This document shows, in pieces, positions 1 through 64,000 of a DNA stretch of 64,000 nt. The notes under the pieces were generated by a model that was not told the DNA's origin, did not search any database, and saw nothing but the letters and a program-made list of their open reading frames with translations. How positions within the stretch are numbered: the first letter of the stretch is position 1; the number at the start of each line of letters is the position of its first letter. The position numbers were made by a program, and so were the translations under genes. Source of the stretch: Gemella sp. zg-570 (GTDB lineage Bacteria; Bacillota; Bacilli; Staphylococcales; Gemellaceae); the NCBI RefSeq assembly GCF_018866345.1, contig NZ_CP076443.1:953501-1017500 (forward strand), given 5' to 3'.

Positions 1-116
1 AAATCATCTTCTTCTAAAATACCACGAACTTCAACTAGCTTATCAGAATCTATCATCAAGGCTCCTAAAACAGATTGCTCTGCCTGGAGTATTGCCTCAT
101 ATTCATTATTGTTCAT
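1..116 (-). CDS. dnaB: Replicative DNA helicase DnaB, N-terminal fragment cut by the window edge
   Basis: Only the first 38 or so codons are present. The reading (start ATG at 116) contains 'LQAEQSVLGALMID', the conserved opening of the N-terminal primase-interacting domain of replicative helicases (called DnaC in Bacillus). The start is supported by an AAAGGAGA ribosome binding site just upstream. It lies downstream of rplI on the same strand, as in many Firmicutes. The helicase unwinds DNA at the replication fork as a hexamer; the ATPase domain is outside the window. Confidence 0.9.
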   Translation of the reverse strand, partial: MNNNEYEAILQAEQSVLGALMIDSDKLVEVRGILEEDD

Positions 117-205
117 ACTTTCTCTCCTTTCTTATAGGATAATGAAATAATTTTTAATTTTAGTAAGAATTTATTTAACTTCTTATTGCAATTTAATTAT
201 TAAAA

Positions 206-649
206 TTATTTTTCTACTACATGAACTTTTATCACACCTTCTACTTGGTTGTGCAGTTTTATTTTTACATTTGTGTAGCCTAATGATTGAATACCGTAAG
301 GTAATTCAATTTTTTTCTTGTCAACTTTTAGGTCATGTTGTTTTCTTAATTCTTCTGCTACTTGTTTTGACGAAACTGAACCGAATAGACGACCACCCTC
401 ACCAGCTTTTACAAGTATTTTGATTTCTAATTTTGATAATTTTTCTGCGACTTCTTTAGCCTTAGCTAATTCTTCAGCCTTATCTTTTTCTTTACGTTGT
501 TGTTGACCTCTTAATACTGCCATATTGGCATTATTAGCCTCTAAAACTTTTTTATTTGATAAAAGAAATTTTGCATAACCGTCAGCAATTTCTTTGACCT
601 CTCCTTTTTTCCCTTTTCCTTTTACATCTTCAATAAAAATTACTTTCAT
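206..649 (-). CDS. rplI: 50S ribosomal protein L9
   Basis: The protein is 147 residues, the normal length for L9. It opens with the typical '[20 protein letters not shown]' N-domain, which binds 23S rRNA, followed by a long charged connecting helix (about residues 40-75) and a C-terminal domain with '[16 protein letters not shown]'. L9 sits at the base of the L1 stalk and helps maintain reading-frame fidelity. The gene lies between gdpP and dnaB on the same strand, the usual Firmicute order, with 44 bases between it and gdpP, so cotranscription is likely. Confidence 0.97.
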
Positions 650-693
650 TTAATTTACCTCACTTTTTAATTTTTTCTTCTTAATTGAATAAT

Positions 694-2646
694 TTATTTT
701 GAAATTAATATTTCTTCAATAGCCTTGATAAGTTCAACTTTTACATCTTCTAAATTATCTCCACTTATCTGCGTAGCAGCATTAGATAGATGTCCTCCAC
801 CACCCAAACGCTCCATAACAACTTGAACATTTAAGTTGCCTAAAGATCGGGCTGATATTCCTATTTTGTCTTTTCCTAATTTACCCACTACAAAACTAGC
901 ATCAATTCCTTTAATTGTTAAAAGTATATCAGCACTCTGAGCAAGCATAACATTAGTATATTCTTTATAGTCAGGAGCAAGAGATACTAAAATGTTATCA
1001 GCTATCTGAGTAGCCGAACTAATTATTTCTGCCCTATTAATAAAGTTTTCTAGTGGCTCTTTAAGAATTGCTTTTATTTTTATAGGGTCTGCCCCATTAC
1101 TTCTTAAATAGGCTGCCACATCGAATGTTCTTGATCCTGTTCTTATAGCAAAATTTTGTGAATCAACAACAATTCCACCCAACATAATGGTTGCAGATAA
1201 ATTATCTAATCTTTTACCCTTAGCTTGATATTCTATAAGTTCTGCTATAAGTTCAGAAGCTGATGAAGCATAGGGTTCTATATAGGTTAATAGAGGATTA
1301 GCAATTATATCTTCCCCTCTTCTGTGGTGGTCGATTATTACTTTTTTGTTAGCCTTATTTAATATGCCTACATCTATTACCCTGTCAGAATCTGACGTAT
1401 CTACTATTACCAAAGTTGTTAGAGGTGTCATCAAGTCCCAAGCCTTATCGCTATCAACAAAAATTTCAGCTAAATTCTCTTCTTTTTCAATTTCGGTCAT
1501 TATTTTTTTAATAGTTTCATCCTTATCACTATCATTTAAAACAATGTAACATTCCTTGTTATTAAGTTTTGCAAATTCGTAAATTCCTATACAAGCTCCT
1601 ATGGCATCAAAGTCTGGTTGAATATGCCCCATAACTATAAGCCTATCACTTTCTTTTACAATATCAGCTAGGGCATTAGAAATGACACGCGCCTTAATAC
1701 GAGTACGTCTTTCTTGAGGATTGGTTTTTCCTCCATAAAGTCTGATAGTACCGTCAACTTCTTTTATGGCAACTTGGTCGCCCCCTCTTCCTAAAGAAAG
1801 GTCTAAGGCTGTTTTGGAAAGTTCTCCCAATTCTGGTAAAAAGTCAGTTCCCAAACCAACACCAACACTAATTGTTACTTGGGTGTCAAATTCTTCTTTT
1901 AAATTTCTAATTTCATCTAGTATGGAAAATTTTTCTTTTTCTATAATTTTTAAGTCTTTAATATTAAGTAGACCTAAAAATCTATCTTCATCAGTACGCT
2001 TTAGATATACCCCATTTTTCTTAGCCCAATCAGTAAGCATACTTGTTATTTTTGAATCTAGTCTAGTCGCTACTTCATCTTCTAAGCCGTCATAAACTTC
2101 TTCTTGATTATCAATATTTATAGACATTACTACTGGTCGAGTATCCCTAAATCTCTGCATAACAACCTTAATTTCTGTAATATCAAAAAAATAAATATAT
2201 CCACTATCTTTTTTATAGTTTACCCTGAAATATTTGTCTTCTATGATAAACTGGTTGTCGACTGATGCTTCTACTCCAAATAAAGATTTTATTTCTGGGA
2301 TAACTTCTAATATATTTTCTCCTATAATATCATCTAAGTCTAAGTGCTTATAGATATAATTATTTGCCCATTCAATATTATTTTTTTCATCAATAATAAT
2401 AATTCCAATAGGAAATTTATTAAGCCCCTTGTCAGAAGAATCCTTAATTTTATTTGTTATTTCGTTTACATACTCCTGATTAGTCTGTTCAATTTTTCTA
2501 CCATACATATATGCTGGTAAAAACAAGCCAATAATTACAGCAAGATAGACAAAAAAACTGTATATATCAATTAATAATAAAATTATTCCTCCTAGTACCA
2601 CAAAAGCAGTTGCAATACTAAGATAAAAATTTCCTTTTTTAAACAT
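694..2646 (-). CDS. gdpP: Cyclic-di-AMP phosphodiesterase GdpP (DHH/DHHA1)
   Basis: The protein is 650 residues, the usual GdpP length. Two membrane helices (about 8-48) are followed by a PAS-like sensor region (about 70-150), a degenerate GGDEF domain (about 165-300) lacking a true GGDEF loop, and a DHH/DHHA1 hydrolase module. Catalytic motifs are visible: 'GHIQPDFDAIG', 'VDTSD', the 'DHHRR' signature and a C-terminal 'GGGGHLSNAA'. In the family it hydrolyses c-di-AMP to pApA, setting potassium and osmotic balance, wall stress tolerance and beta-lactam susceptibility. It directly follows yybS (no gap) and precedes rplI, so the three are probably one operon. Confidence 0.95.
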   Translation of the reverse strand: MFKKGNFYLSIATAFVVLGGIILLLIDIYSFFVYLAVIIGLFLPAYMYGRKIEQTNQEYVNEITNKIKDSSDKGLNKFPIGIIIIDEKNNIEWANNYIYKHLDLDDIIGENILEVIPEIKSLFGVEASVDNQFIIEDKYFRVNYKKDSGYIYFFDITEIKVVMQRFRDTRPVVMSINIDNQEEVYDGLEDEVATRLDSKITSMLTDWAKKNGVYLKRTDEDRFLGLLNIKDLKIIEKEKFSILDEIRNLKEEFDTQVTISVGVGLGTDFLPELGELSKTALDLSLGRGGDQVAIKEVDGTIRLYGGKTNPQERRTRIKARVISNALADIVKESDRLIVMGHIQPDFDAIGACIGIYEFAKLNNKECYIVLNDSDKDETIKKIMTEIEKEENLAEIFVDSDKAWDLMTPLTTLVIVDTSDSDRVIDVGILNKANKKVIIDHHRRGEDIIANPLLTYIEPYASSASELIAELIEYQAKGKRLDNLSATIMLGGIVVDSQNFAIRTGSRTFDVAAYLRSNGADPIKIKAILKEPLENFINRAEIISSATQIADNILVSLAPDYKEYTNVMLAQSADILLTIKGIDASFVVGKLGKDKIGISARSLGNLNVQVVMERLGGGGHLSNAATQISGDNLEDVKVELIKAIEEILISK

Positions 2647-3639
2647 CTACTTACCTCCTTTATGCCTAGAGTACATTTCTCTAATTTGAAATACAGAATC
2701 GACAATTCCAATAATTTCAAATATAGAATTAAATAAATATGCAGATACAGCTAATAGTGTTTTTACAAACATATTATTTTTATTTTTAATTTCTACAAAA
2801 TAAAAACAAGTGAACAAACCATTTAAGACAAAAATCCAACGGAATATATAAAGAGAATTTTCCAATATTAGTAGGCTCATATCATACTTATTACTTATTA
2901 ATAGCTGTGCAAAGTACACGATAAAAGATAGTATCACATAGTAAATAGTATATCTTGAACGTACCAAAACATAACTAAACCTAGGAAATACTGGCGTTAT
3001 TACCTTCTCTTTTGATAAAAATATTAGGCTATAATTTAATAAAATTAAAGAATATAAAAATATGGTAGAAAAGACAAGCGATGGGAAATGCCTTTTTATA
3101 TCTTCAAAACTTAAACGTAATAAATCAACATCAATATTTGTTTGCAAGCTAACTACGCTTCTTATATATTCATCAATATAGTTTTGAATAGCTTGAGGAT
3201 TGAAATTGATATAGCCTAATTTTATTAAAATGCTAAAGGATAAACTTATAGAAAAAAATAAAAATACTGCTGTGTAAACTAATATTAATATTTTTGAAAA
3301 TCTATTAATTATAGAAAAATATATTATTAAAACTATAATAGTGTGTATTATCGTCCAAATAAGAGCATAGTAACTACCGAATAAAAGGGCAATTAATATG
3401 GATAATGAGGCAAGTGGTGTGAAAATTTTATAGCCCTTAGCTCCTAGTGTATATATGGCAAGAGAAACAGAAGCTATTCCTGTAATAAGCCATATATTCA
3501 AAACAATTCCTAACGAATTGATTAATAAATATGAAATACTGTGTAGCCATATTTTTTTTCTTTCTGGTTCTCTAAAGAAAAATTGTTTACTAAAAATTAA
3601 TTGTAATTTTTTTTCAAACTTAGCAACTTCATTAGTCAA
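2647..3639 (-). CDS. YybS-like multi-pass membrane protein (DUF2232)
   Basis: The protein is 330 residues with about eight hydrophobic segments, a soluble loop around residues 145-185 and a basic C-terminus ('EMYSRHKGGK'). The start is TTG at 3639, preceded by AAGGAGG at an 8-base spacing. Its stop abuts the gdpP start, the conserved yybS-gdpP arrangement of Bacilli. Position and topology, more than recognisable motifs, support the DUF2232 assignment. The molecular function of the family is unknown; linkage to gdpP suggests a role in envelope homeostasis (inference). Confidence 0.75.
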   Translation of the reverse strand: MTNEVAKFEKKLQLIFSKQFFFREPERKKIWLHSISYLLINSLGIVLNIWLITGIASVSLAIYTLGAKGYKIFTPLASLSILIALLFGSYYALIWTIIHTIIVLIIYFSIINRFSKILILVYTAVFLFFSISLSFSILIKLGYINFNPQAIQNYIDEYIRSVVSLQTNIDVDLLRLSFEDIKRHFPSLVFSTIFLYSLILLNYSLIFLSKEKVITPVFPRFSYVLVRSRYTIYYVILSFIVYFAQLLISNKYDMSLLILENSLYIFRWIFVLNGLFTCFYFVEIKNKNNMFVKTLLAVSAYLFNSIFEIIGIVDSVFQIREMYSRHKGGK

Positions 3640-3758
3640 TATAGTTGCCTCCTTAACAATTTGATTAATCTAAAAATTAATCTTATTTTTTAATTTTAAT
3701 ATATCTCAATCATTTTATTATACCCTATTAGTAATTTTTTGGCTAGTATATTGAAAAT

Positions 3759-3795
3759 AAAAGAGCAGTTATCTTACATAGCTATCCTCTTATTT
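3759..3795 (-). terminator. Probable terminator after the MFS gene
   Basis: An imperfect hairpin with AAGAG/CTCTT outer arms lies just past the MFS stop codon, and the leftward transcript then runs into a T-rich stretch. It is a modest structure, scored by eye only. Confidence 0.45.
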
Positions 3796-5091
3796 ATTCT
3801 TTACTCTAAATTTTAATAGAAAAATACTAATTATTGATAATATTAATGTTATTAAAAATATGGATTTATTTTGGTTAAAACCAAGTAGACCATCTTTTAA
3901 ATGTCTTGCCAAAACAACATATACGTAATCTCCATAATAAATTCCTAAAGCAAAAAAGGCTTGATAAACCCCCATACTTATATTGCGATAATATTTGTCG
4001 AAGTATTGCATAGCCATAGAAATTAGAAGATTATAGATACCTCCATAAAAAAAGCCGTTAAAAATATAAGCAACATAAACGATATAGGGATTATTAACAT
4101 AAAGAGCTACTAAGAAAAATATTATGGCTAATAAGAATGAAAAAATCATAGTTCTTTGAATACCAAATTTTTTAGCAAAATAGGTTCCAGCCAGTATTCC
4201 GGCAATTAATTGTGGCAGGGCAAAAACAGTATCCATATAAGCTAACATAAGAGGCGACATTTTCAATTCAACCTTGCCAAAAGTAAGCATATTAGCCCCA
4301 CTCGTTGAAAATTTTATAAAGGAAACTAATAGGGCTAAAAGACAAATATAAATAAAACTCTTATGTTTGATTACTACTTTTAATTTATCAAATGAAAAAA
4401 TTTTTTCTGTCGGTATGTAATCTTTCATCTTAAAACTTAAAATAAATGTTAGTAAGGCTAAAAATCCAGCAAAAAGCCACATAAAATTATAATTTTTATA
4501 TTGGTCATAAGTAAACAGATATTGTATAGGTGCTGCTATAAACTCTGCCAGAAGTGGTGCTACCGATAGGATAGAAACCGACACTACCACTTCATCACTT
4601 TCAAATGTTTCTGAAAAAATAACATTAAACATGGCTAGCATGGTAGCTCCAAGACCCAAAGCTAGAGATGAAAAATAAAGGCTATCATAAGAAGGTTTAT
4701 AAAAAACTAAAAATGATGAAACCACTAAAGTAAATAAGGCTATCTGAATAAAGAATTTTCTTTTCTTTAAAATATCACTTATAACAAACATGGGTAGCCT
4801 AACAAATAAACTCATTAAACCATAAGCAGCAGCTATTTGGGCTGCCATTTCTGCCGTTAGGGACAAGCCTCCTTGTTCTGCGGGAGTTATGGCATATAAT
4901 TTTCTATATGCCCTAATAATACTTATTGTTGACCAAAATAAAACTAAAATCCAAAAAATAATAATTTGATTTTTATTTAATTTATATTTTTTTGTTAAAA
5001 AAATAACGACAGCTAAAATTATAAAAATCATTACAATAGAAAATAAAATTTTAATCTTTCTCAATCCTCTCTTATATATTTTCCTATACAT
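3790..5091 (-). CDS. Major facilitator superfamily transporter
   Basis: The protein is up to 433 residues with about 12 hydrophobic helices. Its short cytoplasmic loops carry basic clusters such as 'SDILKKRKFF' and 'AKKFGIQRT', typical MFS loop 2-3 and 8-9 positions. The substrate cannot be told from sequence. The start is uncertain: the first ATG (5091) sits directly on a TATAAT and has no ribosome binding site, so translation may begin further in (a GAGAGG lies about 25 bases inside). The gene appears monocistronic, with AT-rich spacers on both sides. Confidence 0.8.
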   Translation of the reverse strand: MYRKIYKRGLRKIKILFSIVMIFIILAVVIFLTKKYKLNKNQIIIFWILVLFWSTISIIRAYRKLYAITPAEQGGLSLTAEMAAQIAAAYGLMSLFVRLPMFVISDILKKRKFFIQIALFTLVVSSFLVFYKPSYDSLYFSSLALGLGATMLAMFNVIFSETFESDEVVVSVSILSVAPLLAEFIAAPIQYLFTYDQYKNYNFMWLFAGFLALLTFILSFKMKDYIPTEKIFSFDKLKVVIKHKSFIYICLLALLVSFIKFSTSGANMLTFGKVELKMSPLMLAYMDTVFALPQLIAGILAGTYFAKKFGIQRTMIFSFLLAIIFFLVALYVNNPYIVYVAYIFNGFFYGGIYNLLISMAMQYFDKYYRNISMGVYQAFFALGIYYGDYVYVVLARHLKDGLLGFNQNKSIFLITLILSIISIFLLKFRVKNK

Positions 5092-5137
5092 TATAGCAAA
5101 AAAAATTTTTTTATACTATTTTAATTAATTCAAAACA

Positions 5138-5167
5138 AAAGTGAGATTATTAATAACCTCACTTTTT
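5138..5167 (-). terminator. Terminator of the rnmV-rsmA-mazG-DUF59 block
   Basis: Arms AAGTGAG and CTCACTT enclose a 12-base loop, with T-rich tracts on both outer sides, so the hairpin could end transcripts from either strand. It lies in the 265-base AT-rich gap (5092-5356), which otherwise shows nothing recognisable. Confidence 0.65.
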
Positions 5168-5356
5168 AAATTTTATTTTTATTTTATTAAATTCTAATAA
5201 GAATTTTAATTTTTTGATTTATATTTTCATTTATAATAAATATTTATTATTTTTTATATAACTATTAAGCTACATTAAAAATTACATTTATAAATTATAT
5301 TAATTTAAAATTATCTTTGTAAAATAAAATCTTGTAAATAAAAAATTTAATTCTTA

Positions 5357-5668
5357 TTAATAATCTGCTATGCCTAGAGCTATTTTTGCATAGCGAGACA
5401 TTTTATCCTTTGTCCAAGGTGGATCCCAGATTAATTCAACATCTACTGCTTTTACTTCGTCAATACCTAGCATAGCCATTTCTACCTGTTCAATAATTAG
5501 CGGAGCTAGGGGACAACCCATAGAAGTAAGTGTCATTTCTACGATTGCATGACCTTCATCATTCATCTTAACATCGTATAACAAACCAAGATTTACTATA
5601 TCAATACCTAATTCTGGGTCTATAACCGTTTCTAAAGCCTCAATAACTCTATCTTTTAGTTCTGACAT
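5357..5668 (-). CDS. DUF59/MIP18-family metal-sulfur cluster assembly protein (SufT/PaaD-like)
   Basis: The protein is 103 residues, the usual size for a stand-alone DUF59 protein. Family marks are 'VIDPELGIDIVNLGLLY', 'TLTSMGCPLAPLI' (conserved cysteine in the GCP turn) and a C-terminal 'WDPPWTKDKMSRYAK'. Members help assemble or deliver Fe-S clusters (SufT, PaaD and eukaryotic MIP18 roles are known). No suf genes are nearby. It is the last gene of a leftward block from rnmV, 38 bases after the MazG-like gene. Confidence 0.9.
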   Translation of the reverse strand: MSELKDRVIEALETVIDPELGIDIVNLGLLYDVKMNDEGHAIVEMTLTSMGCPLAPLIIEQVEMAMLGIDEVKAVDVELIWDPPWTKDKMSRYAKIALGIADY

Positions 5669-5706
5669 GTGTGCTTCCTTTCTATTTTTTTATTATTATA
5701 ACATAT

Positions 5707-5991
5707 TTATTTCTTTTCTGGATAGCGTCTAGCTACATCTTTCAATTTTTCAGTAATAATATCCTTGGGGTCTACTCCCATGTGATAACACATAGATAAA
5801 GAATAAATTAGAACATCTGCCAACTCATCACAAACTGCCTTTTTGTCAAAATTATTGTCCTGCCACTGAAAATGTTCCAAAAGTTCTGCCGCTTCAATAA
5901 TAATACTACGAGCCAAATTCGCCTCCGTATTAGATTCTATCCAGCCTCTTTTTTCCCTAAATTCTACAATAGTTTTCTTCAATTCTTCCAT
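5707..5991 (-). CDS. MazG-like nucleotide pyrophosphohydrolase
   Basis: A 94-residue all-helical protein with the MazG-family metal-binding pattern: 'IIIEAAELLEHFQW' (EExxE-type helix) and 'VCDELADVLIYSLSMC' (ExxD helix). Family members hydrolyse non-canonical or excess NTPs to NMP and pyrophosphate as house-cleaning enzymes. It lies 18 bases after rsmA and 38 bases before the DUF59 gene on the same strand. The exact substrate is not predictable. Confidence 0.88.
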   Translation of the reverse strand: MEELKKTIVEFREKRGWIESNTEANLARSIIIEAAELLEHFQWQDNNFDKKAVCDELADVLIYSLSMCYHMGVDPKDIITEKLKDVARRYPEKK

Positions 5992-6009
5992 AATGTTCCC
6001 CCTATAAAT

Positions 6010-6879
6010 TTATTTAATAACTTCCCTATTTTTTAAGTCTGTATGTAGTTTATTAAATTCAAATATTGTCAATGTTTCACTTCTCCTACTAGGTTCTATA
6101 CCCAAACTTTGACAAGCTGACAACAAAGATTCTTTTTTATCTTTTCCAGAAATTGCAATAAGATTATTCATTAAAGTTTTACGACGCTGAGCAAAACAAT
6201 TACGTACAAAATTAAAAAATTCTTCTGTATCTGCAATATAAATATCCTTTTCCTTTTTAGTCATAATTTTCACCACTGCACTCTCAACATTAGGAGCTGG
6301 GACAAAAACTTTTTTAGGTACGGTAAATAAATATTCAACATCAGTATAATAATTTAATAATATGGTTAAAGAATTATAATCTTTCGTTCCGACTTTAGCA
6401 TTCAAACGATTAGCAACTTCTTTTTGCATCATAACCACATAACCGTCTATTAAACTTGTATTTTCTAATAAATGAGTTAGGATTGGTGTGGTAATATAAT
6501 AAGGTAGATTTGCAACTACCATAATCTTAGAACAAGTAGAAAATTTTTCCTTAATAATTTTATCAACATCAACCTTTAATATATCCTTATTAATGATTTT
6601 TACATTATCATAAGCAGCTAAGGTATCTGCCAAAATCGGCAATAATCTGCCGTCTATTTCAAAAGAAATCACCTCTTTTGCTGACTTGGCTAAAACTTCT
6701 GTTAAAGAACCAATACCAGAACCTATTTCTATAACTCCAGTATCCTTATCAATACTAGCTGAATTAACTATTTTATTTAAAATATTACTATCAATTAAAA
6801 AATTTTGACCTAAACTCTTCTTAAAATTAAAATTATATTTTTTTAAAATTTGAAAAGTTTTTTTAGAAGTTCCTATCAT
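6010..6879 (-). CDS. rsmA: 16S rRNA dimethyladenosine transferase (KsgA)
   Basis: The protein is 289 residues. SAM-binding motif I 'VIEIGSGIGSLTEVLA', the acidic 'SFEIDGRL' and the catalytic 'VVANLPYYITTPIL' (NLPY motif) are all present. A C-terminal region 'FAQRRKTLMNNL' matches the rRNA-contact domain. It dimethylates two adjacent adenines near the 3' end of 16S rRNA, a late 30S maturation check. The ATG overlaps the rnmV stop (ATGA), implying translational coupling; rnmV-rsmA is a conserved pair. Confidence 0.97.
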   Translation of the reverse strand: MIGTSKKTFQILKKYNFNFKKSLGQNFLIDSNILNKIVNSASIDKDTGVIEIGSGIGSLTEVLAKSAKEVISFEIDGRLLPILADTLAAYDNVKIINKDILKVDVDKIIKEKFSTCSKIMVVANLPYYITTPILTHLLENTSLIDGYVVMMQKEVANRLNAKVGTKDYNSLTILLNYYTDVEYLFTVPKKVFVPAPNVESAVVKIMTKKEKDIYIADTEEFFNFVRNCFAQRRKTLMNNLIAISGKDKKESLLSACQSLGIEPSRRSETLTIFEFNKLHTDLKNREVIK

Positions 6880-7424
6880 ACATAATCCTCTATCTTTTTC
6901 ATCGTTTCTATCAATTTTTCTTTAGAAATACTATACATATTCAACTTATTTAGTAGCTGTTTGCCATTTGTATATTCAATATTCAGCTCTTCACACAACT
7001 TTTCCCTAAGTATTTTTGACAAGCTACCCCCAACCAAACCAAGTTCTATCAACAAATCATTACTTATATCGTATTTCAGCTCACTAGCAGGAGTATAACA
7101 TTTTTCCAAAGCAAAAATAATATCTTCCTTGCTCGCAGCTTCGATACCTATTTTACCCTTACTATCAATAGCTTTTTTACTAGAAATATAAGCATGCTTA
7201 GCAGTAGGAATATGACGTTCAATTATATTTCTAATTCTCTTGCCAGCATAATCAGGGTCAGTTAAAACTATTATACCACGATTTTTATTTAAAACTTTTA
7301 ATCTTTCCAATTTTTCTCTAGTAATAGCTGACCCGTTCGTTTCAAAAGTATCACAATCAAAAGCTTCTTTCACCCTATTTGTATCATCTCTTCCTTCAAC
7401 TACAATAATTTCTCTTATTCTCAT
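6876..7424 (-). CDS. rnmV: Ribonuclease M5 (5S rRNA maturation)
   Basis: The protein is 182 residues with an N-terminal TOPRIM domain: 'IIVVEGRDDTNRVKEAF' (glutamate of TOPRIM), 'IIVLTDPDYAGKRIR' (DxD-type acidic pair) and the downstream 'EKLCEELNIEYTNGKQLLNKLN' RNA-binding region. RNase M5 cuts both sides of precursor 5S rRNA. It is the first gene of the leftward block. Its TGA stop, overlapping the rsmA ATG, is evidence that UGA is a true stop in this genome. Confidence 0.95.
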   Translation of the reverse strand: MRIREIIVVEGRDDTNRVKEAFDCDTFETNGSAITREKLERLKVLNKNRGIIVLTDPDYAGKRIRNIIERHIPTAKHAYISSKKAIDSKGKIGIEAASKEDIIFALEKCYTPASELKYDISNDLLIELGLVGGSLSKILREKLCEELNIEYTNGKQLLNKLNMYSISKEKLIETMKKIEDYV

Positions 7425-7695
7425 TTCTTATCCTTAAAAAATTTATTCTACTTATAATAACACATTTCAAAATTCCTAACAATTAAAAAATAAAGTTTTA
7501 AATTTTAAAATATAATTTTTCAGCAAAAAATATAATTTTGATAATTTCAAATTAAAAATAATTTTTACTATAAGAAATAAATAAAAAACTACTTAAAATT
7601 TTTAAAAATATACTAGCTCTTATCAATTAAAAAACAAAATAAAAATTATTAATTTTCTTTATACATTCTAGCAAACTATTTCATATTTTATTGTA
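7425..7695. other. AT-rich spacer between rnmV and the SDR pseudogene
   Basis: This stretch is mostly A and T runs with no open frame of note. It should hold the leftward rnmV promoter and, at its right end, it meets the rightward promoter of the SDR locus. No structured RNA or repeat was recognised. Confidence 0.5.
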
Positions 7696-7760
7696 TTGAC
7701 TAGGCTTATTTTTACTAGTTATAATTAATTTGTAACAAATAATAAAATAAAATTTGGAGG
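7696..7760 (+). promoter_or_regulatory. Promoter and ribosome binding site of the SDR pseudogene
   Basis: TTGACT (7696-7701) and TATAAT (7720-7725) are separated by 18 bases, followed by GGAGG (7756-7760) ten bases before the ATG. Expression signals are intact although the gene is broken, which points to recent inactivation. Confidence 0.75.
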
Positions 7761-7770
7761 TTATTATTTA

Positions 7771-8599
7771 ATGACTAATAATTGGTTAAACTTAGAAAAT
7801 AAAGTAGCAGTAGTAACAGGTGCTTTAGCTGGAATGGGTTCAAAAATTTGTAAAAAATTTGCTATGCAAGGAACAAATGTTGTCTTAGTAGATTTATTAG
7901 TAGACAAAGCAAGAGAGTAGGCTAAAGAACTTAACACTAAATACCGAGTAAAAACTTTAGAAATTAAATGTAATACTACAAGTGAAGAATCGGTAGACGC
8001 GGCAGTGAAATTAGTAAAGGAAGAATTTTGACGTGTCGATATTTTAGTAGACGTGTTGATATTTTAGTAAATACAGTAGCGATTTTACACTTTGCTCCAT
8101 TTGAAGATTTAGATATGGCTGATTATGATGCAACTATCAACGTAAACATCAAGGGATATTTCTTAATGACACAAGGTTTTGGATGTGTAACGATTGAACA
8201 AAAATACGGAAATATAGTTCACATATCATCAATAGCTCCTCACTTCCCAGAAAGATACTCTGGTGCATACACAATGACAAAAGCAGCAGTAAATATGTTA
8301 TCTAAACAAGTTGCAGCTTAGTGGGGAAAACATGGAGTAAGAAGTAATTTTATCCTACCTTGCTTTGTACAAACTCCATTATCAGCCAGTTTTTATGCTG
8401 ACCAAGAAGTAGAAGAAGGACGTAAACGACTAACAGCTTCTAAACGTATAGGTAATGTTCAAGATGTAGCTAACGCTGTTCTTTACTTATCAAGCGACCT
8501 CTATAATTATACAAACGCTACAAGATTTACGATTATAAGGTGTCTTTGATATTATAATGGGTGATATGACACCAAAACCAGGTGGCAGACGTGGTTAAG
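7771..8599 (+). pseudogene. Short-chain dehydrogenase/reductase pseudogene
   Basis: Reading across frames recovers a full SDR of about 265 residues: an N-terminal Rossmann motif 'VAVVTGALAGMGSKI' (TGxxxGxG), a central 'VHISSIAPHF', the catalytic 'YSGAYTMTKAA' (YxxxK) and a C-terminal 'GDMTPKPGGRRG'. It is broken by TAG at 7918, TGA at 8029, a 20-base imperfect tandem duplication (8031-8070) that shifts the frame, TAG at 8319 and another frameshift near 8530. All three in-frame stops are explained by G-to-T changes from Glu or Gly codons. The substrate is unknown; the gene can make no full product. Confidence 0.9.
8031..8070 (+). repeat. 20-base tandem duplication inside the SDR pseudogene
   Basis: Two adjacent 20-base copies (8031-8050 and 8051-8070) differ at only two positions. 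The duplicated bases encode 'RVDILV' in shifted frames. Because 20 is not a multiple of three, the duplication moves the second half of the gene into another frame. Confidence 0.9.
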
Positions 8600-8629
8600 C
8601 AATAGAATATTTAAAAAATAGAAAAAAAT

Positions 8630-8658
8630 AAAAGAAGTGGAAAATTTCCACTTCTTTT
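8630..8658. terminator. Bidirectional terminator between SDR pseudogene and permease
   Basis: Eleven-base arms AAAAGAAGTGG and CCACTTCTTTT face each other across a 7-base loop, with T-rich flanks on each strand. The right arm overlaps the permease stop codon. Confidence 0.85.
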
Positions 8659-10030
8659 ATTTTAATTTACTGTGTGAATTTGAATATATAAAGTAAACAG
8701 CTAATCCAATAAACAACCATACAAAGAAGATTAACCAAGTTAATGAACTAACAGTAAATAATAATAAAAATCCGAATATTAAAATAGCTATTCCTGGCAA
8801 TACTGGAACTGCTGGCATAACAAATCCTCTTTTAGTATCTGGATGTGTTTTTCTAAATACTATTGTTGAATAAGAAACTAACATGAATCCTATCATAGAA
8901 GATACATTTGCTATTTCTGATAATTGATCAAGAGGTAAAAAGCCTGTAAAAATAGCAGCGGAAATACCTACTAACCAAGTTATAGTACTAGGTACATGTT
9001 TTTTGTTAACACTAGTTAAAGCTTTAGGTAACAAGCCGTCACGAGCCATTGTAAAACCAATCCTAGCACTTGCAAAAATGAATGACAAGACTCCTGCCAT
9101 AAGTCCTATGGTCGCTCCTAGAGAAATTATACCTGCAACTTTGGTTTGACCAACTTTATTTAAAACATAAACAAGAGCATTACCTGAACCTAATTCAGAA
9201 TAATGAACTGCTCCCGTTAAAACAAGACAAACCATCATATAAATTATAGTACATATTAATAACGTGATAATAATTGCCCTAGGCATGGTTTTTTCAGGAT
9301 TGATTGTTTCTTCTGATGAAGTTGATATAGCATCAAAACCTAAATAAGCAAAGAATACAGTTGTCGCACCTAACATTACACCATTAACCCCAGTAGGAGC
9401 AAAATTATCAGTCAAATTATGTGGTTGAACATAGAAAGCACCTACTATAATAAATAAAACTACTACTCCTATTTTTATAAATACCAAAAAATTATTGATA
9501 ATTTTACTTTCACTTGTTCCTCTTGAAATAATAAATGTAAGTAGCAATACAAGTAATATAGCAGGGATATTCCCATAACCGCCTTCTTTTGGTATGTTTA
9601 AAAATTCCTCTGGCAGGTTTATATTTAAGCCTGCTAGTAATGAATTAAAATATTTTGACCAACCAGCAGCAACAGCGGCGGCAATAATTATATAACCCCC
9701 CATAAGTACCCAACCTATTCCGTAAGCACCAATTTCTCCAATTGAAACATACATGTAAGTATAAGTACTACCACTAGATGGTAAAGCAGAAGCCATTTCT
9801 GCATAACATAAAGCTACAATTGTACAAGCAATACCTGCTATTAAAAAAGAAAAAATTATAGCTGGTCCTGCACTAGCTGAGGCTATACCTGTAAGAACCA
9901 TTACTCCAGAACCAATAATTGCACCTAAACCAAATAAAATTAAGTCTATTGTTTTCAGTGTGGGAGTAAGGGTTTTTTTCTTATTTTCATTCAGTATATT
10001 TGTAATAGATTTTTTTCTAAAAATACTCAT
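8657..10030 (-). CDS. APC-family amino acid permease (cationic amino acid transporter type)
   Basis: The protein is 457 residues with about 12 transmembrane segments. 'IIGSGVMVLTGIASASAGPAII' spans the unwound helix 1 substrate site of APC carriers, and 'FFAYLGFDAISTSSEETINPEKTMP' is the signature of the YfnA/CAT subgroup. It imports amino acids by proton symport; the exact substrate is not predictable. It lies downstream of ald on the same strand with a 197-base gap, which suggests amino acid (possibly alanine) use together with Ald (inference). The start has a clear AAGGAGGA. Confidence 0.9.
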   Translation of the reverse strand: MSIFRKKSITNILNENKKKTLTPTLKTIDLILFGLGAIIGSGVMVLTGIASASAGPAIIFSFLIAGIACTIVALCYAEMASALPSSGSTYTYMYVSIGEIGAYGIGWVLMGGYIIIAAAVAAGWSKYFNSLLAGLNINLPEEFLNIPKEGGYGNIPAILLVLLLTFIISRGTSESKIINNFLVFIKIGVVVLFIIVGAFYVQPHNLTDNFAPTGVNGVMLGATTVFFAYLGFDAISTSSEETINPEKTMPRAIIITLLICTIIYMMVCLVLTGAVHYSELGSGNALVYVLNKVGQTKVAGIISLGATIGLMAGVLSFIFASARIGFTMARDGLLPKALTSVNKKHVPSTITWLVGISAAIFTGFLPLDQLSEIANVSSMIGFMLVSYSTIVFRKTHPDTKRGFVMPAVPVLPGIAILIFGFLLLFTVSSLTWLIFFVWLFIGLAVYFIYSNSHSKLK

Positions 10031-10090
10031 ATTAATATCCTCCTTTTAATAAATATAAACACAGTATAAACTGTTTTAAAATTATAACAG

Positions 10091-10110
10091 AAAAGAAAAG
10101 AAAAGAAAAG
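10091..10110 (-). repeat. Four perfect AAAAG repeats in the permease promoter
   Basis: Exactly four AAAAG units on the + strand (TTTTC on the coding strand) sit just upstream of a TATAAT-like -10 for the leftward permease gene, in the place where the spacer and -35 would fall. Slippage would change promoter geometry in steps of five bases. Confidence 0.7.
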
Positions 10111-10227
10111 TGAAATATGCTTTTTAATTTTTAAAATAATTATATTGTTATTTTAAATTAAAAGTTATTATCATATTTATAATATTAATATGAGAAATAA
10201 AAATGTTTAGTTTAAACTATTTCTATT

Positions 10228-11343
10228 TTAGAAAGCTTTTGCTACTTCTACATATTCATATCCTAAATCATCCGCTACTGCTTTGTAAGTTACATGACCA
10301 TTTAGAGTATTTACTCCACCTGCTAATTCAGGAAAACGTTCAATTGCTCTTTCTAATCCTAGGTTTGCAATAACTTTAATATATTTAGAAGTTGCATTAC
10401 ATAAAGCATGAGATGATGTGATTGGTACAGCCCCAGGAATGTTAGCTACAGAATAATGTAAAATTCCTTCTTCTACAAATATTGGTTCAGAGTGGCTTGT
10501 CGCACGTCCTTCAGTATATTCTGTTGACCCACCTTGATCAATAGCTACATCAACAATTACAGAACCTTTTTGCATACTTGCTACCATTTCTTTTGTTACT
10601 AATTTAGGTGCTTTAGCTCCAGGAATTAATACAGTAGAAATTACTAAGTCTGCATTTTTTACTGCTTGAGCTATGTTTGCTTTTGTTGAATATAGAGTTT
10701 CTATATCACGACCAAATTGGTTAGATAATTCTGTTAATCTATCAATATTAACGTCTAATACTGTAACGTTTGCTCCAAGACCAACAGCAGCTGTTGTAGC
10801 AGCAGAACCAGCAATACCTGCACCTACAACTACAACTTTACCAACTTTAACACCTGGCACACCTTGAATTAATAATCCTTTTCCTCCATGAGGTTTTGTT
10901 AAGAATCTTACACCTTCTTGAACAGCCATTCTTCCTGCTACTTCACTCATCGGTCTTAGTAATGGTAAACCTCTTCCAACTCTAACTGTTTCAAAAGCTA
11001 TACCTGTTACTTTACTATCTACAAGTGCTTTTGTTAGGTGTGGTTCGGCGGCTAAATGTAAATAAGTATAAATTAATTGCCCTTCTCTAAAGTATTTGTA
11101 TTCAGATTCTAGTGGTTCTTTAACTTTGTATATTAGTTCAGCTTTGCTCCATACTTCTTCTGCTGTATCTAATAAAATAGCTCCTGATGCTTCATACTCA
11201 GAGTCAGTAATTCCTGAACCTAATCCTGCTCCTTTCTCGACGAACACTTCATGTCCAGCTGAAACAAGTTCTTGTACTATTCCTGGTACAGCCGAAACTC
11301 TGTTCTCGTTATTTTTTATTTCTGTTGGTATTCCTATTTTCAT
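10228..11343 (-). CDS. ald: Alanine dehydrogenase
   Basis: The protein is 371 residues, full length. It opens with 'MKIGIPTEIKNNENRVSAVP' and has 'YTYLHLAAEP' (substrate pocket), the nucleotide-binding 'VVVVGAGIAGSAA' and 'DVAIDQGGSTE'. It interconverts L-alanine and pyruvate plus ammonia with NAD, allowing alanine use for carbon and nitrogen. The start follows AGGAGG. A CcpA-like site overlaps the upstream promoter region. It precedes the amino acid permease gene on the same strand. Confidence 0.96.
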   Translation of the reverse strand: MKIGIPTEIKNNENRVSAVPGIVQELVSAGHEVFVEKGAGLGSGITDSEYEASGAILLDTAEEVWSKAELIYKVKEPLESEYKYFREGQLIYTYLHLAAEPHLTKALVDSKVTGIAFETVRVGRGLPLLRPMSEVAGRMAVQEGVRFLTKPHGGKGLLIQGVPGVKVGKVVVVGAGIAGSAATTAAVGLGANVTVLDVNIDRLTELSNQFGRDIETLYSTKANIAQAVKNADLVISTVLIPGAKAPKLVTKEMVASMQKGSVIVDVAIDQGGSTEYTEGRATSHSEPIFVEEGILHYSVANIPGAVPITSSHALCNATSKYIKVIANLGLERAIERFPELAGGVNTLNGHVTYKAVADDLGYEYVEVAKAF

Positions 11344-11401
11344 TATACCCCTCCTTAGTATTTTGTTTTGTACATTTATATTCTAACATAAGCATAGCAT
11401 T

Positions 11402-11416
11402 TTGAAAACACTTTAT
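11402..11416. promoter_or_regulatory. Candidate cre site at the ald promoter
   Basis: TTGAAAACACTTTAT matches the CcpA operator consensus WTGAAARCGYTTWWW with one mismatch (A for G at the central CG). It lies about 60 bases upstream of the ald start, near where the -35 region would be, so carbon catabolite control of alanine use is plausible. Confidence 0.45.
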
Positions 11417-11419
11417 TTT

Positions 11420-11944
11420 ATGAATTAATTTTATCAAAATGTTTATTTTCAATACATCATTCTATTATTTGAAATGTGTTTTGTAAATTAATAGTCTACT
11501 GTATTATATTTTTCCAATAAAATAAACCTTATAAAGTCCTAATGCAACTAATTAATTACTATATATCTCCTATATAAAAATATTGAACTTAGGTACAAAA
11601 TAAATTATCATAAAATTTTTCTCCACTATAATTATTACCCATTTTTAATACTTGACATATTTTAATTAGATTCTTTCTTGTATTAAATTATAATTACTAA
11701 ATCATTGCAATGTAGGAAAAACATCTTTTTTAAAAATTTTGACATTTCATTAATTATAACATTATTTTTATACATAAATATTTTATCTGAAATAAATTAA
11801 AAAATTGATTTTAAATTTTTTTGACAAATATATCTACCATCTTTAAAAATTTTTAAAACTTTCTATAGTAGCTAAATTAAAAATAAAAATTAATTATTTC
11901 TATTTAAAAGCAATTATACTTTATAAACAAAAAATATTTTAAAG
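11420..11944. other. AT-rich spacer without recognisable genes
   Basis: No open frame, repeat or structured element was recognised. It separates the ald promoter from the decayed aroE-like gene and may itself be decayed coding DNA too eroded to read. Confidence 0.5.
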
Positions 11945-12595
11945 GATTATATATTTTATAAAACTTACTGACCTACTTTCTCCAGTAAATTGTTTGAATT
12001 CTGTGGCATCTTGATAAATCATCATGTCAAGACCGTTTATTATTTCTTTACAGCCAGCTTCTTTTGATAATTCCATTGTTTTAGTTTCACGAGGATTGTA
12101 ATACATTCGTTAACTACTAAATCTTTTTTGAAGAATGATACATCAGGAATTACTGATTCTTCTTGAGGTTTCATTCCTACTCCAGTAACTTGAACAAAAA
12201 GTCGCTTTGGTTCATTTTTTCTTTAAATAAATCAAGATTATAAAAAGTACATAGTTATGCTGTTCAATCTGTTGTTTCGTTGATTTTTGCTACCCGTTTT
12301 TTCATAGGTTCAAAGTATTTGTCTTCCAGTGAGACGATATTAATTTTTCCTACTCCATTAATAGCCGTTTTAGAGATGATACTTGTTGCTAGATCAGTCG
12401 CACCTAAAATAGTTAAAGTTTTCCCTTTTGTATTATATCTTCTTTCTTCAAGAGCCATTATACAACCTGTTCCATCAGTAGTATCTCCTAGTAAGTGTTC
12501 ATTGTTATTTACTAATGTATTAACCTCTCCTTCCAGTTTTACAACTGGCGTTAAGTCGTCAATGAATTACGGACTTTTTGTGAATTTGAGTTCAT
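11945..12595 (-). pseudogene. Shikimate/quinate dehydrogenase (AroE-like) pseudogene
   Basis: Read leftward from the ATG at 12595 (AGGAG upstream), pieces of an AroE-family protein are visible: 'EGEVNTLVNNNEHLLGDTTDG' (the conserved VNT...NTDG region), 'KGKTLTILGATDLATSII' (nucleotide-binding loop) and, in another frame, the C-terminal 'GCKEIINGLDMMIYQDATEF'. About 80 expected N-terminal residues are missing and several stops and frameshifts interrupt the rest. It is divergent from the LysR gene at 12757, whose target it may once have been. No activity is expected. Confidence 0.82.
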
Positions 12596-12756
12596 AAAAA
12601 TAAAAGCTCCTAAAATTAATTTTTTCACTGTTATTGTACACCCTAAATTTTCTATTGTCTAATTAATAAAAACAATAAAATTAATAGATTTTTTTCATAC
12701 TTTGATATATAATCAAATTTAAATATTATTTAAATATAAAAATGGAGGCTATTAAT

Positions 12757-13656
12757 ATGAATCTATTTCATCTTAAATATTTTATTAAATTAGCAGAGTT
12801 AGAACATTATACCAAAGCGGCAAAAGAATTAAATATAACTCAGCCCAGCCTTAGTCATGCAATAGCTAGCTTAGAAGAAGAAATAAATGTAAAACTCTTT
12901 GAAAAAAAAGGTAGAAATATTATTCTTACAAAAACTGGAAACATATTTTTTAATATAATTAAAGCTGCAGTTACCAATATAGATGACGCCGTTGATTATG
13001 TACAAAAAATAAATGCTGGAGATGGATTAATAAATATTGGATTTTTAAGGACCTTAGGTGTATCTTCAATACCTACCTTATGTAGAAAATTTAAAGAAGA
13101 TAATAAGGACAAGGAAATTAATTTTAACTTTTATAACGGTTTTTCAGAAAGATTGATAGCAGGCTTAAAAAGTGGCGAGTATGATGTAGTATTTACATCT
13201 AAAATAAATAGTGATGAGTCTATAGAATATGTCCCCTTAGGAAAACAAGAACTTCTTTTAATAACTCCTAAAAATCATGAGTTAAGCGACAGAAACACTG
13301 TAAGTTTAGAAGAAATTTTAAAATATGATTTTGTAGGTTTCCAAAAAAATACAGGTTTAAACAATATAATTATGCCCAACTTTGCAAAAATAAAAAAATA
13401 CCCTCATATAAAATACACAGCAGAAGAAGACCAAGTAGTTGCTGGTTTGGTTGCACAAGGATTTGGAATTTCTATAGTTCCAGATATGCCAATTTTAGAA
13501 AGTTTAGATCTTAATAAAATACACATAGAAGACATAGAACAAAATAGAATTTTTTATCTAGCCTATTTAAAAGACCCGGTGAACATACCTGTTGTTTATG
13601 AATTTATAAAATATGTAAGTAATTATAAATTAAGTAAATATATAAAAACATATTAA
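12757..13656 (+). CDS. LysR-family transcriptional regulator
   Basis: The protein is 299 residues, the normal LysR length. The N-terminal winged helix is clear: 'FIKLAELEHYTKAAKELNIT' then 'QPSLSHAIASLEEEINVKLF'. The C-terminal effector-binding domain includes 'GFGISIVPDMPIL'. The ATG at 12757 is chosen over the ATG at 12742 because the latter overlaps the TGGAGG ribosome binding site. LysR regulators usually control the divergent neighbour, here the dead aroE-like gene, so this may be an orphan regulator (inference). Confidence 0.92.
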   Translation: MNLFHLKYFIKLAELEHYTKAAKELNITQPSLSHAIASLEEEINVKLFEKKGRNIILTKTGNIFFNIIKAAVTNIDDAVDYVQKINAGDGLINIGFLRTLGVSSIPTLCRKFKEDNKDKEINFNFYNGFSERLIAGLKSGEYDVVFTSKINSDESIEYVPLGKQELLLITPKNHELSDRNTVSLEEILKYDFVGFQKNTGLNNIIMPNFAKIKKYPHIKYTAEEDQVVAGLVAQGFGISIVPDMPILESLDLNKIHIEDIEQNRIFYLAYLKDPVNIPVVYEFIKYVSNYKLSKYIKTY

Positions 13657-13661
13657 AGGCT

Positions 13662-13690
13662 TGCTAAATTTTAGCAACTTTTTTATTTAT
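13662..13690 (+). terminator. Terminator of the LysR gene
   Basis: TTGCTAAA/TTTAGCAA hairpin followed by a six-T run directly after the lysR stop. It sits on the end of the truncated fmt fragment read from the other side. Confidence 0.7.
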
Positions 13691-13991
13691 AAATTTTTTC
13701 TTGTATTAGTATTAATTGTCCATAGGCAGCGGTTATTATAATATCTGGATTTAAAATTTTTAATTCATTAAATACTTCTTCATCATGGCTAATATTAATA
13801 GGTTGTAAAACTTTTATATTATGTTCTTCTGCTAATACTTTTACAGGAGAAGGAGTTAGTATTTTTTTTCTCCCTATTTTTTTATCTGCTTGTGTTATTA
13901 CTAAATCGACACCAAAATCATCTATCAACATTTTCAGCATTGGAACTGAAAAATTAGGTGTTCCCATAAATGCTATTTTTTTATTTTTCAT
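13683..13991 (-). pseudogene. Truncated methionyl-tRNA formyltransferase fragment
   Basis: The frame encodes 102 residues against about 310 for full Fmt. The N-terminal formyltransferase fold is recognisable from 'IAFMGTPNFSVPMLKMLID' and 'KKILTPSPVKVLAEEHNIKV' to 'PDIIITAAYGQ'. It then diverges into 'LILIQEKIYK' and stops, so the catalytic Asn-His-Asp region and C-terminal tRNA-binding domain are missing. A good AGGAG precedes the ATG. A complete fmt is expected elsewhere in the genome. Confidence 0.85.
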
Positions 13992-14072
13992 AACAAATAT
14001 TCTCCTGAAATTTAATCATAATAATTATACTATGCTATTAAAAAAAAATCAAAAAATGCCCTTATAAAAAGA

Positions 14073-14106
14073 AAAATACCAAATTCATTTTAAAATTTGG
14101 TATTTT
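14073..14106 (-). terminator. Terminator after a decayed leftward gene
   Basis: Thirteen-base perfect arms (AAAATACCAAATT and AATTTGGTATTTT) with an 8-base loop, followed leftward by a T-rich tract. It follows the gene remnant at 14115-14297. Confidence 0.8.
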
Positions 14107-14114
14107 ATATTTAT

Positions 14115-14297
14115 TTACAATTTAATTATATCTCTGGCTATTTTATCCAAATTATTTATATTTATAAAAGTATTTGTAATAAAATATGCTTGTTTAGAGT
14201 TTATCGAATTTTCCGTAGCTTGTCTAGCAATATTAAAATTATTTTCAGTAACAAGTATTTTTTCAGAAATTAACTCAATATCTTCTTTTCTACATTA
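14115..14297 (-). pseudogene. C-terminal remnant of an unrecognised gene
   Basis: A leftward open stretch of about 60 codons, closed by TAA at 14115-14117 and a strong terminator, has no start and is bounded upstream by a stop. It reads like a real protein tail (for example 'ENNFNIARQATENS' and 'NNLDKIARDIIKL'), helical and hydrophilic, but I do not recognise the family. It is one of several decayed pieces between 11.9 and 14.3 kb. Confidence 0.45.
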
Positions 14298-14757
14298 AAT
14301 AATTTTGAAAAAGTTATGTTTTAAGTCCTAACATACATATAACCATCATAAATAGCATATTATCATAAGATTTATTTATAAACTAATCTTTTTATAATTA
14401 AAATATATCCTAAATAAAAATAAACCATCATATATTCAACATAGTAAGTATTATATATCTAATAATTTCTCATCTCTTACAAAGACATTTTTATTAAATC
14501 TATTAATTTGAGAAACACATAACTAAGCTAGATGAAATTATTTAGTGCTTATTTATAACTTAAAATTTTTCTATTCACTTGAATTAATACTTATTATTAA
14601 GCACATTTCTATTTCTAATTATTTTATATTAAAATAATTAGTTATTTTTTATTATTACTAATTATTATAGTTCTAAATAAAATTCTACAAAAATTTATTT
14701 TTAATTTAAGGTCAATATATGCTATAATATTTAAGATAATTTTTGAAAGGATAAAAA
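14298..14757. other. AT-rich spacer with the promoter of the DUF1450-like gene at its right end
   Basis: Mostly featureless AT-rich DNA, perhaps further remains of the gene decayed at 14115. A TATAAT (14723-14728) about 30 bases before the next ATG is the only signal that can be pointed to. Confidence 0.5.
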
Positions 14758-15303
14758 ATGAGCGACATTAAAAATAATAAAGGTTTAGTTACAGAAGAAA
14801 AAGTTATTTTTCGTGTTTGTGATGAATGCCTTGGCGTAAACTTAAAAACTTTAATACCAAAACTTAAAAAGAAGGCTCCCAATGCTGAATTTATTATAGG
14901 ATGTCAATCTTATTGTGGACCGGGTAGAAAACAAACTTTTACTCTGGTAAATAGTAGAATTTGTATAGCCGATACAGAAATTGAATTAATGCCTCTTGTT
15001 GATGAAAAATTAAAGGAAAAAGTATCAGCTGAAGATGAGGAAAAATATTATAAACGCATGCAACGCAGGCTAGAAAGAACTTTTTACTTTGTTGTGCCAG
15101 AAAATACCACAATAAAAAGAAATGAAAATTTTTCAATTACTAAAGAGGGAATTATTGCAAGAAAAGCCAGCAGGTCATTCTTGGATAAGGTGGAAATATC
15201 TTCTAATCTTGACACGAGTAAAGAAGGGGTTTATGAAATTATATATTCAGTTGATATAGAAGGAAAACACTATACGAGAACTAGATTAATTACAGTAGAA
15301 TAG
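14758..15303 (+). CDS. DUF1450-like thioredoxin-fold protein with four cysteines and a C-terminal Ig-like region
   Basis: 181 residues. Residues about 15-88 resemble YuzB/DUF1450 ('GCQSYCGPGRKQTFTLVNS' against the family's GCLSYCG pattern), but with C21-x2-C24 and C49-x3-C53, the kind of cysteine set that binds a [2Fe-2S] cluster in thioredoxin-like ferredoxins. A charged linker (88-107) leads to residues 110-181, which look like an Ig-like strand domain of the DUF5011 type ('YEIIYSVDIEGKHYTRTRL'). No signal peptide is seen. Function is unknown. A GAAAGGA precedes the ATG. Confidence 0.6.
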   Translation: MSDIKNNKGLVTEEKVIFRVCDECLGVNLKTLIPKLKKKAPNAEFIIGCQSYCGPGRKQTFTLVNSRICIADTEIELMPLVDEKLKEKVSAEDEEKYYKRMQRRLERTFYFVVPENTTIKRNENFSITKEGIIARKASRSFLDKVEISSNLDTSKEGVYEIIYSVDIEGKHYTRTRLITVE

Positions 15304-15408
15304 AGTATATTATATCCTAATAAAATATTAACAATTCAAAAAATTTTTACTCTACTCTAAAAAACATAAAATTATATTAATAATTAGAAAAAGAAAATTC
15401 TAAAATTA

Positions 15409-15436
15409 TTTACTTTTATGAAATCTGTGTTATAAT
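15409..15436 (+). promoter_or_regulatory. Promoter of the universal stress protein gene
   Basis: TTTACT (15409-15414) and TATAAT (15431-15436) lie 16 bases apart, 30 bases before the ATG, with AAGGAGG in between. Confidence 0.7.
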
Positions 15437-15466
15437 AAAGCTATAAAGGATAAGGAGGTATCTATC

Positions 15467-15961
15467 ATGGAAAACAGATATTCAAAAATTCTAGTCGCAG
15501 TTGATGGTTCAAGACAAGCAGAATGGGCATTCAAATATGCAGTATCAATCGCAAAACGTAATGAAAATGCGCACTTATATATAGCTTCAGTAATTGATGC
15601 TACAATAGCAACATCTGGTCTATCAGACCCATACATTTTTAATTCTTTTTACAAAAAAACTAAGGCTTTAGTTGAAAGTTATGTAGCAGTTGCTAAAGAA
15701 GAAGGACTAAATCATGTACATGGTATCGTTGAACAAGGTATTCCCAAAATAGTTCTTAGTGAAGATATAGTTGACGAAAAAGATATTGACCTAGTGGTTT
15801 GTGGCTCTTCTGGTTTAACAGGATTCAAGAGAATGCTTATGGGATCTGTATCAGAAGGAATAGTGCGTTATGCTAAATGTGATGTTATAATCATCAAACA
15901 AAAATCTATACCAGAAGATTTCGAACCAAAAATTGCTTTACAATTCCAAAAAGAAGATTAA
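15467..15961 (+). CDS. Universal stress protein, UspA family
   Basis: A 164-residue single-domain protein. The opening 'KILVAVDGSRQAEWAFKYAV' and the nucleotide-binding loop 'VVCGSSGLTGFKRMLMGSVSEGIVRYAKCDVIII' (G-2x-G-9x-G-S type) indicate the ATP-binding UspA subgroup. Members are induced in stationary phase and stress; molecular targets are usually unknown. It has its own promoter and terminator, so it is monocistronic. Confidence 0.93.
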   Translation: MENRYSKILVAVDGSRQAEWAFKYAVSIAKRNENAHLYIASVIDATIATSGLSDPYIFNSFYKKTKALVESYVAVAKEEGLNHVHGIVEQGIPKIVLSEDIVDEKDIDLVVCGSSGLTGFKRMLMGSVSEGIVRYAKCDVIIIKQKSIPEDFEPKIALQFQKED

Positions 15962-15970
15962 TTTATTATA

Positions 15971-16005
15971 AAATCTGCAATTTATTTTGCAGGTTTTTTA
16001 TTTTA
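15971..16005 (+). terminator. Terminator of the universal stress protein gene
   Basis: AAATCTGCAA pairs with TTGCAGGTTT (one U-G pair) across a 6-base loop and is followed by a T run. Confidence 0.85.
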
Positions 16006-16022
16006 AATAAATTTTTATAAAA

Positions 16023-16049
16023 AATTAGTGTAGCTTTTTTTGCACTAAT
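16023..16049. terminator. Hairpin related to the ecf operon terminator
   Basis: ATTAGTG and CACTAAT arms with a T-rich loop. It resembles the terminator at 16234-16266, as if one were a copy of the other. It could act as a back-up terminator for leftward transcripts. The DNA between the two hairpins (16050-16233) shows no gene. Confidence 0.5.
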
Positions 16050-16233
16050 CTATTTTATTTTAAAATAATTTCTTATTAATTTCCCTGAAAATAAATTTTA
16101 TTAGTATGCAATTTCTGTATTAATAATTTACTTTTTTAAATAAATATTTATTAGCTTGTTTTTAAAAAATATCTTTAAAACTTTATTCAATTTTAATAAA
16201 AAATTTTTATACATACCTATTAAAAATATAAAA

Positions 16234-16266
16234 AAATTAGTGTAAGTTTCTCCCTCACACTAATTT
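16234..16266 (-). terminator. Terminator of the tpx-ECF operon
   Basis: Ten-base perfect arms AAATTAGTGT and ACACTAATTT; the leftward transcript continues into a run of T residues. It lies about 40 bases after the ATPase stop codon. Confidence 0.8.
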
Positions 16267-16308
16267 CTTTTTATAAAACTATTTCTTAAATTTGATAAAA
16301 ATAAAATC

Positions 16309-17748
16309 CTACTTTACCCTAGTCATAATTTTTAATATTCTATCTTTTGTTTCAAGATTTAGGCTTATTCTTTCTGCAATTCCTTTTTTATCAAAATAAA
16401 GAACTTCATCACAACTACTACATAAAAATTCATAATCGTGCGTAATAATAAATATAATTATTTCCTTATTACTTATTTCTTGAATGAGATTTGATAATTC
16501 CTTCATGTTGATAAAATCTAAACCACTTGTTGGCTCATCAAATATTAAAATCTTTTTGCCTGACAGGAGGGCAGAAGCGATGGCAACACGCTGTTTTTCT
16601 CCTCCTGATAGGGTGTTGGGATGCCTATCAAGCAAATGGTTTAACTTTAATTTAGTAACTATATTATCAAAATTTCTTAAGTCTTTACAACCCAACTTTA
16701 TTTCTGTTTCTACCCTGTTAGTAAATAGTTGATAATTGACATCTTGCATAACTTGAAAACAAGTATTTACTAAATCTTTTTTCTTCAATTCTTTACCGCT
16801 TAAAATTAGCTGACCTTTTGATTTTAAAAATCCTGACAGAGCATTTGCAAAAGTAGTCTTGCCACAACCATTATCTCCTATTATGGCATAAACTAAACCA
16901 CTAGGGAAATTTTCTTCCCTATGAATAAGATTTCTATTATTTACCTTATATTCAAAATTTTTTAATTGCAAATAATTTTTACCAATATTTTTTAATTTCT
17001 TGTCTGCTAACTTGACCAAGTTCAAATCTAATTGACGTGTGCGACAATGACTGCCGTCAAAATTTTTTAAGTCCTCACTAAAAAATTCATGAATAATTTT
17101 TCCATCTTTAACTATAAACATTCTATCAATTAAATTTTTCAGGTAGTATATCCTGTGTTCTGCTATGACAATAGTCTTACCCTGTTTTTTTAATTTAGAG
17201 ATAATATCAGCTATTAAAGATATGGCTTTAAGGTCAAGGTTGCTTGTTATTTCATCAAGAACATAAATATCAGCATCTAACATCATGCTAGCCATAAAGG
17301 CTAATTTTTGTTTTTCTCCCCCACTAATTTCTAAAATATTTCTGTCTAGTAAATTTTCTGCTTCAAATTCTTTAACCAAAAAATTTATACGTTCTAAAAT
17401 TTTTTGAGGAGCAAAACCAAAATTTTCCATACTAAAGGCTAATTCACTTGTAGAATCTAGATGAAAAAACTGATTTTTTGGATTTTGAAAAACACTTCCT
17501 ACAATACTAGAAAATTCGGTTAAATTATCGCCAATTTTTAGATGAGCAAGCTTCATACTACCACTAAAGCCACCCTCAAAAAATTCTGGGGCTAGGCCAT
17601 TTAACATTCTTAAAATTGTAGTTTTCCCACAACCAGACGAACCCGTAAATAAGACACATTCACCCTTAGAAATTTTTAAATTTAAGTTTTCTATATTTAA
17701 TTTTTCAGACTTGCTATATTTAAAATTAAAGTCTTTAAATTCTATCAT
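16309..17748 (-). CDS. ECF transporter ATPase with two fused ABC domains
   Basis: The protein is 479 residues holding two complete ATP-binding cassettes. Domain 1 has Walker A 'GSSGCGKTT', signature 'ISGGEKQKLAF' and Walker B 'IYVLDEITSNLD'; domain 2 has 'GDNGCGKTT', 'LSGGEKQRVAI' and 'ILIFDEPTSGLD'. It is the energising subunit of an energy-coupling factor transporter, equivalent to EcfA1 plus EcfA2 in one chain. It is the last gene of the operon with ecfT and the S component, 58 bases after ecfT. The solute is probably a vitamin or metal, but cannot be fixed from sequence. Confidence 0.93.
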   Translation of the reverse strand: MIEFKDFNFKYSKSEKLNIENLNLKISKGECVLFTGSSGCGKTTILRMLNGLAPEFFEGGFSGSMKLAHLKIGDNLTEFSSIVGSVFQNPKNQFFHLDSTSELAFSMENFGFAPQKILERINFLVKEFEAENLLDRNILEISGGEKQKLAFMASMMLDADIYVLDEITSNLDLKAISLIADIISKLKKQGKTIVIAEHRIYYLKNLIDRMFIVKDGKIIHEFFSEDLKNFDGSHCRTRQLDLNLVKLADKKLKNIGKNYLQLKNFEYKVNNRNLIHREENFPSGLVYAIIGDNGCGKTTFANALSGFLKSKGQLILSGKELKKKDLVNTCFQVMQDVNYQLFTNRVETEIKLGCKDLRNFDNIVTKLKLNHLLDRHPNTLSGGEKQRVAIASALLSGKKILIFDEPTSGLDFINMKELSNLIQEISNKEIIIFIITHDYEFLCSSCDEVLYFDKKGIAERISLNLETKDRILKIMTRVK

Positions 17749-17806
17749 AATTTACCTACTAACTATATAACTTAACTCCTCAAATTTTCGTTGAATAACC
17801 AAGTTA

Positions 17807-18502
17807 CTATATCTTAAATATAAATACAAAAACTACTAATTTAACTAAAAATATCATAAATAAATAATCAGTAATTTTAAATTTTAATACTTGTATAGAA
17901 CTTGCTTTACCCTTGTGTTCAATCCCCCTACACAAGCAAGATATTGATAATTCATTAGCTATGTTGGTACTTATAATTACATAGGGAACAAAAACATATT
18001 CCATAAATTTTAAGGGGTGTCTAAAATAGTAAAAAGGACTATTCCCTACACCCTTAATCTTCAAAGAATTTTTTATCATACTATAATCAGCTAACATAAC
18101 AGGAAAAAACCTGAAAACAACTGCCAAGACGATAATTACACTATTGGATAGTTTAATCTTGCGTAAAAAAGTTATTAACTCAGAAACCTTAGAACTACCA
18201 ACCAATACCATACCTGCACATATAGGAAAATAAACCGTCTTAAACAACAAAGAACTAAATAATATAAGATTGTCTATAAAACCCAGACTCCCTACCTTAG
18301 CTAAAAATAATTCATAAAGTGTAAATAATAGGTATATGGCATATATTCTTAAAGCCCGATACTGATTAAAAAATATAAAAACTATTAGGGTGAAAATAGT
18401 TGCTAGTATTAGATGTTCATAAATTGACATTTTTTTAAACATAAAAACATTGGCAAGTAAAAGTAGCAATATTTTTGTTCTAATATCTAATCTTAGATTC
18501 AT
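17807..18502 (-). CDS. ECF transporter transmembrane coupling subunit EcfT
   Basis: 231 residues from the ATG at 18502, chosen because it lies one base after the S-component stop; an upstream TTG in frame is unlikely. Five to six hydrophobic segments are seen, along with the family's cytoplasmic coupling helices, including the alanine-arginine-type 'SISCLCRGIEHKGKAS' late in the protein (A/C-R-G motif). It couples the ATPase to the substrate-binding S component. Translation is probably coupled to the preceding gene. Confidence 0.88.
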   Translation of the reverse strand: MNLRLDIRTKILLLLLANVFMFKKMSIYEHLILATIFTLIVFIFFNQYRALRIYAIYLLFTLYELFLAKVGSLGFIDNLILFSSLLFKTVYFPICAGMVLVGSSKVSELITFLRKIKLSNSVIIVLAVVFRFFPVMLADYSMIKNSLKIKGVGNSPFYYFRHPLKFMEYVFVPYVIISTNIANELSISCLCRGIEHKGKASSIQVLKFKITDYLFMIFLVKLVVFVFIFKI

Positions 18503-18503
18503 T

Positions 18504-19124
18504 TTATAAGCCTGCTTTGTCAAAATTTCTAAAATATAATTTTCTTCCTATGTATGTTCCTAGTGCAGAAAAAACAATAGTTAGCACAACTACAACAATA
18601 AAAATATTCATACTTGAATTAGACATTACAAAATCTATTTTTTCTGGGCTGAAACCTCTGGCTTTTAAGTGTTCAATATAACTATCACGCATAAAGTACA
18701 TAGGCATCAAAGCACCTAGCCCACCCAATGTGAAGAAAATATAAGAAAGATACTCATTATTTTTTCTAAAGAAATATTCTGCTAGTAAACCTCCTAAAAT
18801 AGTAATAGGAAAGGCAATATATGGATGCCCTGATAAAAGTAAAAAGACACCAATTATAAAAGCTGCAATAAACACGGCATAGTCTTTTTTTATTTTATTA
18901 AATATTAGGGTATAGGCAGGTGCGGCAAAAAGTCCTGTTGCTACCGTAGTAAAAACAGAAAAATATAATTTACCAGCAAATAAAACAGAAAATACCCCTG
19001 CACAAACTCCGAGACCTACTGCCATTAGTAAAATTAAAAGTAGGGTATATAGCCCTAAAGTTATTAAATCTTTTGTTTTCAACTTATTATCATTTTCTTT
19101 ATTAATATACTTTAATTCAGTCAT
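18504..19124 (-). CDS. ECF transporter S component, MptD/Trep_Strep family
   Basis: 206 residues with about six hydrophobic segments after a short charged N-terminus: 'LLILLMAVGLGVCAGVF', 'VFIAAFIIGVFLLLSGHPYI', 'GGLLAEYFFRKNNEYLSYIF'. This pattern fits the putative S components found beside dedicated EcfA/EcfT genes in Firmicutes and spirochaetes. The S component binds the solute in the membrane; which solute is unknown. It starts 9 bases after tpx, so the four genes form one operon. Confidence 0.82.
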   Translation of the reverse strand: MTELKYINKENDNKLKTKDLITLGLYTLLLILLMAVGLGVCAGVFSVLFAGKLYFSVFTTVATGLFAAPAYTLIFNKIKKDYAVFIAAFIIGVFLLLSGHPYIAFPITILGGLLAEYFFRKNNEYLSYIFFTLGGLGALMPMYFMRDSYIEHLKARGFSPEKIDFVMSNSSMNIFIVVVVLTIVFSALGTYIGRKLYFRNFDKAGL

Positions 19125-19133
19125 AATAACTAC

Positions 19134-19637
19134 CTACACTAATTCCTTTATTACTGCCAAGGCCGCCTCAAAATTTGGTTCTGAACTAACTTCATCACAC
19201 AATTCTAAATATTTAACTTGACCACTTTTATCTAAAACTATAACTTGACGAGCCAATAATTCTATATCCTTAATCAGGCCCCCGACATTATTTTCAAAAT
19301 CTCTATAACGATAATCTGAAACAGTGATAGCATTATTTACATCTTTATCTGCACAAAATCTATTAAGCGTAAAAGGCAAATCTTTCGATACCGTAACAAC
19401 TACTAAATCTTCATAATTTTTTACTTCTTGATTAAATCTTACAGTTTGCATAGCACAGATACCAGTATCTACTGAGGGAAAAGCATTAACAACTATAATC
19501 TTTCCAGCATAATCTGCCAAATTAAAATCTGTCATATCCTTATTAACTGCCTTAAAATTTGGAAACTTACTACCAATTTCTATCCCCTTAAAAGTAACTT
19601 CGACTGGACGTCCCTTAAATGTAATATTTTTATTCAT
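19134..19637 (-). CDS. tpx: Thiol peroxidase (atypical 2-Cys peroxiredoxin Tpx)
   Basis: 167 residues, full length. 'NAFPSVDTGICAMQT' carries the peroxidatic Cys61 and 'LNRFCADKDV' the resolving Cys95, the exact pair of the Tpx family. It reduces hydrogen peroxide and alkyl peroxides using thioredoxin. It is the first gene of the operon with the ECF transporter. Two adjacent AT-rich dyads resembling PerR boxes lie just upstream, so peroxide control of the whole operon is possible. Confidence 0.96.
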   Translation of the reverse strand: MNKNITFKGRPVEVTFKGIEIGSKFPNFKAVNKDMTDFNLADYAGKIIVVNAFPSVDTGICAMQTVRFNQEVKNYEDLVVVTVSKDLPFTLNRFCADKDVNNAITVSDYRYRDFENNVGGLIKDIELLARQVIVLDKSGQVKYLELCDEVSSEPNFEAALAVIKELV

Positions 19638-19667
19638 AATTTCTACTTCCTTCCTAGAATACTATAT

Positions 19668-19699
19668 ATTATAATATTATAATATCATAATTTATTATA
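19668..19699. promoter_or_regulatory. Candidate PerR/Fur-like dyads upstream of tpx
   Basis: ATTATAATATTATAAT (19668-19683) is a perfect 16-base palindrome of the ATTATAA-2-TTATAAT form. A second imperfect copy (about 19685-19700) adjoins it. The spacing is 7-2-7 against 7-1-7 for classical PerR boxes, and the background is very AT-rich, so this is only suggestive. Confidence 0.35.
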
Positions 19700-19745
19700 A
19701 AAGAGAATAGTTATCAATTGAAAACATGTAATAAAAATTATAATT

Positions 19746-20228
19746 CTAGTCTGAATAGTGGTAGGCTAAACGAGCAGACCCATCTTCTACATAAATAATA
19801 CCACAATACTGAAAATTATTTTTTGTAATGAGTCTTTGCATTAGCAAATTATCTTCGTGTGTGTCTATCCTTAAATCTGAAATTTGCCTTTTACAATATG
19901 ATATAGCAAAATCAAAAATTCCCTTTTTACTACCCCTACTTGCTATTCTATGAATTGCTGCATAGTCATTATCATTAAGCCAATTTCCTTCTATATAATT
20001 ATAAGTTTCGTCCATACCAAAGATAAGGGCAAAGACACCATAGATGTTTTTTTCATCTCCAACAACATAGAGTTGCCCCTTTTTTATATCATCAACTAAT
20101 AATTCTTTCTTAGGATGATTATTTCTCCACTGCTGAGGATTATTATTTGCAATCATAAAATTTCTTGCAATAGAATATATAAGTAATACTTCCTCTAAAT
20201 CTTCCATTCTTGCTTTTCTAACTTTCAT
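19746..20228 (-). CDS. GNAT-family N-acetyltransferase
   Basis: 160 residues. The N-terminal 'MKVRKARMEDLEEVLLIYS' is typical of the GNAT beta1-alpha1 opening, and the acetyl-CoA loop reads 'RIASRGSKKGIFDFAISYCK' in place of the textbook RxxGxG/A. The tail 'LMQRLITKNNFQYCGIIYVEDG' fits beta5 to beta7. The acceptor substrate is unknown. The ATG overlaps the PAP2 gene by 11 bases behind GAGGTGG, implying coupled translation. Confidence 0.88.
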   Translation of the reverse strand: MKVRKARMEDLEEVLLIYSIARNFMIANNNPQQWRNNHPKKELLVDDIKKGQLYVVGDEKNIYGVFALIFGMDETYNYIEGNWLNDNDYAAIHRIASRGSKKGIFDFAISYCKRQISDLRIDTHEDNLLMQRLITKNNFQYCGIIYVEDGSARLAYHYSD

Positions 20229-20865
20229 TACTTAACCACCTCTTATATATTAAAATTGATAATATAGCCCAAGATAAACCCATTGAAAATCCAGCTATAA
20301 GATCAGTCGGATAATGAACTCCTAAATAAATTCTAGTAAAGCAAATAAATAAACTAAAAATTATAGCTAAAGAGTATATAAACAAAATAATCTTTTTATT
20401 TTTTATATTTTTTGTTAGGATATAAGCCAAAAGAATATATATTATTGCAGATGCCATAGCATGTCCACTCGGAAAAGAATAACCCTTAACAGAAATTAAA
20501 TTTTCTATATAAGAAGCTGAATAAGGTCTAGGTCTTGCAAAAATATATTTTAAAATTCTATTTAGGAAAAATGCCCCTAACAAACTACTCATAGCCAAGA
20601 AAATAGCTAATTTCAATTCTTTCTTTAATATTAATATCAAACAAACTACAAGAACTAAAATTGTTAAAAATAAAGAACCACCCATGTGAGTAATAGTTAC
20701 AATAATTTTAGTCATATTAATATTTCTTATTTCTAAAATATAAGACCAAATTTTATTATCAATTTGCCACTTATTATTACTAGGTTCACCCAAACCAAAT
20801 AAAATAATTATAAAAAAAGGTAAACTACTGATAAGACTTAATAAATATAAATTTTTATTTTTCAT
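20218..20865 (-). CDS. PAP2-family membrane phosphatase
   Basis: 215 residues with about six membrane helices. The three phosphatase motifs are present: 'KYIFARPRPYS' (KxxxxxxRP), 'FPSGHAMAS' (PSGH) and 'TRIYLGVHYPTDLIAG' (SRxxxxxHxxxD type). Family members dephosphorylate undecaprenyl pyrophosphate or phosphatidate at the outer membrane face, recycling the wall lipid carrier. It is cotranscribed with the GNAT gene. Confidence 0.92.
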   Translation of the reverse strand: MKNKNLYLLSLISSLPFFIIILFGLGEPSNNKWQIDNKIWSYILEIRNINMTKIIVTITHMGGSLFLTILVLVVCLILILKKELKLAIFLAMSSLLGAFFLNRILKYIFARPRPYSASYIENLISVKGYSFPSGHAMASAIIYILLAYILTKNIKNKKIILFIYSLAIIFSLFICFTRIYLGVHYPTDLIAGFSMGLSWAILSILIYKRWLSNES

Positions 20866-21059
20866 TATTTATATTTTCTCCATTCAGAAAAATTTTAATT
20901 TTATTATATATAAATTTTTATAATTATAGCAAAAGTTTTGATAAAGTAAAAAATATTTAAATAAAGCTTAATATATTGAACAAATATATATTATAAAATA
21001 AAAATCTACATTTTATATAAGAAAAAACATACTAACTTCATAAAAAATATTAAAAACGA

Positions 21060-21800
21060 CAAAAAAAAACAAGAAAATATCATGAATTAAAAATATTTAA
21101 AACTAAAATAAAAGGCTTAAGGACTTATGGATATTAGACTAGAATAATAGAGGACTTTAGGACTTCAGCATTATAGAAAGGCTAGAGAACTTAAAAAGTG
21201 TAAAGTAATTTATAAAACTATAAAAATAGATAAAGACAAAAGTTATTTATAGGATTAAAATTATAGGGCTTGATATATTAAATGCTAAGTAAGCACAAAT
21301 TACTTCTACACTACTATAGGCTTTAGTTTATTTTAAAACTGTATATTTGCCCTTACTCTATCCTTATAAATTTGATATCACCAAACTTAAAAAAACTAGG
21401 ACAAAAATTGCTAAAGAAAGTAGAGGAAAATTTAATAATGAAACTTCTATAATAAAAAATATAAAAGTAGTAAAGATTAAATGTTTGAAACTATGAAAAT
21501 TGATAAGTTCTTTAGCAAAATTCACTTTAAAAAGTTTTATTTGAGAAAGTGGGAAAGAATTTGCTTGTTAAAAAGAAATTGAGAAAATGGGAATAGAGCC
21601 ATATTTTTCTTACTAGCTATTCAGCCTGATAAAGAGCTAGTAAAAAAAGCCTAACTAATTGCTTATAGGCTATTGTAGCAAGGAAATTTATTTACTTAAA
21701 ATTAACTTGGTAGAATTAATAAAAAATTTAATGGAGTTTTACAATAGATCTAGAAAATCGCTTAATTGTCAAACTCCATTTGATATGTTTATTCTAGCAT
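21060..21800 (+). pseudogene. IS30-family transposase remnant
   Basis: Scattered pieces of an IS30 transposase can be read on the + strand across frames: 'KIAKESRGKFNNETSI', then 'SGKEFAC' and 'KEIEKMGIEPYFSY' (the DNGKEFA...YFA catalytic region) and 'RSRKSLNCQTPFDMF' (the RPRKSLGxxTPxEVF tail). Many stops interrupt it, and no clear terminal inverted repeats were found. It fills most of the 20866-21853 gap between the PAP2 gene and pyk; the rest of that gap is AT-rich and blank. Confidence 0.75.
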
Positions 21801-21853
21801 TTAGTTTTACCTGTGTTTCTTAATATTTTATATTTTTAATATATTTTCATAGC

Positions 21854-23296
21854 TTAATCTATTAATGAAACTTTGATAAAGTTAGTAGTTCCTACACTAC
21901 TCTTACCTGCATTTACTGGGATACCTCCAGTTATGATAATTGCATTATCTTTTTTAGCATAACCAGATTCAACGGCAATATCTTTTGCAGTTTCTAACAT
22001 TTCATCTGTTGAAGTTACTTGATGAGAAACTTTTGCATCCACTCCCCATACTAAACTTAGTCCTCTAGCTACTTTTTCACTTGGAGTAACTGCTAGGATT
22101 GAAGCGTTAGGACGATATTTAGAAATTAGACGGGCTGTTTGACCTGATTCTGTATAAGTTACTATGGTATGCAAGTCTAAATTAAGGGCCGTATAGCCAA
22201 CAGAAATACCTATGGCATTCGTAACATTACATTTTTTATCAGTTTTTGATCTTTCTTTGATAATGCTTGAATAGTCCTGCATATCTTCTGCACGTTTGGC
22301 GATTGTTGCCATTGTTTCTACCGATTCAACAGGATAAGCACCCGCGGCTGATTCTCCAGATAACATTATTGCATCTGTACCATCAAAAATAGCGTTAGCT
22401 ACATCTGATACTTCTGCACGTGTTGGTCGTGGATTTTTTTGCATTGAATCTAACATTTGTGTAGCAGTGATAACAAATTTTCCAGATTTATTACAACGAC
22501 GAATAATATCTTTTTGGATAATCGGCACTTCTTCTGCTGGAACTTCTACACCTAAATCTCCACGAGCAATCATAATTCCCTCTGATACTTCTAAGACTGA
22601 TTCTATATTATCAACACATTCTTGGCATTCTACCTTAGGAATTATTTGAACGTGTTCGCAACCTTCTTCTTTTAAAATACGGCGTACTTCTAAAACATTT
22701 TCTTTAGTACGAACAAATGATGCTGCGACAAAGTCAATACCCTGTTTACAGCCAAAACGAATATCTTGCTCATCTTTTTCAGTAATACCTGGTAATTTAG
22801 TTGATACACCTGGCACATTTACACCTTTTTTATTTTTAAGAACTCCACCATTTTGAATAGTCGTGTATATCAATCCAGCTTCCACATCAACTTTATTTAC
22901 CGTAAGTCCTATTAAGCCATCATCTAATAATATTGTATCACCAGCTTTTACATCATGAACCAATTCTCCATAAGTAATTGAGAACATCTCAGGACTTCCT
23001 AATACTTCTTTCATAGATACGATAACATCTTTTCCTTTTTCTAAAAGTATGGCTCCATTTTCCATTTCATTAGTTCTAATTTCTGGACCCTTAGTATCTA
23101 AAAGTATGGCTATATTTTTCCCAGTTTCTTCTCGAACCTCTTTTATTGTAGCTATGCGTGCTGCGTGTTCTTCATAATCTCCGTGCGAAAAGTTAAGACG
23201 GCAAACATTCATTCCTAGTTCTGCCATTTTTTTCAAGATTTCTTTTTTTTCTGATTTTGGCCCTATTGTACAAATTATTTTTGTTTTTTTACTCAT
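21854..23296 (-). CDS. pyk: Pyruvate kinase
   Basis: 480 residues. Hallmarks are '[16 protein letters not shown]', '[14 protein letters not shown]', the metal/phosphate site '[17 protein letters not shown]' and '[19 protein letters not shown]', the family signature region. It makes pyruvate and ATP from PEP and ADP. It lacks the extra PEP-utilising C-terminal domain of Bacillus-type enzymes (about 585 residues), resembling the shorter streptococcal form. It follows pfkA by 13 bases. Confidence 0.98.
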
Positions 23297-23309
23297 TCTT
23301 TACCTCGTT

Positions 23310-24272
23310 TTATATTGAAAGTTGTTTTGACACTTCATACATATCTAAGTCTACTGTGTGTTCGTCTTCAAAGACATCTTCAAAGCGTGAACTTACCAAT
23401 CTATTATTTTGAATACCTACTGCTCTTCCCGATTCTCCAGCAATAAGTAATTGCACTGCATAGTTACCAAGTCTTGATGCTAGCAACCTATCCATAGCAC
23501 TAGGTGTCCCACCGCGTTGAATATGACCTAAAATGGCATATTTTACATTGATCCCATAATCTTTTTTTATCATTTCTGATAGTTCAGGTGCAGACATAAC
23601 TCCTTCTGCTAAGATGATGATTGAGTGTTTTTTCCCCCTAGCTTCTGCTTGGCGTACTCTTGAAATTACATCTTCAAGAGATTCTTTTTTTTCTGGAATT
23701 ATTATTGATTCTGAACCACCTGCAATACCTGCAACTAGGGCTAAATCTCCTGCATTACGTCCCATTACTTCTATAACAAATACTCTTTCATGGCTTGATG
23801 CTGTATCACGAATTGTATCTATGGCGTCAATTATTGTATTTAAGGCTGTATCAAAACCTATAGTAAAATCAGTACCGCAAATATCATTATCTATGGTGCC
23901 TGGGATACCAATAGTTTTTATATCCATTTCCCTACTAAGTGCCATGGCACCACGATAAGAACCATCACCACCAACAACTACAAGCCCATCAATACCCAGA
24001 TTTTTTAAATTTTGAATAGCGCCTTTTCTTACATCAGGATTGGCAAATTCTGGAAATCTTGCAGAACCTAAAAAAGTTCCCCCACGATTTATAATGTTAC
24101 CAACATCACCACATTCAAGTTTTTTTATTTTACCTTCTAGCATACCCTTGTAGCCTTGAAATATACCGTAGGCTTCGATCCCATTAAAAATTGCTGTTCT
24201 TACAACTGCACGAACGGTAGCATTCATGCCTGGAGCATCTCCACCACTTGTTAAGACTGCTATTTTTTTCAT
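23310..24272 (-). CDS. pfkA: ATP-dependent 6-phosphofructokinase
   Basis: 320 residues from the ATG at 24272. This start follows AAGGAG at 9 bases and gives the normal '[20 protein letters not shown]' opening; an in-frame upstream start would add ten odd residues. Catalytic motifs include '[11 protein letters not shown]' and '[11 protein letters not shown]'. It commits fructose-6-phosphate to glycolysis. It lies between dnaE and pyk, the common dnaE-pfkA-pyk order. Confidence 0.98.
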
Positions 24273-24387
24273 CTTAAAGAACTCCTTTTTTATTTTATTC
24301 ATATAAATAATAACATATTTTTTATTTTATTACTAGAGAAAAAAGGATTATTTTTGTTTTTTTGTTTGTTTTTTCTTTTTATTTAAT

Positions 24388-27300
24388 TTATGTATAAGTT
24401 AGTTTAATAGCTTTTTCAGGGTAGGATTCCAAAAATTTACAAACAAATTCTTGTTCGTTTTTTATGTGAGTTTTTTTAGTTATTTTATTATTTTTAAAAA
24501 CGGAAATTAATTTAACCTTTGCATCACTAGCAATATACTCTTTTACAAAATTAATATTTTCTTCGTCTATCAGAACATATATTTGTTTGATATTATTTAA
24601 GCAATAATCTCGATATTTTTCTAGTGTCCTTATTTTTTCTAAAATATATTGTAGTCTGTCATTTCTAATTTGAGCTTTGACAGAAATTACAAAAAAATTA
24701 TTTGTCTTTAACATGGCAAGGACATATTTATATACATTAGGAAATACTGTAAGGTCGTAGTCAGCCTTGCCGTCATTTACGGTTAAAAATGCCATTGTAT
24801 CTCCTTTTTTAGTTTTTATTTCTTTGATATTAATTACTTCTACATAGCTATCGCTACTTTCGTTTGTTAGATATTTAAGAGGCAGGTAGTGATATTTTTC
24901 TTTTTCTACTTGGGCTGGGTGTTTTAAAAAATAAGTTCCTGTAACTTCTTTTTCCATTTTTATTTTTTCTTGTACTGTATAGTCTTCAACTTCTTCAATT
25001 TTCAAAGTTAAACCTTCTGTATTTATAGCAAATCTCACCTTGTCAATGTGTTGTCTAGTATCTTCGTAATAATCTTTTATTTTTTTCATTACAGTGGCTC
25101 GATTATAACCAAAGCTATCCAAGGCCCCAGCCTTTACTAAAGAAGTTGCCGCTTGATAGTCTACTTTTTTATTCATTCTTCTTAAAAAGTCATCAATATC
25201 TAAGTATTTACCAAAATTTAGCCTGTCATTTACTATTTCTGTTGCCGACCTAAAACCTACATTTTTTATTGCTACTAGAGCAAAGCTGATATTATTTTTA
25301 TTAACTGTAAAATTAATTCCACTTATGTTGACATCTGGATTGAGTAATTTTATATTGTGGATATTTAATTCTTGTTTGTATTCATTTATTTTATTTTCAC
25401 TGTTGACAACATTATTTAATAAAGCTGTCATGAAATAGTGGTTGTAATAATATTTTAAGTAAGCAAGTTTGTAAGCTAACATACTATAAACCACAGCGTG
25501 AGATTTATTAAAACCGTAGTTGGCAAAGGTTACTATCATTTCAAAAATAGCCTGGGCTATTTTTAGGTCGTAACCAGAGGAAACAGATTTTTCTATGAAG
25601 ATTTTACCGTAATATTCTAAGTCTTCTTTTTTCTTTTTGCTAACTGCTCGACGCATATTGTCCGCTTCATTCAAACTCATATTGGCAAAATTTACGGCTA
25701 TGAGCATAATCTGTTCTTGATAGACAATAACTCCGTAAGTGTCTTTTAAAATTTTCTCAAGTTTTGGGTGAGGATATTTTACATTTTCTTTGCCGTGTTT
25801 TCTATTAATATAAGTTTCTATGTGGGACATGGGTCCTGGTCGATATAAGGAAGTCATGGCTACAACATCATTAAATTCTGTCGGTTGTAAGAGGCGTAAT
25901 TTTTCTTTTATACCGCTATTTTCAAACTGGAATATTCCTTCTGTTTTACCCTCAGCAAATAGCTTATAAACATTTTTATCTTTGTAACTTATATTTTTTA
26001 TATCAAAATTTTTTTCTGTTTTTTGAATTTCCTTAACAATATTATCTACCATTGTTAAGTATCTTATACCAAGAAAATCTATTTTTAAAAGTCCCACATA
26101 TTCTATATCGTCCATAGTCCACTGGGTTAGGTTACTTACAAGATTTCCTTTTTCTAGGGCAGTATAATTATATAAATTATTTTCATCACTAATAATTAAA
26201 CCTGCTGCGTGTACTGAAGTATTGCGTGGTAAATTTTCTAAACTCTTAGCAACACTGAACCAGCGTTCATTTTGCTGGCTAGAATGAACAAAATTTCTCA
26301 AGTCTAAATTTTCTTCGTAACATTCTTCTAAACTCATACGAGAATTAATTAGTCTACTGATATACTTTAAATTTTCATCGGAAAATTGCAGTATCCTAGC
26401 ACTTTCTCTAGCCGCACTTTTGGATTGAAAAGTATTAAAGGTTATGATTTGGGCTACCCTATTGCTTCCATATTTTTCTTCTACATATTTTATTACTTCA
26501 TCTCTACGAGTATCCTGAAAATCTATATCAATATCAGGCATAGAAATTCTATCCTTATTTAAAAATCTTTCAAATAGTAAATTAAATTCTAGTGGGTCAG
26601 CCTCTGTAATATCCAGCAAGTAACAGACCAAACTTCCTGCTGCACTACCACGTCCTGCCCCAACAGCAATTCCATTTTCTTTGGCATATTTTACAAAATC
26701 TCTAACTATTAAGAAATAATCAGCAAAGCCCATTTCATAAATTGTTTTAAGTTCATAATCAAAACGTTTTTTATATTTATAAAAATCTTTACCACCTAAT
26801 TTTTGTTTTGCACCTTTAACCACAAGATAGTGCAGATATTCAAGGCTTGATTTTTGTTTGAAAATTTCTTCATCTTTATTATAGACATATTTGGGTAGAT
26901 GATAGCCCTTAAATTCTAAGCTGTATTTAGTTTTTTTAATAATTTCTTCTTGCCTTGCAATAGCTTTTTTCAATAAATTTTTAGCCAAGGGATTAATAAT
27001 ATTATCAAGAAGTTTTATGATATTATCCTGGGTGTAAACAAAATCATTACCCCTAGTTACAACTAATTCTTCTATATTTAATTTTCTGTTATCTCTTATT
27101 GCCCTAGCAACAACAAGAGTTTGATAATTATTATAGTCTAAATAGTAACTTGCTTTGGAATAAACTAATTTACTAATATATTGATAGACCTTGTAGTTAT
27201 AACTTTCATTAAATGCGAAGTAGTAATCTAAATTTTTTATTTTTTCTACAATATCTTTTGCTTGATTTACAGAAAATATTTCCGATGCAACTATAAGGAG

Positions 27301-27660
27301 GCAGTCATCTTTAAAATCAGATAAGGTTTCAGCTATTTCTTCTAAAGAAAATTCTTTGCCCTTAGTTTGTATAAGACTAGAAATTTTTAGAAGTTGCTTA
27401 AACATTTTTTCATTTTTACATAAAATATTTAAGTTTAAAAAATCTAGTTCGTTGCTTACTTTTATTTCTAGGGCCTGGATTAAAGATATATTATATTTTT
27501 TAGCTAGTTTATGACTTTGGATAGCTGCATACATATTTGGGTCTGTAATGCAAACTGCTTCTTGCTTGTCAGCCTCTAATTTTTGAAATAAATTTTCTAA
27601 TTTTATGGTACTATTTAACAAGTCATAGCTGGTGTGCACCTGCAAGTTATAATATTTCAT
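24388..27660 (-). CDS. dnaE: DNA polymerase III subunit alpha (DnaE)
   Basis: 1090 residues from the ATG at 27660 (AGAAGG upstream); an in-frame GTG three codons earlier overlaps the ribosome binding site. An N-terminal PHP domain ('LQVHTSYDLL') is followed by the catalytic palm with 'VGAGRGSAAGSLVCYLL' and the acidic 'MPDIDIDFQD', then a helix-hairpin-helix and an OB-fold region. In Firmicutes DnaE works beside PolC, mainly extending primers on the lagging strand. PolC is not in this window. Confidence 0.97.
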   Translation of the reverse strand: MKYYNLQVHTSYDLLNSTIKLENLFQKLEADKQEAVCITDPNMYAAIQSHKLAKKYNISLIQALEIKVSNELDFLNLNILCKNEKMFKQLLKISSLIQTKGKEFSLEEIAETLSDFKDDCLLIVASEIFSVNQAKDIVEKIKNLDYYFAFNESYNYKVYQYISKLVYSKASYYLDYNNYQTLVVARAIRDNRKLNIEELVVTRGNDFVYTQDNIIKLLDNIINPLAKNLLKKAIARQEEIIKKTKYSLEFKGYHLPKYVYNKDEEIFKQKSSLEYLHYLVVKGAKQKLGGKDFYKYKKRFDYELKTIYEMGFADYFLIVRDFVKYAKENGIAVGAGRGSAAGSLVCYLLDITEADPLEFNLLFERFLNKDRISMPDIDIDFQDTRRDEVIKYVEEKYGSNRVAQIITFNTFQSKSAARESARILQFSDENLKYISRLINSRMSLEECYEENLDLRNFVHSSQQNERWFSVAKSLENLPRNTSVHAAGLIISDENNLYNYTALEKGNLVSNLTQWTMDDIEYVGLLKIDFLGIRYLTMVDNIVKEIQKTEKNFDIKNISYKDKNVYKLFAEGKTEGIFQFENSGIKEKLRLLQPTEFNDVVAMTSLYRPGPMSHIETYINRKHGKENVKYPHPKLEKILKDTYGVIVYQEQIMLIAVNFANMSLNEADNMRRAVSKKKKEDLEYYGKIFIEKSVSSGYDLKIAQAIFEMIVTFANYGFNKSHAVVYSMLAYKLAYLKYYYNHYFMTALLNNVVNSENKINEYKQELNIHNIKLLNPDVNISGINFTVNKNNISFALVAIKNVGFRSATEIVNDRLNFGKYLDIDDFLRRMNKKVDYQAATSLVKAGALDSFGYNRATVMKKIKDYYEDTRQHIDKVRFAINTEGLTLKIEEVEDYTVQEKIKMEKEVTGTYFLKHPAQVEKEKYHYLPLKYLTNESSDSYVEVINIKEIKTKKGDTMAFLTVNDGKADYDLTVFPNVYKYVLAMLKTNNFFVISVKAQIRNDRLQYILEKIRTLEKYRDYCLNNIKQIYVLIDEENINFVKEYIASDAKVKLISVFKNNKITKKTHIKNEQEFVCKFLESYPEKAIKLTYT

Positions 27661-27926
27661 ACTATCCACCCTTCTTAATTAATAATATTTTAATTATACT
27701 ATAAATAGAAAAAAAATAAAATTTAGCTAATTTATATTTTAAAAACAAATATTTTTAGTAACTAGGAATAAAAAATATTAGTTTTGTTTTTTATATTGGT
27801 TATAAAAAATATTTTCTGCTAGAACTTGATAAAAAATATTTAAAATTTTTAAATACAAATTATTTTAAACTCTAATATGGTCATAATAAAAAGCAATAAC
27901 TCAATTTCTTGAATTACTGCCTTGAC

Positions 27927-28511
27927 TTAGCCACAGTTGCTTGTGCCACCCTCTATAAAGTCCCCCAAGTCCTTAGTTTCTTCTTTGAGATAGCGATAAA
28001 CACGCTTGTTTGAACAACCTATAAAGTGTACCGTTTTTGCTTTTTCACTTATAAAATTACCATCTTCATCAACAAGATTTTTGTCGGCAATACGGCGTTC
28101 TATCTTGCCTATAAAATGTACATAACCTTCAAATTCTATACACTCCCTCACCCTGCATTCCATTGATAAAAAACATTCATCAATTAGGGGGGCGTCTACA
28201 AAATTTCCTACCGTATAGGGCAGGTCAGCCTGCTGTAACTTGTTGTTACCACTGAAAAAACCGCATATTTCTATTTCAGACATCAGACTATCACAGGGTA
28301 AATTTATTGTGAATTCGCCATATTTTTTTATTTGCTCTGCCGCATGACTATCCGAAGTTATTCCCATATTAATTGTATTTCCCAAAGAATATGTCGAGCT
28401 TATTGTTGTTGCATTGTACTTAAACTTATCATCCTTGTAGCCAACCAAAACCACTGGGAAAGCATAATATAATTTTTTAGTGTGAATTTCAGATTTTTCT
28501 TTTATAAACAT
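27927..28511 (-). CDS. Flavin reductase-like FMN-binding protein
   Basis: 194 residues from the ATG at 28511, chosen for its GAGGG; an in-frame upstream start overlaps yaaA. The fold is suggested by 'LYYAFPVVLVGYKDDKFK', 'YNATTISSTYSLGNTINMGI' and 'FTINLPCDSLMSEIEICG', typical of the FMN-binding split-barrel domain of flavin reductase-like proteins. It probably binds FMN and reduces flavin or a small substrate with NAD(P)H, but no specific role is known. The C-terminus ends 'GGTSNCG'. It begins 10 bases after yaaA, so both are cotranscribed. Confidence 0.82.
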   Translation of the reverse strand: MFIKEKSEIHTKKLYYAFPVVLVGYKDDKFKYNATTISSTYSLGNTINMGITSDSHAAEQIKKYGEFTINLPCDSLMSEIEICGFFSGNNKLQQADLPYTVGNFVDAPLIDECFLSMECRVRECIEFEGYVHFIGKIERRIADKNLVDEDGNFISEKAKTVHFIGCSNKRVYRYLKEETKDLGDFIEGGTSNCG

Positions 28512-28521
28512 ATTTTCCCTC

Positions 28522-29247
28522 TTAATTTCTAACAAAAATTAATTCTTTCTCAGAAGATAAGTCTTCTTTGTAACCATAATTATCAAATTCTATATTTTTT
28601 ATTTCTTCAATACTATCAATATTCTTTTCTATGAGCTGACTTAAAAATTTACCCCTAGCCTTTTTAGAAATAGTAGAATGAACTTTTAATTCTCCGTCTT
28701 TTTTCTCCATAAATATTATTTTTATAAGTTTACTCCTCAAGTCTTTTGAAAAAACTTCTTCAAATTCTTTTGAGAGTAGAGAAATAGCAAAATCTTCATT
28801 CTTTAAAAATTCGTCATATTCACTACGCCAGTATTGTTTTAAGGACATACTCCCTACCTTGATATTTTGAAGAAAATCTAGTCTGTGTTCGGATATTTTT
28901 TCGTATGCACTAATAATACCATAAAAGGACGAGGCAATAAAAACATTAGCACCCACATAGTCTTTTTCCTTTTCGGTTAGGGCCACTCTTTTTATATTGC
29001 GATACATTAAACCGTCAAATAAGTTTATAGCTTCGTATATTTTGGCATCAAGACTAGCTATATTTTTTAAACGCAAGCTTTCTTTTTGAGCCTGCTCTTC
29101 TTTAATTTTGTATATCCTTGCTAAGTCTTTTATATCATACTTCAATAAAACGTCTAAAATCATCTTACTTTTTTCAGGCAAGGTCTCAAGTTTTTGGTTA
29201 CTACTATCAATTTTCATTTCCTTAGCAGTAGGTATTAAAATTTTCAT
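28522..29247 (-). CDS. yaaA: Peroxide stress protein YaaA (UPF0246)
   Basis: 241 residues from the ATG at 29247 behind AGGAG. Family marks are the opening 'MKILIPTAKEMK', 'AINLFDGLMYRNIK' and 'KARGKFLSQLIEKN' (the conserved ARG motif). In E. coli YaaA lowers free iron under peroxide stress and limits oxidative DNA damage. It is divergent from sodA across a 150-base spacer with a PerR-like box, consistent with joint control by oxidative stress. Confidence 0.93.
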   Translation of the reverse strand: MKILIPTAKEMKIDSSNQKLETLPEKSKMILDVLLKYDIKDLARIYKIKEEQAQKESLRLKNIASLDAKIYEAINLFDGLMYRNIKRVALTEKEKDYVGANVFIASSFYGIISAYEKISEHRLDFLQNIKVGSMSLKQYWRSEYDEFLKNEDFAISLLSKEFEEVFSKDLRSKLIKIIFMEKKDGELKVHSTISKKARGKFLSQLIEKNIDSIEEIKNIEFDNYGYKEDLSSEKELIFVRN

Positions 29248-29336
29248 ATACAACTCCTATAATTTAATACACTAACCATTATATACAAAAAAATTTCTTT
29301 TGCAATTAAAAACTATTTTAGATATAAGCAAATACT

Positions 29337-29373
29337 TTGTTGAAAATATTAAAATTAGTTATAATAAATATAA
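29337..29373 (+). promoter_or_regulatory. sodA promoter with overlapping PerR-like box
   Basis: TTGTTG (29337-29342) and TATAAT (29360-29365) are 17 bases apart. TTATAATAAATATAA (29359-29373) matches the PerR consensus TTATAATNATTATAA at all but one defined position and covers the -10, placing it well for repression. The AT-rich background makes chance matches possible. Confidence 0.5.
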
Positions 29374-29397
29374 ATTAATTTCTTGGAGGAATAAAAA

Positions 29398-30030
29398 ATG
29401 AAGTTTGAATTACCAAAATTACCCTACGGCTATGATTTCTTAGAACCAGTAATAGACAAGGCTACTATGGAAATACACCACTCTAAACACCACGCCGCCT
29501 ATGTAAATAACCTAAACGCAGCTCTGGAAAAACATCCCGACTTCGAGTTTACCTGTATAGGCAGTGTATTGGAAAATATTGATAAAGTTCCTGCCGACAT
29601 TAAACAGGCTGTAATCAACAATGGAGGTGGCCACTTAAATCACCTACTATTTTGGAAATCTCTAGCAGCTCCAGATACTTCTGTCTTGACTGGGGAAATA
29701 AAAGAAAAAATAGATGCTGACCTTGGAGGTTATGAAAAATTTGTAGACTTATTCTCAGCGGCGGCAACTAGTCGTTTTGGAAGTGGTTGGGCTTGGCTTG
29801 TTCTTAACAAAGACGGTAAACTAGAAGTTATCTCAACTCCAAACCAGGATTCGCCTGTAATGGAAGGAAAATTCCCACTTCTTGGACTAGATGTTTGGGA
29901 ACATGCTTATTACTTAAATTACCAAAACCGCAGACCTGAATACATCAAAGAATTTTTCAGGGTAGTAAACTGGGATTTCGTAAACTCTCGCCTGGAAAAA
30001 GCCAAAAACCACTGTGGTTGCAATAAATAA
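29398..30030 (+). CDS. sodA: Superoxide dismutase, Mn/Fe type
   Basis: 210 residues. Metal ligands are visible: His27 in '[13 protein letters not shown]', a second His in '[12 protein letters not shown]', and the Asp and His of '[14 protein letters not shown]'. '[10 protein letters not shown]' is also characteristic. The set fits the Mn or cambialistic group, but metal choice is not certain. It removes superoxide in the cytoplasm. A strong ribosome binding site precedes it, and codon use is more GC-rich than its neighbours, as in highly expressed genes. Confidence 0.97.
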
Positions 30031-30034
30031 AAAT

Positions 30035-30067
30035 AAAAATCAACTAAGAAATTCTTAGTTGATTTTT
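30035..30067. terminator. sodA terminator
   Basis: A nearly loop-free inverted repeat with 16-base arms (AAAAATCAACTAAGAA and its complement) ends in T runs on both strands. Confidence 0.9.
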
Positions 30068-30162
30068 ATTCTCTCAGGTAAATTATAAATTTTTTATATA
30101 TTTTTAAAATTCTTATGCCATAATAAATTTCATTTTAAATTTTTAAAATAAATTATAAGTAT

Positions 30163-30306
30163 TTATATTTCAAATTTTTCTGTGGCTTCTTTACACTCCC
30201 CGTATTTATTACTAACAATTTTTTTCTGCTTTCTCCTCTTTTTATTTCTTATGTATTTTAAAGCTTTACTCTTATTACCCAAATTTTTCAGACCTGATAA
30301 AATTTA
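30163..30306 (-). pseudogene. Unrecognised C-terminal protein remnant after the res gene
   Basis: A leftward open stretch of about 47 codons bounded upstream by a stop, with no start. It is very basic ('KALKYIRNKKRRKQKKI') and ends 'YGECKEATEKFEI'. I do not recognise it. It may be a relic of DNA displaced when the restriction-modification locus arrived. Confidence 0.3.
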
Positions 30307-30323
30307 TTTGAACTTACTGCATA

Positions 30324-32582
30324 CTAGAATATCTCCGCAAGTAAAAGCCAACTATTATTTTTCATATCTTCTACATAGTCTGTATTATTTAAATATAGTT
30401 CATCATTTCTATCTCTAACAAAACCAAACTTGTATCCGTGTTTTTTTGCAAATTCTTTAAATGCTTCAAACTTATTTTCTACTTGAATATCGATATTTTT
30501 ACTTTGTCCGTTTTTCTCTCCTCCTTTAGTTTCAATCAACCAGATTGAACCATCTTGAAGTTGAATAATATAGTCGGGATAAAATAGTCTTTGTTTATCA
30601 AAATTTGTTCCATAAACTACTGATAGATATTGTTGTCCACTATCTCCATTTTTATACACATATTTCACATTAGGATTTTTCTCACAATATTTTTCAAATA
30701 GTCTTTCTGATGTAGACCGAAAATCGTCTGTAATCATAGATGTATTATATTCCTTATACACATTCGTTTCTAAATTTCTTACGTTTGGTTCAAATGGAAC
30801 ATAACGATAATGTTCTTCAGACGGAATTACAAAATCTTCAATTCTGTTTTCCAACCACTGCACCTGCAAATATTTTATTCCGGAAAATGTAATAAAATCC
30901 TCTTTTAATCTATCAACATTATTAATAATAAAAGCGTAAAATTCTCTTAGGTTTAAATTTAGTAATTTATATCTCTTATTCCCAAAATTCCCTCCTAGGA
31001 ATAATGTTTTAAGTATTTGATGTGTCTTGTCATAGCTAAGTCCGATATGTTTTTTAATGGCATCAACGCAATGCTGTCTATCAATACCGTGAATGTGGGT
31101 ATTTACTTCAATATCCATTATTCCATATTGTGCATGTTCTTCATTTACTTGCATTAGTGTAGAATATTTACCTGTTAGGTATTTTCTTTTTAAGCTTGTA
31201 CCAAAAATAAAACCGGCATTTTCTAGTCTTTTTCTATTTTCTTGTTTTATACTGTCTAATGAATATTTTTCTTTAAAAAATTCATAGATACGATTACGCA
31301 TTTCTTGTTCGTCTACATAGTTGCCGTCCTGATTTCTAAGTTCTTTTTTAAGTTTTATAGTTTTTACTTCATCTTTTAAAAATAATCTCTGCGTTTCAAA
31401 TCCGCTACCAGCTTTTATTACATCTAATTTATATTTTTCATCAAATGTATATAGATATGAACAGTCTAGTATATCTCTTCCATAATGTTTTGCCTTTGGC
31501 ATTCTTCTAAGTCTACCTAGCGTTTGAATTTCAAATGTATCACTCATGTTCTCACGCAGTTTTACAAGTATCTTGGCACGAGGGCAATCCCAGCCAGTAG
31601 CTAGTGCTTGTTTGAAAAGTAAAAATACAGGGCTTGCATTAGCTTTTGTAATGCTGTCTTCATCTCTTGTTCCGATATTTATTTTTCCTAGTTTTTTAGA
31701 TTTTCTGTCTTTGTCTTCCTTATTTTCTGCACTAAACCATGAAGCCAGTAGTTTATTTTGATAACTATAGCCCATGTTATTCAATTTGTTTTCTACAAAT
31801 TCAATAAGTTCATCATTTAAATTTGGAAATTGAACTAAAACAAGAGGTCTTACATCTTCTTTTTCATCTATATAGGCTTGTGCAATTTCTTTTCTAACTT
31901 CGTCTGCTTTTTCTAGTAGTATTTCTGCTTCATTTTTGGGGTCAATTACACTTACTGATTCTAATCCTTTATTAATATACATAAAGCGAGTAATTAATTC
32001 TTCATTGATTACATCAAGTTCTGGTATTTCATAAAATTCTCCAACAACTCTTTTATTTGGTGTAGCAGATACTCTTATTTCATATTTTGCATTGATACTT
32101 GAAATAATATCATCTGCTTTAGATGTATTATTTTGATGTTCTTCATCTATGATAATAATAAAGTTTTTACCTTTTCTATGTGCTTCAGAAATTCTTTCAA
32201 ATAGATTTTTTCTTTCGCTTTCTCTTATGGCAGTATTATCTTTTTTAGTAATTGTTTCCCAGTTAATAAAGTAGCTTGTGCCAGAAACAAATCCACTAGA
32301 TAAAATATCAAATAAAGTTCCTGTTTTTAAAGTCGGTGAAAATCGACACATTTTTTCTTTTGACTGTTCTTCAAGTTCTCCCTTGCCCGGACAAAACCAA
32401 CAAATAATATCATCTTCATGATAATCTAAATATTTTTCAATGTAGGCTACTAAAATTATTGTTTTACCACTTCCTGTAGGACTTTGCAGGACAATTTTGG
32501 GTTTAGACTTACTATTTGTTGTTTTTTCAAAAAGAAAGTCTACTGCTTTTTCTTGAAAATCTTTAAGTTTTAATCCAATCAT
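30324..32582 (-). CDS. res: Type III restriction enzyme Res subunit (helicase-nuclease)
   Basis: 752 residues. Helicase motifs appear in order: Walker A 'SPTGSGKTIILVAY', DEAD-box-like 'IIIDEEHQNN', motif III 'VSATPNKR' and motif VI 'TLGRLRRMP'. Near the C-terminus 'DGSIWLIETKGGEK' after 'DYIIQL' is a PD-(D/E)xK nuclease core. It is shorter than EcoP1I-type Res (about 970), in line with the compact type III group. With Mod it cleaves DNA between inversely oriented unmethylated sites. Its ATG overlaps the mod stop (ATGA), so translation is coupled. Confidence 0.92.
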   Translation of the reverse strand: MIGLKLKDFQEKAVDFLFEKTTNSKSKPKIVLQSPTGSGKTIILVAYIEKYLDYHEDDIICWFCPGKGELEEQSKEKMCRFSPTLKTGTLFDILSSGFVSGTSYFINWETITKKDNTAIRESERKNLFERISEAHRKGKNFIIIIDEEHQNNTSKADDIISSINAKYEIRVSATPNKRVVGEFYEIPELDVINEELITRFMYINKGLESVSVIDPKNEAEILLEKADEVRKEIAQAYIDEKEDVRPLVLVQFPNLNDELIEFVENKLNNMGYSYQNKLLASWFSAENKEDKDRKSKKLGKINIGTRDEDSITKANASPVFLLFKQALATGWDCPRAKILVKLRENMSDTFEIQTLGRLRRMPKAKHYGRDILDCSYLYTFDEKYKLDVIKAGSGFETQRLFLKDEVKTIKLKKELRNQDGNYVDEQEMRNRIYEFFKEKYSLDSIKQENRKRLENAGFIFGTSLKRKYLTGKYSTLMQVNEEHAQYGIMDIEVNTHIHGIDRQHCVDAIKKHIGLSYDKTHQILKTLFLGGNFGNKRYKLLNLNLREFYAFIINNVDRLKEDFITFSGIKYLQVQWLENRIEDFVIPSEEHYRYVPFEPNVRNLETNVYKEYNTSMITDDFRSTSERLFEKYCEKNPNVKYVYKNGDSGQQYLSVVYGTNFDKQRLFYPDYIIQLQDGSIWLIETKGGEKNGQSKNIDIQVENKFEAFKEFAKKHGYKFGFVRDRNDELYLNNTDYVEDMKNNSWLLLAEIF

Positions 32583-34228
32583 ATCTCTCCAACCTCCTTA
32601 AGTTCACTTCTGTAGTAATATTCAGGAATATTGATTACAGAAACATTTTTATCGTCTAATATTCTTTGATGGCTTCTTGATAAGAAGATACCCGAGCTAA
32701 TAAATAGTTTTCCATATTCTTTTATAGTATTAACTATTTCATCAAGTTTATCTTCATCATCTAAAATAATATATTTTTTATTGTCTATTTCAATGTGATA
32801 TTCTAGTTCAATTAGTTCTTTAATATGTTCTAGCATTTTTTCAGAGATACTTTCTTCATCTTCATCACTTTCATATTTAGCAATAAATTTTGTTTTAAAG
32901 TATTTTAAGTTATGGGGTAAGTCTTCTTGAATATTTTTTAATCTTTGGTAGGTTACTTCCTCGCAAATATTATTTTCATTATTGGTGCAAAGAATATATT
33001 TACGATTTCCTCCGTCTTCTTTATTTAGTTGCATTACTGCATGCCCCGTTGTGCCTGACCCTGCGAAAAAGTCTAAAATAATTTTATTTGTTCTGTTATT
33101 TTCAGTAAATCTAATTAAATATTTAATTAAAGATGTAGGTTTTGGATAAGTCATGGAATTATTAGGAACTAAAATATTAAGTTCTTTTTTTGCTCCTTCA
33201 TTTGTTTCAACTCTACACTCATTCATAGAAATAATATCTGAAGGACGTTTTATTCTTTCCCCAACTCTAACATAACGTGGAGAAAATTTTTTAGATTTTA
33301 TTACAAAAGTTGTTTCGTTAAGTACCTCCTCATCTACTGTTTCTTGAGTCCATTTAAAACATCCTCTTAAAACAAAATCTTCTTTTGAAAATCCGTCAAC
33401 AATATCTAAATCATTTTTTAATTCTATTTTTCCATAATTTCCTTTTTTAAATTTTCCATTAAAACTAAATTTAACTTTTGATTTATCAAACTTTATATCT
33501 CTAACTGTATTTCCTTCATTCAACAAAGGCATATCTCCACCAAGAGTAATTCCAGCATTATATTTAATATCAGTTCTATTTTTTTCATAACAAATAACAT
33601 ATTCAAATTTATTTCTTACTTTCTTAGATAATGAAGGTGGGGTTGACGTTTTATTCCACTTATAAATTGCAATAAAATTTTCTTCCCCAAACACTTCATC
33701 ACAAAGTAATTTTAGTTGTGCTTGTTCATTATCATCAATAGAGATAAAAATAACACCCTCATCACTTAAAAGCTCTCTGGCAATTTCAAGTCTTTGTTCC
33801 ATAAAGGATAGCCATTTGCTATGTGAATAACCGTCTGTTTTATCAACAAAGCTGTCGTTATAAATGAAGTCCTTGTTACCCGTATTATAAGGCGGGTCGA
33901 TATAGATAACATCAATTTTCCCCTTGTGTGTTTTTTCAAGGAGTTTTAGGGAGTGGAGATTGTCCCCCTCTAATAAAAAATTGTAAACTTCATTTTCTTT
34001 TACTGTGATTTTTCTATTCTCATCTTCACAGAATACGGGTATGTTGTGTTCTAACATTTCATCTACTTTTTCTGTGTGTTTTTCCCAGACTAGACCGTAT
34101 TTTTTCTCGTTAAGTGCTGTTTCAATTTGACCCAAAGCTCTTAGACTTTCATCATCTTGATGTTCCCCTTTTAGTTTATTTAAAAAGTCTAGCATTTTCT
34201 GTCTTTTTTGCTGTGATATGTTTGCCAT
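32579..34228 (-). CDS. mod: Type III DNA methyltransferase Mod subunit
   Basis: 549 residues. The catalytic 'IDPPYNTGNKDF' (DPPY at about 111) comes before the SAM-binding 'LDFFAGSGTTGHAV' (about 390), which is the beta-class order of type III adenine methyltransferases. The region between them (about 200-370) is the variable target-recognition domain and sets the site. It methylates one strand of an asymmetric site and guides Res. No simple repeats were seen in the gene, so there is no sign of slippage-based phase variation. Confidence 0.93.
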   Translation of the reverse strand: MANISQQKRQKMLDFLNKLKGEHQDDESLRALGQIETALNEKKYGLVWEKHTEKVDEMLEHNIPVFCEDENRKITVKENEVYNFLLEGDNLHSLKLLEKTHKGKIDVIYIDPPYNTGNKDFIYNDSFVDKTDGYSHSKWLSFMEQRLEIARELLSDEGVIFISIDDNEQAQLKLLCDEVFGEENFIAIYKWNKTSTPPSLSKKVRNKFEYVICYEKNRTDIKYNAGITLGGDMPLLNEGNTVRDIKFDKSKVKFSFNGKFKKGNYGKIELKNDLDIVDGFSKEDFVLRGCFKWTQETVDEEVLNETTFVIKSKKFSPRYVRVGERIKRPSDIISMNECRVETNEGAKKELNILVPNNSMTYPKPTSLIKYLIRFTENNRTNKIILDFFAGSGTTGHAVMQLNKEDGGNRKYILCTNNENNICEEVTYQRLKNIQEDLPHNLKYFKTKFIAKYESDEDEESISEKMLEHIKELIELEYHIEIDNKKYIILDDEDKLDEIVNTIKEYGKLFISSGIFLSRSHQRILDDKNVSVINIPEYYYRSELKEVGEI

Positions 34229-34318
34229 GATTTTTCCTTTCTGTCTTTTTTTCTTATTGTATCATAAAATAGAATTTTATTGAATTTTTGGTGTTTTTTA
34301 TTTTTTACACTTGCTTTT

Positions 34319-34948
34319 CTAGTCCAAAAACCTGGTATTTTGCAAATTTTTTTTGTTTTTTCTCTGTATTAACCAGTTGTAGCAAGTCGTCTTTGCTACT
34401 CCTAGTATTATAGCCGCTTCTCGAATATTTACTTCTTCTAGTTTCCACTTTTGATAAACTTCTTCAAAATTATCCGGCACTTCCTTTTTAGGCCGTCCAA
34501 ACCTAACCCCTTTTTTCTTTGCCTCTATTATCCCCTCCTTTTGCCTCTGAAGTGTGTTCTCACGTTCAACTTGTGCAACGTAGGATAATACCTGTAAGAC
34601 TAAATCTGAAATAAATCGTCCTGTAATATTATTATCAAAGGCCGACTTAGTATTGAGTAGTTCTAAATCAATAACCCTAATATCCACCTCACATTCTCTT
34701 ACCAAGTAACGCCATTGTTCAAGAATCTCGTCATAATTTCTTCCCAAACGATCAATTGATTTAATTACAATTTCATCTCCTTTTTTTAGACGTTTTATCA
34801 TTTGTCTGTAAGATCTTCTGTTAAAATCTTTCCCCGACATCTTATCAATATAAATATATCTGCGGCTAATACCATTTTCGTACATAGCCGTCAACTGGCG
34901 TTCAATATTTTGTTCTCTTGTTGATACTCTTATATAACCGTATTTCAT
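34319..34948 (-). CDS. Serine recombinase (resolvase/invertase family)
   Basis: 209 residues from the ATG at 34948 (TTGGAG upstream). The catalytic domain has 'YGYIRVSTREQNIERQL' (nucleophile Ser9), 'GDEIVIKSIDRLGRNYDEI' and 'QRQKEGIIEAKKKGVRFGRP'. The C-terminal helix-turn-helix is 'INIREAAIILGVAKTTC' in outline. It is a small resolvase or invertase, not a large phage integrase. It lies 90 bases upstream of mod on the same strand, perhaps a mark of how the R-M locus was acquired. No obvious res site or invertible segment was found. Confidence 0.92.
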   Translation of the reverse strand: MKYGYIRVSTREQNIERQLTAMYENGISRRYIYIDKMSGKDFNRRSYRQMIKRLKKGDEIVIKSIDRLGRNYDEILEQWRYLVRECEVDIRVIDLELLNTKSAFDNNITGRFISDLVLQVLSYVAQVERENTLQRQKEGIIEAKKKGVRFGRPKKEVPDNFEEVYQKWKLEEVNIREAAIILGVAKTTCYNWLIQRKNKKNLQNTRFLD

Positions 34949-34995
34949 AGTTGATATCTCCAATATTTTTTAGCCTATTATCTCAAATAATATAA

Positions 34996-35052
34996 ATAAT
35001 AAAAAAAGAATTTCGATGAATTTTATACCACATGAAATTCTTTTTTATTATT
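34996..35052. terminator. Terminator of the gat operon; blank spacer around it
   Basis: Long arms centred on AAAAAAGAATTTC and GAAATTCTTTTTT enclose a 19-base loop, with T-rich tails on both strands. The rest of the 34949-35265 spacer shows nothing recognisable. Confidence 0.8.
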
Positions 35053-35265
35053 TATTCATAAGTTTTTATCCTATATTTCAAAAGATAGAGTAATGCCCTT
35101 TAATATTTAGGGTAGAAATGCTTATTCAGGCTGAAATTTATAACAAAGTAGATTTATTTTTATTTGTTAGTTGTAAGATTTTACGAAAAATATTTTTAGT
35201 AAAATAATATAAATTTTTTAGTAAGAAGGATTGAATTAAAAATTAACTCCTTTTGCATATTGATT

Positions 35266-36297
35266 TTATGATTTTATTAAGACTTTTATTTCATTACCTG
35301 CCATTACAGTTTCAAATGCTTGTCTTGCTTCTTCTATGCTGAAAATTTTTGTAATCATTTTATCTGTCGCAATTTTTCCTTGCGATAATAATTCTAAGGC
35401 TAGCACCCAAGATGATGGTTTTTGAGAGCGAGAACCGATATAACGTAATTCTCTTTGGATAATTGATTCTTGGTCTAGTGAGTTGCGTTTTTCAGCAAAC
35501 AGTCCAACTTGAACAAAATCTCCTTTTTTCTTAACTAGGGGTAGGGCTGAATTTACTGCGATAACAGCACCAGAACAATCAAAGGCTTTATCAACTCCGT
35601 AACCATTAGTTTCTCTTAGGACAATTTCTTCTAAATTTTCTTTTAGGCTGTCTACTATGATATCAATTCCTATTTCTTTAGCAAGATTTAAACGTGGCAT
35701 ATCTTTTGTTATACCAGTTAGGATAACTTTTGCACCATTTGCTTTTGCTACTTGAGATAGTAATAAACCTATTGGTCCTGGACCGATAACTAAAACTACA
35801 TCTCCATCTTTAACAGATGTTTTTTCCATAACTGCATGGGTACAACAAGCTAGAGGTTCTGTTAGTGAAGCAGCTTCTAAACTTACGTTATCTGGTAAAA
35901 CGTGGCAACTTTCTTCTCTTGATAAAACATATTTAGCCATACTTCCGTTAATTTGTGTTCCAATACCCTTTCTTTTACTGCATAGGTTATAATCTTTACT
36001 TTGGCAATAGATACATTCTCCACAAGTTTCAAAGGTAGTTTCACTCGTTACCCTATCACCCACCCTAATATTTTTCACATTTTCTCCTACTTCTACGACC
36101 CTTCCAGAAAATTCATGACCTAATGTTACTGGAAGATTTTTACTATTGTATTCTCCTTTGAAGGTATGAATATCAGAACCACATATACCAGTAAAGCCTA
36201 CTGCAATTTTAACTTTATCTCCGTAAACTTTTGGTTCTTCTAGTTCTAAAATTTCTAAATTGTCATAACCTGCTTTTGTTTTTACTACTGATAACAT
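35266..36297 (-). CDS. Zinc-dependent alcohol/polyol dehydrogenase (MDR family)
   Basis: 343 residues. Catalytic zinc ligands are in 'GICGSDIHTFKG' and 'LGHEFSGRVVEVGENV'. The structural zinc lobe has four cysteines ('CGECIYCQSKDYNLC'), and the cofactor fold has 'VVLVIGPGPIGLLLSQVA'. It resembles sorbitol, threonine and galactitol-phosphate dehydrogenases. It starts one base after the stop of the GatD-like gene and ends the operon. It could act on a second polyol or on an epimer; the substrate is not fixed. Confidence 0.88.
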   Translation of the reverse strand: MLSVVKTKAGYDNLEILELEEPKVYGDKVKIAVGFTGICGSDIHTFKGEYNSKNLPVTLGHEFSGRVVEVGENVKNIRVGDRVTSETTFETCGECIYCQSKDYNLCSKRKGIGTQINGSMAKYVLSREESCHVLPDNVSLEAASLTEPLACCTHAVMEKTSVKDGDVVLVIGPGPIGLLLSQVAKANGAKVILTGITKDMPRLNLAKEIGIDIIVDSLKENLEEIVLRETNGYGVDKAFDCSGAVIAVNSALPLVKKKGDFVQVGLFAEKRNSLDQESIIQRELRYIGSRSQKPSSWVLALELLSQGKIATDKMITKIFSIEEARQAFETVMAGNEIKVLIKS

Positions 36298-36298
36298 A

Positions 36299-37345
36299 TT
36301 ATTCTCCTTGAGGTTTAATTAATACTTTGTTGTATACTTCTTCTTTGTTTAAAATCATTTGGAAAGCTTTGGCAACTTCTTCCACTAAAAATCTATGAGA
36401 AATAAAACTATCAACTTTAATAATTTCTTTGGTTAATAATTCTATGGCATTAGTCCATTCACGACCAGGAAATGGTGCAGAATAAGAATTCCAAAATCCT
36501 TTTAAGGTTAATTCTTTTCTAAAAATACTTTCAAAGGCTTCTTCTTTTAATAAAACATCTTTATAAGCTATACCTGTATAACCTATCTTGCCACTTTTTT
36601 TAGTAATTAAAAGTGCTTGCTCTTGTGTTATAGGACTTCCTGCACATTCTAAAGAAATATCTGCTCCAAAACCTGCTGTGTATTCATATACTTTTTCTTT
36701 TAAATTTTCTTCTAGGGAGTTTATGGTATGACTTGCTCCTAACTCTTTAGCTTTTTCAAGTTTTTTGTTATCAATATCGACTACTATAATTTTACTTGCT
36801 CCCAAGGCTTTTACTGCCTGCATAGTTAGCATACCAATTGTTCCAGCTCCCAAAATAACAATACTGTCTCCCAGTTGAACTTTTATACCCATAACTGCGT
36901 GCATAACAACTGCTAGAGGTTCTATAAAACTTGCTCTTTCAAAATCTAAATTACCTATATTTAAAAGATTTTCTTCTGGTAGAGTGCAATATTCTGCAAA
37001 TCCTCCGTAAAAGTGAGTGCCTATCATTTTATAATTTTCGCACATAGAGTAATTTCCTTGTTCACAATAACTACATTTTTTACAAGGTAAAAATGGCACT
37101 GCCACCACTCTATCTCCTACTTTGAATTTTGTAACTTCATTTCCCACTTCTACTACTCGCCCAGAAAATTCATGACCCATAACTGCTGGGTAAGAATATT
37201 TCCACCTAGTTTGCATTTTGTGAATATCTGAACCACATATTCCACAAGCCATAACTTTTATTTTTACATCTTTTTTACCACAAGCTATTTCTTCAACTTC
37301 CCTAGTTTCTATCTTTGTTCCTTCGTATAATACTGCTGCTTTCAC
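36299..37345 (-). CDS. gatD: Galactitol-1-phosphate 5-dehydrogenase-like enzyme
   Basis: 348 residues of the zinc MDR family: 'CGICGSDIHKMQ', 'MGHEFSGRVVEVGNEV', a cysteine lobe 'PCKKCSYCEQGNYSMC', and 'IVILGAGTIGMLTMQAV'. The C-terminal 'GFWNSYSAPFPGREWTNAIELL' is typical of GatD proteins. GatD oxidises galactitol-1-phosphate to tagatose-6-phosphate. Its place after gatABC supports this. No tagatose-6-phosphate kinase or aldolase gene is in the cluster, so later steps must be encoded elsewhere. Confidence 0.85.
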   Translation of the reverse strand: MKAAVLYEGTKIETREVEEIACGKKDVKIKVMACGICGSDIHKMQTRWKYSYPAVMGHEFSGRVVEVGNEVTKFKVGDRVVAVPFLPCKKCSYCEQGNYSMCENYKMIGTHFYGGFAEYCTLPEENLLNIGNLDFERASFIEPLAVVMHAVMGIKVQLGDSIVILGAGTIGMLTMQAVKALGASKIIVVDIDNKKLEKAKELGASHTINSLEENLKEKVYEYTAGFGADISLECAGSPITQEQALLITKKSGKIGYTGIAYKDVLLKEEAFESIFRKELTLKGFWNSYSAPFPGREWTNAIELLTKEIIKVDSFISHRFLVEEVAKAFQMILNKEEVYNKVLIKPQGE

Positions 37346-37374
37346 TTTATTCTCCTTTCTTACTATACAAAAAA

Positions 37375-37417
37375 GGTAGTTAATATTTAATAGGAAACCT
37401 ACAAATACCTAACTACC
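37375..37417 (-). terminator. Intercistronic terminator-like hairpin between gatC and gatD
   Basis: GGTAGTTA and TAACTACC arms are followed on the leftward transcript by six T residues. It sits between the PTS genes and the dehydrogenases, so it may reduce read-through and set their ratio. Confidence 0.6.
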
Positions 37418-37438
37418 GCTTCTGTAAATTAAATATTA

Positions 37439-38698
37439 TTAGTAAAATAATTGTGCAAATTTTAAGATAATCCAGTTGAAGAAGTTACCACCTAAGTCAA
37501 GTGAACTTAGTGATTGACCAGCTCCGTAACCATCAACACCTGCCATCATTTGTGTATGAACACTTGTAAAGTCAGTAGCCATAAGTAGAGATAGGGCTAT
37601 TACAACTGTACCAGCTAAGACAGAGTGTAGGATATTTCCTTTTCTGTTAGCTACGATAAATGATACATAGAAAGGAATTGTTGCCAAGTCACCGAATGGT
37701 AATACTTTGTTACCTGGAATAATTATTGCTAATAACAATGTAATTGGTACTAAGATTAATCCAGTAGAGATATTTGCAGGATGTCCTATTGATACTGCTG
37801 CATCAAGACCGATATATAAATCTCTACCTTTATAACGTGTTTTCATGTATTCTCTAACTGATTCTGAAATTGGAATTAAACCTTCCATTAAAAGCTTAAC
37901 CATACGAGGCATAAGAACCATGAAGGCTGCCATAGCCACACCTGTTTTTAAAATTCCACCAATGTCATAGCCTGCACCTAATGCTAAAAGCATACCTAAG
38001 AATAGACCAACTACCATTGGCTCACCGAAAATTCCAAAACGTTTTTGTATTGTTTCTGGGTCAACGTGGATATTTTTAATTCCTGGTATTTTACCTACTA
38101 ACCAAGCTATTGGAATACCTACAAAACCAAAAGCTGCAGTTGAACCTGTTGGTAGTGAGATACCTTTAAGTCCGTAAACATCTTCAACAGATTTTTGAGT
38201 TCTGTCTGCCATAACTAATACCATAACTTCGTAAAGAACAGCACATAGGATACTGAACCACCAAATACCACCAGAAACTACATAACCAGTAGCCCCCGCT
38301 GCTATGAAGTGCCAATAATTCCACACGTCAATATCAAGAGTTTTAGTTAATTTTAGTGCAATCATTAAAATATTCACACCCAAACAAACAGGAATAAGGA
38401 CTGCTGCTACTGGAGATGCCCAAGAACCTGCTGCTGCACCTGGCCAACCAACATCTACTGTATCAAGTTTTAAATTGTGTACTTCTACGAATTTTTGTGT
38501 TATAGGTCCCAAGTTACTTGTTAATATACCTACAACTACATTAATTCCAACAAAACCGATACCTATTGTAAGAGCAGAACGAACTGCTTTTCCAACTGGT
38601 ACTCTGAAAATAAGTGCAAGTAAAAATATTGCGATAGGTAAAATTACAGTAGGTCCTAAATTTAGAAAATACTGAACACCTTTTAATAATCCATCCAT
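37439..38698 (-). CDS. gatC: PTS galactitol-type transporter subunit IIC
   Basis: 419 residues with about 10-12 hydrophobic segments, including 'GPTVILPIAIFLLALIFRVP' and 'GVNILMIALKLTKTLDIDVW', typical of the Gat family IIC (EIIC-GAT). It forms the membrane channel that takes up a hexitol, probably galactitol, with phosphorylation supplied by the IIA and IIB proteins encoded just upstream. The substrate is inferred from family and from the adjacent GatD-like gene. Confidence 0.92.
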   Translation of the reverse strand: MDGLLKGVQYFLNLGPTVILPIAIFLLALIFRVPVGKAVRSALTIGIGFVGINVVVGILTSNLGPITQKFVEVHNLKLDTVDVGWPGAAAGSWASPVAAVLIPVCLGVNILMIALKLTKTLDIDVWNYWHFIAAGATGYVVSGGIWWFSILCAVLYEVMVLVMADRTQKSVEDVYGLKGISLPTGSTAAFGFVGIPIAWLVGKIPGIKNIHVDPETIQKRFGIFGEPMVVGLFLGMLLALGAGYDIGGILKTGVAMAAFMVLMPRMVKLLMEGLIPISESVREYMKTRYKGRDLYIGLDAAVSIGHPANISTGLILVPITLLLAIIIPGNKVLPFGDLATIPFYVSFIVANRKGNILHSVLAGTVVIALSLLMATDFTSVHTQMMAGVDGYGAGQSLSSLDLGGNFFNWIILKFAQLFY

Positions 38699-38787
38699 TA
38701 TTATATTCTCCTTTAAAAATTATTTTTTGTTATTTCCATAAGTATTAAATTTAATTAATAGTTACGGATTTTTATAACCATATTTAA

Positions 38788-39066
38788 TTATTTTAAATGT
38801 GAAAGAATTTCTTCATCTAGTTCTTCTTCACCAAAACCAGTAATGTAAGCAGTAGCTATTATTGCTGGTATTGAATATATTGTAGGTAACATAGTTGTTG
38901 AAACAATTAAATCTGCCTGATTTTGTAATGAGGCTGCCTCTGAAATTTGAATTTGTTTTATGTTTACGTCCAAGTTATGTTTTGCAACCAACTCTTCTAC
39001 TTTTTTTACTGCTATTGTTGATGTTGCAATTCCTGCACCGCAAGCAATTAATAATGTTTTTGTCAT
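38788..39066 (-). CDS. gatB: PTS galactitol-type subunit IIB
   Basis: 92 residues, the usual IIB size. 'MTKTLLIACGAGIATSTIAV' carries the phosphorylated Cys9 in the P-loop-like CGxGxxTS context of the Gat/ascorbate IIB fold. It passes phosphate from IIA to the incoming sugar at IIC. It lies between gatA and gatC with short gaps and clear ribosome binding sites. Confidence 0.93.
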   Translation of the reverse strand: MTKTLLIACGAGIATSTIAVKKVEELVAKHNLDVNIKQIQISEAASLQNQADLIVSTTMLPTIYSIPAIIATAYITGFGEEELDEEILSHLK

Positions 39067-39106
39067 TTTTGTATCCTCCGATAAATTATTTTTTATTTTT
39101 ATGACC

Positions 39107-39556
39107 TTATTTTGTTAAAGTAGCATAAATTTCTTCTTGGCTACTGCTTGATAAAATTTTGTTGTAGCAATCTGCATCAGCAAATTTTTTAATTATACTA
39201 GATAATACTGAAACTTGGTCTTCACTCTTGCTTATCAATAATAGTAATATTACTCCTACACTCAATTCTTTAGAGTTATTTCCCATGTCTTTAAATATTA
39301 CTGAATTTTTTGGCTTTATAACCACAATACTATTTACGTTTACATGCTGTGGGTCAGTATGTGGTATAGCGATACTATACTTCGGGAACTCTAAACCTGT
39401 TGGAAATACTTTTTCTCTTTCTAAAACGGCATTGTAAAAGCTATCTTTAACAGCACCCTTTTTTTCTAGTATTTCGGTAACATTTTTTAAAACTTCTTCA
39501 AAGCTATTACCAGCTACATTCAAATAAATATTTTCCTTACTAAAATATTGCTGCAT
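39107..39556 (-). CDS. gatA: PTS subunit IIA (mannitol/fructose fold, galactitol type)
   Basis: 149 residues. 'KYSIAIPHTDPQHV' contains the phospho-accepting His66 in the type-2 IIA motif (xIPHxD/T). The flanking 'EVLKNVTEILEKKGAVKDSF' and 'LEREKVFPTGLEFP' match the family. It receives phosphate from HPr and passes it to GatB. It follows the smaller IIA-like gene by 9 bases. Confidence 0.92.
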   Translation of the reverse strand: MQQYFSKENIYLNVAGNSFEEVLKNVTEILEKKGAVKDSFYNAVLEREKVFPTGLEFPKYSIAIPHTDPQHVNVNSIVVIKPKNSVIFKDMGNNSKELSVGVILLLLISKSEDQVSVLSSIIKKFADADCYNKILSSSSQEEIYATLTK

Positions 39557-39565
39557 TATTTCCCC

Positions 39566-39952
39566 CTAAATTATTTTTATTTTTTCTTCAAATTCTTGCT
39601 TGCTATATCTAAATAACTCCTCTATAAAATTTCTATCTAAAAGTTTTGTGATTATTCTAAATATTTTGCTTCTAACTTCTTCATCTGCATTTCCTATGAG
39701 TATAAATAAAACTTTTTCTCTGTACCCGTCTACTCGTAAAATTATATTTTTTAAGATATTTTCACTTAGTATGTGTGGCAGGTAAACATCATCATATATT
39801 TTTATACTTCCTAATTCTTCTCTGTGTTTTAATTCTTCAAAAAAGACGCACTTGTCAGCTAGTATTTTATTTGTATGAAGATAATCAGCAACTTCTCTAT
39901 AGACACCTTCTATATTTTCTGTTTTGTTCACTTTTAAAATATCAACTATCAT
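39566..39952 (-). CDS. IIA-like domain protein, probably the detached C-terminal domain of the PRD regulator
   Basis: 128 residues from the ATG at 39952, which overlaps the regulator stop region (regulator TGA at 39954-39956). 'LKHREELGSIKIYDDVYLPH' ends in His60, matching the type-2 IIA phospho-site. Many BglG/MtlR-type regulators carry exactly such a domain at their C-terminus in the same chain; here it is encoded separately in another frame. It may be a natural split or an old frameshift. It probably senses PTS phosphorylation on behalf of the regulator. Confidence 0.7.
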   Translation of the reverse strand: MIVDILKVNKTENIEGVYREVADYLHTNKILADKCVFFEELKHREELGSIKIYDDVYLPHILSENILKNIILRVDGYREKVLFILIGNADEEVRSKIFRIITKLLDRNFIEELFRYSKQEFEEKIKII

Positions 39953-39953
39953 G

Positions 39954-41423
39954 TCATTCACCAAAGATTGTTTTATTGATTAAATTTATGTCTTCATCAA
40001 CTAATAGCACATTTACATTAATTATATTTTTGTATTCTATATCTAATTTGACGGTAGAGATTATATAATCAACATTTTTCAAGTTATAACCTTTTAGTTC
40101 TCTTGATGACACAACATCTACTATGTTTAGTTTAGTAAATATTGTTTCTAGCCGTTTTTTAAGGAATTGTGATGTACCAAAACCACTATGACAAACAAGA
40201 ACTACATTTTTATGGCTTATATTGTCTTCTAAGATAGATTGAACATAGACCGTAAGATAGGCCACCTCATCATCAGAAATATTATTACTTAAAGTTTCTT
40301 TTGCTAAATTTTTTACAGCAAGGAAGATATCTTTATAGTCTAACTTTATTTTTTCTGCCAAAGAATTTTTGATTTCTATATTATATTTAAGTCTTTTTAT
40401 TAAGGCTCTGATATGTAGTTTGAAAACGTAATAGATATGTTCGTTCTTATCAATTTTAAAAAGATTACTCGAATTAATATTTGCTAAAAATCTATTTGCT
40501 ATATCTTCTATATTTTGTTCTACTGGAATGCTGTTGCCATAATTTATTTCTCCAACTCCCGTACTAACTAAATATTGATAGATGTAGTAAATTTCACTCT
40601 TAGGAAATTTTATTGCAAATTCTTCTTCAAGAGACTTTGCTATATTAACTGCCTCTCTATAATAATTTTCATCAGTCCCAACCTTATTTTCATTTACGTC
40701 TATATAATTACCCGATTTTATTCTTTCGATAGCAATTAAGATATGAACGACCAAGTTTGTATAATATAAATCACCAATAGTGTATGGTAGTCTACCCTCG
40801 TACTTATTTACGATGTATTCAATTTTTTCTAACTTGTTAACATCAAATTTTGCACTGAGTTCTTTTATAGTGGCGCTATTAATTCTTTCTGAATAGTATT
40901 CAGAAGTTTTTTCATCATCAGAAATAAAGGAGTAGGTATCCATTAAACTAACTATCTTGGCTCTGATATCTTTTTCTTCACCAACTATTTTAGTACCCTG
41001 TCTAGTCTTTGCTATTGAGAGAGTATCTCCTAAAAGATAGATACTTATATAGTTAAGGTCGTTGACAATACTTGACTTACTTACATAGTATTTTTCCGAT
41101 AAAGATTCAATAGAAATAAAATTTTTAGAATTTCTTAGTAGTCTTAGCAACATTTTAATTCTTCTTTCTTCTATGGAATATCTGGAAACTTTTTGTATTT
41201 GCAAAGTATTTAAGGATATTTTAGAGATATTTAGTTTTATTCCTTTTCCCCTCTTTTTCTCAAAGATTAAATCACTCCTTTTAGAAGTCAACTTTTCTAT
41301 ATCCCTATAAATAGTTTTAGTAGAAATTTTTAATCTTTCTGCAATAACATGCACAGGTAGATAATTACTTGCCTCAGTTAATACTTTAATGAGTTCTAAT
41401 TCTCTATTGTTTAACTCTGACAT
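39954..41423 (-). CDS. PRD-containing transcriptional regulator of the gat operon
   Basis: 489 residues. Two N-terminal helix-turn-helix regions ('VIAERLKISTKTIYRDIEKL' and 'LSEKYYVSKSSIVNDLNYI') precede two PTS regulation domains with conserved histidines (about 180-400) and a IIB-like domain with 'VVLVCHSGFGTSQFLKKRLE'. The usual C-terminal IIA domain is missing from this chain but encoded next. The protein would activate the operon in response to PTS phosphorylation. AAGGAGGT precedes the ATG. It is the first gene of the gat operon. Confidence 0.9.
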   Translation of the reverse strand: MSELNNRELELIKVLTEASNYLPVHVIAERLKISTKTIYRDIEKLTSKRSDLIFEKKRGKGIKLNISKISLNTLQIQKVSRYSIEERRIKMLLRLLRNSKNFISIESLSEKYYVSKSSIVNDLNYISIYLLGDTLSIAKTRQGTKIVGEEKDIRAKIVSLMDTYSFISDDEKTSEYYSERINSATIKELSAKFDVNKLEKIEYIVNKYEGRLPYTIGDLYYTNLVVHILIAIERIKSGNYIDVNENKVGTDENYYREAVNIAKSLEEEFAIKFPKSEIYYIYQYLVSTGVGEINYGNSIPVEQNIEDIANRFLANINSSNLFKIDKNEHIYYVFKLHIRALIKRLKYNIEIKNSLAEKIKLDYKDIFLAVKNLAKETLSNNISDDEVAYLTVYVQSILEDNISHKNVVLVCHSGFGTSQFLKKRLETIFTKLNIVDVVSSRELKGYNLKNVDYIISTVKLDIEYKNIINVNVLLVDEDINLINKTIFGE

Positions 41424-41448
41424 TACTCTTACCTCCTTATTAATTAAA

Positions 41449-41466
41449 ATTATAATTCGTTTACAT
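41449..41466 (-). promoter_or_regulatory. gat operon -10 region with an overlapping cre-like site
   Basis: On the coding strand TATAAT (41449-41454) is overlapped by ATGTAAACGAATTAT (41452-41466), which fits the relaxed cre pattern WTGNAANCGNWNNCW except at one position. CcpA binding there would block the promoter when preferred sugars are present. A convincing -35 was not found, as expected of an activator-dependent promoter. Confidence 0.45.
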
Positions 41467-41486
41467 GACTAATAAAATACCAAATC

Positions 41487-41635
41487 ATGTCCACAAGTTT
41501 ATGGACTTTTTAACTGTTGTAATATTTTTTGAAAATCTGTTGTTATTTTCAAAAAACTATCTAATGCTCTTGTTAGAGGCTTTTATATAAAAATTTTTAT
41601 TTTGTCAGAGTATTTACTTAAAAACTTGTGGACAT
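41487..41635. repeat. 149-bp segment bounded by 14-base inverted repeats, with operator-like dyads
   Basis: ATGTCCACAAGTTT (41487-41500) reappears inverted at 41622-41635. Inside lies a 12-base-arm hairpin (41525-41536 with 41545-41556). The left repeat is also part of an 18-base dyad GTCCACAAGTTTATGGAC (41489-41506) just upstream of the gat promoter. The set could be operators of the PRD regulator or a small MITE. The rest of the 41424-41975 spacer is AT-rich. Confidence 0.55.
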
Positions 41636-41662
41636 TTTTATAATTTAAAATATAAAATAGAT

Positions 41663-41710
41663 AAAGAGAAAAAGAGATTATAAGTAAACTTATAATCTCT
41701 TTTTCTCTTT
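41663..41710. terminator. 48-base perfect palindrome, strong bidirectional terminator-like hairpin
   Basis: Two 23-base arms are perfectly complementary around a 2-base centre, beginning AAAGAGAAAAAGAG and ending with its complement. T-rich flanks exist on both strands. It lies between the gloA terminator and the gat promoter, so it would insulate the gat promoter. Confidence 0.75.
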
Positions 41711-41937
41711 AATTGATATTACTTATTAAATTTTTAAAAATATATTTTAAATTTTTTCTGTATATTTAATAATTTTTTGCTAGAAAATTTTTTATAAAAA
41801 TAAATTCTATTTAAGATAAAAAATTAATAAGTGTAAAATAAAAACTGTATGCCCAAAATAAAAATTTTATTGCTAAGACTTGTAAATAATTTTTTATTAA
41901 AATCTCAAATTTTCAATAGAATATTGCTATAAAAACA

Positions 41938-41977
41938 AAAAATATTTAGTGCAGACTTGTCTACACTAAATATTTTT
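41938..41977 (-). terminator. gloA terminator
   Basis: ATATTTAGTG and CACTAAATAT arms overlap the gloA stop and are followed by T runs on the leftward strand. Confidence 0.8.
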
Positions 41978-42359
41978 AATACTTAAATCTTATGACTTCT
42001 ACTTTATAACCGTCAGGGTCTGTAATGAAATAGTAACCAGCAGGGCTACCTGGTAGTCCTTTTAGTTCTGTAACATTATAGCCTCCATCTTTGTGCTTAG
42101 CATGTAATTCTTCTAAGTTTTCTACTGCTATGGCAATATGCCCATAACCATTCCCTATTTCATAGGCTCCATGTCCGTAGTTGTAAGTTAGTTCTAACTC
42201 GTAAGCATCATCTGGTAAAGTTAAATAAACTAGGGTGAATTTGTATTCTGGGAAATCACGTTTTCTACTAACTTTAAAATCAAATGCTTCTGTATAAAAT
42301 TTTATAGATTTTTCTAAATCTGCTACTCGGTAGCAAGTATGTGCCATTCGTTGTTTCAT
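41976..42359 (-). CDS. gloA: Lactoylglutathione lyase (glyoxalase I family)
   Basis: 127 residues from the ATG at 42359 (AGGAG seven bases upstream). An alternative upstream start would overlap degV. The vicinal-oxygen-chelate repeats show 'MAHTCYRVADLEKSIKFY', 'LELTYNYGHGAYEIGNGYGH' and 'YFITDPDGYKVEVI', with metal-ligand His5, Glu and His and the final Glu. It detoxifies methylglyoxal via a thiol adduct. It follows degV by 10 bases. Confidence 0.92.
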   Translation of the reverse strand: MKQRMAHTCYRVADLEKSIKFYTEAFDFKVSRKRDFPEYKFTLVYLTLPDDAYELELTYNYGHGAYEIGNGYGHIAIAVENLEELHAKHKDGGYNVTELKGLPGSPAGYYFITDPDGYKVEVIRFKY

Positions 42360-42369
42360 AATTTTTCTC

Positions 42370-43227
42370 CTATAATACTGTCCAAGCAAAACCTATGGCT
42401 CCTAAACCTAAATGAGTTGCTATGACGGGTCCTATTTCATCTTTTAAAATTTTTACATCGGGATAATTTTCCTTGATGTAATCTTCCATATCGTCTGCCC
42501 TATCTTCTGCTTTGGTATGGATAATACAAACATGGATGTTTTTTCCCTTGTTTTCTGAATAAAATTCTCCAAAGACTTCATATATTTTATTTATTGCTTT
42601 TTTATAAGTACGAATTTTTTGATAGGGTACAATAACCTTATTATCAAAATGTAGTATTGGTTTTACCTGTAATAAATTTCCAACTAGGGCTTGAGTTTGA
42701 CTAAGTCGTCCCCCTCTTTGAAGATGACTTAAATCATCAACAATAAAAAGGGCTTTAGAATTTTTTTTCATTTCATTTAATTCTGCAATAATTTCCTTGG
42801 GATTTTTTCCTTCTTCTATTAGCTTACAGGTTTTAGTTACATAAAATCCTTCTGCTTGGCATGATACTTCAGAATCAAATGGGTGTACATTTATACCAGC
42901 AACCATGAGAGCAGCAGTATTGTAAGATGAGTAAGTTCCACTTATGCCACTTGATAGACCTATGGCTATTACATCTGTATAGCCCTCTTCCTTAAATTTT
43001 TCTAAGGCGATTACTACCTCTCCTATCGGAGGTTGTGATGTTGTAGGAAAAACCTTATTTTCTGCTGTCAAATATTTTTGGTATTCATCTAGTTTAATAT
43101 CTAATAATTCTCTTCTAGTTCTTCCTGCTAGTGTAATAGTAAGATATACTACTCTTAAATTTTCTTTTTTTCTAAATTCTTCAGTGAGATAAGCTGTAGA
43201 ATCTACAAGTATTGCTATTTTTTTCAA
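42370..43227 (-). CDS. DegV-family fatty-acid-binding protein
   Basis: 285 residues. 'IAILVDSTAYLTEEF' and 'TTSQPPIGEVVIALE' form the fatty acid head-group pocket, with 'SSGISGTYSSY' and 'HLQRGGRLSQTQAL'. DegV (FakB) proteins present fatty acids to the FakA kinase for phospholipid synthesis. The start appears to be TTG at 43227 with no strong ribosome binding site. A second degV copy at 60842-61663 is broken, so this may be the working one in the window. Confidence 0.9.
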   Translation of the reverse strand: MKKIAILVDSTAYLTEEFRKKENLRVVYLTITLAGRTRRELLDIKLDEYQKYLTAENKVFPTTSQPPIGEVVIALEKFKEEGYTDVIAIGLSSGISGTYSSYNTAALMVAGINVHPFDSEVSCQAEGFYVTKTCKLIEEGKNPKEIIAELNEMKKNSKALFIVDDLSHLQRGGRLSQTQALVGNLLQVKPILHFDNKVIVPYQKIRTYKKAINKIYEVFGEFYSENKGKNIHVCIIHTKAEDRADDMEDYIKENYPDVKILKDEIGPVIATHLGLGAIGFAWTVL

Positions 43228-43278
43228 TAATTTTAACCGATATTATAATATAAAACTATAATATTCCTTTCTATAAAA

Positions 43279-43827
43279 TTAATTAAATTTTTCTACATGG
43301 TATAGTTCTAATTCAACCTTAGTTTCTCTACCCATAAGTTCAATCATAACATCAACTTTATAGTTAGATAGGTCAATATATGCTACCTTTCCTTCCATAT
43401 TAACAAAAGGTCCAGATATAACTTTTACAAAATCACCAACTTTAATATCTACTTCTGTTACATTAGACAGTCCCATATCACGCAAGATAAAGTTTATTTC
43501 TTCTGGCAATAGGGGTTCTGGCTTACTTCCTCCACCGTGTGAACCAACAAAGCCAGTAACTCCTGGTGTATTTCTTACGATAAACCAAGACTCATCTGTC
43601 ATAACAAGTTCAACTAGAACATAACCAGGAAAAGTTTTTCTATTTACTTCTTTTTTCTTGCCTGTTGGTGTTGTAATTATTTCTTTTTCTTCTGGAACAA
43701 CTATTCTAAATATTTTATCCTGCATATTTAGAGTTTCAACACGTTTTTCTAAATTATCTTTTACCTTATTTTCATATCCAGAGTAAGTATGTATGACATA
43801 CCATTCTTTACTAACTGTATTCTTCAT
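43279..43827 (-). CDS. nusG: Transcription antitermination factor NusG
   Basis: 182 residues. The NGN domain opens 'KEWYVIHTYSGYENKVKDNL' and the C-terminal KOW motif is 'VKVISGPFVNMEGKVAYIDL'. NusG binds RNA polymerase and links transcription with translation or Rho. It starts 9 bases after secE and shares its promoter. Confidence 0.97.
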   Translation of the reverse strand: MKNTVSKEWYVIHTYSGYENKVKDNLEKRVETLNMQDKIFRIVVPEEKEIITTPTGKKKEVNRKTFPGYVLVELVMTDESWFIVRNTPGVTGFVGSHGGGSKPEPLLPEEINFILRDMGLSNVTEVDIKVGDFVKVISGPFVNMEGKVAYIDLSNYKVDVMIELMGRETKVELELYHVEKFN

Positions 43828-43836
43828 AATATCTCC

Positions 43837-44007
43837 TTACTTCATGTGTCTGATTAATGTAGAGATTCCTAAATCTACAAAATAAATAAAAGTTATTAAT
43901 ATTCCTACTGAAAAAATTACTATCGCAGTCTTTTTTATTAATTCATAAAATGTAGGCCAGCTGACCTTTTTCATTTCAGAAACAACTGATTTCAAAAATT
44001 TAAACAT
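43837..44007 (-). CDS. secE: Preprotein translocase subunit SecE
   Basis: A 56-residue protein. The conserved amphipathic 'SEMKKVSWPTFYELIKKT' precedes a single membrane helix ('IVIFSVGILITFIYF'). SecE clamps the SecY channel. GGTGAGGAG lies about 11 bases before the ATG; a closer ATG (44017) opens a 5-codon frame whose stop overlaps the secE start. rpmG, often found upstream, is not here. Confidence 0.95.
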   Translation of the reverse strand: MFKFLKSVVSEMKKVSWPTFYELIKKTAIVIFSVGILITFIYFVDLGISTLIRHMK

Positions 44008-44068
44008 CTTTAAACATGCTCCTCACCATAATTTCAATTTTAATTCAAATATGACAAAATTATAACAT

Positions 44069-44097
44069 ACTTACTTAAATAAGTCTATTATTACTAT
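44069..44097 (-). promoter_or_regulatory. secE-nusG promoter
   Basis: On the leftward strand TAGACT and TATAAT are 17 bases apart, about 60 bases upstream of secE. A run of seven TAT triplets (44133-44153) lies further upstream between this promoter and that of the divergent CDF gene. Confidence 0.7.
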
Positions 44098-44197
44098 TAA
44101 TAAATTATTTTAAGTGAATTATTTAATTATTGTATTATTATTATTATTATTATCTACCTATCCTACTATTGTAATTTGCTATAAATTATTTTATAAA

Positions 44198-44226
44198 TTG
44201 AAGAATGGGCAAAATAATGGTATAAT
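44198..44226 (+). promoter_or_regulatory. Promoter of the CDF transporter gene
   Basis: TTGAAG (44198-44203) and TATAAT (44221-44226) have a 17-base spacer and lie 33 bases before the ATG at 44259. Confidence 0.7.
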
Positions 44227-44258
44227 ACCTTGATTTGATAATTAAAAGGAGCAACTTT

Positions 44259-45152
44259 ATGAATAATAAAAGTATCTTCGACAATTTAAAAAAAGCAGAA
44301 CAAGGTGCAAGGATAAGTATTATTTCTTATTTAATATTATCTTCCATAAAACTTATTACTGGAATTATTTTTAATTCTGCAGCCCTACTTGCCGACGGAA
44401 TTAACAATGCTACTGACCTAATATCTTCTATCTGTGTTCTAGTAGGACTAAAAATTTCAAGAAAACCAGCCGATGATAATCATTTATACGGACACTTTCG
44501 TGCAGAACTTATCTCCAGTTTAATAGCCTCATTTATTATGCTCTATGCTGGTATTCAAGTTGTAATATTTTCCATAAAAAAAATTTGGTATCAGGACTTT
44601 AACTCGCCCTCTACACCCACCATTATTGTTGCTATAATATCATCTTTGATAATGCTAGTTGTTTTTTACTACAACTACAACTTATCAAAAAAAATTGGTA
44701 GTTCTGCCCTAAAAGCAGTGGCCTTTGATAATTTGAGTGATGCCTTTGTTTCCATGGGAACTTTGGTGGGAATTGTCGGAACAATTTTAGGGATAAAACA
44801 AGCTGACGGTATAGCCGCTTTTATCGTGGGTTGCATAATAATTTATACTGCCATAAATATTTTTAAAGAGGCAACTCATATACTAACAGATGGAATAGAT
44901 GTAGAAAAAATAGAAGCAATAAATAAAATTGTGAAAAATATAGAGGGGGTAGTCTCCATCAAAGAAATTAGGGGACGCTCACACGGTTTAATACACTTTA
45001 TCGACGTTACTATAACCGTAAATCCAGAATTAAATGTTATTAAAAGTCATGATATTACAGTAAAAATTGAAAAAGCCTTGCAAAAAGAATTTTTTGCTTG
45101 TGAAACTTTGATACACTTAGAACCAGATGAAGATTTTATTGATAAAAATTAA
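44259..45152 (+). CDS. Cation diffusion facilitator family transporter
   Basis: 297 residues from the ATG at 44259 behind AAAGGAGC; a longer frame from TTG at 44235 would include that ribosome binding site. Six membrane helices are seen, with the metal-site motifs 'LLADGINNATDLISS' (helix 2) and 'KAVAFDNLSDAFVSMG' (helix 5). A cytoplasmic C-terminal domain contains 'GVVSIKEIRGRSHG'. It probably exports Zn, Mn or Fe ions by proton exchange; the metal is not predictable. Confidence 0.93.
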   Translation: MNNKSIFDNLKKAEQGARISIISYLILSSIKLITGIIFNSAALLADGINNATDLISSICVLVGLKISRKPADDNHLYGHFRAELISSLIASFIMLYAGIQVVIFSIKKIWYQDFNSPSTPTIIVAIISSLIMLVVFYYNYNLSKKIGSSALKAVAFDNLSDAFVSMGTLVGIVGTILGIKQADGIAAFIVGCIIIYTAINIFKEATHILTDGIDVEKIEAINKIVKNIEGVVSIKEIRGRSHGLIHFIDVTITVNPELNVIKSHDITVKIEKALQKEFFACETLIHLEPDEDFIDKN

Positions 45153-45162
45153 AATTATTTTT

Positions 45163-45201
45163 AAAACAAAACTATTTTGTAAAGCAAAATAGTTTTGTTT
45201 T
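45163..45201 (+). terminator. CDF gene terminator
   Basis: Seventeen-base perfect arms around a TAAAG loop (AAAACAAAACTATTTTG and its complement), ending in a T run. Confidence 0.9.
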
Positions 45202-45295
45202 GTTATTATATGAATTAAGGAAAAGAAAATATTTTTTTAATTTTCTATTTTGTTTTGCAAGATAGTTAGAAATAAAAATTTTTAAGGAGGACTAA

Positions 45296-45640
45296 ATGGA
45301 AATAAACACATCGCAAATATTAAAAGGTATACTCGAAGTTTGTGTCTTAAAAATAATTTCTAAAAGAGATATGTACGGTTATGAGATAAACGAAAAACTT
45401 TCAGAATACAAACTAAATATGGTTGCACAAGGTACAATATATCCCCTACTCTTAAAATTAGAAAAAGAAAAATTATTAACGAGTTATTCAACCGCATTAA
45501 GTAGTGGCCCACCAAGAAAATACTATAAAATAACCAAGAAAGGAATAAAATATATTAATGATTTTATACCTATTTGGAAAAATATTTACACTGCTATTAA
45601 TAACATCTTAAATATTAAAGGAGAAAATAATGAAGACTAA
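45296..45640 (+). CDS. PadR-family transcriptional regulator
   Basis: 114 residues. The winged helix is typical: 'ILKGILEVCVLKIISKRDMY', 'GYEINEKLSEY', 'VAQGTIYPLLLKLEKEKLL' and 'SGPPRKYYKITKKG'. PadR proteins repress adjacent genes, often for membrane proteins. AAGGAGG precedes the ATG. It overlaps the next gene by 11 bases and most likely controls that pair. Confidence 0.93.
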   Translation: MEINTSQILKGILEVCVLKIISKRDMYGYEINEKLSEYKLNMVAQGTIYPLLLKLEKEKLLTSYSTALSSGPPRKYYKITKKGIKYINDFIPIWKNIYTAINNILNIKGENNED

Positions 45641-46439
45641 AGATTTAATTACATATAATAATGAACTTAGAAACAAACTTTCAGAAGAAAACAATAAAAA
45701 ATACGAGGAACTATTAATTAAAATAAGATTTATAGGATTTTTTAAAAACCAAGAGAAATTAGAAGAAACTCTGTTAGAAATTTTACAAGATTTAATCGAA
45801 GCACAAAAAAACGGAAAACATTTTGAAGATATTTTTGGTAATGATATAGATTTAATTGCTAAAAATATAATAGAAAATTCTTCACAAGATAGTTTTAGCA
45901 GAAAATTTAAGAATATAGTAGAAATAATAATGATGTTTTTTCTACCATCTTTTTTTATAAATTTAGTCGGAAAAGAAGATTTTGATTTAGTAACTTACGC
46001 CATATCTGGAATTTTTATTTTAATAATTATATTAGCCAGCCTATATTTAGTAACAAGTAATTTTTATAAAAAAAATAAAATTCTAGTATTAATGATATTA
46101 TCTATTCTAATATTTTTAGCCTTATTAGCTGCACCTTTACTCATAAAATATGATATTATCAATTTAGGAATATCTTATCATATAAAAGTTACACCAACTA
46201 TATTAATAAGTTCTTATTTGGCATCAATACTAGCCATAATATATGCTGGAATATCTTTTAATGAAATTATCCTTACTATTATTCCTACTATATTTGCTGT
46301 CATCTCCATACTAAGTAAAAATAATTTGAACCACCTAGTAGAAAATAAAAATCTATTTATATTTTCTATAATATTAATTATTATATCTTTCTTACTAACT
46401 ATATTATTAAGCAAAAAATTTTTAAAAACAAAAAAATAA
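45630..46439 (+). CDS. Membrane protein with cytoplasmic HAAS-type domain (DUF1129/DUF1700-like)
   Basis: 269 residues. An N-terminal helical domain (about 1-90; 'LEETLLEILQDLIEAQKNGK' and 'FEDIFGNDIDLIAKNIIE') resembles the domain often encoded beside PadR regulators. About six membrane helices follow (95-265). No catalytic motif is seen. Such PadR-linked proteins are thought to sense or regulate membrane processes, but the function is unknown. Confidence 0.75.
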   Translation: MKTKDLITYNNELRNKLSEENNKKYEELLIKIRFIGFFKNQEKLEETLLEILQDLIEAQKNGKHFEDIFGNDIDLIAKNIIENSSQDSFSRKFKNIVEIIMMFFLPSFFINLVGKEDFDLVTYAISGIFILIIILASLYLVTSNFYKKNKILVLMILSILIFLALLAAPLLIKYDIINLGISYHIKVTPTILISSYLASILAIIYAGISFNEIILTIIPTIFAVISILSKNNLNHLVENKNLFIFSIILIIISFLLTILLSKKFLKTKK

Positions 46440-46470
46440 AAGCCCTTGTAAAAAATAAGGGCTTTTATTT
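46434..46470. terminator. Bidirectional terminator between the PadR pair and gldA
   Basis: Fourteen-base arms AAATAAAAGCCCTT and AAGGGCTTTTATTT with T-rich flanks. It overlaps both converging stop codons. Confidence 0.9.
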
Positions 46471-47551
46471 AAAATTCTTTGACAATTTCTTCTAATCTTC
46501 TCATAGCTTGCACAACTTTTTCTGGGCTACAATCATCTATTGCTAGCCTAAAAGTTTCCTTTTCACTAGCAGCAAAATCTGCAATTTTATCTATTTTTTC
46601 CTCAACATTTTCAACTATATTAGATGAAGCTAAATTGTAGGCTAAATTATTTTCTTTGTAAAATGGAATTAACCTTCTTACTTCATCTTCATTACCTTCT
46701 GCAACAAGCTGAACTAAAATGCCATAAGAAACTTTTACACCATGTAAAACTGGATGAGTTTCTGCTACAAAGCTCATGCCATTATGAACTGCATGAGCTC
46801 CTGCCATTCTACCATAGTGTACAGCAAAGCAACCCACAGCCCCAGAAACTGCAAAAACAGTGTCCACGCAATGCTTAAATTCTTCTGTAACCTCTTTTTT
46901 AGCAAGTGATTCTAGGGCAATTTCCCCATCTTTTAATAAAACATCTCTTGTGATTTTTGCAGCTTCCAAGCCCATTCTTACCATAGGGTCATTAAATTTA
47001 TTGGCACGTTCTACAAGAACACGAGCTTCATACCATTTTGCTAGGGTATCTCCAATACCTGCAACAAAATATTCTTTTGGAGATTCCACAAGTAAATCTA
47101 AATCTACAATACAAGCATAAGCTGTTCTTTTAGTGTAATCAATGGTTTTAAATTTATGATCTGGATGATACACTACCGCAACAGGTGCATAAGGAGCACA
47201 AGTAGCTATAACTGTTGGCACTGTTATATATTCAACATCTAATCTATCTGCAACTCCTTTTGCAGTATCTAAAACTCTTCCACCACCTACTGCAATTATT
47301 AAGTCTGTATCCGCAGCTGCCAATCCTGCTAGTCTGTCCATATCTTCGTGAGAAGCTGACCCATCGTATTTTAATTCTTGAAACTTTCTTATCCCTTTAT
47401 AGAATTTATCAAAAGCAGCCTTTGATTTTTCTCCAGAAATTAATAAAGGCTTTTTAAATCCTGCAATTCTATTATCTAATTCACCCAAAGCTCCTCTACC
47501 AGAAACATACTGACTAACTCCGGGTCTAGGTACATTAACTAAATTTAACAT
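46469..47551 (-). CDS. GldA-like iron/zinc-dependent dehydrogenase
   Basis: 360 residues. The NAD loop 'LIIAVGGGRVLDTAKGVAD', metal ligands in 'GIGDTLAKWYEA' and the histidine pair region 'HAVHNGMSF...HPVLHGVKVSYG' place it in the glycerol dehydrogenase group of iron-containing dehydrogenases. True glycerol activity is not assured, since several GldA-like relatives use other substrates. It marks the left neighbour of the phage-like element. Confidence 0.85.
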   Translation of the reverse strand: MLNLVNVPRPGVSQYVSGRGALGELDNRIAGFKKPLLISGEKSKAAFDKFYKGIRKFQELKYDGSASHEDMDRLAGLAAADTDLIIAVGGGRVLDTAKGVADRLDVEYITVPTVIATCAPYAPVAVVYHPDHKFKTIDYTKRTAYACIVDLDLLVESPKEYFVAGIGDTLAKWYEARVLVERANKFNDPMVRMGLEAAKITRDVLLKDGEIALESLAKKEVTEEFKHCVDTVFAVSGAVGCFAVHYGRMAGAHAVHNGMSFVAETHPVLHGVKVSYGILVQLVAEGNEDEVRRLIPFYKENNLAYNLASSNIVENVEEKIDKIADFAASEKETFRLAIDDCSPEKVVQAMRRLEEIVKEF

Positions 47552-47661
47552 ATAAAACTACTCCTTACTAATAATATAACGCTTTCTAATATGATATCAT
47601 TTTTTTTATAAAAATTCAATATATAAAATAAAATTTTTAAAAATAAATTATCTTAGTATAA

Positions 47662-47943
47662 CTATGATTTGCTTCTTGAAATTCTAATTTGTTCATTTGT
47701 TACCCTCTCTTGATTTAAATAACTTTCATATAGCTGGCTGTTCTCTTGTCTAAACTGCCGAGAATTAAACACATAAGACACACTAGACGGAATATAAGAT
47801 ATACTCGCCCCCTTTGTAAGGTACTTGTCTATACCCTCCTTTTTCATCTCCTGCATTAAGTCCTCTTTTATCCTTGCTATATCCTCCGTTACTTCCTTAA
47901 CTAATTTTTCTTTTGCTTCAAGTTCTCTAAGTAGTTTTTCCAT
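47662..47943 (-). CDS. Small phage-type protein of unknown function
   Basis: 93 residues. The first 40 are highly charged and probably coiled coil ('LRELEAKEKLVKEVTEDI'); the rest is hydrophilic and ends 'RVTNEQIRISRSKS'. It overlaps the ERF gene by 43 bases, in the tight style of phage early genes. I do not recognise the family. Its position beside a single-strand annealing protein suggests a recombination or replication accessory (inference). Confidence 0.6.
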   Translation of the reverse strand: MEKLLRELEAKEKLVKEVTEDIARIKEDLMQEMKKEGIDKYLTKGASISYIPSSVSYVFNSRQFRQENSQLYESYLNQERVTNEQIRISRSKS

Positions 47944-48467
47944 AAAGTCGCCAGCACCTCCCCACTAACATCATTTAACGTTTCATAACCATTAGCCTTT
48001 AACCACTTCGTAACTTGGACAGGGTCAACATTATCATTAATATTTTTTATTATCTCTTCCTTATCTTTTGCCGTATTTGCATCCTTTAAAGCCTGCCTTG
48101 CCTTTCTCTCCTCCTGGTTCTTAGCGTCTATTATATCATTTTCTGCTATCTCTAAGGCGTTCATATACAAGTACCTTTTAGCATAAGTAATAGTCGCCCC
48201 TATATCCTGCATCTTTGCCCCCTCTAACTTCTGTATAGGGCTTGTAAATTGCACCTTCTCGTCCGTCTCATTATCTTTTATAGTCAGCTTGGCCACTTCC
48301 TTATACAAGTCAAAGTGGCTATATAAATCTAAACTTTCAAAAATTTCATTTACCCTTGGTAAAAAATCTTGCAGTTCAAAATACTTAAACTTTTGAAATG
48401 GATTAAGCCCACTTTTCTTTAATTGCTTTTCTTGTAATAACACCCTTGCTTTTTGTAATTTTTTCAC
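47901..48467 (-). CDS. ERF-superfamily single-strand annealing recombinase
   Basis: 188 residues with a GTG start at 48467 behind GGAGG. The ERF core is clear: 'KLQKARVLLQEKQLKKSGLN', 'KYFELQDFLPRVNEIFESL', 'VQFTSPIQKLEGAKMQDIGA' and 'ITYAKRYLYMNALEIAENDI'. A charged C-terminal region follows. ERF proteins anneal single strands during phage replication and recombination. No partner exonuclease or SSB is present. Confidence 0.88.
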   Translation of the reverse strand: MKKLQKARVLLQEKQLKKSGLNPFQKFKYFELQDFLPRVNEIFESLDLYSHFDLYKEVAKLTIKDNETDEKVQFTSPIQKLEGAKMQDIGATITYAKRYLYMNALEIAENDIIDAKNQEERKARQALKDANTAKDKEEIIKNINDNVDPVQVTKWLKANGYETLNDVSGEVLATLWKNYLENLKQKKN

Positions 48468-48479
48468 CGTCTTTACCTC

Positions 48480-48656
48480 CTACTTTCTCCAACCTTCGTT
48501 GTTTACTCCTTCCCACCAGTCTATATTATCCCAAATAAGGGCTATTATCTCGGTTACCTTCTTTTCTGGTAGCCTCTTGCCCAAATTGTATTTTTGCCTA
48601 TTAAGTAGTCTTATTATTTCCCTTTGCTCGTTTAATTCATCTGTTAGTTGTCGCAT
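48480..48656 (-). CDS. Small phage-type protein, 58 residues
   Basis: The leftward frame from ATG 48656 to TAG 48480-48482 reads 'MRQLTDELNEQREIIRLLNR', then 'LPEKKVTEIIALIWDNIDWW' and ends 'NNEGWRK'. The first half is probably a coiled coil. It overlaps the next upstream gene by 13 bases and lies 12 bases before ERF, so the spacing fits a real operon gene. The family is not recognised. Confidence 0.6.
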   Translation of the reverse strand: MRQLTDELNEQREIIRLLNRQKYNLGKRLPEKKVTEIIALIWDNIDWWEGVNNEGWRK

Positions 48657-48847
48657 TTTTTATTTTTCCTTTTTTTGTATATTTCACTAATTGCTCTTAG
48701 CGTTCTATTTATTGCCTTGTCCCAGTCTATACCTAATTTTATTTTTGTTTTCTTTTCTAGTATTTTTAATTCGTATATGTAATGGTGCATTTCTGCCAGG
48801 TCTTCTTTTTTGTTCCTGTCTATTTTTTCTTGTATTGTTTCTTTCAT
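48644..48847 (-). CDS. Small charged helical protein, 67 residues
   Basis: Almost entirely helical and charged ('ETIQEKIDRNKKEDLAEMHH', 'RAISEIYKKRKNKKCDN'). GGGGGAAG stands before the ATG. Its 5' end faces a rightward promoter at 48849-48877. The function is unknown; it is part of the phage-type early cluster. Confidence 0.6.
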   Translation of the reverse strand: MKETIQEKIDRNKKEDLAEMHHYIYELKILEKKTKIKLGIDWDKAINRTLRAISEIYKKRKNKKCDN

Positions 48848-48848
48848 C

Positions 48849-48926
48849 TTGACTTCCCCCTCTTTTTATGCTATCATCTACCTATATATTTAGGTTTGCT
48901 AGTAACTTATGTTGCTAGCTTTTTTA
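48849..48926 (+). ncRNA. Putative small RNA with its own promoter and terminator
   Basis: On the + strand TTGACT (48849-48854) and TATCAT (48872-48877) are 17 bases apart. From about 48884 the transcript would hold hairpin ACCTA/TAGGT (48880-48895) and then a terminator GCTAGTAAC-TTAT-GTTGCTAGC (48898-48919, one G-U pair) with six T residues. The product of about 45 nt is antisense to the spacer between two leftward phage genes and contains no open frame. Confidence 0.5.
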
Positions 48927-49253
48927 TTTGCCTAAACTCCTATTTACTTGACGGTAAGAAGCATTTATATATTCTATGACTTCCCCCATATACACAGCTA
49001 AACGTACTTTATTATACGTACTTACACCGTGGATTGTTAAAACCGCATGTATAAAATATTTCTTGGGTATTCTATCAAATTGTACCCTATCCGTTGAAAA
49101 ATCACGCCGTAAGCCCAAAAGCTTTATCCTTGCCCTTACCTCTTCCTTGCTGGTTTTAAAATGTTTTGCTAAGTCCCTAACTATAAAATGAGGTTGCAAT
49201 TTATACAGATCTACATCCTCTTTCATTTCCCATTTCTTGCTTACTTCTCCCAT
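48924..49253 (-). CDS. Phage-type DNA-binding-like protein, 109 residues
   Basis: The N-terminal half contains a plausible helix-turn-helix ('HFIVRDLAKHFKTSKEEVRA'); the C-terminal half is basic and ends 'YINASYRQVNRSLGK'. I do not recognise the family. It has an AAAGGA upstream and is preceded by a 238-base structured spacer. It may be an early regulator or replication accessory of the element (inference). Confidence 0.6.
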   Translation of the reverse strand: MGEVSKKWEMKEDVDLYKLQPHFIVRDLAKHFKTSKEEVRARIKLLGLRRDFSTDRVQFDRIPKKYFIHAVLTIHGVSTYNKVRLAVYMGEVIEYINASYRQVNRSLGK

Positions 49254-49491
49254 CTTGCCTTTTCCTTTTTTCTTCTAAATCTTTTTTATTGACCAAGTTT
49301 TTACTGATAGCGTAAACTTGTATATTTTTTTCAGTCGACTTTACATTAAACAAAGTAATTTTAGCTAGATGAAATTTTAATGTAAATATAGGTGCCGTGA
49401 AAAATTTATTGAGGAGGCACGCCTGCTGTACTTGCTAAGCCTTCTTTTATCTACTAGCAACAGATAACAAGCTAAAAGTACCGAACCCCCT
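49254..49491. other. Structured non-coding spacer
   Basis: Contains an 11-base inverted repeat TTTACATTAAA / TTTAATGTAAA (49340-49350 and 49376-49386), an AAGTTT/AAACTT pair and a GC-richer stretch with GTACTT/AAGTAC arms. It could be the leader of the leftward mRNA or a small RNA. No frame is visible. Confidence 0.4.
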
Positions 49492-49695
49492 TTAATAAAA
49501 AGGGCTTATGAATTTTTGATTACCTTTATTAACTTTCTTTTTCACAGGCTTCTTTTCGTCTAAATCTCTAAAATCAAAAAACATTGTTAGTACTAAGCCC
49601 CCCAGTATGTACATTAGTGTTCTGAAAGGGTTTAAGCCTTCTTCTACTCCTACAGCTAGAAAAACACCTATTATAAAGCCCCTTACACCTTGCAT
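49492..49695 (-). CDS. Small membrane protein, 67 residues
   Basis: From the ATG at 49695 (GGGGGG stretch upstream) a first hydrophobic segment ('GVRGFIIGVFLAVGVEEGLN'), then a second ('LMYILGGLVLTMFFDF'), and a basic tail 'KKPVKKKVNKG'. The layout is holin-like, but no family is recognised. It lies one base after the stop of an XRE regulator and closes cassette D of the peptide array. Confidence 0.6.
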   Translation of the reverse strand: MQGVRGFIIGVFLAVGVEEGLNPFRTLMYILGGLVLTMFFDFRDLDEKKPVKKKVNKGNQKFISPFY

Positions 49696-49696
49696 T

Positions 49697-49891
49697 TTAC
49701 AGCCCCCCTTCAAATTCTATTTCATCTATGCTTACTCCGTAAACCTGGCTAATCTTTTTTAACCTGTAAAGCCTAACGCTCCTAGTATTTTTTTCATGAT
49801 TATATAAAGAATTTCTACTAATACCTAAAAGCTTCGCCGCCTGCTGGACGCTAAGCCCCTTACTTTCCCTTAATTCCTTCAAAGTAACCAA
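49697..49891 (-). CDS. XRE-family (Cro-like) regulator, cassette D
   Basis: 64 residues with a TTG start at 49891 behind GGAGGTG. A complete helix-turn-helix is seen: 'LRESKGLSVQQAAKLLGISR', then 'NSLYNHEKNTRSVRLYRLKK'. It matches in length and start context (GGAGGTGxxxATTTTG) the regulator at 50378-50572, so the two are probably related. It presumably controls the nearby small genes. Confidence 0.85.
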   Translation of the reverse strand: MVTLKELRESKGLSVQQAAKLLGISRNSLYNHEKNTRSVRLYRLKKISQVYGVSIDEIEFEGGL

Positions 49892-50006
49892 AATAACACC
49901 TCCTTTAAAACCTAATCACCCTTACTTACCCAACGGAAAATTAAAAAACAAAATATAAAAGCTAATAAAAATTGCATTTTCTAAACCAATATGATATACT
50001 TATATA

Positions 50007-50069
50007 CAAAGGGGATTAGCCCCCTTTGCGATGGTTTTTATGCTTTCTGTTTTTTACAGAAGGCTTTTT
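50007..50069 (+). ncRNA. Antisense RNA to peptide D
   Basis: Promoter TTGCAT (49972-49977), 17-base spacer, TATACT (49995-50000); predicted start about 50007, exactly at hairpin CAAAGGGG/CCCCTTTG (50007-50028). The terminator is GCTTTCTG/CAGAAGGC (50042-50064, one U-G pair) followed by five T residues. The RNA of about 60 nt is complementary to the 3' half of peptide gene D. Confidence 0.55.
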
Positions 50070-50159
50070 ATTATTAGTAGCTGTTATTAAACTAGCAATA
50101 CCGGCAAATAAAACACCTAAGCTAGTCAAAAGCTCTGCTAACTCTTTAAAAGTAATCAT
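50016..50159 (-). CDS. Peptide D: type I toxin-like small membrane peptide
   Basis: 47 residues: a membrane helix ('LLTSLGVLFAGIASLITA') then a strongly basic tail ('KPSVKNRKHKNHRKGG'). This is the layout of TxpA/BsrG-type toxins, although sequence identity was not checked. AAGGAG precedes the ATG. The stop codon lies inside a GGGG/CCCC hairpin, and a convergent promoter starts an antisense RNA there. The promoter (50208-50239) has TTGACA and TAGAAT 20 bases apart, with five GAA repeats in the spacer. Confidence 0.6.
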   Translation of the reverse strand: MITFKELAELLTSLGVLFAGIASLITATNNKKPSVKNRKHKNHRKGG

Positions 50160-50207
50160 ACCTTACTCCTTTTTCAAAAACTCGGATTAACTTAACCCTG
50201 TATAAAT

Positions 50208-50239
50208 ATTCTACCTTCTTCTTCTTCTTCTTTTGTCAA
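50208..50239 (-). promoter_or_regulatory. Promoter D with a GAA repeat in its spacer
   Basis: On the leftward strand TTGACA (50234-50239) and TAGAAT (50208-50213) are separated by 20 bases consisting mainly of five GAA triplets. One unit fewer would give the optimal 17. Confidence 0.6.
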
Positions 50240-50300
50240 GCCTTTTTTACAAAAAAAATAATATTTTTTCATCTTTTTTTATAAAAATAGCCAAAATAAA

Positions 50301-50322
50301 AAAAGGAGCTAATGCTCCTTTT
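50301..50322 (-). terminator. Terminator of cassette C
   Basis: AAAAGGAGC and GCTCCTTTT arms with a TAAT loop; T-rich on the leftward strand. It lies about 55 bases after the XRE stop. Confidence 0.8.
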
Positions 50323-50377
50323 AATTGCGTAAACTATTCATAAATAATAATCAGTAAAAAAATAAACTAAGGCTAAT

Positions 50378-50572
50378 TTATATTTTAAAATCAATATCAG
50401 CATAAGTGATATTAAAAAGTTTTTCTATTTTTTTAATATCTGGTACACTAGGGAAATTAATAGCTCTTTCCCACTTGCTCCAAGTCGCAGCGGATATATT
50501 CAAACGCCCAGCCACTTCATCTTGCGACAAATTAAACTTAACCCTTAGCATCTTTAACGTTAATTTTTCCAA
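50378..50572 (-). CDS. XRE-family regulator, cassette C
   Basis: 64 residues from TTG at 50572 (GGGAGGTG eight bases upstream); an in-frame start at 50596 would overlap this site. The helix-turn-helix is textbook: 'LRVKFNLSQDEVAGRLNISA' then 'ATWSKWERAINFPSVPDIKK'. The 35-base gap from the preceding membrane peptide suggests one transcript with peptide C. It is likely the cassette's own regulator. Confidence 0.87.
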   Translation of the reverse strand: MEKLTLKMLRVKFNLSQDEVAGRLNISAATWSKWERAINFPSVPDIKKIEKLFNITYADIDFKI

Positions 50573-50606
50573 AATCTTCACCTCCCTTAAGTTCAAATAT
50601 ATATAG

Positions 50607-50699
50607 CTATACTAACAGTTTATAAAAAGCGTATATAGTAACACATAAAATAAGTATTTTTACAATTACACCACCAATATTTAAAAATAAATCTTTCAT
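50607..50699 (-). CDS. One-helix membrane peptide, cassette C
   Basis: 30 residues ('MKDLFLNIGGVIVKILILCV' then 'TIYAFYKLLV'), nearly all one membrane helix. The ribosome binding site GAGGG is too close to the ATG to be ideal. The case for a real gene rests on its repeated position: similar peptides precede the HTH genes of cassettes A and B. Confidence 0.5.
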   Translation of the reverse strand: MKDLFLNIGGVIVKILILCVTIYAFYKLLV

Positions 50700-50739
50700 C
50701 CCTCTTGTTCTAAACTTAAAAAAATGTTATAATTCAATT

Positions 50740-50874
50740 ATTAGGGGCTTTCGCCCCTATATAATTATTTTAATAATGTTTGTATTATCCACTTAATCAA
50801 ACTAGCTAAAGTTCTAAGTGATAATACCAACAAAACCAACTTGTCGATGAAGTCTTTGATTTCGTCGATTTTTT
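50740..50874 (+). ncRNA. Antisense RNA to peptide C
   Basis: Promoter TTGTTC (50705-50710), 17-base spacer, TATAAT (50728-50733); predicted start about 50740, at hairpin TAGGGGC-TTTC-GCCCCTA (50742-50759). The terminator is TCGATGAA/TTCGTCGA (50844-50868, one U-G pair) followed by six T residues, inside the 5' part of peptide gene C. The RNA of about 135 nt covers almost the whole peptide gene. Confidence 0.65.
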
Positions 50875-50890
50875 CATCTCACTTTTTCAA
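50765..50890 (-). pseudogene. Peptide C: toxin-like amphipathic peptide with an in-frame UGA
   Basis: From TTG at 50890 (GGAGGG eight bases upstream) the frame runs 41 codons to TAA at 50765-50767, but codon 4 is TGA (50879-50881). Beyond it the frame reads 'DEKIDEIKDFIDKLVLLVLS' and then 'LASLIKWIIQTLLK', amphipathic and ending in a Lys, like peptide B. A consensus promoter TTGACA-17-TATAAT (50924-50952) drives it. It is most simply an inactivated toxin whose antisense RNA and flanking genes remain. Confidence 0.55.
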
Positions 50891-50923
50891 GCCTTTAACC
50901 CTCCTTTCTAACTTGATAATAAT

Positions 50924-50952
50924 ATTATACAATATTATATTGTTCTTGTCAA
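50924..50952 (-). promoter_or_regulatory. Promoter of cassette C
   Basis: Perfect TTGACA (50947-50952) and TATAAT (50924-50929) with a 17-base spacer on the leftward strand. It is divergent from the cassette A promoter 85 bases away. Confidence 0.85.
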
Positions 50953-51036
50953 TACTTTTTTCTCTTTTTTAATACTTTTTCTCTTTTTCTATACACTTTA
51001 TTTATGTAAAATATTAAAAAAATCACAAAAAAACAC

Positions 51037-51065
51037 TTGACAAAATCTATCTTATGATATATAAT
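51037..51065 (+). promoter_or_regulatory. Promoter of cassette A
   Basis: Perfect TTGACA (51037-51042) and TATAAT (51060-51065) with a 17-base spacer. A leader of about 45 bases ends in AAAGGAG before the peptide A start. Confidence 0.85.
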
Positions 51066-51116
51066 ATAAACATAAAGTTAATTAACAACTTTAAATAAAA
51101 AAGAAAGGAGAACAAA

Positions 51117-51212
51117 ATGGCAAACAAAAAAAGCTTAAAAATAAAAGAAATAAAATTCACAATACACCTTTTATTTATTAAGCTAACAATAACTATAGTT
51201 GGGGATAAATAA
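51117..51212 (+). CDS. Peptide A: small basic hydrophobic peptide
   Basis: 31 residues: a lysine-rich start ('MANKKSLKIKEIKF') then a hydrophobic stretch ('LLFIKLTITIV'). A strong promoter and AAAGGAG support expression. The stop codon lies in the loop of a long hairpin (AACTATAG...CTATAGTT with GGGGAT/ATCCCC, 51191-51225). A convergent promoter and terminator predict an antisense RNA over the gene. Type I toxin-like by architecture; no known family is recognised. Confidence 0.6.
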   Translation: MANKKSLKIKEIKFTIHLLFIKLTITIVGDK

Positions 51213-51222
51213 TCCCCCTATA
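51126..51222 (-). ncRNA. Antisense RNA to peptide A
   Basis: On the leftward strand -10 TATAAT (51229-51234) with a weak -35 TATACT (51252-51257) at 17 bases; start about 51222 at the hairpin. It ends at arms 51168-51184 and 51132-51147 (about 16 pairs, one bulge) followed by seven T residues, within the first codons of peptide A. The -10 context ATGTTATAAT is the same as in antisense C. Confidence 0.6.
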
Positions 51223-51244
51223 GTTGCCATTATAACATAAAAAA

Positions 51245-51373
51245 ATGAAAAAGTATAGATTATTTAACAAAAATATAACTATTGAACTTAAAAAAACTAC
51301 TAGAAAAGAAAAAATAGAATTTATAGTAGCTATAATTATTACAGGACTAATAATATACTACTTAACGAGGTAA
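51245..51373 (+). CDS. One-helix membrane peptide, cassette A
   Basis: 42 residues: a basic N-terminal half ('LKKTTRKEKIEF') then a membrane helix ('IVAIIITGLIIYYLTR'). The ribosome binding site is poor. It ends three bases before the HTH gene, whose Shine-Dalgarno-like GAGG lies within it. The same peptide-HTH order occurs in cassettes B and C. Confidence 0.55.
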   Translation: MKKYRLFNKNITIELKKTTRKEKIEFIVAIIITGLIIYYLTR

Positions 51374-51376
51374 AAA

Positions 51377-51565
51377 ATGAAAAAAGAAATAGAAGAATTA
51401 CTAAATGGACAAATAACAGCCTATAAAATTTCAAAAGATACAGGAATACCTAACAACAACATATATGCCTTCATGTCTGGAAAAAGAAAAATAGACAACA
51501 TGACGCTAGCCACAGCAGAAAAACTATACAACTACTACAAACAAACAAAAAAAGGGAGCAAATAA
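51377..51565 (+). CDS. Small HTH protein, cassette A
   Basis: 62 residues: 'IEELLNGQITAYKISKDTGI' then 'NNNIYAFMSGKRKIDNMTLA' and 'TAEKLYNYYKQTKK', a compact helix-turn-helix of a type common in Gram-positive mobile elements. Its paralogue in cassette B (53053-53241) shares the LLNGxITAYKI and IxNMTLxTAEKLYxYY stretches. It is probably the autoregulator of the cassette (inference). Confidence 0.75.
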   Translation: MKKEIEELLNGQITAYKISKDTGIPNNNIYAFMSGKRKIDNMTLATAEKLYNYYKQTKKGSK

Positions 51566-51573
51566 GCTCCCTT
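51547..51573 (-). terminator. Shared terminator of the HTH A gene and the endolysin gene
   Basis: AGGGAGC and GCTCCCT arms (51553-51559 and 51566-51572). The leftward transcript continues into seven T residues, so it ends the endolysin mRNA best. The HTH A stop lies in the loop. Confidence 0.85.
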
Positions 51574-51576
51574 AAA

Positions 51577-52266
51577 CTATCTAAAATGGCCAAATTCCAT
51601 TTGGTTTTTATTATCCCTAAAAGTACCAGTCGCAACAAACCTACGCTTACCACTAGAAGAAACATAAGAAACCCACACATAACCATTAGCTATGCAATAA
51701 CTATCATAATTAATAACTTGACCCCTTTTATAAACAGCCACCACTTCACAATCAAGCCTAGGCTCATTTCTAACATTTAAAGACCCAGCCGTAACCGTAA
51801 AATGCCAACTCTCAGGAACCCTTGTCCACTCCCTATCATTTGCACCATCAACATCATAAGGTGGCCTAATAATAGCGGCAACCAAGCCATCATACCTATT
51901 AACAACCCTTGCAGGGCCTCCCTTTGTCAAAGCGTCTGCGTTGCCGTCTACATTTTGCTCAACACAAGTAAGCAAACCTCCATTTACAGCCGTACAAATG
52001 CCAATATGCCCCCAAGGTAAAGTAATATTCCATACCACAATATCACCTGGTTGAATAGTAACCTCACCCTTTTTAAAACGCCTAAAACCAGCTGGCAAAG
52101 CATTATTAACATAATTAATAGCATTACCGTGAACTTTACCGCCCCAATTATCATAAACATAAGCCATAATCAAATCCACACACTGAGAACCATACCAACC
52201 GTCAAAATCAGTACGCCCCCCTATCTTACTTTTTACCCAACTAATCGCTTCTGTCTGTGTTACCAT
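51577..52266 (-). CDS. CHAP-domain endolysin with C-terminal SH3-type binding domain
   Basis: 229 residues from the ATG at 52266 (AAAGGAG upstream). The N-terminal CHAP amidase/endopeptidase has the catalytic Cys in 'DGWYGSQCVDLIMAYVYDNW' and His in 'LPWGHIGICTAV'. The C-terminal SH3_5-like wall-binding domain includes 'HFTVTAGSLNVRNEPRLDCE' and ends 'FGHFR'. No signal peptide is present, as in holin-dependent phage lysins. It is the only lysis gene recognised and is flanked by peptide cassettes A and B on the other strand. It could act in element-driven lysis or release. Confidence 0.9.
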   Translation of the reverse strand: MVTQTEAISWVKSKIGGRTDFDGWYGSQCVDLIMAYVYDNWGGKVHGNAINYVNNALPAGFRRFKKGEVTIQPGDIVVWNITLPWGHIGICTAVNGGLLTCVEQNVDGNADALTKGGPARVVNRYDGLVAAIIRPPYDVDGANDREWTRVPESWHFTVTAGSLNVRNEPRLDCEVVAVYKRGQVINYDSYCIANGYVWVSYVSSSGKRRFVATGTFRDNKNQMEFGHFR

Positions 52267-52429
52267 AAAAAAAACTCCTTTCAAAATAAAAAAGCCAACC
52301 AAAAATTGACTTAAAATTAACTTATAAATTTACTTTTTAAAATAAAATTGCCTTACAAAAGTAAGCCAAAATAACGAATAGCTAACTCTCTTTTCGCTCA
52401 CTACTAAAAGACCACTCACAAAGCCTGTG

Positions 52430-52600
52430 GTAGGCAGTATAACGTACCCCTGTTATACAAAGCACGGAACGGTTAAAAACTACCGAACGGAGTAATCGAT
52501 TAGTTATTAAAACTAACTCCCTATGTTGTGCTTTTTAGGCTTATCGCAAAGGAACAGTTATTAAGCTCTGCCAAGCAGTGTAACGTGCTTCTATTACACT
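52430..52600 (+). ncRNA. Strongly folded non-coding region with a duplicated hairpin
   Basis: GCAGTATAAC...GTTATAC (52434-52458) and GCAGTGTAAC...TTACAC (52575-52599) are two copies of one hairpin; an A-T pair in the first is replaced by a G-C pair in the second. Between them AAAGCAC (52459-52465) pairs with GTGCTTT (52528-52534), enclosing CGGT/ACCG and GGAG-TTAGTT/AACTAA-CTCC stems and followed by T residues. There is no open frame in the 52267-52793 spacer. It may be a structured RNA or a replication/transfer origin. Confidence 0.5.
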
Positions 52601-52742
52601 TCTATATCACTATAGATTTACTAACATTAGTGTTTTAGAAAGAGATAGGTTAAATCACTAAGGATTGGTTTTTATCTCTAAAATCATATTAACAAAATTA
52701 AAATATTTTGTCAAATTTTTTAAAAAAATTCTCTAAAAACTC

Positions 52743-52771
52743 TTGACTTTATGCACCTTTTGCTATATAAT
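52743..52771 (+). promoter_or_regulatory. Promoter of cassette B
   Basis: TTGACT (52743-52748) and TATAAT (52766-52771) with a 17-base spacer; AAGGAGGTG follows within a short leader of about 18 bases. Confidence 0.85.
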
Positions 52772-52793
52772 ATAAATATAAGGAGGTGAGAAA

Positions 52794-52910
52794 ATGAGTA
52801 AGAAAAATAAAAAAAATTCTTCAAACCTACTAATAAAAATTAATATTATTTTAGCCACATTACAAATAATAAATCTTTTAGTAGAATTGTTTGAAAAATT
52901 TTTCAAATAA
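52794..52910 (+). CDS. Peptide B: small amphipathic toxin-like peptide
   Basis: 38 residues: a lysine-rich head ('MSKKNKKNSSN') and a long amphipathic/hydrophobic stretch ('LATLQIINLLVELFEKFFK'). AAGGAGGTG six bases before the ATG and a near-perfect promoter predict strong expression. It is followed at once by hairpin ATAAGG-GGGG/CCCC-CCTTAT (52911-52940), where a convergent antisense RNA is predicted to start. It shares the ending style of peptide C (about 19 hydrophobic residues then Lys-stop). Confidence 0.65.
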   Translation: MSKKNKKNSSNLLIKINIILATLQIINLLVELFEKFFK

Positions 52911-52944
52911 ATAAGGTTGGGGTAAAAGCCCCCTCCTTATATCT
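52812..52944 (-). ncRNA. Antisense RNA to peptide B
   Basis: On the leftward strand TTGTAT (52974-52979), 17 bases, TATGAT (52951-52956); start about 52944 at the GGGG/CCCC hairpin. Arms 52878-52893 and 52822-52833 (CTACTAA/TTAGTAG and CAAAC/GTTTG with a 4-base bulge) are followed by eight T residues near the peptide start codon. Confidence 0.6.
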
Positions 52945-52958
52945 TACTTAATCATAAC

Positions 52959-53042
52959 ATGGACAAAGAAAAAATACAAGTTACAATAATTATACTAGGT
53001 ATAATAGCAACAATAATTTCAATAATATTAAAATTTATTTAG
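52959..53042 (+). CDS. One-helix membrane peptide, cassette B
   Basis: 27 residues ('MDKEKIQVTIIILGIIATII' then 'SIILKFI'), one membrane helix after a short charged head. There is no good ribosome binding site. Its stop lies within the GGGGG that serves the HTH B gene. It is supported mainly by the repeated arrangement. Confidence 0.5.
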   Translation: MDKEKIQVTIIILGIIATIISIILKFI

Positions 53043-53052
53043 GGGGTATACT

Positions 53053-53241
53053 ATGCTTATAGAACATATAGAAAAACTGCTAAACGGAGAAATTACAGCC
53101 TACAAAATAGCTAAAGACTTAGAGATAAACCCTAATATAATTCAACGCTACATAACAGGAGACCGAAAAATAGAAAACATGACCCTAAAAACAGCCGAAA
53201 AGCTATATAAATATTACATAGACACACAAAAAGAGAGTTAA
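53053..53241 (+). CDS. Small HTH protein, cassette B
   Basis: 62 residues, paralogue of the HTH in cassette A: 'IEKLLNGEITAYKIAKDLEI', then 'IIQRYITGDRKIENMTLKTA' and 'EKLYKYYIDTQKES'. It is preceded by a GGGGG ribosome binding site and followed by a terminator. It probably regulates the cassette B promoter (inference). Confidence 0.75.
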   Translation: MLIEHIEKLLNGEITAYKIAKDLEINPNIIQRYITGDRKIENMTLKTAEKLYKYYIDTQKES

Positions 53242-53253
53242 ACACTCTCTTTT
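53228..53253 (+). terminator. Terminator of cassette B
   Basis: AAAAGAGAGT and ACTCTCTTTT arms around the HTH B stop codon, ending in T residues; near the right limit of the phage-like element. Confidence 0.8.
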
Positions 53254-53356
53254 AATTTAGCCTATAATTCTTTTAACAAAGCTTCTTTTAAAATCTGACT
53301 AACATTAATATTTTTTAAAAATCACTACAAATTTGATACTATTTCAAATACAAAAC

Positions 53357-53386
53357 AAAAGAACCCTTATAAAACAAGGGTTCTTA
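53357..53386 (-). terminator. dnaG-rpoD terminator
   Basis: AAGAACCCTT and AAGGGTTCTT arms, T-rich on the leftward strand, directly after rpoD. Confidence 0.85.
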
Positions 53387-53389
53387 ACT

Positions 53390-54484
53390 TTACTCCATAA
53401 ATCCTCTTAATTTGTTTAATTTAGATGGGTGTTTTAATTTTCTTATTGCTTTTGCTTCTATTTGTCTTATACGCTCTCTTGTTACTCCAAAGGCACTTCC
53501 TACTTCTTCTAAAGTGTGCGTTTTTCCGTCTTTCAAACCAAAACGAAGTTTCAAAACATTTTCTTCCCTATCTGTAAGAGTTTCTAAAATTTCTTCAAGC
53601 TGTTCTTTTAACAATTCATTAGCAGCATGCTCTACCGGTGATTGAGCATCTTTGTCTTCAATAAAATCTCCTAAATGTGAATCATCTTCTTCACCTATTG
53701 GCGTTTCTAAAGATACTGGTTCTTGAGCTATTTTTAAAATTTCCCTAACTTTTTCAGTAGTAATTCCCATTTTTTCTGCTATTTCTTCTGGTTTTGGTTC
53801 TCTTCCTAAATCTTGAAGTAGTTGTCTTTGAACTCTTATTAACCTATTTATTGTTTCTACCATATGAACTGGTATTCTTATAGTTCTTGCTTGGTCTGCA
53901 ATAGCTCTAGTTATAGCTTGTCTAATCCACCAAGTAGCATAGGTACTAAACTTAAATCCTTTAGAGTAATCAAATTTTTCTACCGCTTTAATCAATCCCA
54001 TATTGCCTTCTTGAATAAGGTCTAAAAATAGCATTCCTCTGCCCACATATCTTTTTGCAATACTTACAACAAGTCTTAAGTTAGCTTCTGCCAATTCTTG
54101 TTTTGCTAATTCTTTTTCTGCATCATTACCATTTTCTATAGTTTTAGCTAATTCTAACTCTCTTTCTTTTGATAATAAGGGAACTTTACCTATTTCTTTA
54201 AGATACATTCTTACAGGGTCATTTATTTTTATACCAGCTGGCACTGATAAATCTTCTAAATTAATTTCGTCTTCTTCTATTTCTTCTGCATGATTTGCAT
54301 TTATTAAAATTATATCTTCTCTACTCAACTGTTCATAGAAAAAATCTATTTCATCAGGAGTTATTTCTAGTCCTGAAATTGCTTCAAGAATTTCTTCTTG
54401 CGTTAATTCTCCATTTTTTTTACCTTTTTCGATAAATTCATTTTTTATTGTTTCAAAATCTTTATTACTTGAATCTTTCAACAT
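53390..54484 (-). CDS. rpoD: Primary sigma factor RpoD (SigA)
   Basis: 364 residues from the ATG at 54484 (GTGAGG upstream). Region 1.2-2.4 includes '[20 protein letters not shown]', '[19 protein letters not shown]' and '[20 protein letters not shown]'; region 4.2 has '[20 protein letters not shown]'. It directs RNA polymerase to housekeeping promoters of the TTGACA/TATAAT type seen throughout the window. It follows dnaG with only a few bases between, the conserved macromolecular-synthesis order. Confidence 0.98.
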
Positions 54485-54495
54485 AATTAGCCTCA

Positions 54496-56292
54496 CTATT
54501 TCTTATATTTTTTCAACTTAGAAAGCATTTTTATTTGTGCTTCATAATCTGCTTCTATTATCGCACTCTGCAAGTTGGTTTTTATGCTATCAACTTTATC
54601 TTTAAATAGATAACTTTTTTTTATATATTTTATGTATTCTTTTATAGTAGATAAATCTTCATTTTGTGAAATTAAAAAGTCGGTATTATCTATGTATTTT
54701 ATTAAATTAACTAGTTCAACATTATTTATATTATTAATGAATTTATGTACATAAAAATACTTATAATTATTATAATAAATAACTAAAACATTAAATAGCT
54801 CATTAAAAATTGAATTTTTAAATGTAAATCCTTCAAATTCATCATATACAGATAAAAAGTAATCTCTATTAATAAAAAAATACTTAAATAATTTACAGAT
54901 TTTCTTATCAAATGCTGGTATTCCATAAAAAGTTTTAAAATCAAAATTATTACTTGATAGCAGCTTTTGTTTTGTATTAATTTGTCTTTTATTATTACTA
55001 TTGGATAATTCTCTAAGTAATATATTCTTATCAATAGAGAAATCATTAGATAATTTTGTAATTAGTAAATCTCTTAAAACTTCATCTTCTATAAAACTTA
55101 TATTTTCTACCAATTCATTTTTATATTTAATCTTATCTTCTAAATTTTTTATTGTGCTATTATAGTATTCTATCTTATATTCTATAAAATGTGTGATATT
55201 GTCTTTAGAATAATCATAAAATGAAAATAAAGAATTTGAAGATTTTTTCTTGTGTATAAATTCATCAATATCCTTGGCTCCTGAAAAAGATAGCTTAAAT
55301 ACATTATCTGTTTTTTTGATTAAGGAATTTCCTATTTTAAAAGCCGCCTCTATTCCTGCACCATCATTATCTAAGGCTAGAGTAAATTTGTCTGTTAATT
55401 TAAAAATATCATTTAAAATATTTTCGTCTATATTAGTTCCCATTAATGCAACTACATTCTTTACATTTTCTTGATATGAGCTTATAACATCCATATAGCC
55501 TTCTGAAATTATGACACTATTTTCTTTTTTTATGTGGTGTCTTGCTTCTGAAAAATTAAATAGTACTTTTCTTTTTTCAAATATTTGCGTTTCATGTGTA
55601 TTATAGTATTTTGATATTTCTTTTTCTTTTGACATTGTTCTTCCTGAAAAGGCAACTACTTTATCGTTATTGTCTTTTATAGGAAAAATAATTCTGTCTT
55701 TAAAAACGTCATAATATTCTCCGTTGGATTTACCTAAAATACCAGAATTTACAACATAATCTAAATTTAAATTATGTGAATTAAAAAAAGAAACAGCTAT
55801 ATTTCTACCTGGAGGAGCATAGCCGATATTAAATTTTTTTATTGTATCTATGGTTATACCTCTTTCAAAAAGATAGTCTAATGCTTTTTCTGCTTCTTTT
55901 GTATTTAATAAAATGTAGTTGTAATAATCTGCAATTAAAACATGTGAATAATACATTACATCTTTTTCATCAGATAAATTAAAATTATCATTACTATCTT
56001 TTTCTATGTTAAGTCCTAACCTGGAACCTAATTTGTATATTGCTTGATTAAAGTTTAAACCCTCTATTTCTGATAAAAATTGAAATATATTTCCTCCCTT
56101 ACCACACCCAAAACAGTGTGATATTTTTTTTTCTGGTGAAACTGTAAAAGATGGAGTTTTTTCATTGTGAAAAGGACATAGACCTATATAATTTCTGCCT
56201 CTTTTTTCCAACTTTACATATTCACTCACTAAGTCAACTATATCAATATTATCAAAAATATAATCTATATCTTTTTGTGAAATTTTACTCAA
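54496..56292 (-). CDS. dnaG: DNA primase DnaG
   Basis: 598 residues from TTG at 56292, chosen because GGGAGG precedes it by seven bases. The zinc domain is '[20 protein letters not shown]' plus '[10 protein letters not shown]'; the TOPRIM core has '[15 protein letters not shown]' and '[15 protein letters not shown]'. The C-terminal helicase-binding region is diverged. It makes RNA primers at the fork with DnaB. A TAG stop overlaps the rpoD leader. Confidence 0.97.
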
Positions 56293-56390
56293 AGTTTTTC
56301 CTCCCAACTCCAATGTTTAAAATTGGGTAAAAGATTGTAGTGTTATTATATCATATTTAATAGTTTAAATAAATTAAAAATATTTTTGTA

Positions 56391-56419
56391 TTGAAAAAAT
56401 TTTTTAAAAATGATAGAAT
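56391..56419 (+). promoter_or_regulatory. glyS promoter
   Basis: TTGAAA (56391-56396) and TAGAAT (56414-56419), 17-base spacer, just upstream of the T-box leader. Confidence 0.75.
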
Positions 56420-56423
56420 ATTA

Positions 56424-56580
56424 AAAAGCGAGTTAATGATGGTGAAAGATTAACAAATTTATTTGGCTTGAAATTTAAAATTTAATAATAAAGGTGAGTT
56501 TTTACTAATAAGGGTGGACCCGCGGATAAATTTCGTCCCTGAATGTAGGTGTTTTATTATACCTATGTTCAGGTATTTTT
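56424..56580 (+). promoter_or_regulatory. Glycine T-box riboswitch
   Basis: The leader begins with the stem I AGCGAG and GATGGTGAAAGATTA elements. It has a plausible specifier GGC (Gly) near 56465, the T-box AGGGTGGACCCGCG (56511-56524), and a terminator CCTGAATGTAGGT/ACCTATGTTCAGG (56538-56573) followed by TATTTTT. Uncharged tRNA-Gly would pair with the T-box and allow read-through into glyS. Confidence 0.93.
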
Positions 56581-56611
56581 AATTTTAATAATAATTTAGG
56601 AGGAATTATAA

Positions 56612-57985
56612 ATGGAAAAAATATTATCTTTGGCAAAAAATAGAGGTTTTGTATTTCAAGGTTCAGAAATATATGGAGGTTTAGCTAATACTTGGGATTA
56701 TGGTCCGCTTGGAATAGAATTAAAAAATAATATAAAAAAATCTTGGTGGAAAAAATTTATACAAGAAATACCTTACAACGTCGGACTAGATTCTGCAATA
56801 TTGATGAATCCAAAAACTTGGGTAGCGTCTGGTCATGTTGGAAACTTTAGTGATCCTATGATGGATTGTAAGGAATGTAAATCGAGATTACGTGCAGATA
56901 AATTAATAGAAGAATTTTATTTTAAAAATAAAAAAGAAGATATAATTGTTGACGGCCTGCCTTTTGAAGAATTAGAAAATGTAATAAAGAAAGAAAATAT
57001 TCCTTGTCCAGAATGCAACAAACATAATTTTACTAACATTAGACAATTTAATCTTATGTTCAAAACTAGTCAAGGTGTTGTAGAAAATTCTACAAGTGAA
57101 ATATTTTTACGACCAGAAACTGCTCAAGGTATTTTTGTAAACTTTAAAAATGTTCAAAGGGCTATGCGTAAAAAATTACCGTTGGGTATTGGACAAATAG
57201 GAAAATCATTTAGAAATGAAATTACTCCTGGTAATTTTATATTCAGAACAAGAGAATTTGAACAAATGGAATTAGAATTTTTCTGTGAACCTGGAACGGA
57301 ATTAAAATGGCACTCATACTGGGAAAATTATTGTAAAGATTGGCTATTAAACTTAGGGATTGATGAAAATTTAATAAGACTTAGAGCCCATGATAAAGAA
57401 GAATTATCTCATTATTCTAATGCTACTACTGATATAGAATTTAAGTTTCCTTTTGGTTGGGGAGAATTATGGGGTATTGCCTCAAGAACAGACTATGATT
57501 TAAAACAACATAGTGAACACTCTAAAGCTGATTTGTCTTATCAAGACCTAATAACAAATGAAAAATATCTTCCTTACTGTATAGAACCATCTGTGGGTGT
57601 TGATAGAGTTTTATTAGCTTTCTTGTGTGATGCCTATAAAGAAGAAGTTGTAGGAGAAAATGACAAACGTATAGTTTTAAAATTACATCCTACCCTAGCG
57701 CCATACAAAGCAGCTATTCTACCTCTTTCTAAAAAATTATCAGAAGAAGCTGTAAAATTATTTTCTGATTTATCTAAAGAATTTATGGTAGATTTTGATG
57801 AAACAGGTTCTATTGGAAAAAGATATAGAAGACAAGATGAAATAGGTACTCCTTTATGTATTACCTATGATTTTGAATCTGAAAATGATAATATGGTAAC
57901 AGTAAGAGATAGAGATACTATGGAACAAACAAGAATAGCTATATCAGAATTAAGTAATTATATAAATAATAAAATAAAATTTTAA
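56612..57985 (+). CDS. glyS: Glycyl-tRNA synthetase, single-chain (alpha2) type
   Basis: 457 residues. Class II motifs are seen: '[16 protein letters not shown]', '[20 protein letters not shown]' (motif 2) and '[11 protein letters not shown]' (motif 3). A zinc-type cysteine set 'CKECKSRL...CPECNKH' lies in the insertion. This is the eukaryote/Thermus-like enzyme, distinct from the alpha2beta2 glyQS form. It charges tRNA-Gly and is controlled by the T-box. AGGAGGA precedes the ATG. Confidence 0.97.
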
Positions 57986-58065
57986 TAAATGAAAATATAA
58001 TTTTTTATTCAGTTTAAAAGAAAATTCTGTCAACAAAAAAAATTGACACTTATTATTAAAATCTA

Positions 58066-58094
58066 TTGACATTATATTTTTTTAATGTTACAAT
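58066..58094 (+). promoter_or_regulatory. rpsP promoter
   Basis: TTGACA (58066-58071) and TACAAT (58089-58094), 17-base spacer; a leader of about 95 bases follows. Confidence 0.8.
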
Positions 58095-58193
58095 TACTAC
58101 TAGCTTAAAACTTAGCTTATTGATTCAACTTTTCATTAAATTCTCATAAACACACACATATAAAGTTGAAACATATATTAAAGGAGTATTAAA

Positions 58194-58466
58194 ATGGCAG
58201 TAAAAATCCGTTTGAAAAGATTAGGTGCTAAAAAATCACCTTTCTACCGTATAGTTGTTGCTGATTCTAAATCACCACGTGACGGTCGTTCAATTGAAAC
58301 TATTGGTACTTACAATGCAGTAAAAAATCCAGCAGAAGTTAAAATTGATGAAGAACTTGCATTGAAATGGTTATCTAATGGAGCACAACCTTCTGATACA
58401 GTTAGAAGTTTATTATCTAAAGAAGGAATATTAAAAAAATTCCACGAATCTAAATTAAATAAATAA
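58194..58466 (+). CDS. rpsP: 30S ribosomal protein S16
   Basis: 90 residues, full length: '[20 protein letters not shown]' and '[20 protein letters not shown]' are family signatures. S16 is an early-assembly protein of the 30S body. AAAGGAG precedes the ATG. It has its own promoter and terminator here; the usual downstream rimM-trmD partners are not present. Confidence 0.98.
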
Positions 58467-58467
58467 T

Positions 58468-58496
58468 AAAAAAGCAACTAAATTAGTTGCTTTTTT
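58468..58496 (+). terminator. rpsP terminator
   Basis: AAAAAAGCAACTAA and TTAGTTGCTTTTTT arms, almost no loop, T run on both strands. Confidence 0.92.
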
Positions 58497-58595
58497 ATTA
58501 TGCTTTTTTCTAAAGATGGGATAAAAAATTTTATTTTTGATTTTTCTTATTTACAAATTAAATTTTTATTTATATCCTAGCCTTTCTTAATCATT

Positions 58596-58625
58596 AAAAA
58601 AGACAAGCTTGTGGTTGTCTTTTTT
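58596..58625. terminator. Terminator of the leftward thyA-mltG block
   Basis: AAAAAAGACAA and TTGTCTTTTTT arms around an 8-base loop, about 55 bases beyond the mltG stop; T runs on both strands. Confidence 0.8.
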
Positions 58626-58679
58626 CTTCTCAAACAATAATTAATAATTTTTTAAAAATTTTAATTTATAGTACTCCTT

Positions 58680-59819
58680 TTAATTTCCTGTACTTATATA
58701 GCCCTCTACATGTTTTTTAGCTAATTCTTCATGTTCAGCGTATGTTTTTGCAAAATACGCTTTGCCTTGCTTATCAGTTAGGAAATAGATATAGTCATGT
58801 TTTACAGGATTATTTATAGCCTCGTATGATTTTTTACTTGGAGATGATATAGGTCCAGGAGGTAACCCTAAATTAACATAGGTATTATACTTACTAGTAT
58901 TTTTTAAATCAGCAAATGACAACTCCCCTGTTATTTTATCTAAACTATAAAAAACAGATGGGTCTGTCTGAAGTGGCATACTAATTGCTAACCTATTAAG
59001 AAATACACCAGCTATTGATGAATTATCTGAAGCTGACGTAGATTCTTTTTCTAGTATACTAGCCATAGTAATATATTCATGAATAGTAATATTTTTATTA
59101 ACGCCTCTAATATTCCATACCTTACTATTTTGATTGTAAAGGGGAACTACCCTATCTTGTGTTGCCTTAACCATACTTTTTATTAAAATTTCAGCATTAT
59201 TTTTATTTGTACTATCTATATCATAACTAGCTGGATACAAGTAGCCCTCTAATTTATACTTAAGATCTTTATTATCTAATTCTGAAGTTATTAATTCAGG
59301 AAATTCTTGTTTTAATTTATTAATAAAATTACTATCATTTACCTTATTAATAAATTCATCTTTAGAAATATCTGTAACTTTTTCTACCTTAGCTGCTATC
59401 TTTAAAATATTATCTCCCTCTACTATAGTTAAATTAGCAGAAGATTTTGCATTTTCTTTAGAAGTTAAAACTTCTAGTATCTCAGATAAATTCATATTTT
59501 TACTAACTTCAAAATTTCCTACATAAAATTCTCCATTTGAGTTAATTCTTGAATAAAATTTAAACATTGCTGTACTTCTTATTAGATTATTTTTATAAAG
59601 AACATCAGCAATAGCTGTACTGCCATAATTTTCTTTTACTTCTATTTTCACTTTTTCACTTATATCTTTATCAACTGGTGTCGTTAAAAAATATATATAA
59701 GAAAGTGCAAGCATTATTAAAAACATTAAACTAATAAAAGTTAGGGTGATAATATTCAATGATTTTTTTTTATTTTTTTTTCTTAACTCTTCTCTTCTTC
59801 TAATTTTTTCTTCTTTCAT
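58680..59819 (-). CDS. mltG: Endolytic peptidoglycan transglycosylase MltG (YceG-like)
   Basis: 379 residues. A basic cytoplasmic head ('EKIRRREELRKKNKKKS') leads to one membrane helix (about 21-46), a LysM-like region ('LTIVEGDNILKIAAKVEKVT') and the YceG domain with the catalytic Glu in 'YITMASILEKESTSASDNSS', followed by 'LQTDPSVFYSL' and 'NLGLPPGPISSPS'. It cuts nascent glycan strands and sets their length. Last gene of the leftward block. Confidence 0.95.
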   Translation of the reverse strand: MKEEKIRRREELRKKNKKKSLNIITLTFISLMFLIMLALSYIYFLTTPVDKDISEKVKIEVKENYGSTAIADVLYKNNLIRSTAMFKFYSRINSNGEFYVGNFEVSKNMNLSEILEVLTSKENAKSSANLTIVEGDNILKIAAKVEKVTDISKDEFINKVNDSNFINKLKQEFPELITSELDNKDLKYKLEGYLYPASYDIDSTNKNNAEILIKSMVKATQDRVVPLYNQNSKVWNIRGVNKNITIHEYITMASILEKESTSASDNSSIAGVFLNRLAISMPLQTDPSVFYSLDKITGELSFADLKNTSKYNTYVNLGLPPGPISSPSKKSYEAINNPVKHDYIYFLTDKQGKAYFAKTYAEHEELAKKHVEGYISTGN

Positions 59820-59822
59820 ACA

Positions 59823-60128
59823 TTATTCACTTTCTTCATCAAAATATAATATATCTAAAACTTCTGAAATCATATCATACTCTTCATCTGTTTCAACTGG
59901 TTCAAATCTAATGCCGTCTGCTTCTTCTATGCAGACCATTGGGAAAATTTGTAGTTCTTCATCGTCTATTTTTTCTTCTTCTGCAAATATATAATATAAA
60001 TTATTATTAGTAGGATTAGTAAATTCTAATATTTTTCTATATTGCTTTTCTGTTCCTTCTTCATCTCTTAATGTATATACTTCTTCGTCCATTCCTACAT
60101 TTAATTTATCTAAATCTTTTTCATTCAT
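59823..60128 (-). CDS. DUF1292 family protein (YrzB-like)
   Basis: 101 residues, very acidic: 'DEEGTEKQYRKILEFTNPTN' and 'YYIFAEEEKIDDEELQIFPM' fit the DUF1292 pattern. It is conserved in Firmicutes in the order ireB-ruvX-DUF1292. Function is unknown. It lies 12 bases after ruvX and 3 bases before mltG, so the genes are cotranscribed. Confidence 0.9.
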   Translation of the reverse strand: MNEKDLDKLNVGMDEEVYTLRDEEGTEKQYRKILEFTNPTNNNLYYIFAEEEKIDDEELQIFPMVCIEEADGIRFEPVETDEEYDMISEVLDILYFDEESE

Positions 60129-60140
60129 TGTCTTTTTCTC

Positions 60141-60569
60141 CTATCTTAATTTGTCTAAATAAGTTTGTAATATAAATACTGCTGCCATTTTATCAATTAC
60201 TTTTTTTCTTTTTTTTCTGGAAACATCCGCTTCTAATAATACTCTTTCAGCACTCATAGTTGATAATCTTTCATCTTGCAATATAACTTCAACATTTTTA
60301 ATTTTATTTTTAAGTATTTCTACAAAATTCAAAGTAGCTTCTGCCCTAAAGCCAAGGCTATTATCCATATTTTTAGGCAAGCCTACTACAATTTCAACTA
60401 CACTATATTCTTTTACAAACTCTTTTATTCTTTTAATTTTAAAATCATTTATTGCTTCATTAATTTGTAAAGTTTCTATTCCTTGAGCTGTAATTTTTAG
60501 GGGGTCGCTTATAGCAACACCAATGGTTTTACTGCCGTAATCTAAACCCATTATTCTACTGTATGACAT
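60141..60569 (-). CDS. ruvX: Holliday junction resolvase-like RuvX (YqgF)
   Basis: 142 residues with the RNase H fold: 'IMGLDYGSKTIGVAISDPLK' (first Asp), 'VVEIVVGLPKNMDNSLG' and 'VILQDERLSTMSAERVLLEA' (Glu in DER) plus 'KKVIDKMAAVFILQTYLD' (last Asp). The family acts in pre-16S rRNA 5' end processing. Its ATG overlaps the ireB stop. Confidence 0.94.
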   Translation of the reverse strand: MSYSRIMGLDYGSKTIGVAISDPLKITAQGIETLQINEAINDFKIKRIKEFVKEYSVVEIVVGLPKNMDNSLGFRAEATLNFVEILKNKIKNVEVILQDERLSTMSAERVLLEADVSRKKRKKVIDKMAAVFILQTYLDKLR

Positions 60570-60823
60570 TAAATCTCCTTAATAAAAAAATGTAGTAAAT
60601 ATTCTAATATTTCATCTGTGCTAAGTCTAGAAATTTTTTCTCTGGCACCTTTATCTCTAGGTATATAAACTGGATTATTTGTTTTTACATAACCCATAAT
60701 CTGATTTACCGGGTCATACCCCTTACTAGATATAGCTTCTACTACATCTGTTAAAATTATTCTTACATATTCTCTTCTGTATTCTTCTGTTTGAAAAATA
60801 TCTGTTTTTTCAAAATTTGTCAT
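60569..60823 (-). CDS. ireB: IreB family regulatory phosphoprotein (UPF0297)
   Basis: 84 residues: 'VRIILTDVVEAISSKGYDPV' and 'NQIMGYVKTNNPVYIPRDKG' are near-invariant in the family, with 'AREKISRLSTDEILEYLLHF'. In Enterococcus IreB is a substrate of the IreK kinase and affects cephalosporin resistance. The N-terminal Thr phosphorylation region ('EKTDIFQTEEY') is present. It is coupled to ruvX. Confidence 0.93.
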   Translation of the reverse strand: MTNFEKTDIFQTEEYRREYVRIILTDVVEAISSKGYDPVNQIMGYVKTNNPVYIPRDKGAREKISRLSTDEILEYLLHFFIKEI

Positions 60824-60841
60824 ATTAAGACCTCCTTATTC

Positions 60842-61663
60842 TTATTCTAATTCAACTAAAATTCCTACTGCTCCTTCTCCTGTATGTGTCGAAATAATAG
60901 GAGAAGTAACCACAATATTTTTATCGTCAATATTATAGTTTAATCTGTTTAACACTGCTTCTTTGATAAGAGCTAAATATTCATCAGATAAGGCGTGGGC
61001 TAAATGTATATTTTTAATTTTATTTTCAGAATCTGCAATTAATTTTTCAATAAGGGCATTAATTAATTTTTTCTTGCACCTTACCTTATCCACAGCTACT
61101 AATTCTTTTCCCTCTAACTTAGTTAGAATTTTTATATTTAATAAATTTCCGATTAATCCTGATGTTTTCTTTAATCTTCCTCAATTAACTAAGTTATTAA
61201 GATTATCTATAGTAACATAGGTAAGTATCTTAGAAGTTTTATTATTTAGTATTTCTATTATTTCTTTTAAAGTTTTTCCTTGTGATATTTGTTCAAAACA
61301 TTCTTTGATTAAATATACCATGCCCCTAGATGTAGTTTTTGAATTAATTGTAGTAACATTAGAAAATTCAGATGCTGCTAAGGTAGCTGTATTAAACGTT
61401 CCACTTATAGCATCAGATAAGTGAATTGAAATAATATCATAACCTTCTTTAGCTACTTTTTCATAAACATTCATTATCTTTCCTATGGCCGGCTGGCTAG
61501 TAGAAAAATTATCAGCTGTTCACATTTTTATAATATAATCTTCATTAGAAATATCTTCATATTCTATACCGTCAATGTTTACAGTTAAGGGTATTACTTC
61601 TAAATCATACTTCAATATTTCCTCTTGCGTTAAATCTGCCGTTGAATCAACTACTATTTTAAT
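60842..61663 (-). pseudogene. Broken DegV-family gene
   Basis: A single frame over about 274 codons encodes a whole DegV protein ('KIVVDSTADLTQEEILKYD', 'DNFSTSQPAIGK', 'HLSDAISGTFNTATLA', 'GRLKKTSGLIGNLLN', 'THTGEGAVGILVELE'), but it is interrupted by TGA at 61520-61522 and TGA at 61181-61183. The start position reads ATT (61661-61663) where ATG is expected. At the second stop the family has Gly (GGR), consistent with GGA to TGA. Frames are otherwise intact, so the loss is recent. It sits between folA and ireB. Confidence 0.9.
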
Positions 61664-61672
61664 TTTATTAAA

Positions 61673-62161
61673 CTATTTCACTTCCAATCTTTTATAATGC
61701 AAAAATTTATAATTATATTCATTATCTTCATCTTTAGCAAAACTTTCTTCTTCTATAAGTTCCCATTCTTCTAAATTTATAGCTGGAAAATAACTATCTC
61801 CTGACACTTCAGCATCAATTTCTGTTATGTACATTTCTTCTACCCTATCAATATATTCTTTATATATTATACTGCCTCCAAAAATAAATATCTTTTCTGT
61901 AGTCAATTTTTCAATAGCCTTATTTTTATCAGAATATACTTCTATATTATCCTTTGAATAATTAGTAGACCTTGTCAAAACTCTATTAATTCTATTTGGC
62001 AATGCTTTTCCTATACTTTCAAATGTTTTTCTTCCCATTAGTATAGTTTGGTTAGTCGTTAAATTTTTAACTCTAAGCATATCAGACTTCATTTTCCATG
62101 GTATAGTATTGTTATTTCCTATACACCTATTCTTGTCATAAGCTACTATAAGTGATATCAT
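61673..62161 (-). CDS. folA: Dihydrofolate reductase
   Basis: 162 residues. 'ISLIVAYDKNRCIGNNNTIP' with 'WKMKSDM' (substrate loop), 'TILMGRKTFESIGKALPNR' and 'KIFIFGGSIIYKEYIDRVEE' cover the NADPH and folate sites. It reduces dihydrofolate formed by ThyA. It starts 9 bases after thyA, the classic thyA-folA pair. Trimethoprim target; no judgement on resistance can be made from sequence alone. Confidence 0.96.
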   Translation of the reverse strand: MISLIVAYDKNRCIGNNNTIPWKMKSDMLRVKNLTTNQTILMGRKTFESIGKALPNRINRVLTRSTNYSKDNIEVYSDKNKAIEKLTTEKIFIFGGSIIYKEYIDRVEEMYITEIDAEVSGDSYFPAINLEEWELIEEESFAKDEDNEYNYKFLHYKRLEVK

Positions 62162-62170
62162 TTTTATCTC

Positions 62171-63106
62171 CTAAACTGCAATTGGCGCTTTAATAAATGG
62201 ATGACTTTCATAATTTTCTAATTTAACGTCATCTATCGTTAAGTCAAATATACTAGAAAAATCTTTTATATTTAAAGTAGGTAGGGCAAAAGGTTTTCTA
62301 TCTAATTGAATTTTTACTTGCTCGAAATGATTTTTATAAATATGGGCATCTCCTAATGTATGTATAAATTCTCCAACTTCTAAACCACATTCCTTAGCTA
62401 TTAATATGGTTAATAGAGAATAAGAAGCAATATTAAAAGGTACTCCTAAAAATACATCACCACTTCTTTGATAAAGCTGGCAACTTAATTTGTTGTTACT
62501 CACATAAAATTGAAACATGGTGTGGCAAGGTGGTAGAGCCATTGTATCTATTTCCGAAGGATTCCAGGCAGATAATATTATTCTCCTTGATGCTGGATTA
62601 TTTTTTATTTGCTCTATTACATTTCTTAATTGGTCTATTCCTGCAAAATTTCTCCACTGCTTGCCATAGACATTTCCTAAATCGCCATACTTTTTAGCAA
62701 ATTCTTCATCTGTTAAGATTTTATTTTTAAAATTAGCCATTTCTTTTTCGTAAACTATTTTAAAATTTTCATCTTCTAAGACTCTGATACCAAAGTTGTC
62801 CATGTTTTCGCCCTTGTATTCTACACTTTCAACCCAATTTTTAAAAGCCCACTCGTTCCAAATATTATTGTTGTTTTCTAATAAAAATTTTATATTAGTA
62901 TCACCCTTTATAAACCAAAGTAATTCTGACCAGATTAAATTAAAATTTATTTTTTTGGTAGTTAGTAGGGGAAACCCCTTATCCAAATCAAATCTCATTT
63001 GGTAGCCAAAAATACTTTTTGTCCCTACTCCTGTTCTATCTTCCTTATACTCACCCTTATTTAATATATTTTTACAAAGTTCTAAATATATTTTATCTGC
63101 AGTCAT
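62171..63106 (-). CDS. thyA: Thymidylate synthase
   Basis: 311 residues, the longer Lactobacillus casei-type enzyme: an extra segment of about 50 residues (about 90-140) is present compared with the 264-residue E. coli form. The catalytic Cys is in '[14 protein letters not shown]', and '[20 protein letters not shown]' and '[13 protein letters not shown]' complete the dUMP/folate site. It makes dTMP from dUMP and methylene-THF. Confidence 0.97.
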
Positions 63107-63162
63107 AAATATCCTTTCTTAAATTAATATTGTCTACAATAAATAAATTTACAGCCTTATAG

Positions 63163-63954
63163 TTAAATAATTTTAAATGGGTTTTCCTCTACCTTAGATA
63201 AATTTATATTCAATTCATCTGAAGTATATATTTTTAACAGATAATTTTTTAATAAGTCTTTACAAAAAATTTCTGAAAAATGCCCTATATCTAAAACAGT
63301 TTTTCCCATTTCTAAGCTGTCTTGAGCCTCGTGGTAGCTAACATCACCAGTAAGATATATATCTACATCAGGTAAAGTATAAATAAAACTCCCCCCACTG
63401 CCACCAAGAATAGCCACTTTATTAATTTTCTTATCTTGGCTATCATTTGAAATTAATTTTACATAATCTAAATTAAATTTACTTTTTACAAAACTTATAA
63501 AAGTTTTCAAGTCCATTTCTTTTTCTAAACAACCCACTCTACCCAGTCCTGCATTTGAAAAATTATCATTCTTAAATAAAACATCAATATTTTTCAAATT
63601 TAGAATATTTGCTAAATATTGATTTAAACCAAATTCTGCTGAATCAAGATTTGTATGAGCTGATATTACAGAAATATCATTTTTTATTAAATTTTTAATT
63701 ATATTACTCTTAAAATCATCAAATTGAAGTTTTTTTATGGCTTTAAATATTAGGGGATGATGAGATATTATTAAATCTATATTATTACTTATCGCTTCTT
63801 CTACGACATCTGTAGTAACATCTAAACAAACTAAAATATTTTTAACTTCTTGTTGCTTATCTCCTAGTAATATACCAACATTATCCCAATTTTCTGCTAA
63901 CTTTTCATCTGCTAAATTTTTTATTTTATTATAAATTTCTTCAACACTTATCAT
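63163..63954 (-). CDS. Nif3-like dinuclear metal-centre protein (YqfO family)
   Basis: 263 residues. Metal ligands are visible in 'DLIISHHPLIFKAIKKLQF', 'ISVISAHTNLDSAEFG' and 'TVLDIGHFSEIFCKD'. It lacks the PII-like insert found in the longer Bacillus YqfO. The family is widespread with no settled function; a GTP cyclohydrolase-like role has been proposed. A TAAGGAGA stands before the ATG, with a TATAAT about 25 bases upstream near the window edge. Confidence 0.9.
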   Translation of the reverse strand: MISVEEIYNKIKNLADEKLAENWDNVGILLGDKQQEVKNILVCLDVTTDVVEEAISNNIDLIISHHPLIFKAIKKLQFDDFKSNIIKNLIKNDISVISAHTNLDSAEFGLNQYLANILNLKNIDVLFKNDNFSNAGLGRVGCLEKEMDLKTFISFVKSKFNLDYVKLISNDSQDKKINKVAILGGSGGSFIYTLPDVDIYLTGDVSYHEAQDSLEMGKTVLDIGHFSEIFCKDLLKNYLLKIYTSDELNINLSKVEENPFKII

Positions 63955-64000
63955 AAGCTATCTCCTTATTTGACTTATTATATCATATTCATATAAAACT

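Follow-up and report, generated by a model that had tools for sequence, protein, structure and literature searches.

A small peptide gene of a Gemella-like bacterium is preceded by a promoter whose -35 and -10 hexamers are separated by little other than GAA triplets. The genome is closed (1,558,665 bases), and the window analysed here is a stretch of 64,000 nucleotides from it. The gene, called D, lies in one of four small cassettes of a prophage remnant. A precedent for simple repeats in this position is hifA/hifB of Haemophilus influenzae, where (TA)9-11 between the -35 and -10 elements is associated with phase variation (van Ham 1993, cited in PMC2651432). Is the D promoter a switch of this kind, resting in its OFF length, as a sequence-only reading of the same DNA had proposed? 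Or has the spacer lengthened and left a promoter that is weak and fixed?

On the minus strand, from 50239 to 50208, the promoter reads TTGACA, then AAAGAAGAAGAAGAAGAAGG (20 nt), then TAGAAT (Table 1). The earlier description of hexamers 20 bases apart with a spacer made almost wholly of five GAA triplets is exact, as read from the sequence, and the 17-base spacers that it gave for the other three cassettes were found in their promoters at 51037 (+), 52743 (+) and 50952 (-). Tandem Repeats Finder returns the D tract as period 3 with 6.0 copies and a 100% match, which amounts to 18 nt of perfect triplet, counted as five units in the GAA register and six in the AAG register. No (GAA)5 arose by chance in 100 dinucleotide shuffles of the window. 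The whole genome contains three (GAA)5 sites against four of the reversed control pattern, hence no genome-wide enrichment. The two copies of the D promoter in this genome account for two of the three (GAA)5 sites, and the third is inside a surface-protein reading frame. At the D promoter, the minus strand has no overlapping hexamer pair at 16-18 nt with a comparable score, and an alternative -10 or -35 for D at that distance was rejected for this reason. Also set aside was a coding role for the tract; the 26-aa frame that runs through it (50272-50192) lacks a ribosome-binding site, and nothing corresponding to it occurs in the promoter regions of relatives.

Table 1. Features of the D cassette and its upstream neighbour, in window coordinates.
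Feature	Position	Strand	Remarks
-35 hexamer TTGACA of the peptide D promoter	50234..50239	-	aligns with the -35 of relatives
Spacer AAAGAAGAAGAAGAAGAAGG, 20 nt	50214..50233	-	pure period-3 tract 50215-50232; (GAA)5 at 50216-50230; (AAG)6 overall
-10 hexamer TAGAAT of the peptide D promoter	50208..50213	-	counterpart of TATAAT/TACAAT in relatives
Ribosome-binding site AAGGAG of peptide D	50166..50171	-	read from sequence
Peptide D, 47 aa	50016..50159	-	short N-terminal helix, one hydrophobic segment, basic tail
Hairpin at D gene end, CAAAGGGG..CCCCCTTTG	50007..50028	-	common to all cassettes and relatives
Second tiny membrane peptide, 21 aa, MQFLLAFIFCFLIFRWVSKGD	49912..49977	-	counterparts in loci L007, L008, L026, L075
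Small Cro/C1-type HTH protein, 64 aa, last D-cassette gene	49697..49891	-	HTH_3, E 1.2e-14
Terminator-like hairpin between cassette C and the D promoter	50301..50322	-	sequence
HTH protein of upstream cassette C, 72 aa	50378..50596	-	HTH_3, E 5.7e-10

Peptide D belongs to PHROG 3399, a family of unknown function (E 1.4e-6). The terminator-like hairpin upstream suggests that D depends on its own promoter. Neither D copy shows damage to the reading frame, ribosome-binding site or hexamers, and the next peptide and the HTH gene are also intact in both. No clear ribosome-binding site precedes the second tiny membrane peptide. Between the hairpin and this peptide is a motif, AGTATATCATA (window 50028-49978; L007, L008, L026), that is conserved from Gemella to Streptococcus phages.

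What did this promoter look like before the tract was present? Homologues of D occur in two sister genomes of the Gemella group, in phages of S. agalactiae, S. anginosus and S. constellatus, and in 34 viral contigs. In all 37 other D-family loci (two other Gemella-group genomes and Streptococcus phages, read by script) the spacer is 17 nt long and encloses a full or partial palindrome; these 37 distinct loci are mostly near-identical S. agalactiae prophages and represent about four independent lineages. The promoter in genome G001 is TTGACA-17-TACAAT. The palindrome is TACGA-N6-TCGTA in the Gemella relatives, ATAGTACATGTACTAT or a one-base variant in S. agalactiae and TCACGGTATACCGTGA in S. 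anginosus, and from its sequence is probably a repressor-binding operator. Among the D-family loci read, a 20-nt spacer with GAA and no palindrome is present only in the two copies of the window's genome; the D spacer is free of inverted repeats of 4 bp or longer. When the sequences downstream of the hexamer are aligned, TAGAAT falls at the -10 position of the relatives. Since the spacer is 17 nt in all 37 relatives and 20 nt only here, the longer form is derived, and dropping one triplet would restore the ancestral distance. The earlier statement that one triplet fewer gives the optimal 17 nt is thereby borne out, both by these relatives and by 45 of 87 promoters in the genome itself.

Cassettes of PHROG 3399 in prophages of S. 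agalactiae, S. anginosus and S. constellatus (e.g. LF1, Javan5, Javan73, Javan110) and in Gemella sp. GH3 encode a peptide homologous to that of the window and resemble the D cassette in the hairpin, the second tiny membrane peptide, the small HTH or similar gene, and the promoter position. The D cassette thus has the family plan of peptide, hairpin, tiny membrane peptide and small regulator-like gene. It departs from the family in the spacer, which elsewhere is 17 nt with a palindrome and here is 20 nt with a GAA tract and no operator. Across 398 Bacilli genomes the PHROG 3399 HMM had matches in the window's genome only, and a seven-sequence profile of the D family gave weak matches in other Bacilli.

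The distance of 20 nt is an uncommon one in this genome. TTGACA-N14..23-TANAAT occurs 87 times, 45 times at 17 nt and six times at 20 nt, with a control level of about three such pairs per spacer length, and two of the six are the D copies. Among the genome's 38 unique sites with a perfect TATAAT after TTGACA, none has a spacer of 19 or 20 nt. In synthetic E. coli libraries the optimum is 17 nt, activity is high at 15-19 nt, and above 19 nt it is significantly lower yet above background (PMC8695583). Because such long spacers remain above background, 'weak' is preferred here to 'off'. The proposal that the promoter is in the OFF length therefore holds in that 20 nt is non-optimal, and gives way in that such promoters are weak in E. 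coli, not fully off. Judged by its sequence, the D promoter is probably weakened by the 20-nt spacer. TTGACA/TAGAAT promoters with A/G-rich 17-nt spacers are present at C1:142259, 284554 and 604370 and at two loci of the sister genome G002 (L015, L016), where they precede 16S rRNA; the D promoter minus one triplet would look like these.

Does the number of repeats vary? The alleles compared come from one assembly, its two D copies, and viral contigs. Both copies have the identical tract of five GAA, despite 22 substitutions over the alignable 2.65 kb (about 0.8%), and two scans of the viral contigs with variable-gap patterns found no other allele length. At general bacterial mutation rates a divergence of about 0.8% corresponds to millions of generations, over which a contingency locus is expected to slip many times. 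The identity of the tract at such divergence requires selection, gene conversion or a low slippage rate. In length the tract only just reaches the range of triplets prone to slippage, with five GAA or six AAG units against a cut-off of six in PhasomeIt, a tool made for Neisseria (PMC7371114), and of four in a survey of H. influenzae (PMC2651432). The arrangement is that of a spacer repeat, in that the tract is between -35 and -10 and, from the lengths, one unit would convert a poor spacing to the optimal one. Of the phase-switch proposal, then, the abnormal length and the one-triplet step to 17 nt stand. Actual variation in repeat number was not seen in the second copy or in the viral contigs, and the replaced operator gives a simpler reading.

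The surroundings of D are those of a degraded prophage. The remnant occupies 47.6-53.3 kb of the window (about 6 kb), between a dehydrogenase gene and rpoD, and contains an ERF annealing protein, a CHAP/SH3 lysin, a Bacilli-1 RNA and the four cassettes, each with a promoter, a small peptide, a hairpin, a tiny membrane peptide and a small HTH protein. The same genome has, at 547-601 kb, a 54-kb prophage with counterparts of these cassettes at its two ends, and the second D copy there (548,726-549,078) encodes a peptide with a different C-terminus. Window positions 47655-53260 bring together sequences found at 548030-551573 and 597961-600943, one at each end of the 54-kb prophage, which also has cassette C at either end as a direct repeat. 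Judging by its sequence, the window element resembles a phage of this kind that has lost its body and had its ends joined. A plasmid search gave no match to the element, and in phage records its matches at the DNA level were only near the Bacilli-1 RNA. This RNA (window 52553-52617 (-), Rfam RF02931, 76.5 bits) is between the lysin and a peptide cassette, and is also found near the ends of several Streptococcus phages.

The regulator that may once have acted at the D promoter can be seen in related elements. In the prophage of Gemella sp. GH3 an intact CI-type repressor (L028 2805-2119) is encoded divergently from D, which is the first gene next to it; this fits an early promoter that would be controlled by this repressor through the spacer palindrome. 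Beside the second D cassette of the window's genome is a CI/LexA-like repressor pseudogene with internal stops and a frameshift (C1:547422-547797, L060), and cassette C now lies between this broken gene and D. No repressor remnant adjoins the window's D copy. Peptide C of the window (50890-50765 (-), TTG start, LKK*DEKIDEIKDFIDKLVLL...) has TGA at codon 4, as does the 548-kb copy; in the 600-kb copy the codon is TGG and the gene is intact. A second peptide here thus also looks silenced.

These observations lead us to an account that we hold with slightly better than even confidence: the promoter of D, a prophage peptide gene, has lost its operator and has been down-tuned as triplets lengthened the spacer. 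The sequence, the spacer lengths, the absence of the palindrome and the broken repressor gene of the sister prophage are observed directly. We infer the strength of the promoter, the order of events, the reason for retention and the toxicity of the peptide. The ancestral promoter would have been TTGACA-17-TATAAT with a repressor site in the spacer, strong yet repressible. Repression would have been lost once the prophage repressor gene decayed. The spacer may then have drifted until the palindrome was gone, and the (AAG)6/(GAA)5 tract may have grown by triplet slippage to 20 nt, moving the -35 three bases, or about 100 degrees of helix, out of register and making the promoter weak. With the palindrome gone, D should escape the old mode of repression. 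The longer spacer may have been retained because it keeps an unrepressed and possibly harmful peptide low, and a nonsense codon would have silenced the second peptide, C. Because the window copy lacks a repressor remnant, the sequence of these steps is taken from the sister prophage. Deletion of one triplet could bring the spacer back to 17 nt, which makes the locus revertible in principle; it is treated here as fixed, and the same tract in both copies is as expected of a fixed allele. If D does not switch, it would be a clear natural case of a decaying prophage promoter attenuated by spacer growth. Against down-tuning, an unconstrained promoter should lose hexamer matches, and TTGACA and TAGAAT keep 11 of 12; also, 18 nt of pure triplet at exactly this place resembles a contingency locus.

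How does a true phase switch, with reversible slippage between a low state at five units (20 nt) and a high state at four (17 nt), compare with this account? The position of the tract exactly in the spacer, the return to the spacing of all relatives on loss of one unit, and the intact hexamers all speak for it, and spacer-length switching is established for hifA/hifB in the work cited by the H. influenzae survey (PMC2651432). The genome also has G11 and (TA)10 tracts in promoter spacers, each upstream of a YSIRK surface-protein gene, which makes the mechanism plausible in this organism and is the reason for keeping the switch as an unlikely, not a negligible, explanation. Yet only the five-unit allele was found, in copies otherwise separated by 22 substitutions over 2.65 kb, where typical contingency rates in general would predict many slippage events unless selection or gene conversion intervened. 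The tract is only at the six-unit cut-off for triplets (PMC7371114), triplet tracts of H. influenzae are not in identified promoters (PMC2651432), and prophage peptides are not a usual phase-variable class. A fixed weak promoter is thus favoured over a switch. We consider it very unlikely that, after the CI repressor and the operator were lost, repressor control was exchanged for a heritable slippage switch, by which rare cells would express D (four units, 17 nt) and most would keep it low (five units, 20 nt), in a genome that also uses spacer repeats at surface-protein promoters. If D does switch, it would be a phase-variable prophage peptide promoter with a triplet in the spacer, slippage acting in place of repressor control.

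It could also be that D is already dead and the repeat is an accident without effect. The window element is reduced to about 6 kb of lysin, ERF protein and cassettes, and the broken repressor of the sister prophage, the nonsense codon in peptide C and the altered C-terminus of the 548-kb D agree with neutral decay. However, the frame, ribosome-binding site, hexamers, next peptide and HTH gene of D are intact in both copies, and we regard this explanation as quite unlikely. Even more improbable is a promoter whose hexamers would be brought into register by an activator, MerR-type or other, bound at the GAA tract. Spacers of 19-20 nt are the hallmark of MerR-regulated promoters, which, as predicted for that of D, combine overlong spacing with weak basal activity (PMC1526738), and small HTH genes are present on both sides of D. 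MerR-type sites are strong palindromes, though, whereas the D spacer has none, and there is no MerR-family gene beside it; the adjoining HTH proteins match Cro/C1-type HTH_3. MerR-type activation was rejected on these grounds of missing palindrome and wrong HTH type.

Two further known systems help to place the fixed weak promoter that we favour. As cited, hifA/hifB resembles D in having a simple repeat in the -35/-10 spacer, of which one unit shifts the distance between optimal and poor; it differs in being a dinucleotide repeat that governs a surface structure, while D has a short triplet tract at a prophage peptide gene and no length variant was seen. The vlhA promoters of Mycoplasma gallisepticum contain the same GAA triplet, with repeat number linked to expression; there the repeat precedes the start by about 40 nt, beyond the core promoter, and commonly has 6-12 units, with activity only at 12 (PMC6258824). 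The D tract, inside the spacer and with five units, is not of this type.

The comparison exposed two much stronger candidates for spacer phase variation at surface-protein promoters of this Gemella-like bacterium; a paper search on Gemella with phase variation listed only papers in which Gemella comes up a few times at most. By their sequence, both come much closer than D to classical spacer phase variation. One, a strong candidate at C1:1283103-1283076 (-) (L065), reads TTGACA-AAATC(G)11-TAGAAT with a 16-nt spacer and precedes a large YSIRK surface-protein gene (start 1282978) by about 90 nt; its G11 is the sole run of nine or more G in the genome. The other, at C1:29394-29367 (-) (L066), has the sequence TTGACA-(TA)8-TATAAT, which makes a (TA)10 tract and a 16-nt spacer; it precedes a second large YSIRK surface-protein gene (start 29076) and is like the hifA/hifB switch of H. 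influenzae.
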